The notes under the pieces: generated by a model
Database searches by the model: none
The model's input: only the letters and a program-made list of their open reading frames with translations
What the model was told of the DNA's origin: nothing
Program-made: the position numbers and the translations under genes
Origin: Thetidibacter halocola
GTDB lineage: Bacteria > Pseudomonadota > Alphaproteobacteria > Rhodobacterales > Rhodobacteraceae
Assembly (NCBI RefSeq): GCF_018224955.1
Contig: NZ_JAGTUU010000003.1
Coordinates: 186,001-250,000, forward strand
DNA: 64,000 bases
Reading direction: 5' to 3'
Shown: positions 1 to 64,000 of the stretch, in pieces
Layout of the letters: each line of letters opens with the position of its first letter
How positions within the stretch are numbered: the stretch's first letter is position 1

Positions 1-977
1 TCTACGTGCGGTCGGTGGACCTCTACGACGGGCTGACCCGCGACCTGAACTTCAACCTGATGCAGTCGAAACGGACGATGATCGACGTGCTCCAGACCTG
101 GGGTATGGTGCGCGACCGGCGCAGGCGGCGGCTGATCATGGACATCTACGGCTCGACATACCAGGACATATCGGTGGACGAGCTGCGCCGCCGCGTGCCC
201 TTGCTGACGGGCGGCGGGCCGGACAGCCGCCTGCCGATCCTGGGGGCCGCCGTGCACACGGATGCCTCGGTCAACCGGCACGACGCGGTTGCCTGGGGCT
301 ATGCCCGGGCGGCGGATGCGCTGGGGGTCGAGATCCACCAGAAGACGCCGGTGACGCAGCTCTTGCGCGGCCCGGATGGCGCCATTTCGGGCGTCGAGAC
401 GCCGCGCGGCACGGTGCGTGCGCCCATCGTGGCGCTGGCGGTCTCGGGCCACACCACGACGCTGACCGAAACCGTGGGCCTGCGCCTGCCGCTGCGCACG
501 ATCAACCTGACGGCCTTCGTCTCGGAGCCGGTGAAACCGGCGCTGGACGTGATCGTGAACTGCCCCGACCTGGGCGTCTACCTGTCGCAATCCGACAAGG
601 GAGAGATGGTGATCGGCGGAGCGCCCGACCTCGGCCAGTCCTTCCGCCGCGACATCAAGCAGGGGGTTTTCGAGCACACCGTCGCCATGCTGCTGGAGCT
701 GTTCCCCGCCTTCCGCCGGCTGAAGCTGCTGCGGCAATGGGGCGGACACCTGGACATGGCGCATGACGCGTCGCCCATCGTCTCGAAAACCGACATTCCC
801 GGCCTGATCGTCAGCGCCGGCTGGTGGGGGGGATACAAGGCGATCCCGGCAGGGGGCGCGGGCCTTGCACACCTGATCGCCACGGGGCGGCCCGACCCGC
901 TGACAGCGCCCTTCGGCCTGAACCGCTTTCGCCATCTCGACTACGTGGTCGAGACCGGCACGACTACGGCGCGCTAG
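1..977 (+). CDS. soxB: Sarcosine oxidase subunit beta (5' partial)
   Basis: C-terminal about 325 residues of the beta subunit of heterotetrameric sarcosine oxidase, which oxidises sarcosine to glycine and passes the one-carbon unit to tetrahydrofolate. The family is usually a little over 400 residues, so about 90 N-terminal residues with the GxGxxG FAD motif lie outside the window. The reading frame is open to base 1; the GTG at 6 is internal. The stretch NRHDAVAWGYARAADALG holds the His that, by family knowledge, binds FMN covalently. The C-terminal GWWGGYKAIPAGG motif closes the DAO-type FAD fold. First visible gene of the canonical soxB-D-A-G order, 4 nt before soxD. Confidence 0.95.
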   Translation, partial: YVRSVDLYDGLTRDLNFNLMQSKRTMIDVLQTWGMVRDRRRRRLIMDIYGSTYQDISVDELRRRVPLLTGGGPDSRLPILGAAVHTDASVNRHDAVAWGYARAADALGVEIHQKTPVTQLLRGPDGAISGVETPRGTVRAPIVALAVSGHTTTLTETVGLRLPLRTINLTAFVSEPVKPALDVIVNCPDLGVYLSQSDKGEMVIGGAPDLGQSFRRDIKQGVFEHTVAMLLELFPAFRRLKLLRQWGGHLDMAHDASPIVSKTDIPGLIVSAGWWGGYKAIPAGGAGLAHLIATGRPDPLTAPFGLNRFRHLDYVVETGTTTAR

Positions 978-981
978 AGCG

Positions 982-1236
982 ATGCTGCTGATCGACTGCC
1001 CCTTCTGCGGCAAGCGCACCGAAAGCGAGTTCGCCTATGGCGGCCCGGCGCTGGCGCCGCGCCCGGATCCGGCGGCGCTGACGGATGCCGAGTGGGTCGA
1101 CTGGCTGACCGTGCCGCCGAACCCGCTGGGCTGGGTCGAGGAACGCTGGTGGCATGCGCGCGGCTGCGGCGCCTGGCTGACCTTGCGGCGCCATACCGTG
1201 ACGCACGAGATCGCCGAGGTCCGCCATGGCCGGTGA
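982..1236 (+). CDS. soxD: Sarcosine oxidase subunit delta
   Basis: Small 84-residue zinc-binding subunit of heterotetrameric sarcosine oxidase. CPFCG near the N-terminus (C6, C9) and HARGC (H58, C62) supply the expected metal ligands, and the WLTVPPNPLGWVEERWWHARGC region is typical of SoxD. It is slightly shorter than most relatives (about 90-100 residues). It starts 4 nt after soxB and overlaps soxA by 11 nt, so translation is probably coupled. Confidence 0.93.
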   Translation: MLLIDCPFCGKRTESEFAYGGPALAPRPDPAALTDAEWVDWLTVPPNPLGWVEERWWHARGCGAWLTLRRHTVTHEIAEVRHGR

Positions 1237-4129
1237 CCGCCTGCCCTCCCGGGGCCGGATCGACCGGTCGCGCCCCTTGCGCTTTCGCTTCGACGGGCGG
1301 GACTACACCGGGTTTCACGGCGACACCCTGGCCTCGGCGCTGCTGGCCAATGGCGTGAGGATCACCGCGCGCAGCTTCAAGTATCACCGGGCACGGGGGA
1401 TCATCGGCGCCGGGGTCGAGGAGCCCGCGACTTTGGTGGAACTCGAAGGCGACGCGGCCTCGGGCAACCGGATCGCCACCACCGTGCCGCTGGTCGAAGG
1501 GCTGTCGGCGCGGGCCGTTCACGCCTGGCCCTCGGCGCGGTTCGACCTCGGCGCGGTGAACCAGCTGATCGCGCGGCTGATCCCGGCGGGGTTCTACTAC
1601 AAGACCTTCAAATGGCCCGACTGGCACCTGTTCGAGCCCGCGATCCGGCGCGCGGCAGGGCTTGGCGCGGTGCCGCCTGCCTTCGACGACAGTTACGAGA
1701 CGCGGCACGCCCATGCCGACCTCCTGATCGCGGGCGCCGGTCCCGCCGGCCTGATGGCGGCGCTGGTGGCGGGGCGCGCGGGCGCGCGGGTGCTGCTGAT
1801 GGACGAGGGGATCGAGGCAGGCGGATCGCTGCTGGCACACAAGGCGGCGATCGGCGGACGGGACGCGCTGGACTGGGTGGCCGGGGCCGTGGCCGAACTG
1901 GCCGCCATGCCCAATGTCACCCACCTGCAGGACGCGACCGCCTGGGCCTATCGCGAACACAACCTTCTGATGGTGCACGAACGCGCGCCCCGGGCAGACG
2001 GCCTGCGCGGGCGCGGCTGGCGGGTGCGGGCCCGCCAGGTGCTGGTCGCGACCGGCGCGATCGAGCGGATCATCGGGTTCGACGGCAACGACCGGCCGGG
2101 CGTGATGCTCGCCTCGGCGGTGCAGGCCCATCTGAACCGCTGGGCGGTGCGGCCCGGGCGGCGGGCGGTGGTCTTCACCAACAATGACAGCGCCTACACC
2201 GTCGCGGCGGACATGGCGGCGGCGGGCATCGCCGTGGCCGCCATCGTGGACAGCCGCGCATCGGTGCCAGGGACGGCGCGCGCCCAGGTGCGCGGCATCG
2301 AGGTCTTGCCGGGTCATCTCGTGACCCAGACCCACGGCGCGCGCGGTCTGCGCGCGGTCAGTGTCACCGCCGGGGGACGGTCTTGGCGCATCCCCTGCGA
2401 CCTGCTGGCGGTCTCGGGCGGCTGGACGCCCTCGGTCCATCTCTGGTCGCAATCCCGAAGCTCCCTGCGCTGGGACGACGCCCTGTCGGCCTTTGTCCCC
2501 GACCGGCCCGCGCAGGCGGTGACGGCGGCGGGGGCGGCGGCGGGCGCGACGGGGCTGGGCCAGGCGCTGCGGCAGGGGGCAGAGGCGGCCTGCGCGGCGC
2601 TGGGCCTGCCTGCGCCCGAGGTCCCGCAGGCCGAGGACGCGCCCTATGCGATCGAACCGCTCTGGACCGTGCCGGGCGCGGGGGCCAAGGCCTTTGTCGA
2701 CATCCAGAACGACGTGACCGTGGCCGACCTGGAACTGGCCCTGCGCGAAGGCTATGGCGCCATCGAGCACGTCAAACGCTACACGACCGGCGGCATGGCG
2801 ATGGACCAGGGCAAGACCGGCAACCTGACCATCGTCGGCGCCGTGGCCGAGCGCCTGGGCCTGACCCCGCCCGAGATCGGCACCACCACCTATCGCCCGC
2901 CCTATACGCCGGTGGACTTCGGCGCGGTCGCCGGTCAGCAGGCCGGGCCGGTCGTGCTGCCCTACCGCCACACGCCGCTGACCGCCTGGCACAAGGCGCA
3001 AGGCGCCGTGATGTACGAGGCCGGCGCACGCTGGCGGCGGCCCGGCTATTACCCGCGCGAGGGCGAGAGTTTCCAGCAGACCGTCGACCGCGAGGCGCGC
3101 ACGGTGCGGCAGGGCGTGGGCGTCTATGACGGGGCGCCGCTGGGCAAGTACCTGCTGCGCGGCGCGGATGCCGGGCGGTTCCTCGACTTGGTCTATACGC
3201 GGCCCATGTCGGGGCTGCGGCCGGGGCAGGGGCGTTACGCGCTGATGCTGACGGAGGACGGGCTGATCTTCGACGACGGCGTGTGCTTCCGGCTGGATGA
3301 GGGGCGGTTCCTGGTCTCCACCTCGACCGGCAATGCGGACGCGGTGGGGCAAGCGCTGGAAAAGCTGTTACAGGTCGAGCGGCTCGACTGGGACGTGACG
3401 ATCACCAACATCACCGGGCAATGGGGCAATGCCACGCTCTGCGGCCCGCTGGCGCGCGACGTGCTGCGCGCGGCGGGCACGGATATCGACCTGTCTGGGC
3501 AGGCCTTCCCCTTCATGGCTATCCGCGACGGCAGTGTGGCCGGGCTGCGGGCGCGGGTGGCGCGGGTGTCCTTCACCGGCGAGCTGTCCTTCGAGATCAA
3601 CGTGCGGCCCCGTGATCTGCCCGCGCTCTGGCAGGCAGTGCTGGAGGCGGGCGCGGCACAGGGGATCGCGCCCATCGGGTCCGAGGCCAACCATGTGCTG
3701 CGGGTGGAAAAGGGGTTCCTGTCGCTGGGGCACGAGGTGGACGGCACGGCCGACCCTTACGACCTCGGCATGGGTTGGGCGATGGCCAAGGGACCGGCGG
3801 ATTTCATCGGCAAACGGTCGGTGCTGCTGCGCCGGTCGTCCGACCGGCCCCGGCGCGAACTGGTGGGCTTCCGCCCTGTCGATCCCGAACGGCAGGTCCC
3901 CGAGGGCGCGCCGCTGACGCCCCAGGGGCGCAAGGAGGCGACCGAGGGGTTCGTCACCGCCTGCGTCCGCTCGGTGGTCGAGGATCGCTGGCTGGGCCTC
4001 GCGCTGCTGATGGACGGGCGGGCGCGGATCGGCCAGACCGCCCATGTCCGCCTGCCCGAGGGCGCGGTCGCGGTCACGCTTTGCGAGCCGGTTTTCCATG
4101 ACCCCTCGGGCGAGAGGCTGCGCTCGTGA
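1226..4129 (+). CDS. soxA: Sarcosine oxidase subunit alpha
   Basis: Large subunit (967 residues, normal length). It begins with a ferredoxin-like domain lacking cluster cysteines (about 15-100). A nucleotide-binding oxidoreductase domain follows (LLIAGAGPAGLMAAL around 165-180), with a central region around VDIQNDVTVADLELALREG. From about 600 onward is a GcvT-like tetrahydrofolate-binding domain (TRPMSGLRPGQGRYALML, SFTGELSFEINV). It forms the folate end of the complex, where the methylene group becomes 5,10-methylene-THF. Start ATG 1226 lies inside soxD and the gene overlaps soxG by 4 nt (GTGA). Confidence 0.95.
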   Translation: MAGDRLPSRGRIDRSRPLRFRFDGRDYTGFHGDTLASALLANGVRITARSFKYHRARGIIGAGVEEPATLVELEGDAASGNRIATTVPLVEGLSARAVHAWPSARFDLGAVNQLIARLIPAGFYYKTFKWPDWHLFEPAIRRAAGLGAVPPAFDDSYETRHAHADLLIAGAGPAGLMAALVAGRAGARVLLMDEGIEAGGSLLAHKAAIGGRDALDWVAGAVAELAAMPNVTHLQDATAWAYREHNLLMVHERAPRADGLRGRGWRVRARQVLVATGAIERIIGFDGNDRPGVMLASAVQAHLNRWAVRPGRRAVVFTNNDSAYTVAADMAAAGIAVAAIVDSRASVPGTARAQVRGIEVLPGHLVTQTHGARGLRAVSVTAGGRSWRIPCDLLAVSGGWTPSVHLWSQSRSSLRWDDALSAFVPDRPAQAVTAAGAAAGATGLGQALRQGAEAACAALGLPAPEVPQAEDAPYAIEPLWTVPGAGAKAFVDIQNDVTVADLELALREGYGAIEHVKRYTTGGMAMDQGKTGNLTIVGAVAERLGLTPPEIGTTTYRPPYTPVDFGAVAGQQAGPVVLPYRHTPLTAWHKAQGAVMYEAGARWRRPGYYPREGESFQQTVDREARTVRQGVGVYDGAPLGKYLLRGADAGRFLDLVYTRPMSGLRPGQGRYALMLTEDGLIFDDGVCFRLDEGRFLVSTSTGNADAVGQALEKLLQVERLDWDVTITNITGQWGNATLCGPLARDVLRAAGTDIDLSGQAFPFMAIRDGSVAGLRARVARVSFTGELSFEINVRPRDLPALWQAVLEAGAAQGIAPIGSEANHVLRVEKGFLSLGHEVDGTADPYDLGMGWAMAKGPADFIGKRSVLLRRSSDRPRRELVGFRPVDPERQVPEGAPLTPQGRKEATEGFVTACVRSVVEDRWLGLALLMDGRARIGQTAHVRLPEGAVAVTLCEPVFHDPSGERLRS

Positions 4130-4590
4130 CCCGGTATGACGTGACCATCACCCGCCTGCCGCTGCGCGCGCTGTTCGAGATGCGCGGCGCGCTGCCCGGC
4201 GATGCCGGCTTGCCGCCGCCGCCCGCGCCGCTGCGCCTGACGCAGGCGGGCGACCGGGTGCTGGCGATGACCGGCCCGGCGCGCTGGCTGCTCATGGCGC
4301 CGCTGGCGCAGGAAGAGACGCTGGAACGGGCGCTGCCCGAGGCCGTGGCGCTGTCCGACACGCTGACCTTCTTCGCGATCACCGGTCTGGGCGCAGGTCA
4401 GATCATGGCCGTGGCCTCGCCGCTCGACCTGCACGCATCGGCCTTTCCCGAGGATGGTTGCGCCTTCACCGAGGCCTTCGGCATCCGCGCGCTGGTCCGT
4501 CGCCTGCCCGGTGGCTTTGAAATCGGCGTGGATGCCAGCCATGCGGACTGGTTCGCGGCCATGCTGGACCGGGTGGCGGGATGCGCCTAG
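4126..4590 (+). CDS. soxG: Sarcosine oxidase subunit gamma
   Basis: Gamma subunit assigned by position (last gene of soxBDAG) and by GcvT-like features such as RVLAMTGPARWLLMAP and ASPLDLHASAFPEDGCAFT. At 154 residues it is shorter than most SoxG proteins (roughly 180-210). Start GTG 4126 overlaps the soxA stop. Its stop codon shares the palindrome CTAG (4587-4590) with the stop of the convergent regulator gene, so the two genes end nose to nose. Confidence 0.88.
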   Translation: MTRYDVTITRLPLRALFEMRGALPGDAGLPPPPAPLRLTQAGDRVLAMTGPARWLLMAPLAQEETLERALPEAVALSDTLTFFAITGLGAGQIMAVASPLDLHASAFPEDGCAFTEAFGIRALVRRLPGGFEIGVDASHADWFAAMLDRVAGCA

Positions 4591-5198
4591 TCGGGCCGCG
4601 CCGCCACGGTGACGAAGGTGACGGTTTCCGACAGGACCTCGCGCACGGTGTGGCGCAACTGGGCGTCGAAGCTCAGGCAATCGCCCGGCTCCATCGCGTA
4701 TTCCGCGTCGCCGCAGGCATACAGGCAGCGCCCCTCGGTCACGGTCAGAAAGACATAGCCGCGCGAATGGTAGACCGGGTGGGTGCCGTTGCCCGTGCGT
4801 TCCAGCGTGACGCTGGCGGCGGTAAAACGCATCTGCCCGTTTCCGAAACTTGCCAGCATCCGGTAATCGTGCACATGGCCGGGCGCGAACCGCCGCGCCT
4901 CCAGCCCCGCGCCCGCCTTGACGAAGGTCACGTCGGCGGTGCGCAGCGTGTTCTGGAACAGAGCGATCACCGGAAGCTGCATGGCGCGGGCCAGCGATTC
5001 CAGCGTCGACAGCGAGGGCGATACCTGCCCGTTCTCGATCCGCGAAATCATCGCCGACGAGACGCCCGACAGCCTTCCCAACTCGCGGATGGCCAGGCCC
5101 GCCGCGACGCGCTGCCGGCGCAGTGCATGGCCCACGGCCGCGCCGATATCCAGCGGGTCGTCAAAGGCTGCGACGGGTTCCGGGCTTGCGTCGTCCAT
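4587..5198 (-). CDS. XRE-family regulator with C-terminal cupin
   Basis: 203-residue DNA-binding regulator. A helix-turn-helix of the Cro/CI type spans about 20-75 (LRRQRVAAGLAIRELGRLSG, SSAMISRIENGQVSPSLSTL). The C-terminal cupin_2 barrel (about 120-200) contains the metal/ligand segment CGDAEYAMEPGDCLSFD and QLRHTVRE. Proteins of this build often sense the substrate of an adjacent catabolic or uptake operon. It is convergent with soxG and divergent from the amino acid ABC operon at 5420. The dyad at 5291-5308 is its most likely operator. Confidence 0.9.
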   Translation of the reverse strand: MDDASPEPVAAFDDPLDIGAAVGHALRRQRVAAGLAIRELGRLSGVSSAMISRIENGQVSPSLSTLESLARAMQLPVIALFQNTLRTADVTFVKAGAGLEARRFAPGHVHDYRMLASFGNGQMRFTAASVTLERTGNGTHPVYHSRGYVFLTVTEGRCLYACGDAEYAMEPGDCLSFDAQLRHTVREVLSETVTFVTVAARPD

Positions 5199-5290
5199 AC
5201 CCCCTCCTGCACGGCCGGTGCCGATCCTTTGAGCCCTAGCATGGCCTTCGCCGCGGCAGAAGCGCCATTCACCGCCGAAACTGTTTATCC

Positions 5291-5308
5291 ATGCGCATTC
5301 CTGTGCAT
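5291..5308. promoter_or_regulatory. Candidate operator, dyad ATGCGCA-N4-TGTGCAT
   Basis: An 18-bp inverted repeat with 6 of 7 base pairs matching lies in the divergent region between the XRE-cupin regulator (start 5198) and the ABC importer operon (start 5420). It is flanked by the related words GTTTATC (left) and GGTTATC (right). Position and symmetry suit a dimeric XRE repressor; binding is inferred. Confidence 0.45.
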
Positions 5309-5419
5309 AGTGGTTATCAAAGGCGGGGGGTCAGAATGGGGGCAGACGGTGCGGCAGGCAGGCAGGGCAGGGCGTCCGATCCCTTCGCGACAGGCCGGGC
5401 CGTGCAGGGCGGGTCGCCC

Positions 5420-6166
5420 GTGACAGACCCCGCCCCGATCATCGCGCTGCGCGACGTGTGCAAGTTCTACGGGCCGTTCCAGGCGCTGACCGATGTCAAC
5501 CTCGACATCCGCCAGGGCGAACGGGTGGTGGTCTGCGGCCCCTCCGGCTCGGGCAAGTCGACGATGATCCGCTGCATCAACCGGCTGGAAGAGCATGACA
5601 CGGGCTCGATCATCGTCGACGGGGTCGAACTGGACGAAGAGACGCGCAACATCCGCGCCGTTCGGCAGGATGTCGGCATGGTGTTCCAGCAGTTCAACCT
5701 GTTCCCGCACCTGACGGTGCTGGAGAACCTGACCATCGGCCCGATCCGCGTGCGCCGCATGGGCCGCGCGCAGGCCGAGGCGCTGGGCCGCAAGTTCCTC
5801 GACCGGGTCCACATCCCCGAACAGGCCGACAAGTATCCCGCGCAACTGTCGGGCGGCCAGCAGCAGCGCGTCGCCATCGCTCGCGCCCTGTGCATGGAGC
5901 CGCGGATCATGCTGTTCGACGAGCCCACATCGGCGCTCGATCCCGAGATGATCAACGAGGTTCTGGACGTGATGGTGGAACTGGCCGGCACCGGCATGAC
6001 CATGGTCGTGGTCACGCACGAGATGGGCTTTGCCCGCAAGGTCGCCGACCGCATCGTGTTCATGGAAGCCGGCCGCATCGTCGAGGCCGCCCCGCCCGAG
6101 AAATTCTTTTCCGCCCCCGACAGCGAGCGGGCGCGGCTGTTCCTGAACCAGATCCTGGATCATTGA
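5420..6166 (+). CDS. Polar amino acid ABC transporter ATP-binding protein
   Basis: ATPase of a PAAT-type amino acid importer. Walker A GPSGSGKST (residues 40-48), Q-loop MVFQQFNLFPHLTV, signature LSGGQQQR and Walker B RIMLFDEPTSALDPE are all present. I chose GTG 5420, which gives the normal 248 residues beginning MTDPAPIIALRDV. ATG 5336 or 5291 would add an unconserved Gly/Arg-rich leader, and 5291 falls inside the operator dyad. First gene of ATPase-permease-binding protein-permease; the next gene starts 1 nt after its stop. Confidence 0.93.
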   Translation: MTDPAPIIALRDVCKFYGPFQALTDVNLDIRQGERVVVCGPSGSGKSTMIRCINRLEEHDTGSIIVDGVELDEETRNIRAVRQDVGMVFQQFNLFPHLTVLENLTIGPIRVRRMGRAQAEALGRKFLDRVHIPEQADKYPAQLSGGQQQRVAIARALCMEPRIMLFDEPTSALDPEMINEVLDVMVELAGTGMTMVVVTHEMGFARKVADRIVFMEAGRIVEAAPPEKFFSAPDSERARLFLNQILDH

Positions 6167-6167
6167 G

Positions 6168-7010
6168 ATGGACCGCGCGGCGTCCCTTCCGGTCGGAAAA
6201 CGGCGCCCGTCGCGGCGGTTGCGGTTGCGCCGGGCGGTGGCCTCGCGCCCGGTCTCGGTGCTGATCTACCTGGCGGTGATGGTTCTGATCCTCGGCGCCG
6301 CGTTCGAGGGCGCGGCGGCGATGGGCTACAACTGGCAATGGTATCGCATCCCGCGCTATTTCTGGACCGTGGGCGACGAGGGCTTTCGCTGGGGCGAGAT
6401 ACCGATGGGTCTGGTGGCCACGCTGGTCCTGTCCACGCTGGCCTTTGCGCTGGCCACCGTGATCGGCCTTGTCGTCGCGCTGCTGCGCCTGTCGGACCTG
6501 GTGGTGGGCCGGGCGGTGGCGCGGGTGTTCCTGGAAATCGTCCGCAACTCGCCGCTGCTGGTGCTGCTTTACGTCTTCTACTACGTCATGGGCCCGATTT
6601 TCGGGCTGGACCGCTACACCGCCTCCATCACCTGTCTCGCGGTGTTCCACGGCGCGCTGATCTCGGAGATCTTCCGCGCCGGGATCGAATCCGTGCCAAA
6701 GGGCCAGTGGGAGGCCGCCTCGGCCATCGGCATGACGCGCGGGCAGGTCTATCGCTGGATCGTCCTGCCGCAATCGGTGCGCTTCATGCTGCCGCCGATG
6801 ACCGGCGAGGTCGTCAACATGATAAAAAGCTCGGCCATCGTCAGCGTGATCGCGGTGGCCGAGCTGACGACCATCGGCCGCAACCTGATCTCGGACACCT
6901 ACATGAGTTTCGAGATCTGGTTCACCATCGCCGCGGTCTACCTGGCCGTGACGCTGCTCATCTCTGCTTTCGCAAGCCTGCTGGAGAAACGCCACGCGGT
7001 GCGCGACTGA
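6168..7010 (+). CDS. Amino acid ABC transporter permease (HisM/GlnP type)
   Basis: 280-residue inner-membrane permease with several hydrophobic segments, the first at about 28-48 (VSVLIYLAVMVLILGAAF). The EAA loop reads EAASAIGMTRGQVYRWIVLPQ at about 178-198, the contact site for the ATPase. It pairs with the permease at 7934 to make the usual heterodimer. It directly follows the ATPase gene and precedes the binding-protein gene by 39 nt. Confidence 0.92.
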   Translation: MDRAASLPVGKRRPSRRLRLRRAVASRPVSVLIYLAVMVLILGAAFEGAAAMGYNWQWYRIPRYFWTVGDEGFRWGEIPMGLVATLVLSTLAFALATVIGLVVALLRLSDLVVGRAVARVFLEIVRNSPLLVLLYVFYYVMGPIFGLDRYTASITCLAVFHGALISEIFRAGIESVPKGQWEAASAIGMTRGQVYRWIVLPQSVRFMLPPMTGEVVNMIKSSAIVSVIAVAELTTIGRNLISDTYMSFEIWFTIAAVYLAVTLLISAFASLLEKRHAVRD

Positions 7011-7049
7011 CACGACGGACTGACCCCAGAACCCGACAAGGAGGGTAAC

Positions 7050-7883
7050 ATGACACTGACCAGAAGACTGATGACCGCCGGGATCGGCGCGCTTATGGCT
7101 GCCGCCGTGGCGCTGCCCGCCGTGGCGCAGGACGCGCGCCAGCAGCTTTCCTCGGAAAGCGTGATCGAGACCATCAAGGAGAACGGCGTCATCAAGATCG
7201 GCCTGTCGCTGTTCGTGCCGTGGTCGATGCGCGACAAGAACGGCGATCTGATCGGCTTCGAGCTGGACGTCGGCCGGCAACTGGCCGCCGACATGGGCGT
7301 CGACGTGGAATTCGTGCCGACCGCCTGGGACGGGATCATCCCGGCCCTGGTGGCGGGCAAGTTCGACGTCATCATCTCGGGCATGTCGATCACGCCCGAG
7401 CGCAACTTGACCGTCAACTTCTCGGAGCCCTATGCCTTCTCCGGCCTGACCATCCTCGCCAACAAGAGCATGACCGACGGCTTCACGCTGGAGGATTTCA
7501 ACAAGCCCGAAGTCACCTTTGCCGCCCGCCGCGGCGCGACGCCGGTGCAGGTGATCCAGCGCATGTTCCCCGACGCGACGCTGTTGCAGTTCGACGAGGA
7601 CGGCGCCGCCACGCAGGAGGTGCTGAACGGCAATGCCCATGCCACGATGGCGTCCGAACCCACGCCCTCGCGCGAGGCGCGCAACTATCCCGAGACGCTC
7701 ACCGTCCCCTTCGACCAGGTCTGGGACGCGCGCGGCGAGGCCTTTGCCTATCGCAAGGGCGACCCGGACGCATCCAACTACTTCAACAACTGGATCGGCC
7801 AGAAATGGCGTTCCGGCTGGCTGAAGGAGCGGCACGACTACTGGTTCAAGGGCAACGAGTGGGAAGCCATGGTGTCCCAGTGA
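7050..7883 (+). CDS. Amino acid ABC transporter substrate-binding protein
   Basis: 277-residue periplasmic binding protein (SBP_bac_3 family). A cleavable signal peptide is visible, ending in LPAVAQ near residue 26. The fold markers GVIKIGLSLFVPWSMRDKNG and LIGFELDVGRQLAADMGVDV are typical of polar amino acid binders. A good ribosome site (AAGGAGGG) precedes ATG 7050. Its substrate cannot be read from sequence; the soxBDAG neighbourhood makes an N-methylated amino acid or glycine relative plausible. Confidence 0.93.
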   Translation: MTLTRRLMTAGIGALMAAAVALPAVAQDARQQLSSESVIETIKENGVIKIGLSLFVPWSMRDKNGDLIGFELDVGRQLAADMGVDVEFVPTAWDGIIPALVAGKFDVIISGMSITPERNLTVNFSEPYAFSGLTILANKSMTDGFTLEDFNKPEVTFAARRGATPVQVIQRMFPDATLLQFDEDGAATQEVLNGNAHATMASEPTPSREARNYPETLTVPFDQVWDARGEAFAYRKGDPDASNYFNNWIGQKWRSGWLKERHDYWFKGNEWEAMVSQ

Positions 7884-7894
7884 CCTGACCCGGT

Positions 7895-7913
7895 CCGGCC
7901 CGACCAGGGCCGG
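7895..7913 (+). promoter_or_regulatory. Intercistronic hairpin after the binding-protein gene
   Basis: CCGGCCC-GACCA-GGGCCGG forms a perfect 7-bp stem, 12 nt after the binding-protein stop and 21 nt before the next permease. No T run follows, so it is not a classic terminator. It more likely stabilises the upstream mRNA or damps expression of the downstream permease. Confidence 0.6.
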
Positions 7914-7933
7914 GCCACCCTTGCGGAGGCCCC

Positions 7934-8809
7934 ATGCGGCGCAGGAAACGTTCCCTTCACTGGATCGACTGGCTGATCCTCGCGGTTCTCGCGGGGTTTT
8001 TCGCCGTGATCTGGTTCCGCATCTCGGGCACGCTGAACTACAAGTGGCAGTGGGACCGCATCCCCAACTACATCCTGCGCTGGGATGAGGAGGACGGACG
8101 CTGGGTCGCCAACCTGCTGTTGCAAGGGCTGATCACCACGATCCGCATCTCGATCTATGCCAGCATCCTGGCGCTGATCCTGGGCACGATCCTGGGCATC
8201 GCACGCTGTTCGACGAACCTCGCAATCCGGATGCTGGCGCGCACCTACCTCGAATTCCTGCGCAACATCCCGCCCGTCGTGGTGATCTTCATCTTCTACT
8301 TCTTCCTGTCCGAACAGATCGTCGCTGCCTTCGACATCGAGCGCTGGGCGCGCGGCATCGCCCGGTCCGAGAACCCCGAAATGTGGGAATTCTTCTTTGG
8401 CGACATGCGGCGGTTCCCGTCGATGATTTCGGGTGTGCTGGTGCTGGCGCTGTTCGAAAGCGCCTTTGTCGGCGAGATCGTGCGCGCCGGCATCCAGTCG
8501 ATCCCGCGCGGCCAGCGCGAGGCGGCGCGCGCCATCGGCATGGGCTGGGGCGACGAGATGCGATTTGTCGTGCTGCCGCAGGCGCTGCGCAAGGTCATCC
8601 CGCCGATGTCGAACCAGTTCATCTCGCTGGTCAAGGACAGCTCGATCATCTCGCTGATCTCGGTGCAGGAACTGACCTACAAGACGGTGGAACTGGTCTC
8701 GTCCACAAGGATGATCTTCGAGGCATGGCTGACCACGGCCGCGCTGTATTTCCTGCTGTGTTTCGGCCTGTCGCTGCTGTTCAGGCGGCTTGAGGGCGAG
8801 CGGCGGTGA
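7934..8809 (+). CDS. Amino acid ABC transporter permease (second)
   Basis: 291-residue permease. TM1 is at about 13-32 (WLILAVLAGFFAVIWF). The EAA loop is EAARAIGMGWGDEMRFVVLPQ, followed by PPMSNQFISLVKDSSIISLIS, which is typical of the family. Its N-terminal region resembles the sister permease (YKWQWDRIPNYI against YNWQWYRIPRYF), suggesting an old duplication. The last 29 nt overlap the convergent MATE gene. Confidence 0.92.
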   Translation: MRRRKRSLHWIDWLILAVLAGFFAVIWFRISGTLNYKWQWDRIPNYILRWDEEDGRWVANLLLQGLITTIRISIYASILALILGTILGIARCSTNLAIRMLARTYLEFLRNIPPVVVIFIFYFFLSEQIVAAFDIERWARGIARSENPEMWEFFFGDMRRFPSMISGVLVLALFESAFVGEIVRAGIQSIPRGQREAARAIGMGWGDEMRFVVLPQALRKVIPPMSNQFISLVKDSSIISLISVQELTYKTVELVSSTRMIFEAWLTTAALYFLLCFGLSLLFRRLEGERR

Positions 8810-10157
8810 ACAGCCCGCCCATGTGCTGGCGCGCCACGCGCTCGGCCACGGCCAGCGACAGGATCAGGCCGGTGGACACGGCGGTGGCGATGCCGAACCA
8901 GACGCCCCAGGTGCCGAGGCCCATCACCTCGACGTAAAGCCAGCAGAACAGCGCCACCGCGATCCCCTGCCGCCACAGTCCGATCCAGACCGTCGACACC
9001 GGGCGCTTCAGCGCCTGCAAGAGCGAATTGGTGGCGAACAGCACAAGGTAGACGGGCAGGATGAACCCGTCGACATGCAGGTAATCGCCGCCCAGCCGGA
9101 TCACCTCGGGGTCGTCGCTGAACAGCGCGACCATGGGCCGGGCCGCGAACCACAGCACGACCGATCCGCAGGCCATCAGGGCCACGCCCGCCTTGACGCA
9201 GAAGAAGAACGCCTCGCGCACCCGCTCATGGTTGCCCGCGCCGAAATTCTGCGCCGCGATGGGCAGCAGCGCGCCGGTCAGGCCGAAACCGGGCAGCAGG
9301 ATCAGCTGTTCGATCCGCAGGCCCACTCCATAGGCGGCCAGCGCTGCGGGGCCGAACCCCTTGAGGAACAACTGCACGACAAAGCCCGCGATCAGCATGA
9401 TGACCATGGCGAATGTCGAGGGCAGCGCCTGTGCCGCGATGGCCTGCCAGCGCGCCGGGTCGGGTCGCCAGACGCGCGCGCCCGCCATGACATCCGACGC
9501 CATGACCCGCCACAGGATGAAGCCCATGACGCCAGTCTGGCTGACCAGCGTCGACAGGGCAATCCCGTTGAAGCCGATCCCCGGCACCAGCCCCGGAATG
9601 CCGAAGATGAACAGCGGGTTCAGCACGAGATTGGCGAAGAAGGCCGCGATCTGCGCCCGCTTCATCGACTCGGTATCACCCTGCGCGGTCAGGATGCCGT
9701 TGCCCGCAAAGGCCAGCAGGAAGGGCGCGGCGGCCCAAAGTAGAACCGCCATGTAGGCATTGGCGGCGTCGCGATAGGCGCCCGGTTCCGACACAAGAGA
9801 CAGCATCGCCGGCGCGCCCCAGATGCCGCCGATACCCAGCGTCAATGAAAGCGCCGTGCCGAACAGTAGTCCCTGGCAGGCGGTCTCGCGCGCGGCATCC
9901 GCGTCATCCGCGCCAATGGCGTTGCCCACCAGCGCCGACATGGCGCTGCCCAGACCCACGCCGAAGGCCACCAGCAGCATGAAGACCGGAAAGGTGATCG
10001 CCAGCCCCGCCTGTGCTGTCGTCGACAGCAGGCCCGCGTACCAGATGTCCACCACGTTGTAGAGCGTCGCGAACATCATGCCGATCGCTGCCGGCACCGC
10101 AAGCGCGCGGAAATGTCCGGGGATCGAGCCCTGTCTCAGGTCGCGCCCGCGTGCCAT
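8781..10157 (-). CDS. MATE family efflux transporter
   Basis: 458-residue membrane protein with about twelve hydrophobic segments and MATE hallmarks such as ALAVPAAIGMMFATLYNVVDIWYAG near the start and a second half-repeat around ILLPGFGLTGALLPIAAQNFGAGN. MATE proteins export organic cations or drugs by Na+ or H+ antiport. The frame is open for 73 more codons upstream, but that part is Arg-rich and unlike the family, so ATG 10157 is preferred. It is convergent with the ABC permease and followed upstream by a LysR gene in the same direction. Confidence 0.93.
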   Translation of the reverse strand: MARGRDLRQGSIPGHFRALAVPAAIGMMFATLYNVVDIWYAGLLSTTAQAGLAITFPVFMLLVAFGVGLGSAMSALVGNAIGADDADAARETACQGLLFGTALSLTLGIGGIWGAPAMLSLVSEPGAYRDAANAYMAVLLWAAAPFLLAFAGNGILTAQGDTESMKRAQIAAFFANLVLNPLFIFGIPGLVPGIGFNGIALSTLVSQTGVMGFILWRVMASDVMAGARVWRPDPARWQAIAAQALPSTFAMVIMLIAGFVVQLFLKGFGPAALAAYGVGLRIEQLILLPGFGLTGALLPIAAQNFGAGNHERVREAFFFCVKAGVALMACGSVVLWFAARPMVALFSDDPEVIRLGGDYLHVDGFILPVYLVLFATNSLLQALKRPVSTVWIGLWRQGIAVALFCWLYVEVMGLGTWGVWFGIATAVSTGLILSLAVAERVARQHMGGLFTAARPQAA

Positions 10158-10200
10158 GCCGTTCCCTTTCGCGTCAGGCGGGGCAAAGAGCCCGCTCCCC

Positions 10201-11112
10201 TTAGTTGCCGTGCACCGCGCCGCCGTCAAGCGCGGCGGCCTCGCGGCGCAGCCAGTCGCGGAAATCCCGCAGGTGCGGCTGCTCCAGCGCGGCGGGCGGG
10301 CAGGTGAACCAGTAGTGAAAGCGCGAGCTGCCTTCCTGCGGAAAGGGCCGCACCAGCCGCCCCGCCGCCAGCGCATCCATCACCAGCGGTTCTCGCCCCA
10401 GCGCCACGCCCGCGCCCTCGATCGCGGCCTGGATCGACAGGTTCGACTGGCCGAAGCGGCGGGTGCGGGCGGCGGGCAGGGTCTGTCCGGTCTCCTCCGC
10501 CCAGCTTTCCCAGGTCGGCGGGCGATGCGGGCCGGGATCGTGCGTGTCGACCAGCAGCGTGTGCCGCCCGAGGTCGGCCACCGATTTCAGCCGCCGGCCC
10601 AGATCAGGTGTGCATACCGGAAAGACCCGCTCGCCGAACAGCCGTTCCGCATGCATCCCCCGCGGTCGTGCGGCGGCATAGCGGATTGCCGCATCGGCGC
10701 CCTCGCCATCGCCCGGATCGGTCCCGGTGCGGGTCGAGATCGACACCGGGATGTCGGGATGCTCGGAATCGAAGTTCAGCAGGCGCGGAAACAGCCAGTT
10801 GACCGCGAAACCCGGCGGGCAGGCGATGTTCACCACCGTCCGCCGCCGCGTCGCTTGCAGCGCCTCCAGCGTCGCATCGATCCGGCCCAGCCCCTCGGCC
10901 ACCGCCTCGGCCAGGCGCGCGCCCTCTTGCGTGGCGATCGACCGGCGCGCGCCGCGCGCGATCAGCTGACAGCCGGTCCAGTCCTCGAGCGCGCGCACAT
11001 GCTGGCTGACGGCGGATTGCGTCATGCCCAGGTCCTCGGCCGCGCGGCTGAAACTGTGCAGCCGGGCGACCGTCTCGAACACGCGCAGCGAGGGGTAAGG
11101 CAAGGGACGCAT
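10201..11112 (-). CDS. LysR-family regulator (GcvA-like)
   Basis: 303-residue transcription factor. The winged helix at about 6-65 reads PSLRVFETVARLHSFSRAAE and MTQSAVSQHVRALEDWTG. The C-terminal effector domain has the GcvA-like opening VVNIACPPGFAVNWLFPRL and the late segment GVALGREPLVMDALAAGRLV. It is divergent from the M29-like gene at 11210; the 97-bp gap is the likely shared control region. The target is unknown: either that gene or the MATE exporter gene that follows. Confidence 0.92.
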   Translation of the reverse strand: MRPLPYPSLRVFETVARLHSFSRAAEDLGMTQSAVSQHVRALEDWTGCQLIARGARRSIATQEGARLAEAVAEGLGRIDATLEALQATRRRTVVNIACPPGFAVNWLFPRLLNFDSEHPDIPVSISTRTGTDPGDGEGADAAIRYAAARPRGMHAERLFGERVFPVCTPDLGRRLKSVADLGRHTLLVDTHDPGPHRPPTWESWAEETGQTLPAARTRRFGQSNLSIQAAIEGAGVALGREPLVMDALAAGRLVRPFPQEGSSRFHYWFTCPPAALEQPHLRDFRDWLRREAAALDGGAVHGN

Positions 11113-11209
11113 TCCATCAGCATCACTAATGGTTCACATTATGCAAGCGGAATTGCCGCACGTGCGAGAGCCCCTAGACTGGTCGCATCCCGAAAGTTGT
11201 GAGGCGCCC

Positions 11210-12319
11210 ATGAGCCTTGATTTCACCCTCGACGCCGCGATGACCAACCTGCTGGGCCATTGTGCGGGGTTGCGCGCGGGCGACCGGCTGGTGGTGGTCG
11301 AGGAGGCGGGCAGCGATTACTACGACGGTCGGATCGGTGGTGCCGTGGCTGCGGCGGCCCGCGCGCGCGGCATCGACACCGACCTGCACCGCGTCCCCTT
11401 TTGCCATGCCGTCGATGGGCTGGGAGAGCCACTGACCACCCTCATGTCCGAGGCCGACTGCACGATCTTCTGCGCCCGGCTGGGCGACCAGGTGCGGTTC
11501 CGCGAGATGCCGAAGGGCATCCGCGCCGTCGTCTGTTACGCGCTTGACCTGCCGATGCTGGCCTCTGCCTTTGGTGCCGCCGATTACCGCGCCTTCCTCG
11601 GGTTGAAACATGCGCTGGACGACATGCTGTTCGCGGCAGGCCATATCCGCGTGACCTGCCCGCGCGGCACAGATTTCGCGGGGCCGGGGCCGGGCGCCGC
11701 GCTGCACGGGCCCGACGACGTGTCGATCATCCGCTTTCCCATGTCGACCTTCGCGCCGGTTCCGGCGCAGGGCTTTTCGGGCCGCGTGGTGCTGGCGGGG
11801 TTCCTGATGGGCACTGGCTCGCGCTATTACGAGCCTTACGGGATCGGCACGCAGGGACGGCTGATCGCCCATTTCCGCGAAGGGCGCCTGACCGGCTTCG
11901 GCGGCAGCCCGGTCGATGTCGCAATGGCCGAGGCGCATTACACCGATATTGCCGAACGGTTCGGCATCGACCGCGACGCGGTGCATTCCTGGCATGCGGG
12001 CATCCATCCCGGCTGCGCCTTTGCCAACCCGGTCGAGGCCGATTTCCTGCGCTGGAGCGGCGGCGCCTTCGGCAATCCGCGCATCCTGCATTTCCACACT
12101 TGCGGCACCCAACCCCCCGGCGAGATCTCGTGGAACGTGCTCGATCCCACGGTCGAGGTCGACGGGTTCAAGGTCTGGGAGGATGGCGTGCTGCATCCCG
12201 ACCGCGTGCCGGGCGCGGCGTCGCTGCTGGCCGAGTATCCCTGTGCCGCGGCCGCCTTTGCCCATCCCGCGCGGGACGTGGGGATCATGGGCGCGCTGCT
12301 GGACCGGATCGGCGCGTGA
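11210..12319 (+). CDS. M29 aminopeptidase-like / NicX-like protein
   Basis: 369 residues. It opens with DAAMTNLLGHCAGLRAGDRL and VVVEEAGSDYYDG, the start seen in M29-type metallopeptidase-fold proteins. The C-terminal part carries possible metal-ligand clusters (HSWHAGIHPGCAF, ILHFHTCG). The M29 fold includes leucyl aminopeptidases and the ring-opening 2,5-dihydroxypyridine dioxygenase NicX; I cannot decide between peptidase and dioxygenase. ATG 11210 is chosen because the 27 upstream codons lack conservation signs and cross the promoter. It sits among oxygenase and amidohydrolase genes, which favours a catabolic role. Confidence 0.55.
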   Translation: MSLDFTLDAAMTNLLGHCAGLRAGDRLVVVEEAGSDYYDGRIGGAVAAAARARGIDTDLHRVPFCHAVDGLGEPLTTLMSEADCTIFCARLGDQVRFREMPKGIRAVVCYALDLPMLASAFGAADYRAFLGLKHALDDMLFAAGHIRVTCPRGTDFAGPGPGAALHGPDDVSIIRFPMSTFAPVPAQGFSGRVVLAGFLMGTGSRYYEPYGIGTQGRLIAHFREGRLTGFGGSPVDVAMAEAHYTDIAERFGIDRDAVHSWHAGIHPGCAFANPVEADFLRWSGGAFGNPRILHFHTCGTQPPGEISWNVLDPTVEVDGFKVWEDGVLHPDRVPGAASLLAEYPCAAAAFAHPARDVGIMGALLDRIGA

Positions 12320-12324
12320 GGCGC

Positions 12325-13317
12325 TCAGCGGTCGAGCGAGGCGATCAATTCCAGTGCATTGAGGCCGGCGATGCGCGCCTTGTCCTCCGGGTCGAGCCGC
12401 GCCGGCTCCAGCGCATGGGTGTAAGGATCGTCGACAAAGATCGGCCAGTCCGATCCCAGAAAGATCCGGTCGGCGCCGAACAGGTCCACCGCCGCCTCCA
12501 GTGCACGGGGCCCGAGCGAGGCGCAATCATACCACAGGTTGCGCAGCCGCGCGGTGGGAAAGGGCATGTCGGGGTTGCGGTGCCGGCCGATCGACTCCAG
12601 CCGTTCGATGATGAAGGGCAGGGTGCCGCCCAGGTTCACCACCTGGAAGGCAAGGCGCGGCCAGAGGTGCTGGATGTCCGACAGGATCAGCGTCAGCGCG
12701 GTCTGCGCGATCTGCGATTGCAGCGCCACGGCCGAGGTCCGGTATTGCGGGAAATCCGCCGCCGGGTCGGGCGGGGCCCCTCCGACCCTCGGGCCGGGAT
12801 GGATCATCACCAGGCAGCCGGTCTCGTTCGCGGCCTCGAGGATGGGCGCCAGGCTGCGCGCCTCTGCGACCGAGTTGAAACAGTCGCCCGGCAGGATGAT
12901 ACCGGGCAGGTTGAGGTCGCGCCTGATACGCCGAACCTCGGCCACCGCCAGGTCCATGTCGGCCAGCGGCAACCCGCCCAGTCCAAGGATGCGACCGCCG
13001 GTTTCCTGCCGCAGCCCGGCGAGATGGGTGTTGAAGGCGGATATGGCCTGCGCGACCTCGGCACCGGGCTGGATGTCGAGACAGAGCGCGCCCGGAAAGG
13101 TCAGCATCCGGTGGCTGAGGCCCTGCCGGTCCATCTGCGCCAGCCCCACCGATATGTCATGATAGGCGGGGCTGAATGGAAACTCGCCGTTCATCGCCAG
13201 CATGCCGGCCGAGCCGTCGGCGCGTGTTCGCAGGCAGGGGCGGGACTGCCTTGCCTGCAACATCTCGACCAGTCCGCCGCCGTAGAAATGGGCATGCATG
13301 TCGACGCGCTGTTCCAT
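12325..13317 (-). CDS. Amidohydrolase 2 / ACMSD-like metal hydrolase or decarboxylase
   Basis: 330-residue TIM-barrel protein of the amidohydrolase-2 group, which includes aminocarboxymuconate-semialdehyde decarboxylase and related aromatic acid decarboxylases. Visible metal ligands are H8 and H10 (MHAHFYG), a His in VMIHPGPRVGG and the late Asp in RIFLGSDWP. ATG 13317 is preceded by AAGGG at proper spacing; an upstream ATG (13338) has no ribosome site. It is convergent with the M29-like gene (5-nt gap) and divergent from the Rieske gene, with which it shares a 91-bp promoter region. Confidence 0.85.
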   Translation of the reverse strand: MEQRVDMHAHFYGGGLVEMLQARQSRPCLRTRADGSAGMLAMNGEFPFSPAYHDISVGLAQMDRQGLSHRMLTFPGALCLDIQPGAEVAQAISAFNTHLAGLRQETGGRILGLGGLPLADMDLAVAEVRRIRRDLNLPGIILPGDCFNSVAEARSLAPILEAANETGCLVMIHPGPRVGGAPPDPAADFPQYRTSAVALQSQIAQTALTLILSDIQHLWPRLAFQVVNLGGTLPFIIERLESIGRHRNPDMPFPTARLRNLWYDCASLGPRALEAAVDLFGADRIFLGSDWPIFVDDPYTHALEPARLDPEDKARIAGLNALELIASLDR

Positions 13318-13408
13318 CGGGCGGCCCTTGCCTCTCATGCAAACTGTTTCGTAATGATAAACCATGCCGCAGGTTCCGGCGCAACGCCGCCCGCGAAAGG
13401 ATGATGCC

Positions 13409-14455
13409 ATGTTCTCGGACGACTATCCGCTCAACTTCTGGTACGTCGCCGGCCGGGCCGAGGATTTCGGCCGCGCGCTGAAACCGCTGACGCTATTCGG
13501 GCGCAAGATCGTGTTCTACCGGCGCGAGGACGGCACCCCGGTTGCGCTGGAGGATGCCTGTCCGCACCGCAAGCTGCCGTTGTCCAAGGGCGCCTTGCAG
13601 GGCGATACGGTGGTGTGCGGCTATCACGGGCTGACCTTCGACGGGGCGGGGCGCTGCGTCGCCGCGCCGACGCAGGCGGATGCGGTGCCTAAACGTGCCC
13701 GCGTGATCTCCTATCCGGTGGCCGAGAAATACGGCTTTGTCTGGATCTGGCCGGGCGATGCAGCGCTGGCTGATCCCGCGCGGCTGATCGACATTCCACA
13801 TTACGACGATCCCACCTGGGGCAAGACTCGGCGCGGCGCGCTGGACATCGCCTGCAACTATCTCTGGGTCACGGACAACCTGCTGGACCCGTCGCACGTG
13901 GCCTGGGTGCACGTCACCTCCTTCGCCGGAGCGGGCACCGACAACGTGCCGTTGCAGATCACCGAAGGCCACGACCATGTGATCGTCTGGCGCTGGATCC
14001 CGGACCGGCCCGCGCCGCCCTATTACCAGCAGCTCATGGGATTCGAGGGGCATTGTGACCGCAAGCAGCACTATGAATGCCGCGTGCCATCGACCGCGAT
14101 CAACAAGTCGATCTACACGCCTGCCGGAACCGGTGGCGATGACGACGCGCTGCCCGAGGCGGCCTTCGTCAACTTCTCCTACAACTTCATGACGCCGGTC
14201 GATGCGGATCATACGCTGTATTTCTGGTTCCAGCACCGCAACGCCCGTGCCGATGACGAGGCCGTATCGCAGCGCATGTTCGAGGGCGCGACCATGGCCT
14301 TCAACGAGGACAAGGCCGTGCTGGAGGACGTGCACACGGGCATGAAGGACGCCGCTACGCCCGTCCTCAACCTCGGGCTGGATGCGGGCGCGCTGCGGTT
14401 CCGCAAGCTGGTCGAGCGCGCCGTAACGACCGAGCGCGAGACGCTGACCGCCTGA
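13409..14455 (+). CDS. Rieske non-heme iron oxygenase (VanA-like)
   Basis: 348-residue oxygenase component. The Rieske [2Fe-2S] site is C51-P-H53 (CPHRKLPLSKG) and C70-GYH73. The mononuclear iron ligands are in DNLLDPSHVAWVH (D160, H163, H168). This resembles the single-subunit VanA/phthalate oxygenase group that O-demethylates or hydroxylates aromatic acids. No reductase gene (VanB type) is next to it, so electrons must come from elsewhere. GAAAGG lies 8 nt before ATG 13409. It is divergent from the amidohydrolase and convergent with a LysR gene. Confidence 0.92.
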   Translation: MFSDDYPLNFWYVAGRAEDFGRALKPLTLFGRKIVFYRREDGTPVALEDACPHRKLPLSKGALQGDTVVCGYHGLTFDGAGRCVAAPTQADAVPKRARVISYPVAEKYGFVWIWPGDAALADPARLIDIPHYDDPTWGKTRRGALDIACNYLWVTDNLLDPSHVAWVHVTSFAGAGTDNVPLQITEGHDHVIVWRWIPDRPAPPYYQQLMGFEGHCDRKQHYECRVPSTAINKSIYTPAGTGGDDDALPEAAFVNFSYNFMTPVDADHTLYFWFQHRNARADDEAVSQRMFEGATMAFNEDKAVLEDVHTGMKDAATPVLNLGLDAGALRFRKLVERAVTTERETLTA

Positions 14456-14467
14456 GCCGGGCTCAGG
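14451..14467. terminator. Palindrome across two convergent stop codons
   Basis: A perfect 17-bp palindrome CCTGAGCC-G-GGCTCAGG contains both the Rieske gene stop (TGA 14453-14455) and the LysR stop on the other strand (14463-14465). It could act as a two-way transcript end, but it has no T run and a tiny loop. Confidence 0.35.
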
Positions 14468-15398
14468 GCGCCGCCAACGCCTTTTCGATCTCGTCCGGCA
14501 TCCGTTCCAGCGCCTGCGACAGGTCCGCGATGAAGGCCTGCGTCACCAGTGACGGCGTGGCATAGCCGGGCGTCAGGATCGACACGCTGTTCGAGATGCG
14601 CGGGCGAAAGCGGCGGATGCACAGCCCGGACGGGCCGGGGTTCTGCACCAGGTGGCTATAGGCCGTGATCATGTCGCAGATCATGATGCACAGCCCCTCG
14701 GCCACGAATTGCAGGCCCGGCAGGAAGGTGCGCAACTCCAGATATTTGTTGAACGAGTGGCCGCTTGCTTGAAAGGCGGCCTCGGTCTGGGTGGCGGTGG
14801 TGTGGGCCTCGAACAGGATCGCCATCGGCCTGCCGTCGAGGTCGGCGGGCATCAACACCTCGCGCGCCGCCAGCGGATCGTCTTGCGACAGGACGCAGAC
14901 GCATTCGAGATCGTAATCGCGCTGATGGATCGAGGCGCGCGGCACGGGCGTCTCGGCAAAGCCGATATCGTATTGCTGCGAGGCGATCAGATCCTCGATC
15001 ACCCCCGACGAGCGCATGATCAGCGCCAACTCCAGCCCCGGCTTGTCCTTGGCAAAGCGCGTCAGCAGGCGTGGCATGAAGAACCCCGACGCCGCCGGGT
15101 GGCAGGCGATGCGCAGCGTGCCCGATCGCAGCGTGCCGATCCGGCCCAGCGTTTCCTTGGTGCGTTCCAGCCGGGCAAGGATCGCCTCGGCCTCTTCGAG
15201 GAAAAAGCGCGCCTCGGGTGTCGGCGTCAGCTTGCCATGTTCGCGCAGGAACAGCGCGAAGCCCAACTCGTCCTCCAGCGTGGCGATCATGGCGCTGACG
15301 GCGGGCTGGGTGCGCCCGACCGTGCGCGCGGCCTGGCTGATCGAGCCGCTGCGCATGACTTCGCGGAATGTGACAAGCTGGCGGATCGAGAGGTTCAT
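14463..15398 (-). CDS. LysR-family regulator
   Basis: 311-residue regulator. The helix-turn-helix at the N-terminus reads SIRQLVTFREVMRSGSISQA and TQPAVSAMIATLEDELGFAL. The effector-binding domain starts near 90 (GTLRIACHPAASGFFMP). I chose ATG 15398 (MNLSIRQ); ATG 15410 would add four residues. The larger open frame to 15980 runs through the divergent TRAP gene and is not real. It faces the TRAP operon, which is its most likely target. Confidence 0.92.
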   Translation of the reverse strand: MNLSIRQLVTFREVMRSGSISQAARTVGRTQPAVSAMIATLEDELGFALFLREHGKLTPTPEARFFLEEAEAILARLERTKETLGRIGTLRSGTLRIACHPAASGFFMPRLLTRFAKDKPGLELALIMRSSGVIEDLIASQQYDIGFAETPVPRASIHQRDYDLECVCVLSQDDPLAAREVLMPADLDGRPMAILFEAHTTATQTEAAFQASGHSFNKYLELRTFLPGLQFVAEGLCIMICDMITAYSHLVQNPGPSGLCIRRFRPRISNSVSILTPGYATPSLVTQAFIADLSQALERMPDEIEKALAAP

Positions 15399-15512
15399 TG
15401 CGCAATCCATAAACTGAATTGATGATGTTACAGATTTTTTGAAATTGATTTTATGCGCCATGTCCAGTGAAATCCCACGCATCCGGCAGCAACGACTCCG
15501 GAAGGGGGACGG
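15399..15512. promoter_or_regulatory. Divergent promoter region, LysR / TRAP operon
   Basis: AT-rich compared with its surroundings. It holds an imperfect dyad, CATAAACTGAATT (15408-15420) against AATTGATTTTATG (15443-15455), with 11 of 13 positions pairing across a 22-nt spacer. Two half-sites about three helical turns apart suit a LysR tetramer. A ribosome site GGAAGGGGG precedes the TRAP gene at 15513. Confidence 0.45.
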
Positions 15513-15983
15513 ATGGACAGATTCTCGAAATACCTTCTGACCGCGCTGATCGGCGTCGTGGCCCTGGGCCAGTTCGTGCAGGTCGTCACGCGCTACGTGC
15601 TTCAGATCCCTGTCATGGGGCTGGAAGAGACGATGCTGTATCCGACGCTGTGGCTCTACATGCTGGGCGCGGTGAACGCCTCGCGCGAGAACACCCATAT
15701 CCGCGCCAACGTGCTGGAAATCTGGCTGAAGACGCCGCGCCAGCACACGATCCTCGCCATCGTGGGCGAGATCATCAGCCTGGCCGTGGGCCTGTGGCTG
15801 CTGTCCTGGGCGTGGGATTTCACGCGCTATTCCTGGCGCGTCTGGAAGGAAAGCCCGACCCTCTACATCCCGACCTTCTATTCCGACGTGGCGCTGGTGA
15901 TCGGGCTGGGGCTGATGATGCTCTACACGCTGGTTCACCTCTGGTCCCATGTCCGCATCCTGGCGAAAGGCGCCGAACAATGA
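15513..15983 (+). CDS. TRAP transporter small permease (DctQ type)
   Basis: 156-residue four-helix membrane protein, the Q subunit of a tripartite ATP-independent periplasmic transporter. Hydrophobic segments begin at about 8, 48, 88 and 128. The sequence FVQVVTRYVLQIPVMGLEET followed by MLYPTLWLYMLGAVNASREN is typical of DctQ. It overlaps the large permease gene by 4 nt (ATGA) and is the first gene of the operon that runs to dadA. Confidence 0.92.
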   Translation: MDRFSKYLLTALIGVVALGQFVQVVTRYVLQIPVMGLEETMLYPTLWLYMLGAVNASRENTHIRANVLEIWLKTPRQHTILAIVGEIISLAVGLWLLSWAWDFTRYSWRVWKESPTLYIPTFYSDVALVIGLGLMMLYTLVHLWSHVRILAKGAEQ

Positions 15984-17278
15984 TCGAGATCGCGCTTCTG
16001 TCCATCGCTGTCCTCGTGCTGACCCTGACGCTGGGCGTGCCGCTGCCCTACTGTTTCGGCGCGGCTCTGATGGTCATGTATTTCATCGGCGACGTGACGA
16101 TGAAAGGCATGATGATCTGGGGATTCCAGCAGATGGGCAACCCGGTTCTGCTGGCCATTCCGCTGTTCGTCCTGGCCGGCACGATCATGTCAGAGTCAGG
16201 CATAGCCGCCTCGCTGCTGCGCTTCGTCAACGCCTTCATCGGGCATGTTCGCGGCGGGCTGGGCGTGGTGGCGGCGGTATCCTGCGCGGTGATAGGGGCG
16301 ATTTCCGGCTCCGGCCTGACCGGCATCGCCGCCATCGGCCCGCTGCTGATCCCCGAGATGGAAAAGCGCGGCTATCCCCGCGAATACGCCACCGCCCTGA
16401 TCGCCAATTCCTCGATCCTGGGCCTGCTGATCCCGCCGTCTGTCACGATGATCGTCTATGGCTGGGTGACGGATACCTCGATCCTCGCCTGTTTCCTGGC
16501 GACGCTGGGGCCGGGGCTGCTGATCATGGTCAACTTCTCGGTCGTGAACCTCTGGATGAGCCGCAAGTTCAACTTGCATCTCGATGAAAAGCCGACCTTT
16601 TCCGAGCTGACCTCGGAAGTGACCAAGCGCGGAATCCACGCCTTTCCGGCGCTGCTGATGCCGGTGATGATCCTCGGCGGCATCTATGGCGGCATCATGA
16701 CGCCGACCGAGGCCGCCGCCCTGTCGGTGATCTACGCGATCCCGGTGGGCTTCCTGATCTACAAGGGCCTGCGCTGGGACAATTTCCTGATGGCCGGGAA
16801 AGAGGCCGCGACAGCGGTGGGCGCGATCATGGTCATGATCCTTTTCTCGATGATCCTCGGCCAGATGTTCGTCTATGAAAGCATCCCGCAGCAACTGGTC
16901 AGCGCGATCTTCGGCATCACCGAGAACAAGGTCCTGCTGCTGATCTTCATCAACATCCTGCTGTTCCTGGTGGGCATGGTGGTGAACGACGTGACCGCCA
17001 TCATCCTGATCGCGCCGCTGCTGCTGCCGCTGATGACCGCGATCGGCGTCAGCCCGGTGCAGTTCGCCGCGATCATGGGCGTCAACACGGCAATGGGGGG
17101 CGTGACGCCGCCCTATGCCTCGATCCTCTATCTCGGCGCCCGGATCGGCAACGTGAAGGTCACCAAGGTGATCCCGCCCGCGATGATGCTGATCGTCACG
17201 GGCTATGTGCCGGTGGTCTTCCTGACCTCGCTCTGGCCCGACCTGTCGCTCTTCCTGCCGCGCCTTTTCGGCTACTGA
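15980..17278 (+). CDS. TRAP transporter large permease (DctM type)
   Basis: 432-residue, roughly twelve-helix M subunit that carries the solute using a sodium or proton gradient. Family hallmarks include GNPVLLAIPLFVLAGTIMSE, VSCAVIGAISGSGLTGIAAI and MGVNTAMGGVTPPYASILY. ATG 15980 overlaps the DctQ stop. An open frame extends upstream to 15467 but covers dctQ in another frame and is discarded. The binding protein follows after 35 nt. Confidence 0.95.
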   Translation: MIEIALLSIAVLVLTLTLGVPLPYCFGAALMVMYFIGDVTMKGMMIWGFQQMGNPVLLAIPLFVLAGTIMSESGIAASLLRFVNAFIGHVRGGLGVVAAVSCAVIGAISGSGLTGIAAIGPLLIPEMEKRGYPREYATALIANSSILGLLIPPSVTMIVYGWVTDTSILACFLATLGPGLLIMVNFSVVNLWMSRKFNLHLDEKPTFSELTSEVTKRGIHAFPALLMPVMILGGIYGGIMTPTEAAALSVIYAIPVGFLIYKGLRWDNFLMAGKEAATAVGAIMVMILFSMILGQMFVYESIPQQLVSAIFGITENKVLLLIFINILLFLVGMVVNDVTAIILIAPLLLPLMTAIGVSPVQFAAIMGVNTAMGGVTPPYASILYLGARIGNVKVTKVIPPAMMLIVTGYVPVVFLTSLWPDLSLFLPRLFGY

Positions 17279-17313
17279 CCGCAATTCCCGACCCGCAACC
17301 AAGGAGACCAACC

Positions 17314-18303
17314 ATGACCCGCTTCCTGACCACCACCGCCGCCGCCGCGCTGTTCGCGCTGGCCGGTATCGCCAATGCCGCCGACCTGAAGATGAGCCAT
17401 GTCCGCCCGCAGGACGCCACCATCGACAAGGAACTGCGCGCCTTCGCGGCCCAGGTCGACACCGCGACCGGCGGCGACGTCAAGATCGAGATCTTCCCGG
17501 CCTCGGCGCTGGGCGACTACACCACCGTGCAGGAACGCATCAGCGTGGGCGCCATCGACATGGCGACCCAGCCCGCCGGCACCGCCGCCGACCGCCGGAT
17601 GCAGATCAGCTCGTTCCCCTTCCTCGCCAGCAACTGGGAAGAGGCGCGCAAGATCTACGGGCCCGACGGCCCGGTGCGCAATGTCATGGCAGACCTCTAC
17701 GCCGAGCAGGACATCACCATGCTGGCGGCCTATCCGGTCTATTTCGGCGGCATCTCGCTGAACACCGACCCGGTCAATCCCGGTGAGCCCGCCGCCAACG
17801 GCATCAAGGTGCGCGTGCCCGGCATCAAGTCCTTCCAGCTGACCGGCGAGGCGCTGGGCTACATCCCGTCGCCGATCCCCTTCTCCGAGGCGTTCACCGC
17901 GATCCAGACCGGCGTCGTCGATGGCGTGATCGGGTCCGGGGCCGAGGGCTATTACGCCTCGTTCCGCGACGTGACCAAGGCCTACATCCCTGCGAATACC
18001 CATTTCGAGGTCTGGTACATGATCATCTCGAACGGCTCGCTTGCGGAACTCGACGCCGAGGACCAGGAGGCGCTCAAGGCCGCCGCGGCTGCCTTCGAGG
18101 CGCAGCGCTGGACCGTGGCCGAGTCCGATCAGGCCGCCTGGGAACAGAAGCTGACCGACGATCTGGGCACCACCGTGGTCGCGCTGACACCCGAGCAGCT
18201 TTCCGCGATGGCGGCCAAGGTGCGCAGCGATGTGTGGCCCGTGGTGCTCGAGGATGTGGGCGCCGATTGGGGCCAGGCGATCCTCGACAAGGTCGGCCAG
18301 TAA
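17314..18303 (+). CDS. TRAP transporter substrate-binding protein (DctP type)
   Basis: 329 residues with a signal peptide ending near ANAADL (residue 22). DctP-fold markers include DATIDKELRAFAAQVDTATG, IEIFPASALGDYTTVQERIS and GVVDGVIGSG. These proteins bind carboxylated solutes; the acid's carboxylate is usually held by a conserved Arg, here probably the Arg in IKVRVPGIK. The downstream oxidoreductases suggest an amino- or imino-acid ligand. AAGGAG precedes ATG 17314. Confidence 0.93.
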   Translation: MTRFLTTTAAAALFALAGIANAADLKMSHVRPQDATIDKELRAFAAQVDTATGGDVKIEIFPASALGDYTTVQERISVGAIDMATQPAGTAADRRMQISSFPFLASNWEEARKIYGPDGPVRNVMADLYAEQDITMLAAYPVYFGGISLNTDPVNPGEPAANGIKVRVPGIKSFQLTGEALGYIPSPIPFSEAFTAIQTGVVDGVIGSGAEGYYASFRDVTKAYIPANTHFEVWYMIISNGSLAELDAEDQEALKAAAAAFEAQRWTVAESDQAAWEQKLTDDLGTTVVALTPEQLSAMAAKVRSDVWPVVLEDVGADWGQAILDKVGQ

Positions 18304-18314
18304 GGACCGCAGGC

Positions 18315-18337
18315 GGGGGCGGCGCCGTGCCGCCCCC
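18315..18337 (+). promoter_or_regulatory. Intercistronic hairpin after the TRAP binding-protein gene
   Basis: GGGGGCGGC-GCCGT-GCCGCCCCC is a perfect 9-bp stem with a 5-nt loop, 12 nt after the DctP stop and 20 nt before the FAD oxidoreductase. No T run follows. It probably limits or uncouples downstream expression rather than ending the operon. Confidence 0.65.
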
Positions 18338-18356
18338 AGCCACAAGGGAGACCCTC

Positions 18357-19457
18357 ATGGACACGGATTACGCGATCATCGGCGGTGGTGTCGTCGGCCT
18401 GTCGGTGGCCTGGGGGCTGCTGTCGCGCGGCCGCCGCGTGACCGTGATCGACGGCGACGACGGCGCCTTTCGCGCCAGCCGCGGCAATTTCGGCCTGGTC
18501 TGGGTGCAGTCCAAGGGCATGAAGCAGCCGCGCTACGCCCGCTGGTCGCAGCAATCCGCCGCGCTCTGGGCCGATTTCGCCGCTGAACTGGGCGAGAACG
18601 CCGGCACGATTGTTCCGCTGGAACAGAAGGGCGGCTACGACCTGCATTTCTCCGAGGAAACGCTGGCCGAAACGGTCGAGAAATACGAGATCCTGAAGGC
18701 CAAGCTGGGCGGAGATTACCCGTTCGAGGTGCTGGGCCACAACGCCCTGCGCAAGGAAGAGCCGCATATCGGTCCGAAGGTCGTGGGCGCGATCCTGCAT
18801 CACCAGGATGGGCACGCGAACCCCTTGAGACTGCTGCGCGCGCTGGCCGCAGACGTGCGGCGGATGGGCGGGCAGGTGCTGACCGGCAAGACGGTGACGG
18901 GCGTCACGAAGCCTGATGGCTTCCGCGTGACCTGTGCCGACGGCACCGTGATCGGCGCGGATCGGGTGATCCTGTCCGCCGGTCTGGGCGCGGCAACGCT
19001 TGGCCCCGCGATGGGCTTCAAGGCGCCGGTCAGGCCGCAGCGCGGGCAGGTGCTGATTACCGAGAAACTGCCGAAACTCATCAATCGCCCCTCGCTGATC
19101 GCCCGCCAGGTGGACGAGGGCGGCATCCAGATCGGAGCGACGAACGAAGAGGTCGGGCTTGACGACCGGGTGACGCAACCGGGCCTGTCGGGCCTCGCCG
19201 CCGAGGCCATCGCCGCCTATCCCGCGCTGGCCCGGGCGCAGCTGGTGCGCAGCTGGGGCGCGCTGCGCGTGCTCTCTCCCGACGGGCTGCCGATCTACCA
19301 GGAAAGCCGCGAGATGCCGGGCGCCTTCCTCGTGACCTGTCATAGCGGCATCACCCTTGCCGCCGTGCATGCCCGCCTTCTGCCAGACTGGCTGGAGGGC
19401 ACGCAGGCCGCCCCGGACCTGGAGGTGTTCAGTGAAGACCGTTTCGCCGTTTCTTGA
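18357..19457 (+). CDS. FAD-dependent oxidoreductase (HcnC / glycine oxidase-like subunit)
   Basis: 366-residue DAO-fold flavoprotein. The dinucleotide motif IIGGGVVGLSVAWGLLSRGR is at residues 6-25, and GALRVLSPDGLPIYQ lies near the end. With the two following genes it forms an HcnABC-like (opine/hydroxyproline dehydrogenase-like) three-subunit dehydrogenase, where this chain probably holds the active site for secondary amines or imino acids. AAGGGAG precedes ATG 18357. The next gene begins inside its 3' end (GTG 19432). Confidence 0.9.
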   Translation: MDTDYAIIGGGVVGLSVAWGLLSRGRRVTVIDGDDGAFRASRGNFGLVWVQSKGMKQPRYARWSQQSAALWADFAAELGENAGTIVPLEQKGGYDLHFSEETLAETVEKYEILKAKLGGDYPFEVLGHNALRKEEPHIGPKVVGAILHHQDGHANPLRLLRALAADVRRMGGQVLTGKTVTGVTKPDGFRVTCADGTVIGADRVILSAGLGAATLGPAMGFKAPVRPQRGQVLITEKLPKLINRPSLIARQVDEGGIQIGATNEEVGLDDRVTQPGLSGLAAEAIAAYPALARAQLVRSWGALRVLSPDGLPIYQESREMPGAFLVTCHSGITLAAVHARLLPDWLEGTQAAPDLEVFSEDRFAVS

Positions 19458-19737
19458 ACTCGACGACGCGCCGACGGTCGCCGTGACCTTCGACGGCCGG
19501 ACGCTGGACCTGCCCGAGGGCGCGAACCTGGCCGCCGCACTGCTGGCGGCGGGCGAGGGCGTGTTCCGCCGAACGCCGGTCTCGGGCGCGCCGCGCGGGC
19601 CGTTCTGCATGATGGGGGCGTGTTTCGACTGCCTGGTCGAGATCGACGGCATCGTGCGGCAGGCCTGCATGATCGAGGTGACAGAGGGCTTGCAGATCGC
19701 GCGCCCGCATGAGGCGGGGGCAGAGGATGACACGTGA
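19432..19737 (+). CDS. (2Fe-2S)-binding subunit (HcnA-like)
   Basis: 101-residue ferredoxin-like subunit. Cysteines in GPFCMMGACFDCLVEIDG and QACM give the C-x4-C-x2-C...C pattern of a plant-type [2Fe-2S] cluster. GTG 19432 is chosen because GGAGG lies just upstream and the longer frame only re-reads the preceding gene. It carries electrons between the two flavin subunits of the complex. It overlaps both neighbours, so the three genes are translationally coupled. Confidence 0.9.
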   Translation: MKTVSPFLELDDAPTVAVTFDGRTLDLPEGANLAAALLAAGEGVFRRTPVSGAPRGPFCMMGACFDCLVEIDGIVRQACMIEVTEGLQIARPHEAGAEDDT

Positions 19738-21118
19738 CCTGGTGGTAATCGGCGCGGGACCGGCCGGAATGGCCGCCGCTGCTACCGCCGCCGAGGCGGG
19801 CCTGTCTGTGGCGCTGCTGGACGAGCAGAAGCGCCCCGGCGGGCAGATCTATCGCGACGTGGACCGCGCGATGGTCCGTCGCGGCGCGATCCTGGGCGCC
19901 GATTTCGCCCATGGCGCCGGCTTGACGGCGGGTTTGCGCCATGACCGCATCAAGCACCTGGCGGGTGCGGTCGTCTGGGCCATCGAGGAGGGCTTTCGCG
20001 TCTCCTACACGCAGGATGGAAAGGGGGCGCAGGTCTCGGGCGCGCGGGTGCTGCTGGCCACCGGCGCGCTGGAGCGCCCGATGCCCGTGCCGGGCTGGAC
20101 GATGCCCGGAGTCATGACCGCAGGCGCTGCGCAGATCCTGCTGAAACAGTCGGGCGTGGTGCCGCGCCGGGCCGTCCTGGTGGGCTCCGGCCCCCTGATC
20201 TACCTGATCGCGGCGCAGATGGTGCGGGCGGGCACGCCGCCGCTGGCGCTGGTCGAAACGCAGACACGGGGCGACATGATGGGCGCGATGCGCCATCTGG
20301 GTGGCGCGCTGCGGGGCTTTTGGACATTGGCCAAGGGTCTGAAGCTGCTGGCGGAAATTACCCGCGCCAGAGTGCCGCGCCACACGGGCGCGACGCAAAT
20401 CGCCATCGAGGGCGCGGACCGGGCCGAGGCAATCACCTTTCACGCCGCTGGCCGCGCGCACCGCATCGTCTGCGACACGGTCCTGCTGCATCATGGCGTG
20501 GTGCCGAACACGCAGGCGGCGCGGTCGTTGGGTGTCACGCATCGCTGGAACACCGCGCAGCAGTGTTTCTTGCCGCAGGTCGACGACTGGGGTGCGACGG
20601 ATGTGCCCGGCCTGATGATCGCGGGCGACGGCGCCGGGATCGGCGGGGCGACGGTGGCCGAGATCGCTGGTCGCCTTGCGGCGCTGCATGCCGCCTGCGA
20701 AACGGGCCATCTCACGCGGGAGCAGCGCGACGCACGGGCCGGCTCGCTGCACCGGGCGTTGGACAAGGATCGCGCGATCCGCCCCTTCCTCGACGCGGCC
20801 TATCCGCCCTTTGCGCAGGCGCTGGCCCCCGCCGACGCCACCATCGTCTGCCGTTGCGAGGAGGTGACGGCCGGCACGATCCGCGCCCATGCAGGGCTGG
20901 GCTGCACCGGCCCGAACCAGGCCAAGGCCTTTGGCCGGGCGGGCATGGGACCGTGCCAGGGGCGCTACTGCGGCCTGACCGTGACGGGAATTCTGGCACA
21001 GGCCAATGGACAGACCCCCGATGAAACGGGTTACTATCGGATCAGGCCGCCGCTGAAACCCGTGACGCTGGGCGAACTCGCGGCGATGGACAATCCGGGG
21101 CAGGACGCCGCGGAATAG
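19727..21118 (+). CDS. NAD(P)/FAD oxidoreductase with BFD iron-sulfur domain (HcnB-like)
   Basis: 463 residues. The N-terminal Rossmann motif is [20 protein letters not shown] (residues 5-24). A second nucleotide fold starts at about 150 ([15 protein letters not shown]). The C-terminal BFD-like [2Fe-2S] domain (about 375-425) has cysteines in CRCEEVT and GPCQGRYCG. It is the third chain of the HcnABC-like dehydrogenase and starts within the 2Fe-2S gene (ATG 19727). Confidence 0.92.
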
Positions 21119-21134
21119 GGACAGGAGAACGACC

Positions 21135-21473
21135 ATGATCGAACGGATCGACACCGGCACGAGGATGAGCAAGATCGTCAAGCATAACGGTGTCGCCTAT
21201 CTCTGCGGTCAGGTCGGCGATGGCGAGGCGGTGACGGAACAGACGCGCGACTGCCTAGCACGGGTCGATGCGTTGCTGGCCAAGGCGGGATCGTCACGGG
21301 AACAGATGTTGCAGGCCATCATCTGGCTGGCCGACATGGACGATTTCGCCGAGATGAACGCGGTCTGGGACGCCTGGGTGCCCGAGGGTCACGCCCCCGC
21401 GCGGGCCTGCGGCGAGGCGAAACTCGCCCGCCCCGCGCTCAAGGTCGAGATCATCGTCACTGCCGCCTGTTGA
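21135..21473 (+). CDS. RidA family enamine/imine deaminase
   Basis: 112-residue YjgF/YER057c/UK114 protein. Visible markers are [20 protein letters not shown], a typical central helix, and the C-terminal [21 protein letters not shown] with the conserved Arg. RidA proteins hydrolyse reactive imines to keto acids plus ammonia. Its place between an amine dehydrogenase and DadA fits clean-up of their imino acid products. An AGGAG site precedes ATG 21135. Confidence 0.93.
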
Positions 21474-21493
21474 GCGATCCGGGGGAAAACACC

Positions 21494-22747
21494 ATGAAGA
21501 TCGTTGTCCTCGGCGCCGGCGTGCTTGGCGTCACCACTGCATGGTATCTGGCGCGGGCCGGTGCCGAGGTGATCGTGCTGGACCGCCAGCGCGAACCCGG
21601 CATGGAGACCAGCTATGCCAATGCCGGTGAACTCAGCTACGGCATGACCTCGCCCTGGGCGGCGCCGGGCGTGCCAAAGAAGGCGATCAAGTGGCTGTTC
21701 ATGCGCCACCGCCCCCTGTTCATCTGGCCGCTCATCAGCCCGACCATGTGGGCCTGGGGCCTGCGGATGCTGGCGAATTGCAACGAGACCGCCTATCGCG
21801 TGAACAAGGCGCGCATGGTGCGCGTGTCCGATTACAGCCGCCGCGCGCTGACCGACCTGATGGCGGAAATGCCGATGGATTTCGAGTTGCGCGAGCGCGG
21901 CACCCTGCAACTGTTCCGCACCGAAAAGCAGCTCAAGGGTTCCAAGGCCGACCAGGAGGTGCTGGCCGAGTTCGGTTCGCCCTTCGAGGTGCTGGACCGC
22001 GACGGCTGCATCGCTGCCGAACCGGGCCTGGCCCACGTCGCCGAGAAATTCGTGGGCGGCCTGCGGCTGACCGCCGACCGCACAGGCGATTGCCGGATGT
22101 TCACCCAAGCCCTGGCGAAGAAGGCCGAGGAAAAGGGTGTCACCTTTCGCTATGGCGTGACGATCATGGGGCTGGGGATGAAGGATGGGCGCATCGCCAG
22201 CGTCCGCACCGACCACGGCACCGAGACGGCGGATGCGTTTGTCTGCTGCATGGGGCCCTTTGCGCCGATCCTGCTGAAGCAGGTCGGGATCAAGGTGCCG
22301 ATCTACCCGATCAAGGGCTATTCCATCACTCTGCCGGTGACCGATTCCGACGCCGCGCCGCAGTCGACCATCATGGACGAGACGCACAAGGTGGCGATCA
22401 CCCGGCTGGGCGACCGCATCCGCGTGGCGGGTCAGGCCGAGATCATCGGCTACAACCAGAAACTCGGCAGCCACGCCACGGATACCGTGCGCCACGTGGT
22501 CAAGGACCTTTTTCCCAAAGGCGGCGACCTCAGCCAGATCAAGGGCTGGACCGGGCTGCGCCCGATGACGCCGGACGGCACGCCGGTGATCGGGCCGACG
22601 CGCATCCCCAACCTTTATCTCAACACCGGTCACGGCACGCTGGGCTGGACGATGGCCTGCGGCTCGGCCCGGGCGGTGGCCGATATCGTGATGGGCCGCC
22701 CGCCCGAGATCGACATGGACGGGCTGACCGCCGCGCGTTACGGCTGA
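21494..22747 (+). CDS. dadA: D-amino acid dehydrogenase
   Basis: 417-residue flavoenzyme of the DadA family, oxidising D-amino acids to 2-oxo acids with electrons passed to the respiratory chain. The FAD motif is VVLGAGVLGVTTAWYLARAG at residues 4-23. Typical segments are METSYANAGELSYGMTSPWA and the C-terminal LYLNTGHGTLGWTMACGSAR. ATG 21494 (MKIVVLG) gives the family length. Last gene of the TRAP operon; its final 10 nt overlap the convergent deacylase gene. Confidence 0.93.
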   Translation: MKIVVLGAGVLGVTTAWYLARAGAEVIVLDRQREPGMETSYANAGELSYGMTSPWAAPGVPKKAIKWLFMRHRPLFIWPLISPTMWAWGLRMLANCNETAYRVNKARMVRVSDYSRRALTDLMAEMPMDFELRERGTLQLFRTEKQLKGSKADQEVLAEFGSPFEVLDRDGCIAAEPGLAHVAEKFVGGLRLTADRTGDCRMFTQALAKKAEEKGVTFRYGVTIMGLGMKDGRIASVRTDHGTETADAFVCCMGPFAPILLKQVGIKVPIYPIKGYSITLPVTDSDAAPQSTIMDETHKVAITRLGDRIRVAGQAEIIGYNQKLGSHATDTVRHVVKDLFPKGGDLSQIKGWTGLRPMTPDGTPVIGPTRIPNLYLNTGHGTLGWTMACGSARAVADIVMGRPPEIDMDGLTAARYG

Positions 22748-23712
22748 ACCGGCTGGGCCAGCCGCACGGCGGTCTTGCCGGGCCATAGCCGGCGCGACGG
22801 CATGATGAGCACGGTCGGATCGTGCGGCGCGTGTACCGGCTTGTCGCCGTCCCAGCCGATCAGCCGGCCCTGTTCGAGATGCTCGAAACCGCGCCAGTCC
22901 TCGGCAAAGCGAAAGTTTTCCGTCTCGATCGTGACGGGGCCGGAGACTTCGTAGAATTTCTGTTCCGGCAGGGGGCGGGTTGCCATGCGCTCGGCGCCCC
23001 AGTCGGCGGCGACGGCGCCGGTCGCGCGCAGGAAGCCCGTGACGCAGTCTTTCGCCACCTCGGCGCTCTCCGCCTCCCAGTGCTGGCCGCATTCGACCAG
23101 CGCGGCGTTCTTTGCCGAACCGGGGTCCGAGAAACCCTCGAAATCGCGCATCCGCATACCCTCGGCATGGCCCTTGTCGGTGACGACGATTCCGGGCCAG
23201 CGGATAACGTGGCCAAGGCTGCGCCCCTTGGCGGCGGGGCCCGCGATGATCAGCGGCTGGGTCTTGTGCTGCATGGAATGGATGTCCAGCAACAGATCCA
23301 CGTCGCGCAGCCAGGGGCGGATTTCGCGGGCGCGCTCGACCTCGGGCGTCACGCGGCGGTCGGGATCGTCCAGCACGCCCGGCCCCCAGAGCCGGTTGAA
23401 ATCCTCCTCGATCCAGCGCGTCGCGTCGGGCACCTGGGGGTCGAAGGCCTCGTAGGCGGCGGTGTTGATGAAGGCGAAGGACAGCTTGCCCTGCACCGGG
23501 CGCAGGTCCATTCCCATCAGCCAGTCCAGCGCGATGGCGCCGCAGGGCTCGTTACCGTGCACGATGGCGGTCAGCGCCACGTGCGGCCCGGAGGCGCCGC
23601 TGTCGAAGGTCCAGACATAGGGAATCCCGGTGTTGCCCGCGGAAAAGGCAGACAGGTCCGGCGGGGTCAGTTCGACGGCGTAGATATTGGGAAGGCCGGT
23701 GGCGGAACTCAT
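22738..23712 (-). CDS. Succinylglutamate desuccinylase/aspartoacylase-family (M14) protein
   Basis: 324-residue zinc-dependent deacylase of the AstE/AspA type. Zinc ligands are visible in TAIVHGNEPCGAIALDWL (H and E) and LLLDIHSMQHK (H). The family removes acyl groups from N-acylated amino acids or esters. It is the last gene of the dipeptide-ABC operon and overlaps the N-formylglutamate amidohydrolase gene by 4 nt. The substrate is unknown. Confidence 0.88.
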   Translation of the reverse strand: MSSATGLPNIYAVELTPPDLSAFSAGNTGIPYVWTFDSGASGPHVALTAIVHGNEPCGAIALDWLMGMDLRPVQGKLSFAFINTAAYEAFDPQVPDATRWIEEDFNRLWGPGVLDDPDRRVTPEVERAREIRPWLRDVDLLLDIHSMQHKTQPLIIAGPAAKGRSLGHVIRWPGIVVTDKGHAEGMRMRDFEGFSDPGSAKNAALVECGQHWEAESAEVAKDCVTGFLRATGAVAADWGAERMATRPLPEQKFYEVSGPVTIETENFRFAEDWRGFEHLEQGRLIGWDGDKPVHAPHDPTVLIMPSRRLWPGKTAVRLAQPVQP

Positions 23713-24580
23713 GTCATCTGTCCTTCAAGCGCGGCTTCGACGAAGCGGGCGAGGTGGCGGGAAAGGTCTGTGAAGGTGGCCTTGAGGTCGGCATAGCCCG
23801 CGTTGGGCTCGCGCGTGGATTCGTCCATGTAGAGCTTGCGGTTGACCTCGATCTGCATCGAGTGACGCCCCTGCAGGGGCGCGCCGTTGGCGCAGATCAA
23901 CTCCATCCCCTTGTAGGGGTCGTTGATCGCCACCGAATGACCGCGCGCGCGCAGGAAATCGGCGACCGCGGCGGTGAAACAAGGGGCGCAGGCGGTGCCG
24001 TCGCGGTCGCCCAGCACGAAATCGGGGCGCGGTGTGCCACGCTCTTGCGTGGACATGGCCGAGGCGACCTCCTGCATGGAGTGGCAGTTGACGTGCCATA
24101 CCTTGCCCCATCGCCCGCGGGACTCGTCCAGCAGGGCGCGCAGGCGGGTCTGGTAAGGCTGGTGATAGCGCGTCACGCGGGCATGGACCTCTTCCGCCGT
24201 CAGGCGCCGGTCATACAGCGGCCCACCAGCGGGCGGCTCACGCGTCCAGCACAGGCCGATGCCGAGCGTGCTCTTGATCGTGGGGTTCAGGGGGAGCGGA
24301 TAGGCGCCCTCGATCTGGTCCGGGTCCATGTCGTCGGCGGCACGGTTGGCGTCGACGTAGGAGCGCGGGAAATGCGCGTGCAGCAGGACCGCGCCCGCCT
24401 CGACCGCGCCACGCCAGAGGTCGTGCACATGCGTGTCCTCGGCATGGCGCAGGCCCACCGGATCGACCGCGTGGTTGAAATCCGTCGGATAGTCGGTGCC
24501 CGAATGCGGGCTGTCGAGGACCAGAGGCAGCCGCTGCGTGTCCAGCCCCTCGACGCTGAGGACACCGGGAATGTGATGGG

Positions 24581-24584
<4 letters not shown>
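23709..24584 (-). CDS. N-formylglutamate amidohydrolase family protein
   Basis: 291-residue FGase-family hydrolase. Typical segments are LPLVLDSPHSGTDYP near residue 20, FPRSYVDANRAADD and VWHVNCHSMQEV. HutG-type members release formate from N-formyl-L-glutamate, but no other hut gene is present here, so a wider N-acyl amino acid amidohydrolase role is likely. It overlaps the neighbouring genes by 4 nt on both sides, tying it to the ABC importer. Confidence 0.9.
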
Positions 24585-25575
<991 letters not shown>

Positions 25576-25579
<4 letters not shown>

Positions 25580-26550
25580 GCCACGGCCTCCGTCAGCGGG
25601 TGCAGGCAGCGCAAGGCGCGGCCCGCGCCGGTTTCCGTGACCTCGGGCGCGGTGGCGCGGCAGGCGTCGCTGACGCGCGGGCATCGCGGTGCAAAGGCGC
25701 AGCCCGGCGGCAGATGCGCCATGTTAGGCGCCATGCCGGGGATCTGCGTCAGCCGGTCGCCCCGCCGCCCGTGCCCGGGGATCGAACCCAGCAGGCCGGC
25801 CGTATAGGGATGGGCGGGCGCGGTCAGGATGGCGCTGGCCGGCCCGCTTTCCACGATCCGGCCCGCATACATGACCGCGATCCGGTCGGCGAGGCCCGCC
25901 ACCACCGCCAGGTCATGGGTGATCCAGATCAGCGATGTCCCGGTCTCGCGCGCAAGGCCCTGCACCTCGGCCAGGATCTGGCTTTGAATCGTGACGTCCA
26001 GCGCAGTCGTCGGCTCGTCCGCGATGATCAGGTCAGGTCCGTTCAGCAGGGCGATGGCGATGGCCACGCGCTGCCGCATCCCGCCGGAGAACTGGTGCGG
26101 GTAGGCGTTGAGGCGTTCGGCGGGCGAGGGGATGCCCACCCGCGCCAGCGCCTGCACCGCGCGGTCGCGCGCCGCCGCCTTGCTGACCTTTTCATGCGCC
26201 TGCACCGCCTCGATCATCTGCGTGTCGATGCGCAGAACCGGGTTCAGCGTCATCATCGGGTCCTGGAAGATCATCGCGATCCGGTTGCCACGCAGGCGGC
26301 GCATCTCGCGGTCGGGCAGCTTGGCCAGGTCCTGGCCCCGGAACAGGATGCGCCCGCCCGTGACCCGGCCCGGCGGATCGACAAGCCGCAGGATGGAAAA
26401 GCCGGTCACGGTCTTGCCCGATCCGCTTTCGCCGACCAGCCCCAGCACCTCACCTTCCTCCAGCGAGAAGCTGACGCCATCCACCGCCTTCACCACGCCC
26501 GCATCGGTGAAGAAATGGGTTTGCAGGTTCTCGACGCTCAGGACGGTCAT
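25576..26550 (-). CDS. Dipeptide/oligopeptide ABC transporter ATPase (DppD/OppD type)
   Basis: 324 residues. Walker A is GESGSGKTV, the Q-loop [16 protein letters not shown], the signature [15 protein letters not shown] and Walker [16 protein letters not shown]. The C-terminal oligo_HPY region has [20 protein letters not shown] 26550 ([11 protein letters not shown]) gives the family length; the longer open frame runs into the permease gene. It is coupled by 4-nt overlaps to the permease and to the second ATPase. Confidence 0.94.
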
Positions 26551-27578
26551 CGGCGCAGCCTCGGGTTCAGCACGTCGCGCAGCCGGTCGCCGACGAGGTT
26601 GATGGAGGCCACGATGGCCAACAGGGCGACGCCGGGATACATGCTCATCCAGTATTGGCCGGACAGCATGTAGTCGTAGCCGTTGGCGATCAGCAGCCCC
26701 AGCGAGGGCCGGGTGATCGGCACGCCGACGCCGAGGAAGGACAGCGACGACTCCAGCACGATTGTGTTGGCGACCTGCACGGTCGAGATCACCACCAGCG
26801 GCGGGATGCAGTTGGGCAGCAGATGGCGGAACAGGATGCGCCGCGATGACAGGCCCAGGCCGCGCGCCGCATCGATGTATTCCTTGCGCGCCTCTGACAG
26901 GGCCGTGCCGCGCACGGTGCGGGCGTAATAGGCCCATTGCACCACGATCAGCGCGATGATGACCTTGTCGAGGCCCCGCCCGAAGGCCGCCATCAGCATC
27001 AAGGCCACGAGGATCGACGGGAAGGACAGTTGCAGGTCCACCAGCCGCATCAGGATGGTTTCCACCCGCCCGCCGGCCCAGGCGGCGTAGATGCCCACGA
27101 CGACGCCGATCGCCATCGCCGCCATCGTGGCGACGATCGCCACCATCAGCGAGACGCGCAGGCCGTAAAGGATGCCCGACAGGATGTCGCGGCCCTGCTC
27201 GTCGGTGCCCAGGTGATAGGTCATCGACCCGTCGAAATTCGTGCCCCCCGGCTCCAGCCGCCCGTCCATGATGTCGAGTTGTGCCAGGTCATAAGGGTTC
27301 TGCGGCGACAGCTCGGGCGCGAATAGCGCGACTATGACCAGCACCAGAAGGCTGGCGGCGGCGAACCATGCGGCCGGGCCGTTGAAGAACTGCTTCATGC
27401 GCCCCTTCAGCAGGCGCGCCGCGAAGAAGACCGACAGGACCAGCAGCAGCAGGCGGGCGGGCAGGCTGGCCCATTGTGGCGCAAGCCCCAGCGCCAGCAC
27501 GGCGGCCACCGCCAGCAGACCCGCGATCAGCGGCAGGCGGTCGGCTCGGACGGGCGGGTTGGTGGCGGGGGCGCTCAT
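26547..27578 (-). CDS. Dipeptide ABC transporter permease (DppC type)
   Basis: 343-residue permease. The N-terminus (about 1-60) has two extra hydrophobic stretches not seen in the usual 290-300 residue DppC. It continues with the standard FAPELSPQNPYDLAQLD and HLGTDEQGRDILSGILYGLR, and the EAA loop EYIDAARGLGLSSRRILFRH. Start ATG 27578 overlaps dppB by 4 nt. Confidence 0.93.
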   Translation of the reverse strand: MSAPATNPPVRADRLPLIAGLLAVAAVLALGLAPQWASLPARLLLLVLSVFFAARLLKGRMKQFFNGPAAWFAAASLLVLVIVALFAPELSPQNPYDLAQLDIMDGRLEPGGTNFDGSMTYHLGTDEQGRDILSGILYGLRVSLMVAIVATMAAMAIGVVVGIYAAWAGGRVETILMRLVDLQLSFPSILVALMLMAAFGRGLDKVIIALIVVQWAYYARTVRGTALSEARKEYIDAARGLGLSSRRILFRHLLPNCIPPLVVISTVQVANTIVLESSLSFLGVGVPITRPSLGLLIANGYDYMLSGQYWMSMYPGVALLAIVASINLVGDRLRDVLNPRLRR

Positions 27579-28552
27579 GATGCGGCTCCCGAGATGCGCA
27601 CGCGCGGGTCGAGCAGCGTATAGATCACGTCCACGATCAGGTTGATGGTGATGAAGATCAGCACCGTCATCATCAGGTAGGCGACGATCACCGGGCGATC
27701 CAAGGTCAGGATCGAGTCGATCAGCAGCTTGCCCATGCCGGGCCAGGCAAAGACCGTCTCGGTCACCACGGCGAAGGCGATCATCGAGCCCAGCTCCAGC
27801 CCCAGCACCGTGACGATGGGGATCATGATGTTCTTGAGCACGTGGACAAAGAGGATGCGGGTTTCCGACACGCCCTTGGCGCGGGCGAATTTCACGTAGT
27901 CCTGCACCAGCGCCTCCTGCGTTCCGGCGCGGGCCAGGCGCGTCACCAGCGACGCCTTGTATAGCGCCAGCGTCAGCGCGGGCAGGATCATGTATTGCAG
28001 ACCGCCTTCGGCAAAGATCGACAGGCGGACGCCCAGCACCTCTACCGTGTCGCCGCGCCCCGTCGAGGGCAGCCATCGCAACTCGACCGCGAAGATCAGG
28101 ATCAGCAGCATCCCCACCCAGAAATTCGGCAGCGAAAAGCCGAAGATTGAACCGGTCATGATCGCGCGGCCCTGCCAGCGGTCGGACTTGTAGCCGGCAT
28201 AGACGCCCAGCGGCACGCCGATCAGGACGGAGAAGAAAAGGCCCAGTGCCGCCAGTTCCAGCGTCGCGGGCATGTAATGCAGGATCAGTTGCACCGCCGG
28301 TTCGCCATGCACGAAACTGCGGCCGAGATCGCCCTGCAGCGCATTGCCGAGGAAGGTCAGGAACTGCATCCAGATCGGCTGGTCAAAGCCGAAACGCTCC
28401 ATCGTCGCCTCGATCTCGGCCGGGGTCGCGTCGGGCGAGATCAGGATGTCGACGGGATTGCCGACCATGTAGATGCCGAAGAAGACGATCACCATCATCG
28501 CCAGGGCGACAAAGATCGACTGGGCGATGCGCCTCAGCAGGTAGACCAGCAT
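27575..28552 (-). CDS. Dipeptide ABC transporter permease (DppB type)
   Basis: 325-residue permease starting MLVYLLRRIAQSIFVALAMM, the standard DppB opening with TM1. The periplasmic loop contains RFGFDQPIWMQFLTFLGNAL and DLGRSFVHGEPAVQLI, and the EAA loop reads DYVKFARAKGVSETRILFVH. The C-terminal YTLLDPRVRI motif is intact. It lies 63 nt after the binding-protein gene, and the gap holds a strong hairpin. Confidence 0.94.
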   Translation of the reverse strand: MLVYLLRRIAQSIFVALAMMVIVFFGIYMVGNPVDILISPDATPAEIEATMERFGFDQPIWMQFLTFLGNALQGDLGRSFVHGEPAVQLILHYMPATLELAALGLFFSVLIGVPLGVYAGYKSDRWQGRAIMTGSIFGFSLPNFWVGMLLILIFAVELRWLPSTGRGDTVEVLGVRLSIFAEGGLQYMILPALTLALYKASLVTRLARAGTQEALVQDYVKFARAKGVSETRILFVHVLKNIMIPIVTVLGLELGSMIAFAVVTETVFAWPGMGKLLIDSILTLDRPVIVAYLMMTVLIFITINLIVDVIYTLLDPRVRISGAAS

Positions 28553-28575
28553 TGTCGGGATCCTCGGCCAGAAAG

Positions 28576-28605
28576 GCCGCGCGGCAGGTCATCCCGCCGC
28601 GCGGC
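28576..28605 (-). promoter_or_regulatory. Intercistronic hairpin after the dppA-type gene
   Basis: Two copies of the self-complementary word GCCGCGCGGC (28576-28585 and 28596-28605) are separated by 10 nt and can form a 10-bp stem. It lies between the binding-protein stop (28616) and the DppB start (28552). No T run follows on the minus strand. It probably sets the ratio of binding protein to membrane components. Confidence 0.6.
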
Positions 28606-28615
28606 GCAGGTCACG

Positions 28616-30235
28616 TCACTGCGCGGGGCGCACGTCGTAGGGCAGGGTGTACTGGTCCACCCGCGGCGTGTAGCTGAGCGACTTCTTCATCGCCCAGGGC
28701 GTCACCTCGAAATGCAGCGGGATGATCGCCCAGTCGGCCATCGCGACGCGCGAGGCCTCGCGCAGCAGCTCCTGCCGCTTGGCATCGTCCACCGTGGCCA
28801 GCGCCTGCGTCAGCAGGTCGTCCATCGCCGTGTTGGAATACTGCCCGCGGTTCGTGCCGCCATAGCCGCGGCTCTTGTCCGGCGTGGCCAGCAGCGCCTT
28901 GAGCGGCGAGGACATCTCGCCCGTGCCCGAGCCCCAGCCAGCCAGGTAGGCCGAGAACTCGTGCGCGTTGCGGCGCGAGAAGAAGGTCGATGCGGTCGAG
29001 GCGTCGATCTCGGTCGTGATGCCGATCCGCGACCACATCTGCGCCACGGCCTGCGCGACCTGCGCGTCATTGATGTAGCGGTCGTTCGGCGTGCCGATGG
29101 TGATGCCGAACCCGTTCGGATAGCCCGCCTCGGTCAGCAGCGCCTTGGCGCGGTCCGCGTCAAAGCCCGGCGGGGGCATGTCGCCGTCCGCATGGGCGCC
29201 GAACATGCCGCCGGGCAGCAACTCGCCCGCCGCCACGGCCACACCGCCCATGATGCGGTCGACGATGGCGTCGCGGTTGATCGCGATCGACAGCGCCTCG
29301 CGCACGCGGATGTCCTTCAGCGGGTTCTTGCCGTCGGTGCCGGTGATCATCGGCGACGGTTCCTGCGCGTGGTCGAGGTGGATGTAGATCACCCGGTTGG
29401 AGATGCCTTGCACCGCCAGCAGGTCGTCCTGCCCCTTGATCCGGTCGAGATCCTGCAGCGGCGGGTTCTCGATCATGTCGACGTCACCGGCGAACAGCGC
29501 GGCGACGCGCGGTCCGGCCGAGGTCAGCGGCTTCATCTCGACCTTTTCCCACGGCGCAGGCTCACCCCAGTAATCCGGGTTGCGCACCAGCGTCACGCCC
29601 TCGCCGCGGCGGAAGCTTTCCATCAGGAAGGGGCCGGTGCCGATGGCGGCCGAGCCGTCGTTGAAGGCCTGCGTCGCTGGATAGGCCAAGTCGCCGCAGC
29701 CATCCGGGCTGAACTGGATCGACGCGCCGTCGACGCCGTTCGCCTTGGCCGAGATCACGCCCCAGGTCGAGACCTCGGTGGGCAGCAGCGGGTAGGGGCC
29801 GTCGGTCTTGATGACCAGCGTCAGCGGGTCCGGCACCTCGAAGCCCGCGATGGCCTTGGTGTAGGTGGTGAAGAGCGAGGGCGAATCCGGCACGCCGGGG
29901 ATGCGGCAGACGGAATAGATCACGTCATAGGCGTCGAAATCGGACCCGTCCGAGAATTTCACGCCCGGGCGCAGCTTGAACTCCCAGCTGGAATCGTCCA
30001 GCGGGCGCCAGCTTTCGGCCAGTTCGGGTAGCAGCGCCTGCGTCTCGTCGGTTCCGACGAGCGATTCGAACACGTTGCGGCGCAGCTGGTTGTTCGGGCC
30101 GACATTGTGGAAATGCGGGTCGGCCGAGCTGGGCTCGGACGCAACGCCGATGCGCAGCTCCTGGGCGGCCAGCGGCATGGCGGCAAGGCCCAGCGCCACC
30201 GCACAGGCGGTGAGGCGCAGATGTCTGGTCTTCAT
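28616..30235 (-). CDS. Dipeptide-type ABC transporter substrate-binding protein
   Basis: 539-residue SBP_bac_5 protein with a signal peptide (MKTRHLRLTACAVALGLAAM, cleavage after AAQ near 25). Typical segments are NVFESLVGTDETQALLPELA and LAESWRPLDDSSWEFKLRPG. This family binds peptides, opines, glutathione and similar ligands. The two deacylases at the end of the operon suggest an N-acylated amino acid or acyl-peptide. First gene of the operon, transcribed away from the LysR gene at 30406. Confidence 0.93.
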   Translation of the reverse strand: MKTRHLRLTACAVALGLAAMPLAAQELRIGVASEPSSADPHFHNVGPNNQLRRNVFESLVGTDETQALLPELAESWRPLDDSSWEFKLRPGVKFSDGSDFDAYDVIYSVCRIPGVPDSPSLFTTYTKAIAGFEVPDPLTLVIKTDGPYPLLPTEVSTWGVISAKANGVDGASIQFSPDGCGDLAYPATQAFNDGSAAIGTGPFLMESFRRGEGVTLVRNPDYWGEPAPWEKVEMKPLTSAGPRVAALFAGDVDMIENPPLQDLDRIKGQDDLLAVQGISNRVIYIHLDHAQEPSPMITGTDGKNPLKDIRVREALSIAINRDAIVDRIMGGVAVAAGELLPGGMFGAHADGDMPPPGFDADRAKALLTEAGYPNGFGITIGTPNDRYINDAQVAQAVAQMWSRIGITTEIDASTASTFFSRRNAHEFSAYLAGWGSGTGEMSSPLKALLATPDKSRGYGGTNRGQYSNTAMDDLLTQALATVDDAKRQELLREASRVAMADWAIIPLHFEVTPWAMKKSLSYTPRVDQYTLPYDVRPAQ

Positions 30236-30332
30236 GGTCGTCTCCCTGTTTGCCGGACTTCTGGATGCGTCCGTTTTCGCCTTTCGGCGGGTGGGGGAAG
30301 CCTAGCAGACGCGAAATGCATGGAAAGCGGCG

Positions 30333-30354
30333 ACATGATGCGCTTTCATCATGT
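30333..30354. promoter_or_regulatory. Candidate operator, perfect inverted repeat ACATGATG-N6-CATCATGT
   Basis: A perfect 8-bp inverted repeat with a 6-nt spacer lies in the 170-bp gap between the divergent dppA-type gene (30235) and the LysR gene (30406), about 100 bp upstream of the former. It is the only strong dyad in the gap and the best candidate site for that LysR protein. Confidence 0.55.
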
Positions 30355-30405
30355 AACAACAAGCGGAACGCATAGGGTGTCCGGCTTGCAGCAGAGGGAG
30401 GCGAG

Positions 30406-31293
30406 GTGGTGCGCAACAACTGGCATTCGATCCGCGAGTACGAGGCGCTGCGCGCGGTCATCACCTCGGGCACGACGAATGGCGCAGCGCGGCTGCTGGG
30501 CGTGTCGCAATCCGCGGTCAGCCGGTCCATCGGCCAGCTTGAGGCGCGGCTGAACCTGGTCCTGTTCGAGCGGCGCGGCGGGCGGCTGCGCCCCACGGCC
30601 GAGGGGCTGCGGCTGAACGGCAATCTCGACCGCCTGTTCGACGCCATCGCGGTGCTGAACGGCGCCGATCCCGAGGAACCGGGCAGCGGCACGCTGCGGC
30701 TGGCCGCGCCGCCCTCGCTGTCGCAGATGGTGGCCAACCAGATGGCCAGCTTCATCGCGCTGCATCCGGGACAGCGCCTGTCGCTGGAGACCTGCACCTC
30801 GTCTGGTCTCGTCAGCCGGATCAGCGAGGACGCGGTCGACCTCGGTTTCACCCATGCCGACCTGACCCATTCCTCGATGGAGCTGATCCCGTTCCACGAA
30901 AGCGTTGCGGTCTGCATCCTGCCACGGAACCATCCACTGGCGCGGCACGAGATCATCACGCCCGAGCACCTGCACGGGCAGGATTTCATCTCGATCCTGC
31001 GGCGGCACATCGTGCGCTCGCGGCTCGATCGGCTGTTCGCCGAGGCCGGGTCGGTGCCGAACCGCGTCGCCGAGGTGGCGACGGGCCTCAGCGCGGCGAC
31101 CCTGGTGCGGGCGGGCACGGGCGTCTCGGTGATCTGCCCCTTTCCGGTGGTGCGCGAGGACGACCAGACGCTGGTCGTGCGCCCCTTCCTGCCGCGCTTC
31201 ATCTACCGGACGTCCTTTGCCGTTTCGACGATGCGGCCGCTGTCGCGTGTCGCGCGCGCCTTCATGCGGCATGTCAAGCTGTCCCTGGCCTGA
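30406..31293 (+). CDS. LysR-family regulator
   Basis: 295-residue transcription factor. The N-terminal helix-turn-helix contains EYEALRAVITSGTTNGAARL and VSQSAVSRSIGQLEARLNLV. The effector domain begins about 85 (GTLRLAAPPSLSQMVANQ). It starts with GTG 30406 (GTG 30409 is also possible) after GAGGGAGGCGAG. It is divergent from the dipeptide-ABC operon, which it probably controls. Its stop touches that of the histidine kinase gene in the palindrome CCTGATCAGG (31289-31298). Confidence 0.92.
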   Translation: MVRNNWHSIREYEALRAVITSGTTNGAARLLGVSQSAVSRSIGQLEARLNLVLFERRGGRLRPTAEGLRLNGNLDRLFDAIAVLNGADPEEPGSGTLRLAAPPSLSQMVANQMASFIALHPGQRLSLETCTSSGLVSRISEDAVDLGFTHADLTHSSMELIPFHESVAVCILPRNHPLARHEIITPEHLHGQDFISILRRHIVRSRLDRLFAEAGSVPNRVAEVATGLSAATLVRAGTGVSVICPFPVVREDDQTLVVRPFLPRFIYRTSFAVSTMRPLSRVARAFMRHVKLSLA

Positions 31294-33885
31294 TCAGGTC
31301 TCGTCCTGCACCGGGGCCGCAGGGCTGGTGCGCAGGGCGGCGCGCGTGTCCTTCCAGCACAGGCACAGCGCCCGCCACGCCGCGTCGAGATCCTCGGTCG
31401 CGGCGCCGGGGGCGTCGCGCTCTAGCAGGCGCAGCCGGTCGCCCAGCGCCCGCGCGCCGTACACCCCGGCCGATCCGGCCAGTCGATGTGCCTCGGCAAC
31501 CAGCGCGGCACGGTCGGCGCCGGCTCCTGTGACGGGTGGCCCGTCGAAGAACGCGTCCATTTCGGACAGGAAGGCCCGGTAGGCGGTGCGCAGCCTTGCC
31601 GCGGGAAGGGTTGCGACCAGTTCGGACAGGTGCGCCTGGTCCAGCAGCTGGTCCAGCGGGTGATCCAGGGGGGCGTCCACGGCCTTCGTCGTGGCGCCGA
31701 CGGCGGTCGCCAGCGCCCGGCGCAGCGCCGCGACGCTGAGCGGCTTGACCAGAACGTCGGTCATGCCGGCGGCGCGGAAGGCGTCCAGTTCCTCGGGCAT
31801 GGCATGGGCGGTAGTGGCGATGACCGGGATCTCGGCAAGGCCGTTGCCGCGCGCCCGGATCGCCCGCGTGGCCTCCAGCCCGTCCATTCCGGGCATGGAG
31901 ATGTCCATCAGGATCGCGTCGAAGGCGCGGCCTTGCGCCGCCTGCACGCCTTCGCGCCCGTCATGCGCCGTGACCACGTGATGGCCGTCGCGTTCCAGCA
32001 TCTCGCGCGCCACCATTCGGTTAGTCGGGTTGTCCTCGACCAGAAGGATGTCCAGCGGCGGGATGGCGACGCCCTGGTGGTCCGGCGCCTCAGCGCACTC
32101 TGGTTCGGCGGCGGCTGTCCTGCCTTCGCTGTCATGCGGCGGCGCCAGCGGCAGACGCAGCCAGAACACGCTGCCCTCGCCCGGCTCGCTTTCGGCGCCC
32201 AGCGTGCCGCCCATCGCGGTAGCCAGCCGCCGCGAGATCGCCAGTCCAAGGCCCGTGCCGCCCGTCGCCCGTCGGTAAGAGGCGTCGACGGTGACGAAAT
32301 CGCCGAAGATCCGCTCGATATCCTCCTCGGCGATGCCGATGCCGGTGTCGATGACGCGGATCTCGACCTCGTCGAGTCCCGACATGCATTCTGTCTCGAT
32401 GATCACCTCGCCGTCACGGGTGAAATTCAGCGCGTTGCTCACGAGGTTCAGCAGGATGTGCCGGATCCGGTTATGGTCGCCATGCACCTCGTGCAGCGCC
32501 GGGCTGGGCGGCGCCAACCGCAGCCGGTTGCCGCGCTCGACCGCGCGGCCGGTCTGGCCCTCGACGATCTCGCGCAACAGCGCCACCAGGTCGAAACGGG
32601 TGCGGTGCATCGCCATCTTGCCGGCGTCCAGCCGCGAGATGTCGAGCACGTCGTTCACATGGCCCAGCAGGGTGCGCCCGGAATTGCGGATGATGCGCAG
32701 GTAGCGGCGGTGGCGGGCATCCAGTGTGTCGGGGTCGAACAGTTCCAGCGTGCCCAGCATCCCGTTGAGCGGCGTGCGCATCTCGTGGCTCATCACCGCC
32801 AGCAGCTCGGCCTTGGACTTTTCCCCGGCTACGGCGCGGTCGTGCGCTTTGCGCAGCGTGTTCTCCGCCTCGACCCGGTCCGAGATGTCGCGCATGAAGC
32901 CGATGATGATGTCGCCCTCGGGCGCACGGGCGGCGGCCAGTGCCAGGTCGACCGGGAACTCCGTGCCGTCGCGGTGCAGCGCCTGCATCTGGACGATGCC
33001 ATGGCCGATGACGTGCTTTTCACGGGTGGTGCGGTAATGCTCCATCCCCTTGCGGTGCATTTCGCGCACCGGTTCCGGCACGATCAGGCGGCTCATCTCG
33101 GCGCCCATCGCCTCGGCGCGGGAAAAGCCGAAGGTGCGTTCGGCGGCCTCGTTGTATTCGATGATCTTCCCGTCCAGGTCCGTCACCACGATCGCGTCGA
33201 GCGAGGTGGCGACGATGGTCTGCATCCGCTCGCTGACCTGGCGAAGGTCGCTGGTCGCATTTTGCATCCGGCGCAGCAGCCGTGCCAGCGCCACGACCAA
33301 TAGCAGCAGCAGCAACAAAAGCACGGTGGTCAGCGCAGCGATGTCCAGCAGCGTGCGCGAGATGCTGGCGCGGCGCTGGTCGCTGAGGCGGGAGAAGATT
33401 TCGATGCCCGCCAGGGCGGTCTGCCGCAACAGGCCCTGCGCGTTGCGCGCCTCGGCGATCAGGACGGGCAACTGCGCCTGCAACGCGGCGTCGGGCCCGT
33501 CGATCACCGGGGTCGTCCGGTCGAAGATGGTGTCCAGTTCGGCCAAGGCCGCGGCGACGCCGTCATCCGCCCGCAGCTCGGCGTAAACCGGGCTGTCGCG
33601 CAGCGTGGCGACGCGGCTGTAGAGGATGTCGAACCTCAGCCGCACGGCGCTCAGCCGGGGCTGGTCCGCCACGCTTTGCCGCGCAGCCTCGGACTCCAGT
33701 TCCATGGCCTCGACTTCGGCCTGCGACAACGTCCATTCCACGTTGTCGGAAGAGGCCGACGCCAGCGAGTGCAACTGTGTCCGCACGTCGGACACGAAGT
33801 AGATAAGAGCGGTCATGAGAAGCGCCACCACGAGGACCAATAGTCCTCTCAGCGTGGTCTTGCTTCCCATGATCCAGTCCGTCAT
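31294..33885 (-). CDS. Hybrid sensor histidine kinase (PAS-HisKA-HATPase-REC-HPt)
   Basis: 863 residues. TM1 is at about 12-32, a periplasmic helical region follows to 177, and TM2 (Leu-rich) is at about 178-201. A PAS domain covers about 216-340 (IVATSLDAIVVTDLDGKIIE). HisKA has H366 in AVMSHEMRTPLNGMLGTLEL. The HATPase N and G boxes are LLNLVSNALNFTRDG and GGTGLGLAIS. The receiver has Asp660 (AILMDISMPGMDGLEATRAI). The C-terminal HPt has H799 (AEAHRLAGSAG). All phosphorelay residues are intact. ATG 33885 is preferred over TTG 33915 because AGGGGTGA lies upstream. The likely output is the response regulator at 34683. Confidence 0.93.
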   Translation of the reverse strand: MTDWIMGSKTTLRGLLVLVVALLMTALIYFVSDVRTQLHSLASASSDNVEWTLSQAEVEAMELESEAARQSVADQPRLSAVRLRFDILYSRVATLRDSPVYAELRADDGVAAALAELDTIFDRTTPVIDGPDAALQAQLPVLIAEARNAQGLLRQTALAGIEIFSRLSDQRRASISRTLLDIAALTTVLLLLLLLLVVALARLLRRMQNATSDLRQVSERMQTIVATSLDAIVVTDLDGKIIEYNEAAERTFGFSRAEAMGAEMSRLIVPEPVREMHRKGMEHYRTTREKHVIGHGIVQMQALHRDGTEFPVDLALAAARAPEGDIIIGFMRDISDRVEAENTLRKAHDRAVAGEKSKAELLAVMSHEMRTPLNGMLGTLELFDPDTLDARHRRYLRIIRNSGRTLLGHVNDVLDISRLDAGKMAMHRTRFDLVALLREIVEGQTGRAVERGNRLRLAPPSPALHEVHGDHNRIRHILLNLVSNALNFTRDGEVIIETECMSGLDEVEIRVIDTGIGIAEEDIERIFGDFVTVDASYRRATGGTGLGLAISRRLATAMGGTLGAESEPGEGSVFWLRLPLAPPHDSEGRTAAAEPECAEAPDHQGVAIPPLDILLVEDNPTNRMVAREMLERDGHHVVTAHDGREGVQAAQGRAFDAILMDISMPGMDGLEATRAIRARGNGLAEIPVIATTAHAMPEELDAFRAAGMTDVLVKPLSVAALRRALATAVGATTKAVDAPLDHPLDQLLDQAHLSELVATLPAARLRTAYRAFLSEMDAFFDGPPVTGAGADRAALVAEAHRLAGSAGVYGARALGDRLRLLERDAPGAATEDLDAAWRALCLCWKDTRAALRTSPAAPVQDET

Positions 33886-33928
33886 GCCGCGTTTCACCCC
33901 TCGATCCTTCCCCAAGGAAAGAGGGGCG

Positions 33929-34450
33929 TCAACGTGTTACGGCAAGCCGGTCGAGTTGCCAGATGCTCCGTGAGTAGTAGACTTCTGACTTGAATTTCTG
34001 ATCGGCATCGAAAGGGTAGACAATCCAGAGCGGGCCCTTGTCCCGCACCGACATGGGTTCCCCGTTCCGGTCCATCGCCAGCAGTGCGGATCCCTCCAGC
34101 GCGTCGTCCACCGGGATCTGCACCGCGTAGTCGTTCAGCGCGGTGGCGGTGATCGCGGTGCCCTCGGCGCCCACGGCGGTCAGGACCGCGGCAAGGCGCG
34201 GCCCGGTAAAGGTCTGTTCGCCGTCAGTCCAGATCGTCGAGGTGGTCACGCTGTCCTGGCCCAGGGCTATCAGCATCTCGCGGTCGAAATGCGCCTCGTC
34301 CCCGGCATTGGTCATGGTTATGTCGCCGCTGACGCGCAACAGGACGGGTCCTTGCGGCTGCGGCAGTTCCCCGGCCGCGGCCATGCCAAGCCCGGTTGCC
34401 GCGAGGGCGATGGCAATGCCGAAAACTCTGCCTGCCCGGACCAAGCGCAC
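33929..34450 (-). CDS. Small periplasmic protein, molybdopterin-oxidoreductase-like fold
   Basis: 173 residues with a clear signal peptide (GIAIALAATGLGMAAAGELP, cleavage near 27). The body resembles the sulfite-oxidase-like Oxidored_molyb domain in miniature: FTGPRLAAVLTAVGAEGTAI, TALNDYAVQIPVDD and GPLWIVYPFDAD. The Cys that ligates molybdenum is absent, so it is probably not an enzyme. It lies directly upstream of the hybrid kinase in the same direction, 43 nt apart, so it may be a ligand-sensing partner of the kinase. Confidence 0.6.
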   Translation of the reverse strand: MRLVRAGRVFGIAIALAATGLGMAAAGELPQPQGPVLLRVSGDITMTNAGDEAHFDREMLIALGQDSVTTSTIWTDGEQTFTGPRLAAVLTAVGAEGTAITATALNDYAVQIPVDDALEGSALLAMDRNGEPMSVRDKGPLWIVYPFDADQKFKSEVYYSRSIWQLDRLAVTR

Positions 34451-34524
34451 AAAATGGTTCCTTTCAATGCTGTTCTTGGACCCTCAATCGCACACTCTGT
34501 CCCTGTTGTCGCGGTTCCGGCAGC

Positions 34525-34595
34525 ATAGGGCGCCTATCCTTTCGTATAGGGCACGGCATCATCGGCTTTTCGGAGGCCTGCGGCATCCGAAAAGC
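34525..34595. promoter_or_regulatory. Repeats in the divergent kinase / response-regulator promoter
   Basis: The 232-bp gap between the periplasmic protein gene and the response regulator holds two direct copies of ATAGGGC (34525 and 34546, 21 bp apart). It also holds a perfect 10-bp inverted repeat, GCTTTTCGGA (34565-34574) with TCCGAAAAGC (34586-34595). Same-face spacing of the direct repeats suits a NarL/LuxR-type regulator; the dyad may be a second site or a hairpin. Confidence 0.4.
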
Positions 34596-34682
34596 GAGGG
34601 GCCTTCTATCCCGCGGGCCGCGGCGGCCGGCGCACTGGTCTTTCCCGGCCATCTCGCTATGGTCGTCTGAACCGCGGGGCTG

Positions 34683-35303
34683 ATGGAGCAGGCCTTTTCG
34701 ATGCGCATACTTGTCGCCGACGACCATGACCTTGTCCGCGAAACCATAGCGGCCTTCCTGAGTGCCGCAGACATCGCCGAAGTGCGGGGCGTGGCCACGC
34801 TGGACGCGGCCGTGGCCCTGGCCGAGGAAAGCGGCAGTTTCGACCTCGTGCTGCTGGACTACGACATGCCCGGCATGCGCGGACTCGAGGGTCTGGCGCG
34901 GATGCGGGTCGCCAACAACGGCAGGCCGGTGGCGATTCTGTCGGGCACCGCCACGCGCGAGGTCGCCGAGGCCGCGCTCGAGGCGGGGGCGCAGGGTTTC
35001 ATCCCCAAGACGCTGGCGGCCAGGTCGCTGCTGACGGCGGCGCGGTTCATGGCGGCGGGCGAGATCTATGCGCCCTTCGACTTCATGAACGGGCGTGGCG
35101 AGACGGCGGACGAGACGCTGACACGGCGCGAATACGACATGCTGCGCGGCATCTGCGAGGGCAAGTCCAACAAGGAGATCGCCCGCGACCACGACCTTCA
35201 GGAGGTCACGGTCAAGCTGCATGTCAAGACGCTGACGCGCAAGCTGGGCGCCCGCAACCGCACCCAGGCCGCGATGATCGCCCGCGACCGCGGTTTGGTC
35301 TGA
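34683..35303 (+). CDS. Response regulator, NarL/LuxR (FixJ) type
   Basis: 206 residues. The receiver domain is at about 7-120, with acidic pocket ADDHD, phospho-acceptor D59 (LVLLDYDMPGMRGLEGL) and Lys109 (FIPKT). The LuxR-type helix-turn-helix is at about 140-206 (TRREYDMLRGICEGKSNKEI, LQEVTVKLHVKTLTRKLGAR). It is transcribed away from the periplasmic protein and hybrid kinase genes and is the natural endpoint of that phosphorelay. An in-frame ATG at 34701 is a possible alternative start. Confidence 0.92.
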   Translation: MEQAFSMRILVADDHDLVRETIAAFLSAADIAEVRGVATLDAAVALAEESGSFDLVLLDYDMPGMRGLEGLARMRVANNGRPVAILSGTATREVAEAALEAGAQGFIPKTLAARSLLTAARFMAAGEIYAPFDFMNGRGETADETLTRREYDMLRGICEGKSNKEIARDHDLQEVTVKLHVKTLTRKLGARNRTQAAMIARDRGLV

Positions 35304-35400
35304 CCGCCATCAACGACGCATCGCGGCGTGATTCTGCCCGGCCATCTCAGGCGGGCGCGCCATGTCCCTTGCGGGGATGACGGGATGTCGGGCCGGGGGC

Positions 35401-36168
35401 CTAGGACAGACTCTGCGACCGCCGGGCATGCAGCCAGCCCAGCGTGTCGTCGGAAGAGCCGCCGGGCTTGTATTCCGCGCCCAGCGGCCGGCTCCAGCCC
35501 AGCGCGGCGATGCGGTCGAAGACATAGTTGTAATCCATCTCGCCATGATCCGGCGCGCCACGGTCGGGCACGGCGGCGAACTGGATATGGCCGATCAGCG
35601 GCAGCAGCGCGGCAAGCCGCGTGACCACATCGCCCTCTGTCCGCCCGACATGGTAGCAGTCGAACATCAGTTTCATGCCCGGCAGGTCCAGATCTGCCAG
35701 CAATGCAGCGGCCTGGTCGGTCGTGCGCAGGAAATAGCCCGGTGCGTCGTGACGGTTCAGCGGCTCGATCAGCAGGGTGATCGCATCCGGGCAAGCCGTG
35801 CGGGCATACCGCAGGTTCGCCAGGAAAGCCGCGTGGGCCTCTGGTCCCTCGGCGAAACCGGCCATGACATGGATCGCCTGCGCGCCCACGGCGACGGCAT
35901 AGGCGATGGCCTGGTCGATGGCGGCGCGGGCCTCTGCCTCGCGGCCGGGCAGGGCGGACAGGCCGTTCTCGCCCGGATTGCCGCGGATCGTGTTCAGCCC
36001 CAGCATCGGCAGGCCGGTCTGGTCCAGCGCAGCGCGCACCTCGGCGGCAGGCGTGTCATAGGGCCAGTGGCATTCGACCGCGTCGAAGCCTGCCGCATGG
36101 GCGGCACGGATCGCGTCCGGCAGCGGGCGGTCGGCCCAGAGAAAGCCGAGATTGGCAGAGAATTTCAT
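35401..36168 (-). CDS. otnI: 2-oxo-tetronate isomerase (hydroxypyruvate isomerase family)
   Basis: 255-residue TIM-barrel isomerase (AP endonuclease 2 / Hyi family). Active-site segments include FDAVECHWPYDTPAAEVRAA, ITLLIEPLNRHDAPGYFL (catalytic Glu), LMFDCYHVGRTEGDVV and GAEYKPGG (second Glu). With otnK and otnC beside it, the expected reaction is 2-oxo-tetronate to 3-oxo-tetronate. ATG 36168 is chosen because it overlaps the otnC stop by 4 nt; ATG 36177 is possible. Confidence 0.9.
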   Translation of the reverse strand: MKFSANLGFLWADRPLPDAIRAAHAAGFDAVECHWPYDTPAAEVRAALDQTGLPMLGLNTIRGNPGENGLSALPGREAEARAAIDQAIAYAVAVGAQAIHVMAGFAEGPEAHAAFLANLRYARTACPDAITLLIEPLNRHDAPGYFLRTTDQAAALLADLDLPGMKLMFDCYHVGRTEGDVVTRLAALLPLIGHIQFAAVPDRGAPDHGEMDYNYVFDRIAALGWSRPLGAEYKPGGSSDDTLGWLHARRSQSLS

Positions 36169-36815
36169 CCGTCCCACTCCACGTCGAACCTGGTGACGAC
36201 CGCGCGCACCTGCGCCTCGGTCAGCATCCGGGGATCCAGGCCGCGCGTCAGCATCGCCAGACGCGCGGTGTTTTCCAGTTCCTCGACCGCGTTGCAGGCG
36301 GCCTCCACGTCCTTGCCGGCTACCACCGGCCCATGATTGGCCAGCATCACCGCCGCGCGTTTCCCGGCCAGCCCGCGCACCGCCTCGCCCATCGCCGGGT
36401 CGCCGGGCAGAAAGAAGGGCAGCAGCGTGACCCGCCCCAGCAGCATGATCCCGTAGGGCGTGAGCGGCGGCAGGAAGTCGTTCGCGTCCACGTCAGGCAT
36501 CATCGACAGAGCGACGGAATAGCACGAATGCAGGTGCACCACCGCCCCCGTGGCCGAGCGTGTCTCGTAAAAGGCACTGTGCAGGGGCATTTCCTTGGTC
36601 GGCCTGTCGCCATCGACATGCCGTCCCGCCGCGTCGAACCGGCTGAGACGCGCCGGGTCGAGCCGGCCGAAACTGGTGCCCGTGGGGCTGACCAGCAATC
36701 CGCCATCCTCGGTCCGGGCCGAGATGTTGCCGGTGCTGCCATGCGTCAACCCCCGGTCAAAGATCGACCGAGCCAGCAGGCAGATGCGCTCGCGCAGGGC
36801 GGCCTCGGCGCTCAT
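36165..36815 (-). CDS. otnC: 3-oxo-tetronate 4-phosphate decarboxylase (class II aldolase fold)
   Basis: 216-residue class II aldolase/adducin-fold protein. Metal-site residues are in AVVHLHSCYSVALSM and VMLANHGPVVAGKDVEAACN, and phosphate-site residues in HGSTGNISARTEDG. In the DUF1537 acid-sugar pathways this enzyme decarboxylates 3-oxo-tetronate 4-phosphate to dihydroxyacetone phosphate. ATG 36815 overlaps otnK by 4 nt. Confidence 0.92.
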   Translation of the reverse strand: MSAEAALRERICLLARSIFDRGLTHGSTGNISARTEDGGLLVSPTGTSFGRLDPARLSRFDAAGRHVDGDRPTKEMPLHSAFYETRSATGAVVHLHSCYSVALSMMPDVDANDFLPPLTPYGIMLLGRVTLLPFFLPGDPAMGEAVRGLAGKRAAVMLANHGPVVAGKDVEAACNAVEELENTARLAMLTRGLDPRMLTEAQVRAVVTRFDVEWDG

Positions 36816-38074
36816 ATCCGATCCAGCGCGTCGGAAAAGAACGTGGGCGCGCCGAAATTGCCGGATTTCAGCGTCAGCGCGATCCGGTGCCCGCCGCTGT
36901 CGCACCAGGTCCAGGGCACGCCGGGCGCGATCTCGGGGCCGATATCCAGCCGGTCGACGCCCAGCGCCTGCGTGACCGCGCCCGAAGTCTCGCCGCCGGC
37001 GACAACGATCCGCCGCGCGCCCGCGTCGCGCGCCGCCACGGCGCAGGCGGCCAGCGCCTGTTCGACGATCTGCCCGGCGCGGTCGCGGCCTAGCCTGTCC
37101 TGCGCTTCGCGCACGGCGGCGGGTTCAGCGGTGGCGTAGAGCAGCGGCGCCCGATCCAGGTCCTGCTGCGCCAGCCAGTCCAGCGCCGGTTGCACCCCGC
37201 CCTCTGCCAGCGCCAGCGGGTTCAGCCGAAAGGCGGGCACGCCAAGGTCGCGATAGGCGGCGACTTGCGCGTTGGTCATCGCCGAACAGCTGCCCGACAG
37301 GACGATCGCCGCACGGGGCAGGTCTGGCGCCGCGACGGGGGCAGCGTCGAGGCCCGGCAGGCCCTCGGCGCGGTAGAGCGCGGGCAGGGGCATGGCCAAA
37401 GCGCTGCCCCCGGTCAACAGCGGCATGTCGCGGCAGGCCTCGGCGATCACCGCGAGGTCGTCATCGGCCACCGCATCGACCACCACATGCGCCACGCCCT
37501 CGGCCCGCAGTCTTGCCAGCGCGTCGTGCAGCGCGGGCGCACCCGCCGCCACGGTCAGCCGGTCCGCCAGCCCGACAGGCCGCGTCACCTGCGGCTCCAG
37601 CAGGCGCATCAGGTTGGAATCGCGCATCGGCGTCAGGGGATGGTCCTTCATCGGGCTTTCGGCCAGCGGCTGCCGCCCGACAAAGAGGTTGCCCATGAAA
37701 ATCGCCCGGCCGTTCTCCGGGAAGGCCGGGCAATAGATCGTCTGGTCGGTGTCGAGGTCTTTCATCAGCGCCTCGGCGACCGGGCCGATATTGCCCTCAG
37801 GCGTGGAATCGAAGGTCGAGCAATATTTCCAGAAGAACCGCTGCGCCCCCGCCTGCCGCAGCCAGTCTAGCGCGGCGCGACACTCGGCAACCGCCTGCGC
37901 GACCGGCGCGGTCCGCACCTTGAGGGCGATCACCTCAAAGGCGGCGGTCTGCGAGGGTGGGACGGACGGCACGCCGATCCGCAGCGACACCGCCACGCCG
38001 GAGCGCGCCAGCAGCCCGGCGAGGTCGGTCGCGCCGGTGAAATCGTCGGCGATGCAGCCCATAACGGTGCGCAT
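36812..38074 (-). CDS. otnK: 3-oxo-tetronate kinase (DUF1537 / four-carbon acid sugar kinase)
   Basis: 420 residues, family length. The N-terminal substrate domain starts MGCIADDFTGATDLAGLLA and contains FWKYCSTFDSTPEGNIGPVA. The C-terminal nucleotide domain has RRIVVAGGETSGAVTQALGV and IAPGVPWTWC. It phosphorylates 3-oxo-tetronate at C4. It lies between ltnD (27-nt gap) and otnC. Confidence 0.94.
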   Translation of the reverse strand: MRTVMGCIADDFTGATDLAGLLARSGVAVSLRIGVPSVPPSQTAAFEVIALKVRTAPVAQAVAECRAALDWLRQAGAQRFFWKYCSTFDSTPEGNIGPVAEALMKDLDTDQTIYCPAFPENGRAIFMGNLFVGRQPLAESPMKDHPLTPMRDSNLMRLLEPQVTRPVGLADRLTVAAGAPALHDALARLRAEGVAHVVVDAVADDDLAVIAEACRDMPLLTGGSALAMPLPALYRAEGLPGLDAAPVAAPDLPRAAIVLSGSCSAMTNAQVAAYRDLGVPAFRLNPLALAEGGVQPALDWLAQQDLDRAPLLYATAEPAAVREAQDRLGRDRAGQIVEQALAACAVAARDAGARRIVVAGGETSGAVTQALGVDRLDIGPEIAPGVPWTWCDSGGHRIALTLKSGNFGAPTFFSDALDRI

Positions 38075-38101
38075 GGCGTGGTCCTTTCGTGACAGGCCGG
38101 T

Positions 38102-38998
38102 TCAGCCCTTTTCGGGCGGCAGGTCCAGCCCGGCATTGCGGGCATAGACCTTGGCGATGGCAGCGTCGTCCTGGTGGCCCAGGCCCATACCTACCGCGAC
38201 CATGTATTGCTGCAAGGCCGCAGCGGTGATCGGCGCCGAGAACCCGGCCGTCTTGGCGATGTCCAGCACGATGCCCAGGTCTTTTGGCCAGATGTTGATC
38301 TGGCTGCGGGGCGTATAGTCGCCGTCTACGATATGGGGCGCGCGGTTCTCCAGCATCCAGCTGGTGCCGGCGCATTGGCTGATGACCTCGACGAACTTTG
38401 CCGGTTCCACGCCCTGCGTCATGCCGAAGGTCAGCGCCTCTGCCATGGTGGCGATATGCACGCCCGCCAGAAGCTGGTTGACCGCCTTCATCGCCGAGCC
38501 GGGCCCGGCTTCGGACCCCAGTTCGAAAACCGTTGTGGCGCAGGCGTCGAGCACCGGGCGCGCGGCGGCAAAGGCCTGTGGGGTGCCCGCCGCCATCATT
38601 GACAACGCGCCCTGCGCCGCCTTGGCCGCCCCGCCCGAGATCGGCGCATCCAGGTAATGCACGCCCGCCTCGGCACAGCGCGCCTCCATCGCGCGGGCAA
38701 AGTCGGGCGGCACCGTGGCGCAGGAAATCACCACCGCGCCGGGCCGCAGCCCGGACACCGCGCCGGTCTCTCCGAACAGAACCGCCTCTGTCTGGGCGGC
38801 GTTCAGCACCACCACCACCAGCGCATCCAGGTCGCGGGGTACTTCGCCCGTCTGCCCGCCCTCGGTCGTAAAGCGGTGGACGGCATCCGCGTTGATGTCG
38901 ACGCCCCAGGTGCGATGCCCCGCCCGCAGGCAGGATTGCGCCATGCCGTAGCCCATCGATCCCAGGCCGATCACGGCCGTCCTGAATTGCGTTGTCAT
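38102..38998 (-). CDS. ltnD: L-threonate dehydrogenase
   Basis: 298-residue beta-hydroxyacid dehydrogenase. The NAD motif is VIGLGSMGYGMAQSCL (residues 9-24), the substrate segment DAPISGGAAKAAQGALSMMA, and the catalytic Lys is in GSAMKAVNQLLAGVHIATMA. The LtnD assignment rests on its linkage to otnK-otnC-otnI, which together convert L-threonate to DHAP plus CO2. D-threonate or erythronate specificity cannot be excluded. First gene of the operon; divergent from the AcoR-like regulator. Confidence 0.9.
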   Translation of the reverse strand: MTTQFRTAVIGLGSMGYGMAQSCLRAGHRTWGVDINADAVHRFTTEGGQTGEVPRDLDALVVVVLNAAQTEAVLFGETGAVSGLRPGAVVISCATVPPDFARAMEARCAEAGVHYLDAPISGGAAKAAQGALSMMAAGTPQAFAAARPVLDACATTVFELGSEAGPGSAMKAVNQLLAGVHIATMAEALTFGMTQGVEPAKFVEVISQCAGTSWMLENRAPHIVDGDYTPRSQINIWPKDLGIVLDIAKTAGFSAPITAAALQQYMVAVGMGLGHQDDAAIAKVYARNAGLDLPPEKG

Positions 38999-39005
38999 CG
39001 CTGCC

Positions 39006-39077
39006 CCCCTGTTGCCGCGCCTGTGCGCGGGTCATTCCCTGCTCCGGGAATAGAGGGTCGCAGGCCCCGGCGGCAAC
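39006..39077. promoter_or_regulatory. Control region between ltnD and the AcoR-like regulator
   Basis: The 163-bp divergent gap has TGTTGCCGCGC (39010-39020) facing GGCAAC (39072-39077), and a perfect dyad ATTCCC-N6-GGGAAT (39034-39051). CCCCTGTTGC (39006-39015) recurs exactly upstream of the monooxygenase (40918-40927), suggesting both sites bind the same regulator. GGGAGGAG precedes the regulator start. Confidence 0.4.
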
Positions 39078-39161
39078 CGCTTCTTTTCCGACCTTGGCAG
39101 GACTCGGCGGATGCTGCCGACCGTGCTAGGGTCAGCGCGCGCGTTGCGATGGGAGGAGCGG

Positions 39162-40904
39162 ATGCGCGATATCGACCACGTGACAGAGATCGACCGCGTG
39201 CTGCGCGGGCAGGAAACCGGGCGCGACCGGGTGGTGGCCGACAGCTGGCGGCGCTGTGTCGAATCCTATGGCATGGACCCCGCGCGCCCCGATCCGGCGC
39301 ATATCGTGACCGAGACCGAGTTGCGCGCCCACCGCGAACAGGCCGAACGCCTGATCGCCACCGCGCGCTCGGGCCTGCATGCGCTGTTCCGGCAGGTGGC
39401 GGGGCAGAATTACGTCCTGCTGCTGGCCGATGCCAAGGGTGTCTGCGTCGACTTCTTCGGCGACCCGAGGTTCGAGGACGACCTGCGGCAGGCGGGGCTT
39501 TACCTCGGCTCCGACTGGTCCGAGGACCTGGCCGGCACCTGTGGCGTGGGCTCTTGCCTGATCACCGGCCAACCGGTGACGATCCACCAGTCCGACCATT
39601 TCGGGCTGGCGCATACGCCGCTGTCCTGCACCGCCGCGCCGATCCGCGACACGCGGGGTGAGTTGACGGCGGTTCTGGACATCTCGCTGTTGCGCTCGCC
39701 CTCGCCGAAATCCTCGCAGAACCTGGCGATGAGCCTTGTCACCGCCGCCGCGCGGCGGGTCGAGATGGCGAACCTGATGGCGATGACGCGGCGCGACTGG
39801 GTGCTGCGTTTCTCCACCAGCCCCGAATTCCTCGAGGTCGATCCCGAGGCGGCCGTGGCGCTGGACGGGTCGGGGCGGATCCTGGGGATGACGACCGGCG
39901 CGCAGCGCGCCCTTGACCCCGAGGGCACGGGCGCGCTGATCGGCACCCACATCGACGACTGGATCGAGATGAGCGTGGACGACCTGCCCGACCTGATGCG
40001 CGGCCGTCCGACCGAGGACCGCGTGCTGCGGCACAAGGACGGGCGCGGCCTGTTCGGCCATGCCATCGCGCCGCAATCGCCACACAGCGCCGCCGCGTTG
40101 CGCCGCCAAGAGCCCGACCTGCCCGGCGCGCTGGGCAGTTTCGCCGGGTCCGACCCGGCGCTGGCGCGGCTGCTGGGGCGGGCGGCGCGTCTGGCGACGA
40201 CACCGGTGCCGCTGCTGGTCGTGGGCGAGACCGGGACCGGCAAGGAAAAGCTGGCCCGTGCCATCCATGTCTGCGGGCCGCAGGGGCGCGGCTTTCACGC
40301 GCTGCGCTGCGCCGGGCTGTCCGACCTCGCGGCGCTGGATGAGGCGACGGCGGGCACGCTGTTCCTGCGCGGCATCGAGGATCTGACGCCCGAGGCGCAG
40401 GGCCGGCTGCTGGCGCTGCTCGACCGGCGCGGCGACCTGCGGGTGATCGCCGCGACCCGCGCGGCACCGCCCGCCTTGGCGGACATCCTGCGCGACGACC
40501 TGTTCCACCGCATCGCCGGCGCCACCCTGTCCCTGCCGCCGCTGCGCCACCGCGCCGATTTCGACTGGCTGCTGGAGCGCCTTCTGCGCCGCCGCTCGGC
40601 CGACGATGCACGGCTTACCCCGGCGGCACGGGCCGAGCTGAAATCCCGCGACTGGCCCGGCAACATCCGCGAGCTGGAACGCGCCCTGGACGTCGCTCTG
40701 GCCGTGGCCGGAGGGCCGGTGATCGACCTGCCGGACCTGCCCGATCCGCCCTGCGCCGCCGTGCCCGAGGACCGCGCCGAGGATCTCGAGGCGTTGCTGA
40801 ATGCCTGCGGCTGGAACATGGCGCAGGCGGCGCGGCGGCTGGGCGTCAACCGCTCGACAGTGCTGCGGCGCATCCGCAAGGCCGGGCTGACCCCGCCCGC
40901 CTGA
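39162..40904 (+). CDS. AcoR-like regulator with degenerate sigma-54 interaction domain
   Basis: 580 residues. A GAF-type sensor half covers about 50-200 (LLLADAKGVCVDFFGDPRFE, GTCGVGSCLITGQPV), followed by a PAS-like stretch. The AAA+ domain has an intact Walker A, GETGTGKE (355-362). The roughly 30 residues that normally carry the GAFTGA sigma-54 contact loop are missing, and Walker B reads TLFLRGIEDL (399-408) where TLFLDEI is expected. The Fis-type helix-turn-helix NMAQAARRLGVNRSTVLRRI ends the protein. It probably does not activate sigma-54 RNA polymerase. ATG 39162 follows GGGAGGAG. It is divergent from ltnD and upstream of the monooxygenase gene. Confidence 0.9.
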   Translation: MRDIDHVTEIDRVLRGQETGRDRVVADSWRRCVESYGMDPARPDPAHIVTETELRAHREQAERLIATARSGLHALFRQVAGQNYVLLLADAKGVCVDFFGDPRFEDDLRQAGLYLGSDWSEDLAGTCGVGSCLITGQPVTIHQSDHFGLAHTPLSCTAAPIRDTRGELTAVLDISLLRSPSPKSSQNLAMSLVTAAARRVEMANLMAMTRRDWVLRFSTSPEFLEVDPEAAVALDGSGRILGMTTGAQRALDPEGTGALIGTHIDDWIEMSVDDLPDLMRGRPTEDRVLRHKDGRGLFGHAIAPQSPHSAAALRRQEPDLPGALGSFAGSDPALARLLGRAARLATTPVPLLVVGETGTGKEKLARAIHVCGPQGRGFHALRCAGLSDLAALDEATAGTLFLRGIEDLTPEAQGRLLALLDRRGDLRVIAATRAAPPALADILRDDLFHRIAGATLSLPPLRHRADFDWLLERLLRRRSADDARLTPAARAELKSRDWPGNIRELERALDVALAVAGGPVIDLPDLPDPPCAAVPEDRAEDLEALLNACGWNMAQAARRLGVNRSTVLRRIRKAGLTPPA

Positions 40905-40911
40905 CGCGGAT

Positions 40912-40936
40912 GTTGCGCCCCTGTTGCGCGCGCAAC
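40912..40936 (+). promoter_or_regulatory. TTGCGC repeat and perfect palindrome upstream of the monooxygenase
   Basis: GTTGCGC at 40912 is followed 11 bp later by the perfect 14-bp palindrome GTTGCGCGCGCAAC (40923-40936). Related words CGCAAC and GTTGCC appear further down before the gene at 41058. This fits an upstream activator site for the AcoR-like protein. No TGGC-N9-TTGC sigma-54 promoter element is visible in the gap. Confidence 0.45.
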
Positions 40937-41057
40937 GCCGCGCGCCCCGTGCGCCGGTTTTGTCCCTGCCGCAACGTCAGCCCCGTTGCCCGCGCGGCCC
41001 GAGCCGGTCCAGCCTGTGCACCGGAGGAATCCGCAACCACAGTAAAGGGAGGAGCAC

Positions 41058-42857
41058 ATGCTCGATTCGACACTGGCCGACCAGACCCAGGCCTTTCTCG
41101 ACGATTTCGACGCCGCGCTGGAGGCGGGCGACACGGCCCGCGCGCGCGAGATGTTCGCGGACGACTGCTATTGGCGCGACCTCGTGACCTTCACCTGGAA
41201 CATCAAGACGGTCGAGGGCAAGGCGCAGGTGGAGGACATGCTGAAGCACCAGCTGGCCACCACCAAACCCACCGGCTGGGCGCTGGCAGAGGGCGAGCTG
41301 CCCACCGATGAGGGGGGCGTCGTCACCGCCTGGATCACCTTCGAGACGGCGGTGGCGCGCGGCTATGGCCTGATCCGGATCAGGGAGGGCAAGATCTGGA
41401 CCCTGCTGACCACGATGGTGGAACTCAAGGGCCACGAGGAACCCAAGGGGTTCGCCCGCCCGCTGGGCGCCAAGCACGGCGCCGGCAAGAACCGCACCAC
41501 CTGGCTGGAGGAACGCCAGAAGGAAGAAAAGGAACTCGGCTACACGAAACAACCCTATGTCGTCATCATCGGCGGCGGACAGGGCGGCATCGCGCTTGGC
41601 GCGCGGCTGCGCCAGCTGGGCGTGCCGACGATCATCGTGGAAAAGAACGACCGCCCCGGCGACAGCTGGCGCAAGCGCTACAAGTCGCTCTGCCTGCATG
41701 ACCCGGTCTGGTATGACCATCTGCCGTATATCAAGTTCCCCGAGAACTGGCCGATCTTCAGCCCCAAGGACAAGATCGGAGACTGGCTGGAAATGTATAC
41801 CAAGGTGATGGAGCTGAACTACTGGACCCGCACCACGGCCAAGTCCGCCCGGTATGACGAGAAGACCAAGGAATGGATCGTCGTCGTGGACCGCGATGGC
41901 GAGGAAGTGGTGCTGAAGCCGAAACAGCTGGTCATGGCCACCGGCATGTCCGGAAAGGCGCGGATGCCGAATTTCCCCGGCATGGACAAGTTCAAGGGCG
42001 ACCAGCACCATTCCAGCCAGCATCCGGGCCCGGACCGCTACAAGGGCAAGAAGGCCGTGGTGATCGGCTCGAACAACTCGGCCCATGACATCTGCGCCGC
42101 GCTCTGGGAAAACGACGTGGACGTGACGATGGTGCAGCGGTCCTCGACCCATATCGTGCGATCCGACACGCTGATGGAGGTGGGGCTGGGTGCGCTTTAC
42201 TCCGAAGAGGCGGTGCAGAACGGCGTGACGACTGAGAAGGCCGACCTGATCTTTGCCTCTCTGCCCTACGCGATCCTGCATGAATTCCAGATCCCGGCCT
42301 ATGAGGAGATGAAGAAGCGCGATGCCGATTTCTACGCCGGGCTGGAAAAGGCCGGCTTCTGGCTGGACTGGGGCGACGACGGCTCTGGCCTGTTCATGAA
42401 ATACCTGCGCCGCGGCTCGGGCTATTACATCGACATCGGCGCAAGCCAGCTGATCATCGACGGCAAGATCAAGCTCAAGCGCGGACAGGTGGTCAGCGTC
42501 GATGAGACCGGCGTCAACCTCGACACCGGAGAGCACCTCGACGCCGACCTGATCGTCTACGCCACCGGCTATAACTCGATGAACGGCTGGGTGGCCGACC
42601 TGATGGGCCAGGAGACGGCCGACAGGTTGGGCAAGGTCTGGGGCCTCGGCTCGGACACCACCAAGGATCCGGGCCCCTGGGAGGGCGAACAGCGCAACAT
42701 GTGGAAGCCGACGCAGGTCGAGGGGCTCTGGATGCATGGCGGCAACCTGCACCAGTCGCGGCACTATTCGCAGTTCCTGGCGCTGCAACTGAAGGCCCGG
42801 ATGGAGGGCATCCCGACCCCGGTCTACGGCCTCCAGGAGGTGCATCACCTGGCCTGA
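41058..42857 (+). CDS. Flavin-containing monooxygenase with N-terminal NTF2/SnoaL-like domain
   Basis: 599 residues. The first about 130 resemble a SnoaL/NTF2-like barrel (AFLDDFDAALEAGDTARARE, FTWNIKTVEGKAQVEDML). An FMO-type two-dinucleotide core follows: FAD motif VVIIGGGQGGIALGARLRQL near 168-187 and NADPH motif AVVIGSNNSAHDICAAL near 332-348. The sequence FKGDQHHSSQHPGPDRYKGK precedes the second motif as in flavin monooxygenases. Likely chemistry is NADPH-dependent Baeyer-Villiger, N- or S-oxygenation; the substrate is unknown. GGGAGGAG precedes ATG 41058. It ends in a good terminator. Confidence 0.9.
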   Translation: MLDSTLADQTQAFLDDFDAALEAGDTARAREMFADDCYWRDLVTFTWNIKTVEGKAQVEDMLKHQLATTKPTGWALAEGELPTDEGGVVTAWITFETAVARGYGLIRIREGKIWTLLTTMVELKGHEEPKGFARPLGAKHGAGKNRTTWLEERQKEEKELGYTKQPYVVIIGGGQGGIALGARLRQLGVPTIIVEKNDRPGDSWRKRYKSLCLHDPVWYDHLPYIKFPENWPIFSPKDKIGDWLEMYTKVMELNYWTRTTAKSARYDEKTKEWIVVVDRDGEEVVLKPKQLVMATGMSGKARMPNFPGMDKFKGDQHHSSQHPGPDRYKGKKAVVIGSNNSAHDICAALWENDVDVTMVQRSSTHIVRSDTLMEVGLGALYSEEAVQNGVTTEKADLIFASLPYAILHEFQIPAYEEMKKRDADFYAGLEKAGFWLDWGDDGSGLFMKYLRRGSGYYIDIGASQLIIDGKIKLKRGQVVSVDETGVNLDTGEHLDADLIVYATGYNSMNGWVADLMGQETADRLGKVWGLGSDTTKDPGPWEGEQRNMWKPTQVEGLWMHGGNLHQSRHYSQFLALQLKARMEGIPTPVYGLQEVHHLA

Positions 42858-42876
42858 GCCCGCGCGTGTCGCGGGG

Positions 42877-42916
42877 CGGCGCCCGACGGGGAAACCTGCG
42901 GGCGCCGTTCCCTTTT
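42877..42916 (+). terminator. Rho-independent terminator after the monooxygenase
   Basis: CGGCGCCCG (42877-42885) pairs perfectly with CGGGCGCCG (42899-42907) over a 13-nt loop, followed by TTCCCTTTT. It is 19 nt past the stop codon and the clearest intrinsic terminator in the window. Confidence 0.8.
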
Positions 42917-43315
42917 CCGGCAGCATCTCATCGGCGCAGCCGGGCCAGTCGGCCGAACTGGCATGCGGATGGAAACCGGTCTAGCCTTTGCCCCGAACCA
43001 GGCGGGCAGGGACGGCATGGCGCAGCAACTCGGGATCGGCGGCAGGGGCACCAGCGTCGATGGCATCTTTGTCCATTTCCAAGGCCGGGATCGTGGCGCG
43101 GTTCGCCGTGTCGCGCCAGCGGGTGCGCGCGGCCTTCGCCGGTCCGGCCAATCCCGACCTGCTGCTGATCCGCCTGCAGTCCGCGGCCGAGATCGCCAAG
43201 TCGCGCCTTGCCCGCTCTTGATCGAGACCAAAGCGCCGCACCGCGCCGTGGCCGGGGCGGTCGGGGCGCAGGGGGCTGAGCGGGCCATTGCAAGACTGCA
43301 TGAAAAGGAAACAGC
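42917..43315. other. Gap of about 400 bp without a convincing gene
   Basis: Between the terminator and kduI no frame gives a recognisable protein. One plus-strand frame (42988-43221) ends in a soluble-looking segment, GIVARFAVSRQRVRAAFAG, and IRLQSAAEIAKSRLARS. A second (42963-43319) is Arg/Gly/Ala-rich and looks like a shadow. The region may hold the kdu promoter and an eroded small gene. Confidence 0.4.
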
Positions 43316-44143
43316 ATGATCAAGACAGAACTGCGCCGCGCCGTCGACCCGCGCCACGCCCGAACCATGGACACCGACGCGCTGCGCGCCGAGTTCCTGG
43401 TCGAAGACCTGTTCACGCCGGACGCGGTGCGGCTGGTCTATTCACAGTATGACAGGATGATCTTCGGCGGCGCGGTGCCCGCAGGCGGGCCGCTGACCAT
43501 CGACGCGGTGCCCGAGACCGGCACGCCCTCGTGGCTCGACCGGCGCGAGGCCGTGCTGGTCAACCTCGGGACCGATGGCGCGGTCGCAGCTGGCGGCGAA
43601 ACCTACACGCTTGGCCGGTGCGACATGCTGTATCTCGGCATGGGGTCGGGCCCCGTCACCGTCTCGGGCGCGGGGGCGCGATTCTATATCGTCTCGGCCC
43701 CGGCGCACCGGATGATCCCGGCGCGGCGCGTGACGCTGGACGAGGCCGCGCGCCTGCCGCTGGGCCACCGCGACACAGCGAACGAGCGGGTCGTCAACCA
43801 GATGATCCACCCGGCGGTGATGGAAACCTGCCAGATCGTCATGGGTTTGACGCGGCTTGCCACCGGGTCGGTCTGGAACACCATGCCCACCCATACGCAT
43901 GAACGGCGGTCCGAGGCCTATCTCTATCTCGATATCCCCGAGGACCAGTTCATCCTGCACCTGATGGGAGAACCGGACCAGACGCGCCACCTGGTCGTGC
44001 GCAACGAGCAGGCGGTGCTGTCGCCGCCCTGGTCGATCCATTGCGGGGCGGGCACCGCCTCCTACGCCTTCATCTGGGCGATGGCGGGCGACAATGTCGA
44101 TTACACCGACATGGACATGGTCGCGATGGGGGACCTGAAGTGA
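43316..44143 (+). CDS. kduI: 5-dehydro-4-deoxy-D-glucuronate isomerase
   Basis: 275-residue bicupin isomerase of normal length. It converts 5-keto-4-deoxyuronate, from unsaturated uronates of pectin or glycosaminoglycans, to 3-deoxy-D-glycero-2,5-hexodiulosonate. Zinc-site residues are in WNTMPTHTHERRSEAYLYLD, and a late His in SPPWSIHCGAGTASYAFIWA. Start ATG 43316 follows AAAGGAAAC. It overlaps kduD by 4 nt (GTGA). Confidence 0.95.
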   Translation: MIKTELRRAVDPRHARTMDTDALRAEFLVEDLFTPDAVRLVYSQYDRMIFGGAVPAGGPLTIDAVPETGTPSWLDRREAVLVNLGTDGAVAAGGETYTLGRCDMLYLGMGSGPVTVSGAGARFYIVSAPAHRMIPARRVTLDEAARLPLGHRDTANERVVNQMIHPAVMETCQIVMGLTRLATGSVWNTMPTHTHERRSEAYLYLDIPEDQFILHLMGEPDQTRHLVVRNEQAVLSPPWSIHCGAGTASYAFIWAMAGDNVDYTDMDMVAMGDLK

Positions 44144-44895
44144 GCCGCTTTTCGCTGGACGGAACCCGCGCCTTCGTCACCGGCGCCAATACCGGCATCG
44201 GACAGGCCATCGCGGTCGACCTGGCGCGGCACGGCGCCCACGTGGTCGCGGTGGGACGCTCCTCGATGGAGGAAACGCTGCAAGCGGTCGCGCAGGCCAG
44301 CGGGCGGGCCGATGTCGTGCAGGCCGACCTGGGCAGCGTTGCCGGGGCGGTGGCCGCCTTTGACGAGGCCGGGTCGCGGTTCGGCCCGATCGACACGCTG
44401 GTGAACAACGCCGGCATCATCCGCCGCGCCGACAGCCTGGATTTTACCGAGGCGGACTGGGACGCGGTGATGGACATCAACCTCAAGGTCGTCTTCTTCC
44501 TGTCGCAGGCCTTTGCCCGGTCGCGGATCGCGGCGGGGCAGGGCGGCAGCATCGTCAACATCGCCTCGCTTTTGTCCTTTCAGGGGGGAATCCGCATCCC
44601 CTCCTACACCGCGTCGAAAAGCGGTGTCGCGGGACTGACCAAGACGCTGTCGAACGAATGGTCGGCGAAGGGCATTACCGTCAACGCCGTGGCGCCGGGC
44701 TATGTGATCAGCAACAACACCGAGGCGCTGCGCGCCGATCCCGAGCGCAACCGCGCCATCCTCGACCGCATCCCGATGGGGCGCTGGGCCGAACCGGTGG
44801 ACATCGCCGGCGCGGTGACGTTCCTCGCCTCGCCCGCCGCGCGCTATGTCACCGGGATCACCTTGCCGGTGGATGGTGGCTGGCTGGGTCGCTGA
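44140..44895 (+). CDS. kduD: 2-dehydro-3-deoxy-D-gluconate 5-dehydrogenase (SDR)
   Basis: 251-residue short-chain dehydrogenase. The NAD motif is TGANTGIGQAIAV (about 13-25), NNAG follows at about 88, and the catalytic Ser-Tyr-Lys lie in IVNIASLLSF and PSYTASKSGVAGLTKTL. The C-terminal PVDIAGAVTFLASPAARYVT and ITLPVDGGW are standard. It reduces the KduI product to 2-keto-3-deoxygluconate. GTG 44140 overlaps the kduI stop, giving the family length. No KdgK or KdgA gene is nearby. Confidence 0.94.
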   Translation: MSRFSLDGTRAFVTGANTGIGQAIAVDLARHGAHVVAVGRSSMEETLQAVAQASGRADVVQADLGSVAGAVAAFDEAGSRFGPIDTLVNNAGIIRRADSLDFTEADWDAVMDINLKVVFFLSQAFARSRIAAGQGGSIVNIASLLSFQGGIRIPSYTASKSGVAGLTKTLSNEWSAKGITVNAVAPGYVISNNTEALRADPERNRAILDRIPMGRWAEPVDIAGAVTFLASPAARYVTGITLPVDGGWLGR

Positions 44896-44971
44896 CAGCC
44901 TCGCGCGATTTGACACGACGTGAAATGGTGGCGACAGTTCCGAGAAACCCGGAACAGGGCGGAGCCCATCC

Positions 44972-45952
44972 ATGTCGTTGCCACGCCTTTCCCTGCAAGT
45001 GCTGGACGCCTTCGAGCAGGTCGCGCGCCTGGGCTCGATGAAACGCGCAGCCGAGGCAATGGGCCTGTCTATCTCGTCGGTCTCGCACCATGTCGCGCGG
45101 CTGGAGGAGGCGCTGGGCGTGACGCTGATCGACCGCTCGGCGCGTCCCTTTGCACTCACGCCCGAGGGGCGAGAGGCGTTCCGCCACCTGTCGGCGGGGT
45201 TGCAGCACCTGCGCCGCGCCACCAGCGAGACGGTGGTGGGCGGATTGCTGGGCGCGCGGTCGCTGCGGGTGGGGATCGTCGAGGATTTCGAAAGCGGCGT
45301 CGCGCCGGAACTGGCCGTCACACTGGCCCGGCGCATGCCGCGGGCCGCGCTGTCGATCCGAACCATCCTCAGCCACGAGGCGGTCGGCCTGCTGGCGCGC
45401 GGCGCCCTGGATATTGCCGTAGCAGCCGAGGCGGCCGATCTGCCGCCTGACCTGCCCGTGGCGCCGCTGGTGCGCGATCCCTTTGTCCTGGCCATGCCGC
45501 GCGAGGTCGAGACCACGCCGGAGGACCTGCTGCGCGGGCGCCCTGCGCTGCCCTTCCTGCGCTTCAACCGCGACCACCTGATCGGTCGCCAGATCGAGGC
45601 ACAGCTGACGCGCAACCGGATCGCCCCGCCTGACCGCTATGCCTTTGACAGCGCGCACTCGATCATGGCGGTGATCGCGGGCGGGGCGGGCTGGTCGATC
45701 CTGACGCCGCTGGGCTGCTTGCGGGCCAGTCGCTATGCCGCGCAGGTGCGGCTGCACCGCCTGCCGCTGGCGGCCTTTTCGCGGCGTATCTCGCTGCTGG
45801 CGCGGCCGGATTTCGATCCGCCCGTGGCCGAGGCCATCGCCATGCTGCTGCGTCAGGCCATCGGGCGCCTGGTCGTGGCCCCCGTGCTGGCGGATCATCC
45901 CTGGCTTGCGCCGGATTTCACCATCCTCGGGCCGGATGGGAATCCGGGATGA
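44972..45952 (+). CDS. LysR-family regulator
   Basis: 326-residue regulator. Its helix-turn-helix contains LQVLDAFEQVARLGSMKRAA and LSISSVSHHVARLEEALGVT. The effector domain begins about 93 (SLRVGIVEDFESGVAPELAV). It follows kduD by 76 bp in the same direction. The gap contains a short dyad GTTCCG-N7-CGGAAC (44938-44956) that may be an operator or weak hairpin. Likely targets are kduID or the flavoprotein gene at 46048. Confidence 0.9.
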   Translation: MSLPRLSLQVLDAFEQVARLGSMKRAAEAMGLSISSVSHHVARLEEALGVTLIDRSARPFALTPEGREAFRHLSAGLQHLRRATSETVVGGLLGARSLRVGIVEDFESGVAPELAVTLARRMPRAALSIRTILSHEAVGLLARGALDIAVAAEAADLPPDLPVAPLVRDPFVLAMPREVETTPEDLLRGRPALPFLRFNRDHLIGRQIEAQLTRNRIAPPDRYAFDSAHSIMAVIAGGAGWSILTPLGCLRASRYAAQVRLHRLPLAAFSRRISLLARPDFDPPVAEAIAMLLRQAIGRLVVAPVLADHPWLAPDFTILGPDGNPG

Positions 45953-46047
45953 CAGGTTCGGTTTTTTCGAAACTGTTGTGTGCCGGTTGACCCATGCCGG
46001 GCCGTCTTGCTGGATCGGGACGGTGCGGATCGGCGACGGAGGCGGGA

Positions 46048-48483
46048 ATGCGGAACCAGGCAAGAGTGGTGGTGATCGGTGGCGGCATCGCGGGATGCTC
46101 GACCCTCTATCATCTCACGCAGGAGGGGTGGAGCGACGTCATGCTGATCGAGCGGGACGAGCTGACCTCGGGCACGACATGGCATTCCGCGGCGCAGGTC
46201 ACGAATTTCGGCATGACCCAGACGATGGTCGGCCTGAAAAGCCATTCCATCGCGCTCTACAAGGAATTGCGGGACGATCCCGACTACCCGGTGGGCTACA
46301 ATTACGCCGATGGCGGCATCCGGCTGGCCAACACGCAGGCACAAATGGACGGCTATCGCCATTTCGCCTCGATGGCCGCCGGAATGGGGGTCGAGTTCGA
46401 GGTGATCGACGCCGCCGAATGCGCCCGCCGCCATCCGCTGATCTCGACCGACAACCTGCTGGGCGGGCTGTGGGATCCGCATGATGGCCATATCGACCCG
46501 GCGCAACTGTGCCAGGCGCTGGCGCGGCGCGCGCGCCTTGCCGGGGCCGAGGTGAACCGCCACACGCCCGTCACCGGCCTGACCCAGCATCCCGACCACA
46601 GCTGGACGGTGCACACCGCAAAGGGCGACGTCCGGGCCGAGATCGTGGTGAACGCCGGCGGCTACCGCTGCAACGAGATCGGCGCGATGATGGGCGTGCA
46701 GCATCCTGTCGCCTCGATGGAGCACCAGTATTTCCTGACCGAGGACATTGCCGCCATCGCCGAGGCCGGGCACCGGATGCCGCTGCTGCGCTGCCCGATC
46801 AGCGACTACTACTGCCGGCAGGAAAAGGGCGGTCTGCTGCTGGGCTTCTACGAGCAGGATTGCCGCCCCTGGGGCATGGACGGGATCGACCCGAACTTCT
46901 CCAACGATCTGTGCCCCGACGATCTCGACCGCATCACCGACGTGCTGGAAGGCGCCTTTGCCCGCATGCCGGCGCTGATGGAGACCGGCATCCGCACGGT
47001 TGTGAACGGGCCGATCACCTACACGATCGACGGCGCGCCGCTGGTCGGGCCGGTCCCGGGCAAGCGCAACGCCTTCTGCATCGTCGGGCTGCGCGCCGGG
47101 CTGGGCGAGGGTGGCGGGCATGGCTGGCTGCTGGCGCAGCAGATCGTGCATGGCGAGGCGCAGTATGACACCTGGATCATCGACCCGCGCCGCTTTACCG
47201 GCCATGCCACGGTGGAACTGACCTCGCTGAAGGCGATCGAGGATTACCAGAACGAGTTCCGCTTTCACTTTCCGCACGAACACCGCCCCGCCGGACGCCC
47301 GATGAAGACCACGCCGCTGACTGCCGTGCTGGCCGCCGAGGGCGCGGAATTCGGCACGGTGAACGGCTGGGAGCGGGTCGATTACATCCGGCCATCACCG
47401 GACTTCACCGAAACGCTGGGTTTTCGGTTCAACGAAGTGCAGGCCGTGGTCGCCGACGAGGTTCGCGCGGTGGCGACCGGTGTCGGTCTGACCGAGGTCT
47501 CGGGCTTCAACCGGATCGAGCTGACCGGCGCCGATGTGCATGCCTTCCTCGACCGGATGACCTGCGGTGCGGTGCCCCGGCGTCCAGGGCGCGTGGGCCT
47601 GTGCTACCTGCTGAACCAGCTTGGCTGCCTCAAGGGCGAGGCGACCATCGCGAACATCCCGCCGTCGCACCGGGGTGGGGCGCGGGTCTGGTATGGCTCG
47701 GCCGCCGCGTCGGAATTCCACGACATGGACTGGCTGCGCGCGCATCTGCGCCCGGGCGAGGACGTGACCCTGCAATCCCTGACCAACGCGCAGACGATCC
47801 TCGTTCTGGCCGGGCCAAAGGCGCGCGCCGTCCTGTCCGCCGCCGCGCGCGGCGACTGGTCGCGCGAGGCGTTTCCGTGGCTGTCCGTGCGCGAGACCCA
47901 TGTGGGCATTGCGCCCGCGACGGTGCTGGGCGTCAGTTTCTCGGGTGAACTGGCCTATGAGATCCACGTCCCGAACGAAAGCCTGCACGCAGCCTACCTC
48001 GCCCTGCGCCGTGCCGGCGAGGCGCATGGCCTGCGCCTGTTCGGCTCGCGCGCGGTCGAGTCGATGCGGATGGAAAAGGGCTTCCTGCACTGGAAGGCGG
48101 ATATCGTGACCGAGTTCGACCCGTTTGAGACCGGGCTCGACCGGTTCGTGCGGCCGGAGAAGGGCGATTTCATTGGCAAAACCGCGCTGCTGGAGCGCCG
48201 GGCGCGGGGGTCATCGCGCCGCCTTGTCACGCTCGCCATCGAGACGGATGAGGCCGCGGCCCATCCAGGCGCCTCGGTCCGGGAAGGAGGGCGCATAATG
48301 GGCACTGTGACCTCGGCCGACCGGGGGCACCGGACCGGCCTGAACCTGGCCTATGCCTTTGTCGATCCGGCCTGCTCGGTCGAGGGCACGAGTCTGACGG
48401 TCGATATCCTTGGCCAGCCCGTCGCCGCGCGGATCATTCCGGCGGGGCCCTACGACCCTGATCATGCCCGGATGCGCGGCTGA
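46048..48483 (+). CDS. Dimethylglycine/sarcosine dehydrogenase-like flavoprotein with GcvT domain
   Basis: 811 residues. The DAO-type FAD domain (1 to about 370) starts VVVIGGGIAGCSTLYHLTQE. TSGTTWHSAAQ has a His (H46) at the place where mammalian dimethylglycine dehydrogenase binds FAD covalently. An FAO_M linker follows, then a GcvT/aminomethyltransferase folate domain (about 430-811; VSFSGELAYEIHVPNESLHA, RMEKGFLHWKADI). It should demethylate an N-methyl amino acid and hand the carbon to tetrahydrofolate. ATG 46048 follows GGAGGCGGGA. It is followed by the FAD/Fe-S dehydrogenase gene. Confidence 0.9.
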   Translation: MRNQARVVVIGGGIAGCSTLYHLTQEGWSDVMLIERDELTSGTTWHSAAQVTNFGMTQTMVGLKSHSIALYKELRDDPDYPVGYNYADGGIRLANTQAQMDGYRHFASMAAGMGVEFEVIDAAECARRHPLISTDNLLGGLWDPHDGHIDPAQLCQALARRARLAGAEVNRHTPVTGLTQHPDHSWTVHTAKGDVRAEIVVNAGGYRCNEIGAMMGVQHPVASMEHQYFLTEDIAAIAEAGHRMPLLRCPISDYYCRQEKGGLLLGFYEQDCRPWGMDGIDPNFSNDLCPDDLDRITDVLEGAFARMPALMETGIRTVVNGPITYTIDGAPLVGPVPGKRNAFCIVGLRAGLGEGGGHGWLLAQQIVHGEAQYDTWIIDPRRFTGHATVELTSLKAIEDYQNEFRFHFPHEHRPAGRPMKTTPLTAVLAAEGAEFGTVNGWERVDYIRPSPDFTETLGFRFNEVQAVVADEVRAVATGVGLTEVSGFNRIELTGADVHAFLDRMTCGAVPRRPGRVGLCYLLNQLGCLKGEATIANIPPSHRGGARVWYGSAAASEFHDMDWLRAHLRPGEDVTLQSLTNAQTILVLAGPKARAVLSAAARGDWSREAFPWLSVRETHVGIAPATVLGVSFSGELAYEIHVPNESLHAAYLALRRAGEAHGLRLFGSRAVESMRMEKGFLHWKADIVTEFDPFETGLDRFVRPEKGDFIGKTALLERRARGSSRRLVTLAIETDEAAAHPGASVREGGRIMGTVTSADRGHRTGLNLAYAFVDPACSVEGTSLTVDILGQPVAARIIPAGPYDPDHARMRG

Positions 48484-48561
48484 GGCCGCGATCCGCGATT
48501 GCCGGGCGGCCCGTCTGTCGCCATTCTGACCGCAAGCGGTTTTCCGGGAAGGACGGGCAGG

Positions 48562-51450
48562 GTGACACAAGACATGGCGGATCTGGCCGCGCGACTTGCG
48601 CGCCGCGTGCAGGGCGAGGTGATGGTCGATGCCTTCTCGCGCGGGCGCTATGCGACCGATGCCTCTTTTTACCAGATGATGCCCTTGGGCGTCCTGGTGC
48701 CCAGATCCGAGGAGGATATCGCCGCTGCCATCGACATGGCCCGCGAAGAAGGCGTGCCGATCCTTCCGCGCGGCGGTGGCACCTCGCAATGCGGGCAGAC
48801 GGTGAACGCGGCGCTTGTGGTGGACAATTCCGTCCATTTCAACGACCTGCTGTCGCTGGACGTGGAAAACCGCCGCTGCACCGTGCGCCCCGGCATCGTG
48901 CTGGACGACCTGAACCGCGCGCTGAGGCCGCACGGCCTTTGGTTCCCGGTCGACGTCTCGACCGCGTCGCGCGCCACGATCGGCGGGATGGCGGGGAACA
49001 ACTCTTGCGGGGGCAAGTCGCTGCGATATGGCATCATGCGCGACAACGTCCAGTCCGTCGACGCGATCCTTGCGGACGGCACGAAGCGGCAGTTCGGTCC
49101 GGTGAACGGCGCGGACGATCCGCTGGCCCGCGACCTGCTGGCGCTGGGCGCGCGCGAGGCGGCGGAAATCGACGCGCGCTTTCCCAAGCTCATGCGCCGG
49201 GTTGGCGGCTACAACATCGACGCGCTGGTGCCGGGCCGCGCGGTCAACCTGTCGGAGCTGCTGGTTGGGTCAGAGGGGACGCTTGCCTATTCCACCGCGA
49301 TCGAGCTGAAACTCTCGCCGCTGCCGGGTGAGGTGGGCCTAGGCGTCTGCCATTTTCCGACCTTCCACCAGGCGATGGAGGCAGCGCAGCACCTCGTCAC
49401 GCTGGGCCCGCAGGCGGTCGAACTGGTGGATTCTACGATGATCGCGCTGGCCCGCGACATTCCGATGTTCCGCGCCACCGTGGCCGAGTTCGTGACCGGC
49501 GACCCCGACGCCCTGCTGCTGGTCGAGTTCGCCGAGGGCGAGACGGCGGCGAACGCGGAAAAGCTGCGCCTGCTCGACCAGATGATGGGCGACCTCGGCT
49601 ATGACTGGCGCGGCGAGGAGCGGCGCTGGGGTGGCGTGACCCCGGTCACCGACAAGGGCCTGCAAGGGCGCATCGCGCATCTGCGCAGCGCGGGACTGAA
49701 CATCATGATGTCGATGAAGGACGCGGGCAAACCCGTGTCCTTCGTCGAGGATTGCGCCGTGGCGCTGCCCGACCTCGCCGACTACACCGCCGGGCTGACC
49801 GAGATCTTCGATCGCCATGGCACGCGCGGGACGTGGTATGCCCATGCCTCGGTCGGTTGCCTGCATGTGCGCCCCGTGCTGAACCTGAAACTCGACAAGG
49901 ACGTGGCCGCGATGCGGGCCATCGCCGAGGAATGTTTCGACCTCGTGGCGCGCTACAAGGGCTCGCATTCGGGCGAACATGGCGACGGGATCGTGCGGTC
50001 GGAATTCCACGAACGGATGTTCGGCAAGCGCATGGTCGCGGCCTTTGCCGAGGTCAAGCGGCGCTTCGATCCGCATGGCCTGTTCAACCCGGGCAAGATC
50101 GTCGACGCGTCGAAAATGGATGATCGCGGCCTCTTTCGGTATCCGCCGGGCTATGCCGCGTCGGATCATCGCCCGGTGCTGGACTGGCGGGCCTGGCCGG
50201 GCGGAGCGGGCGGGTTCCAGGGCGCGGTCGAGATGTGCAACAACAACGGCGCCTGCCGCGCGCTGAAGGGCGGGGTGATGTGTCCGTCCTACCGCGTGAC
50301 GCGTGACGAGCGCGACGTCACGCGGGGGCGGGCGAACACTCTGCGGCTGGCGCTTTCGGGGCAGTTGGGGCCGGACGCGCTGGCCTCCGACGCGATGGCC
50401 GAGACGATGAAGCTGTGTGTCTCGTGCAAGGGCTGCAAGCGCGACTGCCCGACCGGCGTCGACATGGCCCGGATGAAGATCGAGGTGCAGGCGGCCCGCG
50501 TCGCGGCGCATGGCCTGAACCTGCATGACCGGCTGGTGGCCTACCTGCCGCGCTATGCGCCCTATCTCGGGCGGATGCCGTGGCTGACGAACCTGCGCAA
50601 CCGGGTGCCGGCGCTGGCGCGGCTGACCGAGGGGCTGACCGGCTTTACCGCCTCGCGCCCCCTGCCGGAGTGGAGCGCGCGGCCCTTTCGCGATGCCGAG
50701 GCAGCGGCGGGGGACCCGCAGGCCGTGCTGCTGGCCGATTGTTTCAACCGCTGGTTCGAGCCGGAAAACCTGCGCGCCGGCGTTCGCGTGCTGGCCGCTG
50801 CGGGCGTTCCGGTCACGGTTGCGGCCGCACCGCCTGGCCAGCGACCCTTGTGCTGCGGGCGGACGTTCCTGTCGGCGGGGCTGGTCGATCAGGCACGCAC
50901 CGAGGCGACGCGCCTGATGGCCGCGCTGCTGCCTCATGCCGAACGCGGCCTGCCCATCGTCGGACTGGAACCCAGTTGCCTGTTGACCCTGCGCGACGAG
51001 ATCCCGGCGCTGCTGCCCGGCCCCGAGGCCGAGGCGCTGTTCGCGCAGGCAAAGCTGCTGGAGGAATATCTGGCCGACCGCGCCGATGAGCCGGATTTCA
51101 CCCTGCCGCTGAAATCGCCCGCGCCCCGGGTGCTGCTGCATGGCCATTGCCACCAGAAGGCGATGGGCGTCATGCCCGCGATCCAGCGCACGCTGGCGCT
51201 GTTGCCCGACACCGAAGTTTCGGTGATCGAAAGCAGTTGTTGCGGCATGGCCGGGGCCTTTGGCTACGGGGTCGGGACACATGGTTTCTCGCGCAGCATG
51301 GCCGAACTTGACCTGATGCCGGCGATCCGGGCCGCCGATGCGGAAACGCTGATCGTGGCCGATGGCACCTCGTGCCGGCACCAGATCGCCGACCTTGGCG
51401 ACAGGCCGGCGATCCACGTGGCGCGGCTGTTGGACCGGGCGCTGGTCTAG
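48562..51450 (+). CDS. Fused FAD-binding / Fe-S 2-hydroxyacid dehydrogenase (GlcD-GlcF type)
   Basis: 962 residues. The VAO-type FAD domain (about 30-240) contains GVPILPRGGGTSQCGQTVN, ASRATIGGMAGNNSCGGKS and LVGSEGTLAYSTAIELKLSP. The FAD-oxidase C domain ends about 530 (RRFDPHGLFNPGKIVD). Two 4Fe-4S motifs follow (CNNNGACRALKGGVMCPSYR; CVSCKGCKRDCPTGVD) and a C-terminal CCG-type domain (GHCHQKAMGV, ESSCCGMAGAFGYGVG). Such proteins oxidise D-lactate, glycolate or D-2-hydroxyglutarate and feed quinones. GTG 48562 is preferred; ATG 48574 is an alternative. It is probably cotranscribed with the flavoprotein upstream. Confidence 0.92.
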   Translation: MTQDMADLAARLARRVQGEVMVDAFSRGRYATDASFYQMMPLGVLVPRSEEDIAAAIDMAREEGVPILPRGGGTSQCGQTVNAALVVDNSVHFNDLLSLDVENRRCTVRPGIVLDDLNRALRPHGLWFPVDVSTASRATIGGMAGNNSCGGKSLRYGIMRDNVQSVDAILADGTKRQFGPVNGADDPLARDLLALGAREAAEIDARFPKLMRRVGGYNIDALVPGRAVNLSELLVGSEGTLAYSTAIELKLSPLPGEVGLGVCHFPTFHQAMEAAQHLVTLGPQAVELVDSTMIALARDIPMFRATVAEFVTGDPDALLLVEFAEGETAANAEKLRLLDQMMGDLGYDWRGEERRWGGVTPVTDKGLQGRIAHLRSAGLNIMMSMKDAGKPVSFVEDCAVALPDLADYTAGLTEIFDRHGTRGTWYAHASVGCLHVRPVLNLKLDKDVAAMRAIAEECFDLVARYKGSHSGEHGDGIVRSEFHERMFGKRMVAAFAEVKRRFDPHGLFNPGKIVDASKMDDRGLFRYPPGYAASDHRPVLDWRAWPGGAGGFQGAVEMCNNNGACRALKGGVMCPSYRVTRDERDVTRGRANTLRLALSGQLGPDALASDAMAETMKLCVSCKGCKRDCPTGVDMARMKIEVQAARVAAHGLNLHDRLVAYLPRYAPYLGRMPWLTNLRNRVPALARLTEGLTGFTASRPLPEWSARPFRDAEAAAGDPQAVLLADCFNRWFEPENLRAGVRVLAAAGVPVTVAAAPPGQRPLCCGRTFLSAGLVDQARTEATRLMAALLPHAERGLPIVGLEPSCLLTLRDEIPALLPGPEAEALFAQAKLLEEYLADRADEPDFTLPLKSPAPRVLLHGHCHQKAMGVMPAIQRTLALLPDTEVSVIESSCCGMAGAFGYGVGTHGFSRSMAELDLMPAIRAADAETLIVADGTSCRHQIADLGDRPAIHVARLLDRALV

Positions 51451-51453
51451 GCG

Positions 51454-52518
51454 TTAGGCGTCCGCAAAGGGTGCGTCGAGCCCGCATTCGGCGGCCAGCG
51501 CGTTCAGATCGCGCCGCAGCGCGGGGTTGAGCGTCAGGCCACTCTCGCGCCGGGCCTCCGCCTCGGCGGTCTTGCCGTCGCCGGGCAGGCGCACCGGGTC
51601 ATGGCCGGGCAGGGGCGTCGAGGCCCGGAACTCGGCAAAGACCCGCGCCGCCTCGGTGGCAAAGCCGTCGCCCAGCCCGAAGGCAGCCGGGTTCAGCGCC
51701 ATGACGAATTGCCCCGTGTTGGTTTCCGATGTCGTGTCAGCGGTGAAATCCACCACGTTCGCGCCAAAAGCCGCGCCGTTCAGCACGCCCGCGAGCATCC
51801 CGATGGCGACCGACAGGCCATAGCCCTTGGGCCCGCCGATGGGCAGAAGAAAGCCCTCGTCGCGGCGGTTCGGATCGGTCAGCGGCTTGCCGTCGCGGCC
51901 CACCATCCAGCCCTCGGGCATCAGCTTGCCCTGTTGGGCCAGCGTCTTGATCTTGCCCATCGCGGCCACGGTCGTCGCCATGTCGAAGACAAAGGGGTCG
52001 GCCCCCGCGACCGGCGCCGAGAAGGCGATCGGGTTGGTGCCCAGAAGCTCATCCGTGCCGCCATAGGGCGGCACGTGATTGGCGCTGCCGACCGCGCCCG
52101 CCATGCCCAGCAGCCCCGCCTCGGCCTGCGGCCGGACATAGAGCGCCAGTGGCCCCGCGTGGTTGCCGCGCCGAACGCCGACCCAGCCGATGCCCGCCGC
52201 GCGGGCCTTTTCCATCGCCAGGTCGCGGGCGGCGGCCATGGCCAGGTGGCCCAGCCCGTTGTCGCCGTCGATCAGCGCAGTCGCTTCGGTCTGCCTAACC
52301 ACTCTGATGACGGGGGCAGGGTTGCACCCGCCGCCCGCCAGTCTTGCCAGGTATTGCCGCAGGCGAAAGACGCCATGCGTGCCGTAGCCGTAGATGTCCG
52401 CCTCGACCATCAGCGCCGCCACGCGCTCCGCATCCGCCTCGGGAACCCCGCGCGATTGCAGCGCGCGGGCCACGAAATCGCGCAGGGTATGCGCGGCGAT
52501 GGTGCCTGCCTCAGGCAT
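51454..52518 (-). CDS. Malate/L-lactate/ureidoglycolate (Ldh2) family dehydrogenase
   Basis: 354-residue NAD(P)-dependent 2-hydroxyacid dehydrogenase with the unusual Ldh2 fold. Typical segments are ADIYGYGTHGVFRLRQYLAR (catalytic His), IGWVGVRRGNHAGPLALYV, PYGGTDELLGTNPIAFSAPV and LPIGGPKGYGLSVAIGMLAG. ATG 52518 overlaps the permease gene by 8 nt; TTG 52530 is less likely. It is the last gene of the FAH-ABC operon, so its substrate should be the imported solute or its product. Confidence 0.92.
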   Translation of the reverse strand: MPEAGTIAAHTLRDFVARALQSRGVPEADAERVAALMVEADIYGYGTHGVFRLRQYLARLAGGGCNPAPVIRVVRQTEATALIDGDNGLGHLAMAAARDLAMEKARAAGIGWVGVRRGNHAGPLALYVRPQAEAGLLGMAGAVGSANHVPPYGGTDELLGTNPIAFSAPVAGADPFVFDMATTVAAMGKIKTLAQQGKLMPEGWMVGRDGKPLTDPNRRDEGFLLPIGGPKGYGLSVAIGMLAGVLNGAAFGANVVDFTADTTSETNTGQFVMALNPAAFGLGDGFATEAARVFAEFRASTPLPGHDPVRLPGDGKTAEAEARRESGLTLNPALRRDLNALAAECGLDAPFADA

Positions 52519-53371
52519 CGTGCGCGCCAACCCGTTCCTTGTGCCAGAACACGACCTTGCGCTGTGTCCACTGCACCAGCACGTAGAGCGCGAGGCCCAC
52601 GAGGCTGAGGTAGAGGATGAGCGAGAAGACGCGCGGCGTGTTCAGCTGCGAGGCGGCGACCCGGATCAACTCGCCAAAGCCCCTGCCGCCACCCAGGAAT
52701 TCGCCCGTGATGGCGCCCGCCATGACGCCGACGGCACCGATCTTGAGCCCGGTGAAGATCTGCGGCAGGCCTGTGGGCAGCTTCATCTTGATGAGGGTCT
52801 GCATCCGCGTCGCGCCCATGGTCTTGAACAGCATGCGGGCGTTTTCATCCGCCGCATGCAGGCCGGCGGCGGTGCCCACGACGATCGGGAAGGTCGCGAT
52901 GAAGGCCGCCAGAGCCACCTTGGATTCGATGCCGAAGCCCAGCCAAGCCACGAAAAGCGGCGCAAAGGCCACCTTGGGCATGGTGTCGATGGCCACGAGA
53001 TAGGGCATCACGGCCTTCTCGCCAAACGCGGTCTCGCCCACCAGGACGCCCAGCGAAAAGCCGATGGCGATGGCCAGGGCAAAGCCGTAGATCACCTCCT
53101 TCATGGTGATCCACAGCGCCAGCAGCATGTAGCCGCCGGTCAGCAGGTTCTGCCCGACAAAGATCATGTCCTTGAGCGTTTCCATCGGCGTCGGCAGGAT
53201 GATCGGCGACACCAGCCCGAGGCTGGTCGTCAGTTGCCAGGTGCCGACGAAGACCACGAAGACGAATGTCATCGCGATCCAACGCGGGATGGAATCGATC
53301 AGCGATATTTCCTGGACCCAGACCGTGTCCTGGCCCGCGTCGGCGGAGGAATTTGCCTGAACGTCGCTCAC
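52511..53371 (-). CDS. ABC transporter permease (SsuC/TauC/ThiX type)
   Basis: 286-residue permease of the nitrate/sulfonate/taurine/pyrimidine-precursor class. It begins with a cytosolic N-terminus and TM1 near 35-55 (WIAMTFVFVVFVGTWQLTTS). The EAA region contains MFKTMGATRMQTLIKMKLPT and GLPQIFTGLKIGAVGVMAG. It overlaps the ATPase gene by 4 nt and Ldh2 by 8 nt. Confidence 0.92.
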   Translation of the reverse strand: MSDVQANSSADAGQDTVWVQEISLIDSIPRWIAMTFVFVVFVGTWQLTTSLGLVSPIILPTPMETLKDMIFVGQNLLTGGYMLLALWITMKEVIYGFALAIAIGFSLGVLVGETAFGEKAVMPYLVAIDTMPKVAFAPLFVAWLGFGIESKVALAAFIATFPIVVGTAAGLHAADENARMLFKTMGATRMQTLIKMKLPTGLPQIFTGLKIGAVGVMAGAITGEFLGGGRGFGELIRVAASQLNTPRVFSLILYLSLVGLALYVLVQWTQRKVVFWHKERVGAHDA

Positions 53372-54177
53372 ATGTCTTCTCCCTTGTCCAGAAGGCCGCG
53401 GATATGGTCGACGATGGCGCCGAACTTGGGCGTGGTCATCATGTCGAGCGTGCGGGGCCGGGGCAGGTCCACCGGCACGACCTCTGCGATGCGGCCGGGG
53501 CGGGGTTTCATCACGATGATGTCGTCGGACAGGATCACCGCCTCCTGGATCGAGTGCGTCACGAGGAAGGCCGTGGCGTTCTGCTCGCGGCAGATCCGCT
53601 GCAATTCCATGTTCATCATGTCGCGCGACAGCTCGTCCAGCGCGCTGAACGGCTCGTCCAGCAACAGCACGGCGGGTTCGGTGATCAGCATCCGGCAGAT
53701 CGAGGTCCGCTGCGCCATGCCGCCCGAAAGCTCGTTCGGATAGACGTTCTCGAAGCCCTTGAGGCCGACGATCTCCATCAGCTCATGCGCCTTGTCGAGC
53801 GCCTTTTTCGCGGCGGCCGCGCCGTCGCGGATCTCGATGGGCAACACGATGTTTTCCACCGCCGTCTTCCACGGGAACAGGGTGGCCTGCTGGAACATCA
53901 TGCCGATGTCGCGGCGCGGGCCGGTCACTGGCCGGCCTTGCAGCACCACGCGCCCTTTGGTGGGCGGGATCAGCCCGGCCATGATCTTGAGCAGGGTGGA
54001 TTTCCCGCATCCGCTGGAGCCGATGACCGAGGTGAAGCTGCCCTTGCAAAGGGTCAGCGTCACCTCGGTCAAGGCCACCACCTTGTTGCGGGCATAGGTC
54101 TTGCTGACATTGGTCAGCTCGTAGACCGGCGCGCCATGAGGCGCGCCGGAATACTCGTTTGCAAGGGCCGTGTTCAT
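53368..54177 (-). CDS. ABC transporter ATPase (SsuB/TauB type)
   Basis: 269-residue ATPase. Walker A is GSSGCGKST, the Q-loop MMFQQATLFPWKTAVEN, the signature LSGGMAQRTSICRML and Walker B AVLLLDEPFSALDELS. ATG 54177 (MNTALANEYSG) overlaps the binding-protein gene by 4 nt; the longer frame upstream re-reads that gene. It powers the permease at 52511. Confidence 0.93.
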   Translation of the reverse strand: MNTALANEYSGAPHGAPVYELTNVSKTYARNKVVALTEVTLTLCKGSFTSVIGSSGCGKSTLLKIMAGLIPPTKGRVVLQGRPVTGPRRDIGMMFQQATLFPWKTAVENIVLPIEIRDGAAAAKKALDKAHELMEIVGLKGFENVYPNELSGGMAQRTSICRMLITEPAVLLLDEPFSALDELSRDMMNMELQRICREQNATAFLVTHSIQEAVILSDDIIVMKPRPGRIAEVVPVDLPRPRTLDMMTTPKFGAIVDHIRGLLDKGEDM

Positions 54178-55202
54178 CCGCCGATGGCCTTGTTCCAGTC
54201 GGCGATGAATTCGTTGGTAAAGGCCGCGCTCAGGTCGTCCAGCGGTCCGGGGATCTCGCCGCCGGCGACCATGCTTGCCTGCCACTCTTCCCAGACCTCG
54301 GGCGGCATGTAGCCCAGGCCGTTGCTCATGTCGGCGGGTACGGTCTTGGAGCGCACGGCGTCGAACAGTGCCGACTGGAACTCCTTGTCCTCGCCTTCCT
54401 GCGGGTTGCCGGTTGCCAGGTGCGCCAGCACCGTGTCGCGGTTCGCGTCGTCGAGGGCAAACGCGTGGCCGCGCATGAAGGCGCGACCGAACTTCTCGAC
54501 CAACTCACGGTCGTTGCGGATCGTGTCGCCCATCGTGGCGATGCCGTTGCCGAAGAAGCGGCCGAACTCGGCGGGGGTGATGTCACGCACCGCCATGCCG
54601 CGCTGGTTCAGGATCGCCGCGTCCGCGGTCGAGGCGGAATAGGCGTCGATCTCGCCCGACAGGAAGGCCGCCGTCGCCGGGCCGCCGTCGCCCACCGTCA
54701 GGAAGGTATAGTCGGTGCCGTCGGTCATGCCCGAGCCGGACATCACGTTGCGGGCAAAGCCCACCTCGGCGCCATCCGCGGTGCCGGTGCCGATCACCTT
54801 GCCGCGCAGGCCCTCGGGGCCCTGGATGTCGGAATCCTGGCGGACGACCACGCCGAAGTTGCTGCGCGCGGCGACGTTGTAGATGAACACCGCGTCCACC
54901 CCGCGCGAGCGCGCGGCGATGACCGGGCCGGGGCCGGGACGGCCGAAATGCGCTTGGCCTGCCGACAGCGCCTGAAGCACCGCGCCCGAGCCGTTGATCG
55001 CCTCGACGGTGACGTTCAGCCCTTCCTCGGCGAAATAACCCTCGCCGATGGCGACGAAGACCGGGAACGAGTTGATGGCGGACGGACTGGGCTGGACGAA
55101 GGTGATGTCGCGCATCCCCTGGGCCAGGGCCGCCGTGCCCAAGAGCCCCGTCGCCGGAATGGCCGACAGAAGCGAGGCGGTGAAGGTTCTTCTGGTAATC
55201 AT
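54174..55202 (-). CDS. NMT1/SsuA-type ABC substrate-binding protein
   Basis: 342 residues with a twin-arginine-like signal (MITRRTFTASLLSAIPATGL, cleavage near AALAQ). The NMT1/THI5-like fold is shown by SFPVFVAIGEGYFAEEGLNV, GAVLQALSAGQAHFGRPGPG and LRGKVIGTGTADGAEVGFAR. Ligands of this class include sulfonates, nitrate, thiamine precursors and aromatic acids. The FAH and Ldh2 genes in the operon favour a carboxylic acid. ATG 55202 follows GGGAGGAG. Confidence 0.9.
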   Translation of the reverse strand: MITRRTFTASLLSAIPATGLLGTAALAQGMRDITFVQPSPSAINSFPVFVAIGEGYFAEEGLNVTVEAINGSGAVLQALSAGQAHFGRPGPGPVIAARSRGVDAVFIYNVAARSNFGVVVRQDSDIQGPEGLRGKVIGTGTADGAEVGFARNVMSGSGMTDGTDYTFLTVGDGGPATAAFLSGEIDAYSASTADAAILNQRGMAVRDITPAEFGRFFGNGIATMGDTIRNDRELVEKFGRAFMRGHAFALDDANRDTVLAHLATGNPQEGEDKEFQSALFDAVRSKTVPADMSNGLGYMPPEVWEEWQASMVAGGEIPGPLDDLSAAFTNEFIADWNKAIGG

Positions 55203-55230
55203 TGTCGTGTCTCCTCCCTTGTTTGGTTCG

Positions 55231-55262
55231 CCCGGTGACCGCACCTCCCGTGCGGCGCCGGG
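55231..55262 (-). promoter_or_regulatory. Hairpin between the FAH gene and the ABC genes
   Basis: A bipartite dyad: outer CCCGG (55231-55235) with CCGGG (55258-55262), inner CCGCAC (55239-55244) with GTGCGG (55250-55255). It fills the 63-nt gap between the FAH stop and the binding-protein start and has no T run. It may reduce or reset translation entering the ABC genes. Confidence 0.45.
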
Positions 55263-55265
55263 TCT

Positions 55266-56192
55266 TCAGACAGCGCGCATCGTGTTGCTGAGCGTGCCGA
55301 TTCCGGAAATCTCGCAGACCACCACGTCGCCATCCTTGAGGAAGCGCGGCGGGTCCATCGCATAGCCCACGCCCGAGGGCGTTCCCGTGGCGATCAGGTC
55401 GCCGGGTTCCAGCGTCAGACCCTCGGACAGAGACGCGATCAGCGTCGGAATGTCAAAGATCATGTCCGCCGTGTTGCCGTCCTGGCGCTGCTCGCCGTTC
55501 ACGGTCAGGCCGATGGACAGCGCGTGCGCGTCGGCGATCTCGTCGGCGGTGACGATCCAGGGGCCGATCGGGCATGAGCCGTCCAGCCCCTTGCCCTTGA
55601 AATACTGCCCTCCATGGCGGCGCTGGATGTCGCGTGCGGTGACGTCATTGAGGATAGTATAGCCGAAAACGTGATCCCAGGCATCCGCCTTGGCGATGTT
55701 GCGCCCCGGCTTGCCGATCACGACGGCCAGTTCAACCTCGTAGTCGATGGCCTCGGACACGGCCGGAAAGATCGGCACCTCGGCGTCCGGGCCCACGACG
55801 GCGGTCGGGGGCTTGGTGAAGTAGACCGGGTGTTCGGTCACGCCGACCTTCTGCTTCTGCGCCCGGTCGCCTTCGGCGATGTGTTCGGCATAGTTACGCC
55901 CGACGCAGAAGACGTTTTTGCGCGGTGCCGGGATCGGCGCCAGCAGCGTCGCGCCAGCGGGATGGCGGGCATCGGCATGGGCGCCGCCCTCTGCCTCTGC
56001 CACCAGCGCGCGAAGCGCGTCCAGCGCGGCGGGGCCGCCCGAAATCAGCGTCTGCATCGAGCCGGCCCGCAGCGCGTCGCCCGCGGCACCGGCCACGGCG
56101 CCTGCCGCGCGGGCGATATCCAGCATGCTGCCGTCGTTCAGGACTGCGGCGCAAACAGGCGCACCGCCCACGGAAATGGTTGCCAGTCGCAC
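55266..56192 (-). CDS. Fumarylacetoacetate hydrolase family protein
   Basis: 308 residues with an N-terminal extension domain and the FAH core from about 90. Key segments are KNVFCVGRNYAEHIAEGDRA, EAIDYEVELAVVIGKPGRNI (metal-binding Glu), YTILNDVTARDIQRRHGGQ and LIATGTPSGVGYAMDPPRFL. The family splits acylpyruvates or dehydrates/hydrolyses 2-keto acids. First gene of the FAH-ABC-Ldh2 operon, divergent from the GntR gene. The exact substrate is unknown. Confidence 0.92.
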   Translation of the reverse strand: MRLATISVGGAPVCAAVLNDGSMLDIARAAGAVAGAAGDALRAGSMQTLISGGPAALDALRALVAEAEGGAHADARHPAGATLLAPIPAPRKNVFCVGRNYAEHIAEGDRAQKQKVGVTEHPVYFTKPPTAVVGPDAEVPIFPAVSEAIDYEVELAVVIGKPGRNIAKADAWDHVFGYTILNDVTARDIQRRHGGQYFKGKGLDGSCPIGPWIVTADEIADAHALSIGLTVNGEQRQDGNTADMIFDIPTLIASLSEGLTLEPGDLIATGTPSGVGYAMDPPRFLKDGDVVVCEISGIGTLSNTMRAV

Positions 56193-56333
56193 CCGGCGAT
56201 CCTCCCTCTTTTTTCACTTCCGCGGCGGGGCCGACCCTGACATGGGCCGAGTCGCCGCGAACTCCCCTTCACATCCCATTTTTGCCGAGTTAGCGTTTCG
56301 ATCAATCAACCAATCACCGAATTGGGTGGAACG
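56193..56333. promoter_or_regulatory. Divergent promoter region, FAH operon / GntR regulator
   Basis: Contains the short perfect dyad CCAAT-N6-ATTGG (56310-56325) just before the GntR start, next to the related words ATCAATC and CAATCACC. It overlaps the GntR ribosome site (GGGTGGA), so binding there would suit autorepression. The rest shows no clear promoter boxes. Confidence 0.3.
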
Positions 56334-57014
56334 ATGACGACATCCGGCGCTCTCGCGCAACGCCTGCGAGATCTGATCGACAAGGCCGGATACCGGCACA
56401 ACGACCGCGTCCCGCCGGAACGCGAATTGTGCGAATTGCTGGGCACCACGCGCAACCAGTTGCGCGGCGCGCTGGCCGAGCTCGAGGCACAGGGGCGGAT
56501 CTGGCGGCACGTGGGGAGGGGCACCTTCGTCGGTTCTCGCCCGGTGCTGAACCTCAAGGATGTTAGCTATCTGCGTGACCAGATCAAGCCGGCCCAGGTC
56601 GTGTCGGTGCGCTTTGGCATCGAGCCGGAACTGAGCCGGCTGGCGGCGCGCCAGGCCAACCGTTCCGACCGCGACCAGATGAAGCTTTGCGCCGAACGCT
56701 GCCGCAGCGCCGAAGACTGGCGCACCTACGAGGCCTGGGACAACAACCTGCACCACGCCATCGCGCGGGCGACGCACAACCAGCTTTACCTGTATTTCTT
56801 CGAGACGCTGAACGCCGTGCGCCGCGCCATCGTCTGGGGGCAGCCGCGCTCGACCCGCGGGCCGGCTGCCGACTATTCCAGCTTTGCCGAGCATGACGCC
56901 ATCGTGTCGGCGATCCTCGCCGGGGACGAAGACCTGGCGGCACGGTCGATGCTGCTGCACCTGCGTTCGGTCTATTCCCGCGTCCTGCCGGGCAGCGTGC
57001 CGGCCGAGGTCTGA
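56334..57014 (+). CDS. GntR-family regulator, FCD subfamily
   Basis: 226 residues. The winged helix is at about 5-70 ([40 protein letters not shown]). The all-helical FCD effector domain is from about 85, with metal-ligand style residues in [15 protein letters not shown] and the late [23 protein letters not shown] regulators usually sense organic acids. ATG 56334 follows GGGTGGAACG. It is divergent from, and probably represses, the FAH-ABC-Ldh2 operon. Confidence 0.92.
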
Positions 57015-57091
57015 CGTGGCCGCCGGGCCCACGCTTGCGTGCGGGGGCGAGGCCGCCCATATCTGCGGACAGGTCGCAGGAGGATGTGCAC

Positions 57092-57994
57092 ATGGCCGGA
57101 TACATGCGGACGGCGATGCTGATGGCGGTGATGACGGCGCTGTTCATGGGCGTCGGCTGGATCCTGGGCGGGGCGTCGGGCGCCGTGCTGGCGCTGCTGG
57201 TCGCGGCGGGGATGAACCTGGTGACGTGGTGGAATTCCGACAGGATGGTGCTGTCGATGCACGGTGCCCGGCCCGCGACCGGCCCTGACGCGCGCGAGCC
57301 GCAGCAACTGCTGATCGAGCTGGCGCGCAATGCCGCCATACCGGTGCCCGCGCTCTACATCATCGACACCGACCAGCCCAACGCCTTTGCCACCGGGCGC
57401 AGCCCCGACCGGGCGGCGGTCGCGGTGACGACCGGGCTGTTGCGCAGCCTCGGCCGCGAGGAGGTGGCCGCCGTCATCGCGCACGAACTGGCGCATATCC
57501 GCAACCATGACACGCTGATCATGACCGTGACCGCGACCTTTGCCGGGGCGATCTCGATGCTGGCGAATTTTGCGATGTTCTTTGGCGGGCGGCGGGACGG
57601 GCCGATGGGCTTCCTCGGGGTGATCGCGATGATGATCGTGGCGCCGCTGGCGGCGATGCTGGTGCAGATGGCGATCAGCCGGGGCCGCGAATACGAGGCC
57701 GACCGGATCGGCGCCGAGATCTGCGGCAACCCGCTGTGGCTCGCCTCGGCGCTGGAACGGATCGGCGGGCTGGCCGCGCGGATCGACAATCACGTGGCCG
57801 AGCGCAACCCCGGAACGGCGCACATGTTCATCATCAACCCGTTGCACGCGCATGGCTATGACAACCTGTTCGCCACCCATCCCAGCACGCAGAACCGGGT
57901 CGCGGCCCTGCGGGCCATGGCGCAGCCGCGCGGTGCGTCCCCGTCGCGCCGGCCCGCCCGTCAGCGACCGACCGGCAGCGGCCCCTGGGGCTGA
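57092..57994 (+). CDS. htpX: M48 family metalloprotease, HtpX-like
   Basis: 300-residue membrane zinc protease for quality control of inner-membrane proteins. TM segments lie at about 5-22 and 26-44, with two more near 150-200. The zinc site is HELAH ([16 protein letters not shown]) plus the Glu of [15 protein letters not shown]. The C-terminal [16 protein letters not shown] motif is conserved. ATG 57092 is chosen; GTG 57086 is possible. It stands alone, convergent with the broken carboxypeptidase gene. Confidence 0.9.
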
Positions 57995-58010
57995 GCGCGC
58001 CGCGGCCGTG

Positions 58011-58646
58011 TCAGGCGGCGAAGCGTTCGCGCAGATGGGAGAGGTCGGCGTCGACGTCGTCCATGCCCGCTGCGGTCGCGTCCAGCATCTCGGCGCGGCT
58101 GCGCGACCGCACATGCGTCCAGAGCGCGCGTTCAAGGGCGGCGCGAAGGGGCGCGTAATCGGCCCGGGCGAGGCCGGAGGCAACCGCCTTGTCCTCGCGA
58201 AGCCGCGCGAATAGCCGCGCGGCGGTCAGGTTGCCGATGGTGTAGGTCGGGAAGGCCCCGAAATAGTTCTGCGACCAATGCACGTCCTGGAGGCATCCCC
58301 GCGCGTCGTCGGGCAGGTCCAGTCCCAGGTCCTGCCGGATGCCATCTGCCCACATGGCGGGGATGTCGGCCACGGCAAGCGATCCGTCCAGCAGCGCCAT
58401 CTCGATCCGGACGCGCAGCATGATGTGCAGATCGTCGGTCGGCTCGTCGGCCTCGATCCGGATAAAACCGGGCCGCACACCGTTTATCGCGGCCAGCCAC
58501 TCGTCGACGCCCACATCGCCCAACTGGTCGGGGAAGGTATCGCGCAGCCGTCCGAAATGGCGCGCCCAGAAGGGGGCCGAGCGACCGACATGGTTCTCGA
58601 TCAGGCGCGACTGGCTTTCATGCATGCCAAAGCTGGCGCCGCCCAC
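58011..58646 (-). pseudogene. Carboxypeptidase Taq (M32), 5'-truncated remnant
   Basis: About 210 C-terminal residues of an M32 metallocarboxypeptidase, usually near 500. It opens at MHESQSRLIENHVGRSAPFW, the M32 motif that follows the HExxH zinc site, and keeps VHWSQNYFGAFPTYTIGNLT and AARLFARLRED. The N-terminal 60 percent, including HExxH, is gone. A frame stop (58659-58661) and conjugation-gene sequence begin within about 15 nt upstream. The GTG at 58646 is accidental. No activity is expected. Confidence 0.88.
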
Positions 58647-58647
58647 C

Positions 58648-58675
58648 GCGCAGGGTGGTCAGGGTTGCGGGTCAT
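58648..58675 (-). pseudogene. First codons of a probable trbJ
   Basis: In trb operons trbJ follows trbE. Here ATG 58675 overlaps the trbE stop and encodes MTRNPDHPARW before running out of frame into the carboxypeptidase remnant. The identification rests on position and overlap only. It marks the element side of the deletion joint at about 58645-58660. Confidence 0.3.
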
Positions 58676-60776
58676 TCTCTGTCTCCTTCTGGTCGCTGGG
58701 TTGGGGGTTTGGAGTGGGTGACTCAGTCCCGGGTCGGAGCAACTCGACGGCCCAGTCGAGACTGCGATGGCGCAGCCAGGCGGCGGCGAAGCCGTCCCGG
58801 CCATGGCTGGCAAGCAACTCGGTAATGGCGGTCTGTTCGGTCTTGGCGGACGCGGCGGTGAAGGCTAGCGCCACCTCGCCGAGACCCAGCGAGAACAGCC
58901 GGTTGCCGCGGCGCGACTGGCAGTAGTAGTCGTGTTTCGGTGTTGCGCGGGCGACGATGTCGATCTGTCGGTCGTTCAGCCCGAAGTTCTGGTAGATGCG
59001 CGCGATCTGCGGCTCAAAGGCGCGCTCGTTGGGCAGGAATATCCTTGTGGGGCAGCTCTCGACGATTGCAGGCGCAATGAGGGACCCGTCGATGTCGGCC
59101 AGCGATTGGGTGGCGAAGATCACCGATGCGTTCTTCTTCCTCAGGGTCTTCAGCCATTCGCGGAGCTGTCCGCCGAAATTGGCATCGTCCAGCGCCAGCC
59201 AGCCTTCATCGATCAGGATCATGGTTGGCCGCCCGTCGAGCCGGGCTTCGATCCGGTGGAAGAGATAGGCGAGGACGGCGGGTGCGGCCGCCGAACCGAC
59301 CAGACCTTCGGTCTCGAAGGCGAGCACATCGGCGCTGCCCAGTTCCTCGGTCTCTGCATCAAGAAGCCGCCCGAAGGGCCCTCCGAGGCAGAACGGTTTC
59401 AACGCGCGCTTTAACTCGGTCGATTGCAGCAGGACCGAGAGGCCGGTCAGCGTGCGTTCCTCGGGCGGGGCCGAGGCCAACGAGGTCAATGCTGACCAGA
59501 GATGGTCCCGTGCGCTTGGGTCGATCATCGCCCCCTCGCGCCCGAGGATCCCCGCGAGCCAGTCCTGCGCCCAGGCGCGCTCGGACGCCTCATGGATCCC
59601 GGTGAGCGGCTGCAGCTGCACCGCTGGTTCCTCGTCGGCCAGTGCGTCGCCGAGATTTTCCCAATCCCCGCCCATGGCCAGAGTGGCGCAGCGGATCGAA
59701 CCGCCGAAGTCGAAGGCGACGACCTGGGCACCGGCCTAGCGACGGAACTGCAGCGCCATGAGGGCGAGCAGCACCGATTTGCCCGCTCCGGTCGGTCCAA
59801 CGATCAGAGTATGGCCGACATCGCCCACATGTGTGGAGAAGCGAAACGGGGTCTTGCCGTCGGTTTCGGCATGGAAGAGCGGCGGTCCGTCGAGGTGGTC
59901 GTTCCGATCCGGCCCCGCCCAGACTGCCGAGATCGGGATCATATGGGCGAGGTTCAGCGTCGAGATTGGTGGCTGGCGAACATTGGCGTAGAGATGTCCG
60001 GGCAAGGAGCCGAGCCAGGCCTCGAGCGCGTTCAGGGATTCGAGGATGCAGGTGAAATCGCGCCCTTGCACGATCTTCTCTGCTGCCTTGAGCTTCGCTT
60101 CGGCGGTACGGGCATTCTCGTCCCAGACGGTAATCGTCGCGGTGACGTAAGCCGCGCCCGCTACATCGGCACCGAGTTCCTGCAGCGCCTCCCAGACCTG
60201 CTCCTGCCGCGCATGATCAGGATTGACCGTGAAGGCCATGAGCTGGTCGAGCGTCATTTCCTCCTCGGCATAGGCGTCGAGCAGCGACGGTGCGACGGCG
60301 GCGAGCTTCAGCCGCTGCTTGACCACGCTGGCCGAGAGGAAGAAGGCCGCGGCGATTTCCTCCTCTGTGCGGCCCTTCTCGCGCATCGCGTGGAAGGCGC
60401 GGAACTGGTCGAGCGGATGCAGCGGCGCGCGCTGGACGTTCTCGGCCAGGCTGTCCTCCTCGGCGAGCCCATCGGTGCGCACGATGCAGGGCACCAGCGC
60501 GGTCTTGTTCATGCGCTTCTGCTTGACGAGCAGTTCCAGCGCCCGGAACCGCCGCCCGCCGGCGGGGATCGTGTACATGCCGGTCTCGGCACCGCTCTCA
60601 TCCAGCACGGGCCGAACGGTAATGGAGCTGAGCAGCGTTCGCCGCGCGATGTCCTCCGCCAGTTCCTCGATCGACACGCCCGCCTTGACGTGGCGCACGT
60701 TCGACTGGCTGAGCATCAGCTTGTTGAAGGGAATGTCGCGCGAGGCGCTGAGGGTGATCTTCGCTTGCTTGGTCAT
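58659..60776 (-). pseudogene. Chimeric ParB-like::TrbE gene with an amber codon
   Basis: Residues 1 to about 195 (from ATG 60776) are a ParB/Spo0J-type partition protein: VSIEELAEDIARRTLLSSIT, YTIPAGGRRFRALELL, LAENVQRAPLHPLDQFRAF and a KorB/ParB helix-turn-helix. At EALQ (60180-60191) the frame passes without a break into TrbE/VirB4 sequence: LGSLPGHLYANVRQPPISTL, then Walker A IVGPTGAGKS. A TAG at 59736-59738 (after ALQFRR, where TrbE should have a Tyr codon) interrupts it. The same frame then continues AGAQVVAFDFGGS to Walker B MILIDEGWLALDD and the normal TrbE end. The TrbE N-terminus is absent. Confidence 0.85.
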
Positions 60777-60861
60777 CGGGATATCTCCGCGACAGGCCAG
60801 CCGGGAGCCTCTCTCCCGACCTCCAAACCCGTCACGGAAAACCCGGCACCCCTCTTACTCT
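60777..60861 (-). ncRNA. Structured 5' leader of the ParB::TrbE gene (repeat copy 1)
   Basis: The 77 bp at 60785-60861 match 63296-63372 upstream of the DUF932 gene; 60800-60837 differ at one base. As minus-strand RNA, CCGTGACGGG (60837-60828) pairs over 10 bp with CCTGTCGCGG (60796-60787). An inner hairpin CGGGAG/CTCCCG sits inside. The outer stem's 3' arm ends in the Shine-Dalgarno GGAG, so folding may mask the ribosome site. I cannot match it to a named RNA family. Confidence 0.6.
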
Positions 60862-60878
60862 GGAGGCACTGAGAGGAT

Positions 60879-60916
60879 CATATGAACTTGCAAATCAATC
60901 CATATGGCCTTATATC
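60879..60916 (+). promoter_or_regulatory. Promoter and operator boxes of the Xre/RES pair
   Basis: TTGCAA (60888-60893) and TATATC (60911-60916) are spaced 17 bp apart as -35 and -10 elements. Two CATATG boxes (60879-60884 and 60901-60906, 22 bp apart) flank the -35 and lie between -35 and -10, on one face of the helix. They suit autorepression by the Xre antitoxin or toxin-antitoxin complex. AAGGAG follows 14 nt before the antitoxin ATG. Confidence 0.6.
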
Positions 60917-60946
60917 ATCAGTCAAGCTAGGAAGGAGCGCCAACAC

Positions 60947-61336
60947 ATGGAAAACGTTGTTCTGGAACGTCCTGCGCCGGATCGGCAGGGTGTCGCTCTC
61001 AAGGCCTTCGCCCGGATCGCGGACGCCTGGTCGCTCACCTTGCGTGAGGCGGCGGCACTGGCGGATATGTCGGACTCGACCTGGAAGCGGGCGAAGAAGC
61101 CCGGTTTTGCGGGGGATCTGACGCGGGACCAGATGCTGCGACTGAGTGCGCTGATCGGCCTCTATAAGTCGCTCGAACTCTACTTCAACGAGCCGATTTC
61201 GCGGGACTGGGTGAAGCTGCCTAACCAGGGTCCGGAGTTCGACGGCGCGCGGCCCGTTGACGCGATGATCGAAGGGGGATTGCCCAAGATCCTGCGCGTG
61301 CGGGGCTATGTCGATGCGCTGCGGGGCGGGGTTTGA
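60947..61336 (+). CDS. Xre/MbcA/ParS-type antitoxin
   Basis: 129 residues. The N-terminal Xre-like helix-turn-helix is at about 20-55 (AWSLTLREAAALADMSDSTW). The C-terminal DUF2384 toxin-binding domain is at about 70-125 (LSALIGLYKSLELYF, PVDAMIEGGLPKILRVRGYV, ending DALRGGV). It neutralises the RES toxin encoded next, and its stop overlaps the toxin start (TTGA). Transcribed from the promoter at 60888. Confidence 0.92.
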   Translation: MENVVLERPAPDRQGVALKAFARIADAWSLTLREAAALADMSDSTWKRAKKPGFAGDLTRDQMLRLSALIGLYKSLELYFNEPISRDWVKLPNQGPEFDGARPVDAMIEGGLPKILRVRGYVDALRGGV

Positions 61337-62022
61337 GGATCACGTCGGTCAATGACCGCGCACTTGTCCGGCTGATCTCCGAGACCCATCACAAGCCGCC
61401 CGTGCTGCGGGGACTGGTCGACAGCGACGAGGAGGCCGCGATTCTCGCCGAGATCGAGGGCGAGTCCAGTGCCCGCCTGATCGCCGAGGCGCAGGGCAGC
61501 CCCGCGCTCGACCGCCGCGAACTCGCTTTCGCGCGGCGGTCGCATGACCTCACCCTCTATGGACAGAGCCATATCAACGCGGCCTTCACGTACACGAGAC
61601 CGTCGGGCAACCGCTTCAATACTGGTGACCGCGGTGCCTGGTATTGCGCCTGGGAGATGCTGACGAGCGCGCAAGAGGTCGGGTTTCACCGGACCCGCGA
61701 ACTGGGCTTCATCGGTCGCTACGAGGACGAGGCCCGTTACGTGGAACTGCTGGCGGATTTCATTGGGGACTTCCCGGATCTGCACGGGGAGGCGCATCAG
61801 GCGCTCGATCCGGATCCGGAACGCGGTTATCTGGCCGGGCAGCACCTCGCGGCGGATCTGAGATCAGAGGGGCATCGCGGGCTGATCTACCCCTCATTGC
61901 GCCACCCGGGCGGACGGTGCTTTGTCGCCTTCGATCCCGGGATCATCCAGAATGTCCGTCCCGGCGCGAGCTGGAAGCTGGTCTGGCAAGGTGCGCCCGA
62001 GTTCACGGTCGAGGGGCTATAG
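61333..62022 (+). CDS. RES-domain toxin (NAD+-degrading)
   Basis: 229-residue RES-family toxin. The active-site region reads YTRPSGNRFNTGDRGAWYCA, with conserved Arg and Tyr, then EMLTSAQEVGFHR with the Glu. Family members such as MbcT degrade NAD+ and halt growth when the antitoxin is lost. Start TTG 61333 overlaps the antitoxin stop, a weak start that keeps toxin below antitoxin. The gene looks intact, so the pair may still be active and could explain why this remnant persists. Confidence 0.92.
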   Translation: MRITSVNDRALVRLISETHHKPPVLRGLVDSDEEAAILAEIEGESSARLIAEAQGSPALDRRELAFARRSHDLTLYGQSHINAAFTYTRPSGNRFNTGDRGAWYCAWEMLTSAQEVGFHRTRELGFIGRYEDEARYVELLADFIGDFPDLHGEAHQALDPDPERGYLAGQHLAADLRSEGHRGLIYPSLRHPGGRCFVAFDPGIIQNVRPGASWKLVWQGAPEFTVEGL

Positions 62023-62096
62023 CGCCCCTCGACATGTTCATTCAGCGCTTGAGATTATCTCGATAAAGGTTTGAACAGCGTACATATTCAACGCAA

Positions 62097-63287
62097 TCAT
62101 ACCTTCTCCAACAACACCTTCGCCTTGCCCTCCATCACCAGCCGCGCATCCTGCTGCGGCTTCGACCGGGCCACCGCGGTGATCCCCTGCACGAAATCAA
62201 AGACGCTCTCGGGCGGGCGGCCCTCCTCGGCGAGCACCGTCTCGACGATCCGCCCGGTCTCCGCCTTCGAGAACCCGCGCTTGCGGAGGAAGTCCTGCCG
62301 GTCCTCGTCCGACCGCGCGACGATCTTCTCGCGCGCCGCGCGGATGCCGTCGATAAACGGCGCGGGAGAGGACTCGGCGAAGCGGCTGAGCGCCGGCGCG
62401 GCCTCATGCGCGAAGCGAGAGGCGGCGTATTTCGAGTGCCGGATCGTGATCTCCTGGAAGTCCTCGACGCCCCAGAGGTTGCGGTTCTGGCAGACCGCGC
62501 GCAGGTAGAAGCTGGCGATGCCGAGCGTCTTAGCGCCCACCTCGGAATTCCAGCAGTAGAACCCCCGGAAATAGAGGTCGGGTGAGCCGTCGGGCAGCAG
62601 CCCCGCCTCGATGGGGTTCAGGTCATCGACGAGGAACAGGAACACGTCGCGGTCCGAGGCGTAGAGCGTCGTTGTCTCCTTCGTCACGTCCGCGCGCGGG
62701 TTGTAGATGCCGGTCGACCAGTCGAGCACGCCGGGGACCTTCCAGCGCGTGTCGCCGGTGCCGTTTCCCGCGATGCGCTGGATGGCGGAGACCAGTTCGT
62801 GGTCGTAGATGCGGCCGTAATCGGGGCCGGTCACCGCACGCAATTCCGTCCGGCCATCCGTGACTTCCATAGTCTTGATTTGCTCTGCCCGGTGGTTGGT
62901 CAGCCCGTATTGCAGGTTGATGCCCGCCAGCGGCGCGGGAAGCTGCCGAAGATAGGCCGCGGGCGCGCCGACGAGGCTTGAGAGCTGACCGAAGGACCAA
63001 TGCGTCGGCGCGATCGGCTCATCCGCCCCCGGCAGGACCAGCCCCAGCCTCTCCGGGTTGTCGCGATGCGCCTCGACCCGGATCGCCGCGCTTTCCACGG
63101 TGCGCGTCCGGCTCCGCTCCGCCCGGCCCTTGACCGAGGCGAAAAGGTCGTCGAGCGACAGGAACCGCTCGTCATCCGGCCGCGAGAACCACTCGGACGA
63201 CACGCGGTCCACGTTTGTGCCGCGCGACACATCCACCCTGTAGCCGCCGCTCATGTCACGCCCGGCATCGATGATTTCGGTCTTCAT
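62097..63287 (-). CDS. DUF932 domain protein
   Basis: 396 residues of the DUF932 / phage-plasmid-like family common on alphaproteobacterial plasmids and integrative elements; function unknown. Visible segments are WFSRPDDERFLSLDDLFASV, HWSFGQLSSLVGAPAAYLRQ, YGRIYDHELVSAIQRIAGNG and FYLRAVCQNRNLWGVEDFQE. It starts at ATG 63287 directly after the structured leader shared with the ParB-like gene. It is convergent with the RES gene across a 74-bp gap that holds the palindrome GAGATTATCTC (62051-62061). Confidence 0.9.
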   Translation of the reverse strand: MKTEIIDAGRDMSGGYRVDVSRGTNVDRVSSEWFSRPDDERFLSLDDLFASVKGRAERSRTRTVESAAIRVEAHRDNPERLGLVLPGADEPIAPTHWSFGQLSSLVGAPAAYLRQLPAPLAGINLQYGLTNHRAEQIKTMEVTDGRTELRAVTGPDYGRIYDHELVSAIQRIAGNGTGDTRWKVPGVLDWSTGIYNPRADVTKETTTLYASDRDVFLFLVDDLNPIEAGLLPDGSPDLYFRGFYCWNSEVGAKTLGIASFYLRAVCQNRNLWGVEDFQEITIRHSKYAASRFAHEAAPALSRFAESSPAPFIDGIRAAREKIVARSDEDRQDFLRKRGFSKAETGRIVETVLAEEGRPPESVFDFVQGITAVARSKPQQDARLVMEGKAKVLLEKV

Positions 63288-63372
63288 TGGGAAACCTCCG
63301 CGACGGGCGGCCGGGAGCCTCTCTCTCGACCTCCAAACCCGTCACGGGCCGGGACGGCACCCCTCTAACTCT
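63288..63372 (-). ncRNA. Structured 5' leader of the DUF932 gene (repeat copy 2)
   Basis: Second copy (63296-63372) of the leader found before the ParB-like gene. The outer 10-bp stem is CCGTGACGGG (63347-63338) with CCCGTCGCGG (63307-63298). Here a G-C pair replaces the G-U of copy 1, so the pairing is kept although the base differs. The inner hairpin has one A-C mismatch. GGAG of the ribosome site again lies at the foot of the stem, 8 nt before ATG. Confidence 0.6.
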
Positions 63373-63376
63373 CCGA

Positions 63377-64000
63377 TCACTCGGCTGCGCGGGTCTCGAG
63401 CGGGGAAGGGGCGCGCGACGCGGCGAGCCAGTGCAGCGTTTCCGGGCGGATATGCGTGTACCGGCGCAGCATTTTCCAATCCTTGTGGCCGGTGACCAGC
63501 GAGACTTGCTCGATGGCGAAGCCGGCCTCGAACAGGCGGCTTGTGCCTTCATGGCGCAGATCGTGGAAATGCAGGTCCTTCACGCTGACCTCGACGCAGG
63601 CGCGCCGGAAGGCCGTTCCGACCGATCTCGAGTTATAGGGAAAGATCCGGCCTCTTGCGTGCCCGAGTTCCTTGGCCTGTTCAGTGACCAACGCCCAGGC
63701 ATCGAACCCCGTGGCGGCGAATAGTGGGATCCGCTGGTCGTTCCCGGTCTTGTTGCGCGGGTCCTTCCTATCGCGGATCATGAGCATTCGGCGGTCGACG
63801 TCGAGATCAGTCCATTCGACGCGGCAGATCTCGTCGAGCCGCATGGCCGTGGCCACCGCGAACTTCACGATCCGTGTCATCGGCAGGGTCAGGCGTTCGT
63901 TGTCATCGAAGCAACGGAAGAGGCGGTTCAACTCATCGGTGGTGGGGCGACGATCCCGCTCCGTGCCTTTGCCGATCAGCCCGAGACGCTTGAGCGCGAC
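63377..64000 (-). CDS. Tyrosine recombinase / phage-type integrase (5' partial)
   Basis: C-terminal catalytic part of a tyrosine integrase; the frame stays open to base 64000, so the N-terminal DNA-binding domains lie outside the window. Catalytic residues visible: Arg in AVATAMRLDEICRVEW, Lys in RDRKDPRNKTGND, HDLRH, a His in VTGHKDWKML and Tyr in RRYTHIRPETL. The full R-K-H-R-H-Y set is present, so it may be active. It sits 4 nt beyond the DUF932 leader and probably belongs to the same element. Confidence 0.93.
   Translation of the reverse strand, partial: VALKRLGLIGKGTERDRRPTTDELNRLFRCFDDNERLTLPMTRIVKFAVATAMRLDEICRVEWTDLDVDRRMLMIRDRKDPRNKTGNDQRIPLFAATGFDAWALVTEQAKELGHARGRIFPYNSRSVGTAFRRACVEVSVKDLHFHDLRHEGTSRLFEAGFAIEQVSLVTGHKDWKMLRRYTHIRPETLHWLAASRAPSPLETRAAE

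Follow-up and report, generated by a model that had tools for sequence, protein, structure and literature searches.

A GAFTGA-less AcoR/DhaR-like regulator beside a flavin monooxygenase gene, and its probable departure from sigma-54

How does a transcriptional regulator built like a sigma-54 activator work when the parts that would contact sigma-54 are missing? This question is raised by a gene (39162–40904, + strand, as are the other features of the regulator, its operator and its target given below) located in the window, i.e., the whole 64-kb stretch of DNA analyzed here. Translation, Pfam searches and an orthologue alignment define a product of 580 aa with a GAF sensor, a degenerate AAA+ domain and a Fis-type helix-turn-helix (HTH), which is the AcoR-like domain order (PF01590, PF00158/PF14532, the AAA lid PF25601, and PF02954). 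The start ATG at 39162 agrees with the aligned N termini of the orthologues, and a further in-frame ATG lies upstream, at 39111. The GAF domain (residues 65–203; 39354–39770; PF01590, E 7.3e-12) is part of a highly conserved sensor half, and the HTH covers residues 542–573 (40785–40880; PF02954, E 6.9e-9). The PF00158 match is split into two pieces, because the middle of that domain is missing.

An earlier note made from the sequence of this locus had claimed that the GAFTGA loop (L1) is absent and that the Asp-Glu of Walker B is replaced by Arg-Gly, and alignment confirmed both statements. The junction of the missing L1 falls at about residues 387–392 (40320–40337), as judged against relatives possessing the loop, and 37 residues separate K361 from T399 (the first residue of TLFLRGIEDL) versus 60–61 in 19 relatives with intact L1, a class that takes in variants such as GSFTGA, GSFSGA, GAFTGG, GTWTGG, and NSFTGA. 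The normal value is therefore about 60, and the figure of about 70 ascribed to sigma-54 activators in that note was too high. A GAFTGA equivalent elsewhere, which it had named as a refuting finding, is absent, as no GAFTGA-like motif is present in the remainder of the 580-aa protein. Walker B reads LFLRG, with R403 and G404 (40368–40373) in place of the acidic pair. The note's reading of the motifs was correct, but it overlooked a second deletion, that of loop L2 (pre-sensor I), whose junction lies at about residues 421–424 (40422–40433) in the alignment with L1-bearing relatives. The power stroke is proposed to reach sigma-54 through these two loops, L1 and L2 (PMC7175178).

What is left of the domain is considerable. 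Walker A (GETGTGKE, residues 355–362; 40224–40247) and the Fis domain are both kept, as had been stated, and so are the arginine-finger residues R444 and R450 (region 40491–40511) and the sensor II region WPGNIREL with R503 (40653–40676). Hence, of the hallmarks of a functional sigma-54 activator (bacterial enhancer-binding protein, bEBP), Walker A and sensor II are present, while the GAFTGA-containing L1, the Walker B Asp-Glu and an L2 of normal length are not. In the AlphaFold model (mean pLDDT 73; AAA part mostly 78–92) the AAA+ core is predicted to be retained, with only a short turn where L1 would sit, and the top PDB matches of a structure search were sigma-54 activators and their relatives (e.g., ZraR, NtrX, and NtrC1), with PspF lower down. 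A bEBP fold devoid of GAFTGA, combined with a retained Fis HTH, is what characterizes a GAFTGA-less, sigma-70-type bEBP derivative.

The proposal that the deletion might be a feature of a clade was examined with an orthologue alignment. A search of 295 genomes from the same family, with E 1e-30 as the limit, found relatives in 44 of them; full-length orthologues are encoded at 20 loci, spread over 19 genomes when that of the window is counted, and show 63–81% identity, the window itself aside. A scan of GTDB genomes gave 203 confirmed relatives, of which the best 80, all with names, were used; their genera include Roseibium, Stappia, Mameliella, Salipiger, Paracoccus, Thioclava, and Celeribacter, besides others. 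The resulting 100 regulators (20 family loci plus these 80) comprise 93 distinct sequences. None of the 93 carries GAFTGA or L1, so that the loss can be attributed neither to chance nor to a sequencing error; the Walker B Glu is likewise found in 0 and the Asp in 7. L2 has 21 residues in 79 of the 93 and 20–31 in the remainder, versus 33 in 19/19 relatives with intact L1. The other motifs were kept to different degrees, i.e., the Walker A Lys in 92, the first arginine finger in 63, the second in 93, and the sensor II Arg in 92.

With the two loops that contact sigma-54 and the catalytic residue of Walker B gone, neither ATP hydrolysis nor remodelling of sigma-54 is to be expected. The P-loop, the second arginine finger and sensor II are kept, so ATP is most likely still bound between subunits, in line with the earlier suggestion that the protein perhaps binds ATP. 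An alternative, which we regard as possible but distinctly less probable, is a vestigial AAA+ domain: the protein would act as a plain GAF-Fis ligand-sensing regulator, ATP would have no role, and the P-loop would persist as a scaffold. Conservation of the domain has indeed been relaxed. The mean pairwise identity among the 93 orthologues is 0.74 for the sensor half, 0.55 for AAA, and 0.75 for the HTH, compared with 0.44, 0.57, and 0.48, respectively, among the 19 intact relatives and with 0.73, 0.69, and 0.67 among five intact relatives that are about as divergent; in the clade, AAA is therefore now clearly the least conserved domain, and the order of conservation is inverted. Rough dN/dS medians from 486 pairs (crude owing to the high G+C content) are 0.45 for AAA and 0.25 for the sensor, i.e., about twofold higher, so the domain appears relaxed but not free. 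Furthermore, 30/93 orthologues have lost the first arginine finger, and in one orthologue (L020, same stretch as L097) the Walker A Lys is an Arg, which weakens the case for a required role of ATP. Two GAF-Fis regulators (L247 and L248; 368 and 385 aa) have no AAA+ domain, yet adjoin the same monooxygenase, whose promoter there has no sigma-54 box; the AAA+ domain may therefore be dispensable. At L247 a second, GAFTGA-bearing regulator lies 1.4 kb from the enzyme gene, behind the AAA-less one. Against a mere vestige speak the near-invariant Walker A Lys, second arginine finger and sensor II, which persist while nearby motifs decay, as well as the AAA+ fold recovered in both the model and the structure search. 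We therefore prefer an AAA+ domain that binds ATP.

The likely target of the regulator is the gene downstream (41058–42857), encoding a 599-aa type II flavin-containing monooxygenase with a SnoaL-like N-terminal domain, as indicated by Pfam, by the match to PDB 8acs (E 2.3e-287) and by its conserved position. A relative of this enzyme, JsFMO, oxidizes ketones and sulfur compounds (PMC10028610). The monooxygenase gene follows the regulator on the same strand at 20/20 loci of the family search and at 78 of the 80 named loci (the best 80 of 203); at a 79th (L087) the operator and the start of the monooxygenase gene are visible before the contig ends, and only L139 is a real exception, with neither operator nor monooxygenase nearby.

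The space between the two genes holds three half-sites in the arrangement GTTGC-N5-7-GTTGC-N4-GCAAC. The palindrome GTTGC-N4-GCAAC precedes the monooxygenase gene at 98 of the 100 loci (89 distinct promoters), starting 118–149 bp (median 127) before its ATG and within 118–136 bp in 87/89, while the additional upstream GTTGC was found in 87 of the 89. In the window this conserved operator, GTTGCGCCCCTGTTGCGCGCGCAAC, occupies 40912–40936, with the palindrome at 40923–40936; the latter is the sole one of its kind within the 64 kb, and the whole pattern has no other exact copy in the 4.84-Mb genome, so the site looks like a dedicated local switch. Its designation as an operator is based on positional conservation, and the Fis domain is the presumed ligand of the site.

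An upstream operator of this kind bears on the sign of the regulation. It is unlikely, in our judgment, that the regulator represses the monooxygenase gene rather than activating it. For repression it can be said that no strong core promoter was found (see below), so that its basal strength could be high or low, and that the related TyrR both activates and represses. Nevertheless, the operator keeps a nearly fixed position 118–149 bp before the ATG and about 90 bp upstream of the candidate transcription start, a placement commoner for activators, and the relatives with intact L1 are accompanied by sigma-54 promoters, which require activation. Activation of the monooxygenase gene is thus the reading retained here.

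The promoters were scanned with sigma-54 and sigma-70 matrices built from general consensus frequencies. The absence of sigma-54 boxes from the neighbouring promoter, as asserted in the earlier note, was corroborated: upstream of the monooxygenase gene of the window no regular-expression match to a −24/−12 promoter was obtained, and none of the 89 clade promoters contains a convincing box. In the latter set, sigma-54 scores of at least 12 were reached by 0 and of at least 10 by 2 promoters, no more than in shuffled sequences (0.7% and 2.2%), and 0 TGG-N8-TTGC-like sites were found between operator and ATG. In contrast, all 12 monooxygenase promoters located beside regulators with intact L1 scored 10.8–17.0, their boxes being 48–120 bp before the ATG. 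The clearest case is L182, in which the orthologous monooxygenase gene (72%) is directly behind a GAFTGA-bearing relative and TGGCACGCGACTTGCC is found 48 bp before the ATG. L242, counted among the 12 and left out of the trees, has its regulator gene split over two frames beside the monooxygenase gene (in G844), by a frameshift or a sequencing error. Outside the 12 counted, strong sigma-54 boxes with no regulator nearby are present at L249 and L250, a score of 10.5 was obtained at L251, where the regulator is 3.8 kb away, and at L065 the box is placed right behind the regulator gene, 3.1 kb before the enzyme gene. The matrix scan gave no sigma-54 box at L253, L255, L256, L257, L247, L248, and L064.

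We also considered a conserved TGG-like triplet at +63 from the palindrome start as a relic −24 box, and rejected it: GG at +64/65 occurs in 32/89 promoters and GC at the −12 place in 12/89, and both occur in 4/89 versus 4.3 expected, so there is no sign of a paired −24/−12 box.

A sigma-70-type core promoter is only hinted at. Counted from the start of the palindrome, a T.G (+63/+65) and an A...T (+88/+92) are conserved in position; as hexamers they are 18 bp apart and in the window correspond to a weak candidate promoter (40986–41015; −35-like TTGCCC, 18 bp, −10-like CAGCCT). A strict scan of the window promoter revealed no classical sigma-70 consensus, and the sigma-70 matrix scores of the 89 promoters did not exceed those of shuffled sequences. 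The best −10 fits fall at +86..88 in 23/89 promoters versus 3.8 expected, a number inflated by related sequences.

Genomes devoid of sigma-54 are particularly informative. The gene rpoN is present in the window's genome; however, it is absent (as judged by PF04552 and PF04963) from 7 of the 18 other orthologue-bearing genomes (G153, G099, G148, G088, G138, G002, and G215), which are 99–100% complete. No GAFTGA-coding site was found in any of these seven, and all of them keep the regulator, the operator and the monooxygenase. By the same profiles, rpoN was detected in 19/19 tested genomes with intact-L1 relatives. When the window's genome and three genomes found later are included, 7/22 orthologue genomes are rpoN-less (Fisher p 0.01, uncorrected for kinship). 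From these genomic data the regulator module appears to be independent of rpoN.

That the regulator might still be linked with sigma-54 in some unusual way, e.g., by forming mixed rings with a partner that has GAFTGA, was also weighed. Apart from rpoN, the window's genome does encode one enhancer-binding-protein relative with GAFTGA (L001; C20:294862), the only one it has, L002 having GAFPGA instead, and in Caulobacter DNA-binding mutants of the GAFTGA-less NtrC raise sigma-54 transcripts (PMC12421884). Still, the rpoN-less genomes by themselves make sigma-54-dependent action unlikely, as no partner with GAFTGA exists there, and the 89 promoters offer no convincing −24/−12 box, so we regard such a linkage as highly improbable.

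A regulator that lost its sigma-54 loops and catalytic residues, and that was kept beside the monooxygenase gene even in bacteria without sigma-54, probably uses ordinary RNA polymerase. We consider it quite probable that the protein is an AcoR/DhaR-like ligand-sensing regulator that has moved off sigma-54, that it uses a sigma-70-type holoenzyme, and that its AAA+ domain is a non-hydrolysing ATP-binding or assembly module. The GAF half would detect a small molecule, the Fis domain would bind the GTTGC operator that precedes the monooxygenase gene, and ATP held between subunits would serve assembly on the three half-sites; from about 127 bp before the ATG, the regulator would then recruit or stimulate RNA polymerase containing a sigma-70-family factor, by which the monooxygenase gene would be activated. 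The earlier proposal that the protein works with the housekeeping sigma factor instead of sigma-54 has accordingly fared differently in its two parts: work without sigma-54 is supported (0/93 orthologues with L1, 89 promoters, and seven rpoN-less genomes), whereas dependence on the housekeeping sigma factor is what we infer.

The route by which this state was reached was followed in trees built from the sensor and HTH columns only, in which 14 of the 80 named loci were included; in a second tree, 14 long or distant rows were left out. The L1-less clade nests inside the L1-bearing regulators. Its nearest relatives, L036 and L183 (support 98/92), have no L1 but keep both the Walker B DE and L2, so L1 was lost first. 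Another regulator without L1, L034 (DK at Walker B), groups with the GAFTGA-bearing L035, L181, L182, and L239 (100/99), and a single clade of all L1-less rows was rejected (AU p 0.002; L034 and L036 are long branches); L1 was therefore lost at least twice. The enzyme promoter of L034 has no sigma-54 box and carries, 121 bp ahead of the ATG, a palindrome of the form GTTGC-N7-GCAAC. Hence each of the two losses goes with a missing sigma-54 box and with a GTTGC..GCAAC palindrome at a similar distance before the gene, 118–149 bp in the clade and 121 bp at L064. Comparison of these loci shows that the ancestor of the clade was a regulator of the sigma-54 type, L1 included, that controlled the same enzyme, and that the −24/−12 box was lost alongside the loop. 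The loss of L1 is not tied to the monooxygenase, since L036 faces dehydrogenase genes, by eye resembling the acetoin/pyruvate type. Several TGTTGCA half-sites were noticed between L036 and the dehydrogenase E1-like genes (L066, 7860–7910).

For a broader reading the scales are, in our view, evenly balanced: one regulator-enzyme module would have switched naturally and repeatedly, at least two times, from sigma-54 to a sigma-70-type polymerase, losing L1 first and then L2 and Walker B, with the −24/−12 promoter replaced by one governed by a fixed GTTGC operator, with the residual AAA+ domain as an ATP-gated assembly switch operating without hydrolysis, and with the module outliving the loss of rpoN. 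Each step is testable, because extant intermediates are available, as are outgroups with intact regulators beside the same enzyme gene, an independent second loss, and genomes without rpoN.

Regulators of this kind are already known, as the precedents of TyrR, DhaR, HupR, VpsR, and NtrC demonstrate. TyrR, DhaR, HupR and, by sequence, VpsR are enhancer-binding-protein relatives that lost contact with sigma-54 (PMC3162934), and the NtrC proteins of Rhodobacter and Caulobacter are reported to work with sigma-70 RNA polymerase (PMC10274813, PMC12421884), so the parallels with TyrR-like proteins and Rhodobacter NtrC drawn in the earlier note were apt. E. coli DhaR, the top NCBIfam match (E 9.2e-44), shares the sensor, AAA+ and Fis domains and is listed as lacking a functional GAFTGA and depending on sigma-70 (PMC3162934); it has a different target. 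Identity as DhaR itself (NF008485) was rejected, with 149.8 bits against a curated cut-off of 551. TyrR, HupR, and VpsR likewise lost the GAFTGA element, but they have other sensors, targets and architecture, and the passages of PMC3162934 that treat them describe no linked promoter switch. NtrC of Rhodobacter capsulatus and Caulobacter shares the deletion of L1/GAFTGA and the alphaproteobacterial background, but these proteins are phosphorylation-driven response regulators with unrelated sensor and target. The GAFTGA-bearing AcoR-like regulators L182, L238, and L239 have the same domain order, 47–49% protein identity and an adjacent orthologous enzyme gene, and differ in the intact GAFTGA and DEIG and in the sigma-54 promoter of that gene.

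The present case stands apart from these systems in that L1, L2 and Walker B have all been lost, the promoter co-evolved with the regulator, L1 was lost independently a second time, and the module persists in genomes without rpoN. GAFTGA-less enhancer-binding proteins are known singly, and a joint move of regulator and promoter from sigma-54 to sigma-70 has not been well traced. Among the papers listed for AcoR plus flavin monooxygenase none was relevant by title, and none of the titles or abstract openings listed for the group dealt with GAFTGA-less AcoR regulators of Rhodobacterales, which is not proof of absence. Names of the type "sigma-54-dependent regulator" are likely wrong for this group.

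On the opposite strand of the window (35401–38998), a divergent cluster encodes, according to Pfam, an NAD-binding dehydrogenase, an SBD_N/NBD_C kinase, a class II aldolase, and an isomerase-like TIM barrel, and presumably resembles acid-sugar catabolism of the erythronate/threonate type; behind the monooxygenase gene (43316–44895, + strand) are genes for a KduI-like isomerase and a short-chain dehydrogenase. In the 29 related loci searched, neither a cluster of the former type nor KduI was found.

Elsewhere in the window's genome, three further enhancer-binding-protein relatives are without L1 and L2, and an NtrX-like one is without L1; the four are located at L005 (C1:569036), L004 (C1:223606), L007 (C16:497045), and L003 (C1:564957). 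The NtrC-like L005 has neither L1 nor L2 and keeps the Walker B DE, which is missing from the clade described here. L1 and L2 have been lost together in more than one subfamily of enhancer-binding proteins.

Follow-up and report, generated by a model that had tools for sequence, protein, structure and literature searches.

An in-frame ParB–TrbE chimera in Thetidibacter halocola as the probable scar of a collapsed, dusA-integrated conjugative element

In the 64,000 nucleotides of the Thetidibacter halocola genome analysed here (the window), one minus-strand reading frame begins as a ParB-like gene and continues as trbE. Does such a frame encode a chimeric protein, or is it what a deletion has left behind? 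The frame runs from 60776 to 58659 and contains only one internal stop, a TAG at 59736–59738; residues 1–195 are ParB-like and from residue 196 onwards the frame reads as TrbE (Table 1). An earlier note on this DNA had described an in-frame ParB::TrbE chimera that is split by an amber codon just after Walker A. Profile matches and DNA homology on each side of the joint agree with this description almost to the base, and the TAG is found between Walker A and Walker B. The switch lies inside the 12-base word GAGGCGCTGCAG (60180–60191), which encodes EALQ.

Table 1. Features around the chimeric frame, in window coordinates
Feature	Position	Strand	Basis or remark
M32 carboxypeptidase gene, 3' half, PF02074 positions 281-489	58011..58646	-	profile match
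Deletion joint 2: trbJ start to middle of M32 peptidase gene	58646..58653	-	homology with relatives
trbE 3' part: NF010447 470-807, Walker B-like ILIDEGW, open to normal stop	58659..59735	-	
In-frame amber codon	59736..59738	-	sense codon here in five TrbE relatives
trbE internal part: NF010447 positions ~322-467, Walker A GPTGAGKS	59739..60179	-	profile match, relatives
Deletion joint 1: 12-base word GAGGCGCTGCAG (EALQ), common to both parent genes	60180..60191	-	
parB-like gene, 5' part: residues 1-195, N-terminal domain and HTH region	60192..60776	-	profile matches, relatives
Leader copies, 83% identical	60773-60861 and 63284-63372	-	
Xre-type antitoxin gene of element	60947..61336	+	equal place in relatives
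RES-domain toxin gene of element	61333..62022	+	equal place in relatives
DUF932-like gene of element	62097..63287	-	weak, below PF06067 cut-off; phrog_1362 E 8e-45
Tyrosine integrase, C-terminal part in window	63377..64000	-	gene continues to contig C16:250573

When residues 1–195 were compared apart from residues 200–346 and the downstream frame, as had been proposed, the former matched ParB models (TIGR03734, E 1.1e-17; TIGR00180, E 1.6e-15; NF010406, E 4.9e-13) and the latter the TrbE model NF010447. Intact plasmid homologues of the first part are annotated as ParB/RepB/Spo0J. Since two curated cut-offs are narrowly missed (25.8 against 26.3 bits for PF02195 and 57.3 against 58.45 bits for TIGR00180), ‘ParB-like’ is a safer name than ‘partition protein’. 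The TrbE match covers model positions 318–467 in residues 196–346 (E 3.3e-84) and positions 470–807 in the frame past the amber (E 3.8e-164), which is otherwise intact TrbE; the trbE part has no frame break besides the amber. Tested at full length, trbE reaches 850.7 bits over positions 311–807 with one stop, below the cut-off of 1020 bits, and the gene is truncated and broken. Walker A (GPTGAGKS) and the Walker B-like motif (ILIDEGW) do not stand in one uninterrupted frame, as the amber lies between them. This codon appears to be a loss-of-function substitution that would have arisen later than, or separately from, the deletion. From what is known of the VirB4 family, a working ATPase of this type is not expected, with the first ~317 TrbE positions missing and the two Walker motifs on opposite sides of the amber.

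To locate the joint, we used relatives from 397 genomes of the same family (Rhodobacteraceae); the genome collection contains no further genome of the same genus. Matches to ParB alone stop at residue 199–200 (up to 98% identity) and matches to TrbE alone start at approximately residue 186–192 (up to 91% identity), whereas a match across all 346 residues is found only in the T. halocola genome itself. The residues that follow EALQ thus do not belong to ParB proteins, as the alignment to ParB relatives ends with residue 199 or 200. At the DNA level, ParB homology in the best relatives (92–94% identity) reaches position 60180 and TrbE homology (85–86% identity) starts at position 60191, so that the 12 bases in between belong to both genes; the homologies overlap exactly where the earlier note had placed the switch. 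Immediately past the word, the DNA of the ParB relatives diverges.

Undeleted elements, which the earlier note had suggested looking for, are present in three genomes of other genera in the family (G174, G071 and G178). In these, parB and trbE are separate genes on the same strand, at a distance of 20.1 kb in G174, 31.3 kb in G071 and 34.2 kb in G178. In agreement with the earlier note, both families have EALQ at the corresponding positions in the relatives, and G071 contains the exact 12-base word in both genes and in the same frame (offset 585 in parB, offset 1068 of the trbE open stretch). In a simulation with the G071 genes, a randomly placed parB/trbE joint shared at least 12 bases in about 1 of 100,000 cases. 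The proposed origin by deletion between two copies of one coding word is therefore upheld by an undeleted element that has both copies. The intact parB-like gene encodes 709 aa in G071 and G178. In G174, whose element is otherwise similar, the parB-like gene (L044 from 4412) encodes 309 aa, and because of this difference in length it may have been broken independently.

The kept frame across the joint would also suit a natural, conserved ParB–TrbE fusion gene that is used by some elements. However, no such fusion was found in the 397 family genomes, no record among 72,556 plasmid records covers 80% of the region (at ‘near’ sensitivity), and the degenerate pattern QVWEALQELG has no match in 84,980 species genomes or in viral contigs, in scans from which the records of the genome itself may be omitted. 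The joint thus occurs only in the T. halocola genome in the collections searched. Furthermore, the amber interrupts the frame, and the nearest relatives have both parents intact and separate. Within the reach of these collections a conserved fusion is refuted, and we give this explanation practically no credence. An assembly artefact, in which the contig was falsely joined at the repeated word, is extremely improbable. The draft assembly consists of 22 contigs, which leaves room for such a join; however, the missing parB and trbE halves and the interior of the element, including the tra/trb genes, were not found in the remaining genome although it is rated 100% complete, which speaks against misassembly. 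In addition, a 12-base word is shorter than the usual assembly overlaps.

We thus return to a deletion. In the undeleted relatives the order is dusA, integrase, DUF932-like gene, RES/Xre pair, parB-like gene and, after 20–34 kb, trbE. Here, a first deletion has removed the middle of the element, from parB codon 199 to the matching trbE codon. The two copies of the word probably recombined illegitimately or mispaired by slippage. The frame would have been kept because both copies are in the same reading frame; for any joint, the chance of frame retention is about 1 in 3.

The far end was lost by a second deletion, whose joint the earlier note does not mention; it begins shortly behind the trbJ start and reaches into a gene for an M32 peptidase. 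Downstream of trbE, homology to the trbJ start runs to approximately 58646–58650, and M32 homology is found from approximately 58653–58649. The two sides share at least CGG and up to about 8 bases with a mismatch, and here the frames of trbJ and M32 disagree. Because the M32 gene is cut to its 3' half and the 5' half was not found in the genome, a single loss seems to have taken the M32 5' half along with the far end of the element and the attachment site there. A second M32 gene, different and intact, is present on contig C1. The truncated M32 gene may have been the original flank of the element. When M32 and HtpX genes were sought beside dusA in the relatives, G048 alone had one of the M32 genes upstream of dusA and equally oriented, at a distance of ~14 kb, so that the host arrangement before the deletion is one that we infer.

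The other end of the element is preserved. From joint 1 toward the window end, the Xre/RES pair is followed by the DUF932-like gene, the tyrosine integrase (L009 9378–10574; PF00589, E 2e-22) and dusA, which lies just beyond the window end (C16:250579–251571, L009 10580–11572; PF01207, E 3e-80). The integrase gene ends 6 bases before dusA, which places a tyrosine recombinase directly against the dusA 5' end. In G178, dusA is accompanied by these genes in an identical order, and an integrase adjoins dusA in G071, G031 and G126. A stretch of approximately 45 bases that leads up to the dusA start and extends beyond it is almost the same in T. halocola, G178, G071 and G031, and dusA itself is only 63–77% identical in protein among the element carriers. 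The island thus supplies a new dusA 5' end. In G071, a 21-base attachment core at both ends delimits an element of 52.7 kb. No second copy of this core is present within the window, which fits a decayed dusA island and not an intact one; with the second attachment site missing, the element cannot excise by the normal route. No tRNA or Rfam matches were found around the integration site.

Two further observations concern the same element family. In G126 (L050 15887–16712), the DUF932-like gene matches in three frames and the integrase match is partial, which suggests that this may be another decaying copy. Elsewhere in the T. halocola genome, one long match (G000:C22:216012-217870; 89%) was considered as the rest of the element and rejected, as it corresponds to genes of moeA-like and mobA-like type and contains no transfer genes. 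In G178, their counterparts are found past the trb genes, where they may be cargo of the element or belong to the host DNA close to its end.

We conclude that the locus is very probably a dead scar, the remnant of a dusA-integrated conjugative element that measures ~53 kb between its attachment sites in G071 and has shrunk to ~6 kb here. The RES/Xre pair and the shared promoter-proximal part may account for the persistence of the dusA-side end. The chimera is best read as a microhomology deletion scar, an ordinary fossil of genome decay, and a young one. Changes found only in the window are mostly synonymous in TrbE, with 6 synonymous to 5 nonsynonymous before the amber and 43 to 23 after it. 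Since this is in the range of intact relatives, most of the divergence preceded the damage and the scar is young; in ParB, 0 synonymous and 2 nonsynonymous changes are too few to judge. That decay is barely visible in trbE fits a recent event and is not in itself proof of lost function.

The earlier note had weighed a dead scar against a product in which ParB is fused to a linker and Walker A. The scar is much better supported than the working protein, and a functional chimera is unlikely. It is very unlikely that the 346-residue N-terminal product, whose ParB-like head would bind DNA and whose tail comes from TrbE, is both made and active, for example at the promoter of the element itself or as a subunit that poisons related elements. 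In favour of such a product, the start and the leader upstream of it are conserved and undamaged, nothing is missing from the ParB N-terminal domain and HTH region, and in protein the ParB part is 97–98% identical to intact relatives. However, this high identity is equally expected from a recent deletion, the joint is unique to one genome, and the TrbE tail, which stops just past Walker A, would not form a complete fold. The product could be made, but nothing points to selection for it. That the fusion is expressed and serves the host or the remnant as a ParB-like regulator with a TrbE-derived tail, for example by hindering related incoming elements, would be a highly improbable outcome.

The leader itself comprises ~60–70 bases that immediately precede the start codon, once at the parB-like and once at the DUF932-like gene; in G174, G071 and G178 either site has it in conserved form. 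It folds into a long bulged hairpin with 21 predicted pairs, two of which have a change on both sides. The leader occurs in 77 plasmid records, many of them from genera of Rhizobiales and Rhodobacterales, and a comparison to Rfam with E values up to 0.5 gave no match. It is possibly an undescribed RNA leader or a protein-binding site, and it promises more than the ParB–TrbE joint, which reveals no new kind of system.

The locus shows, at the resolution of single bases, the collapse of a conjugative element. After two deletions, both at short words common to the two sides, what remains is the dusA-side end and the toxin–antitoxin pair in it, and by chance one of the deletions has produced an open chimeric frame. 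For annotators, it is a caution that an in-frame ParB–TrbE ‘fusion’ can be a scar.

Lastly, we compared the locus to known systems. Known dusA-specific genomic islands give dusA a new 5' end, have 21-base flanking repeats and carry dusA-associated integrases (PMC4482086). As in these islands, the integrase stands here against the dusA 5' end, the upstream stretch and new dusA start are nearly identical among carriers, and the 21-base attachment core is matched in the relative G071; some of the islands also bear conjugation genes. Unlike them, the locus retains only the dusA-side end and has lost most of the element, the other attachment site included. TrbE is the VirB4-family ATPase of P-type conjugation systems (NF010447/PRK13873), and its relatives are found in ordinary trb operons, as on plasmids NZ_CP115927 and NC_014007. 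Although positions 318–467 and 470–807 are matched here, ParB sequence takes the place of the preceding part and an amber separates the two Walker motifs. Residues 1–195 are up to 98% identical to large plasmid proteins of the ParB/RepB/Spo0J type (~700 aa), which are encoded beside DUF932-like genes in an equal gene order, whereas ~510 C-terminal residues are gone here. Finally, in microhomology-mediated (illegitimate) deletions that fuse genes, the joint lies in a short word that is present once at each parental breakpoint, as it does here, and the present case differs from these only in its kept frame.
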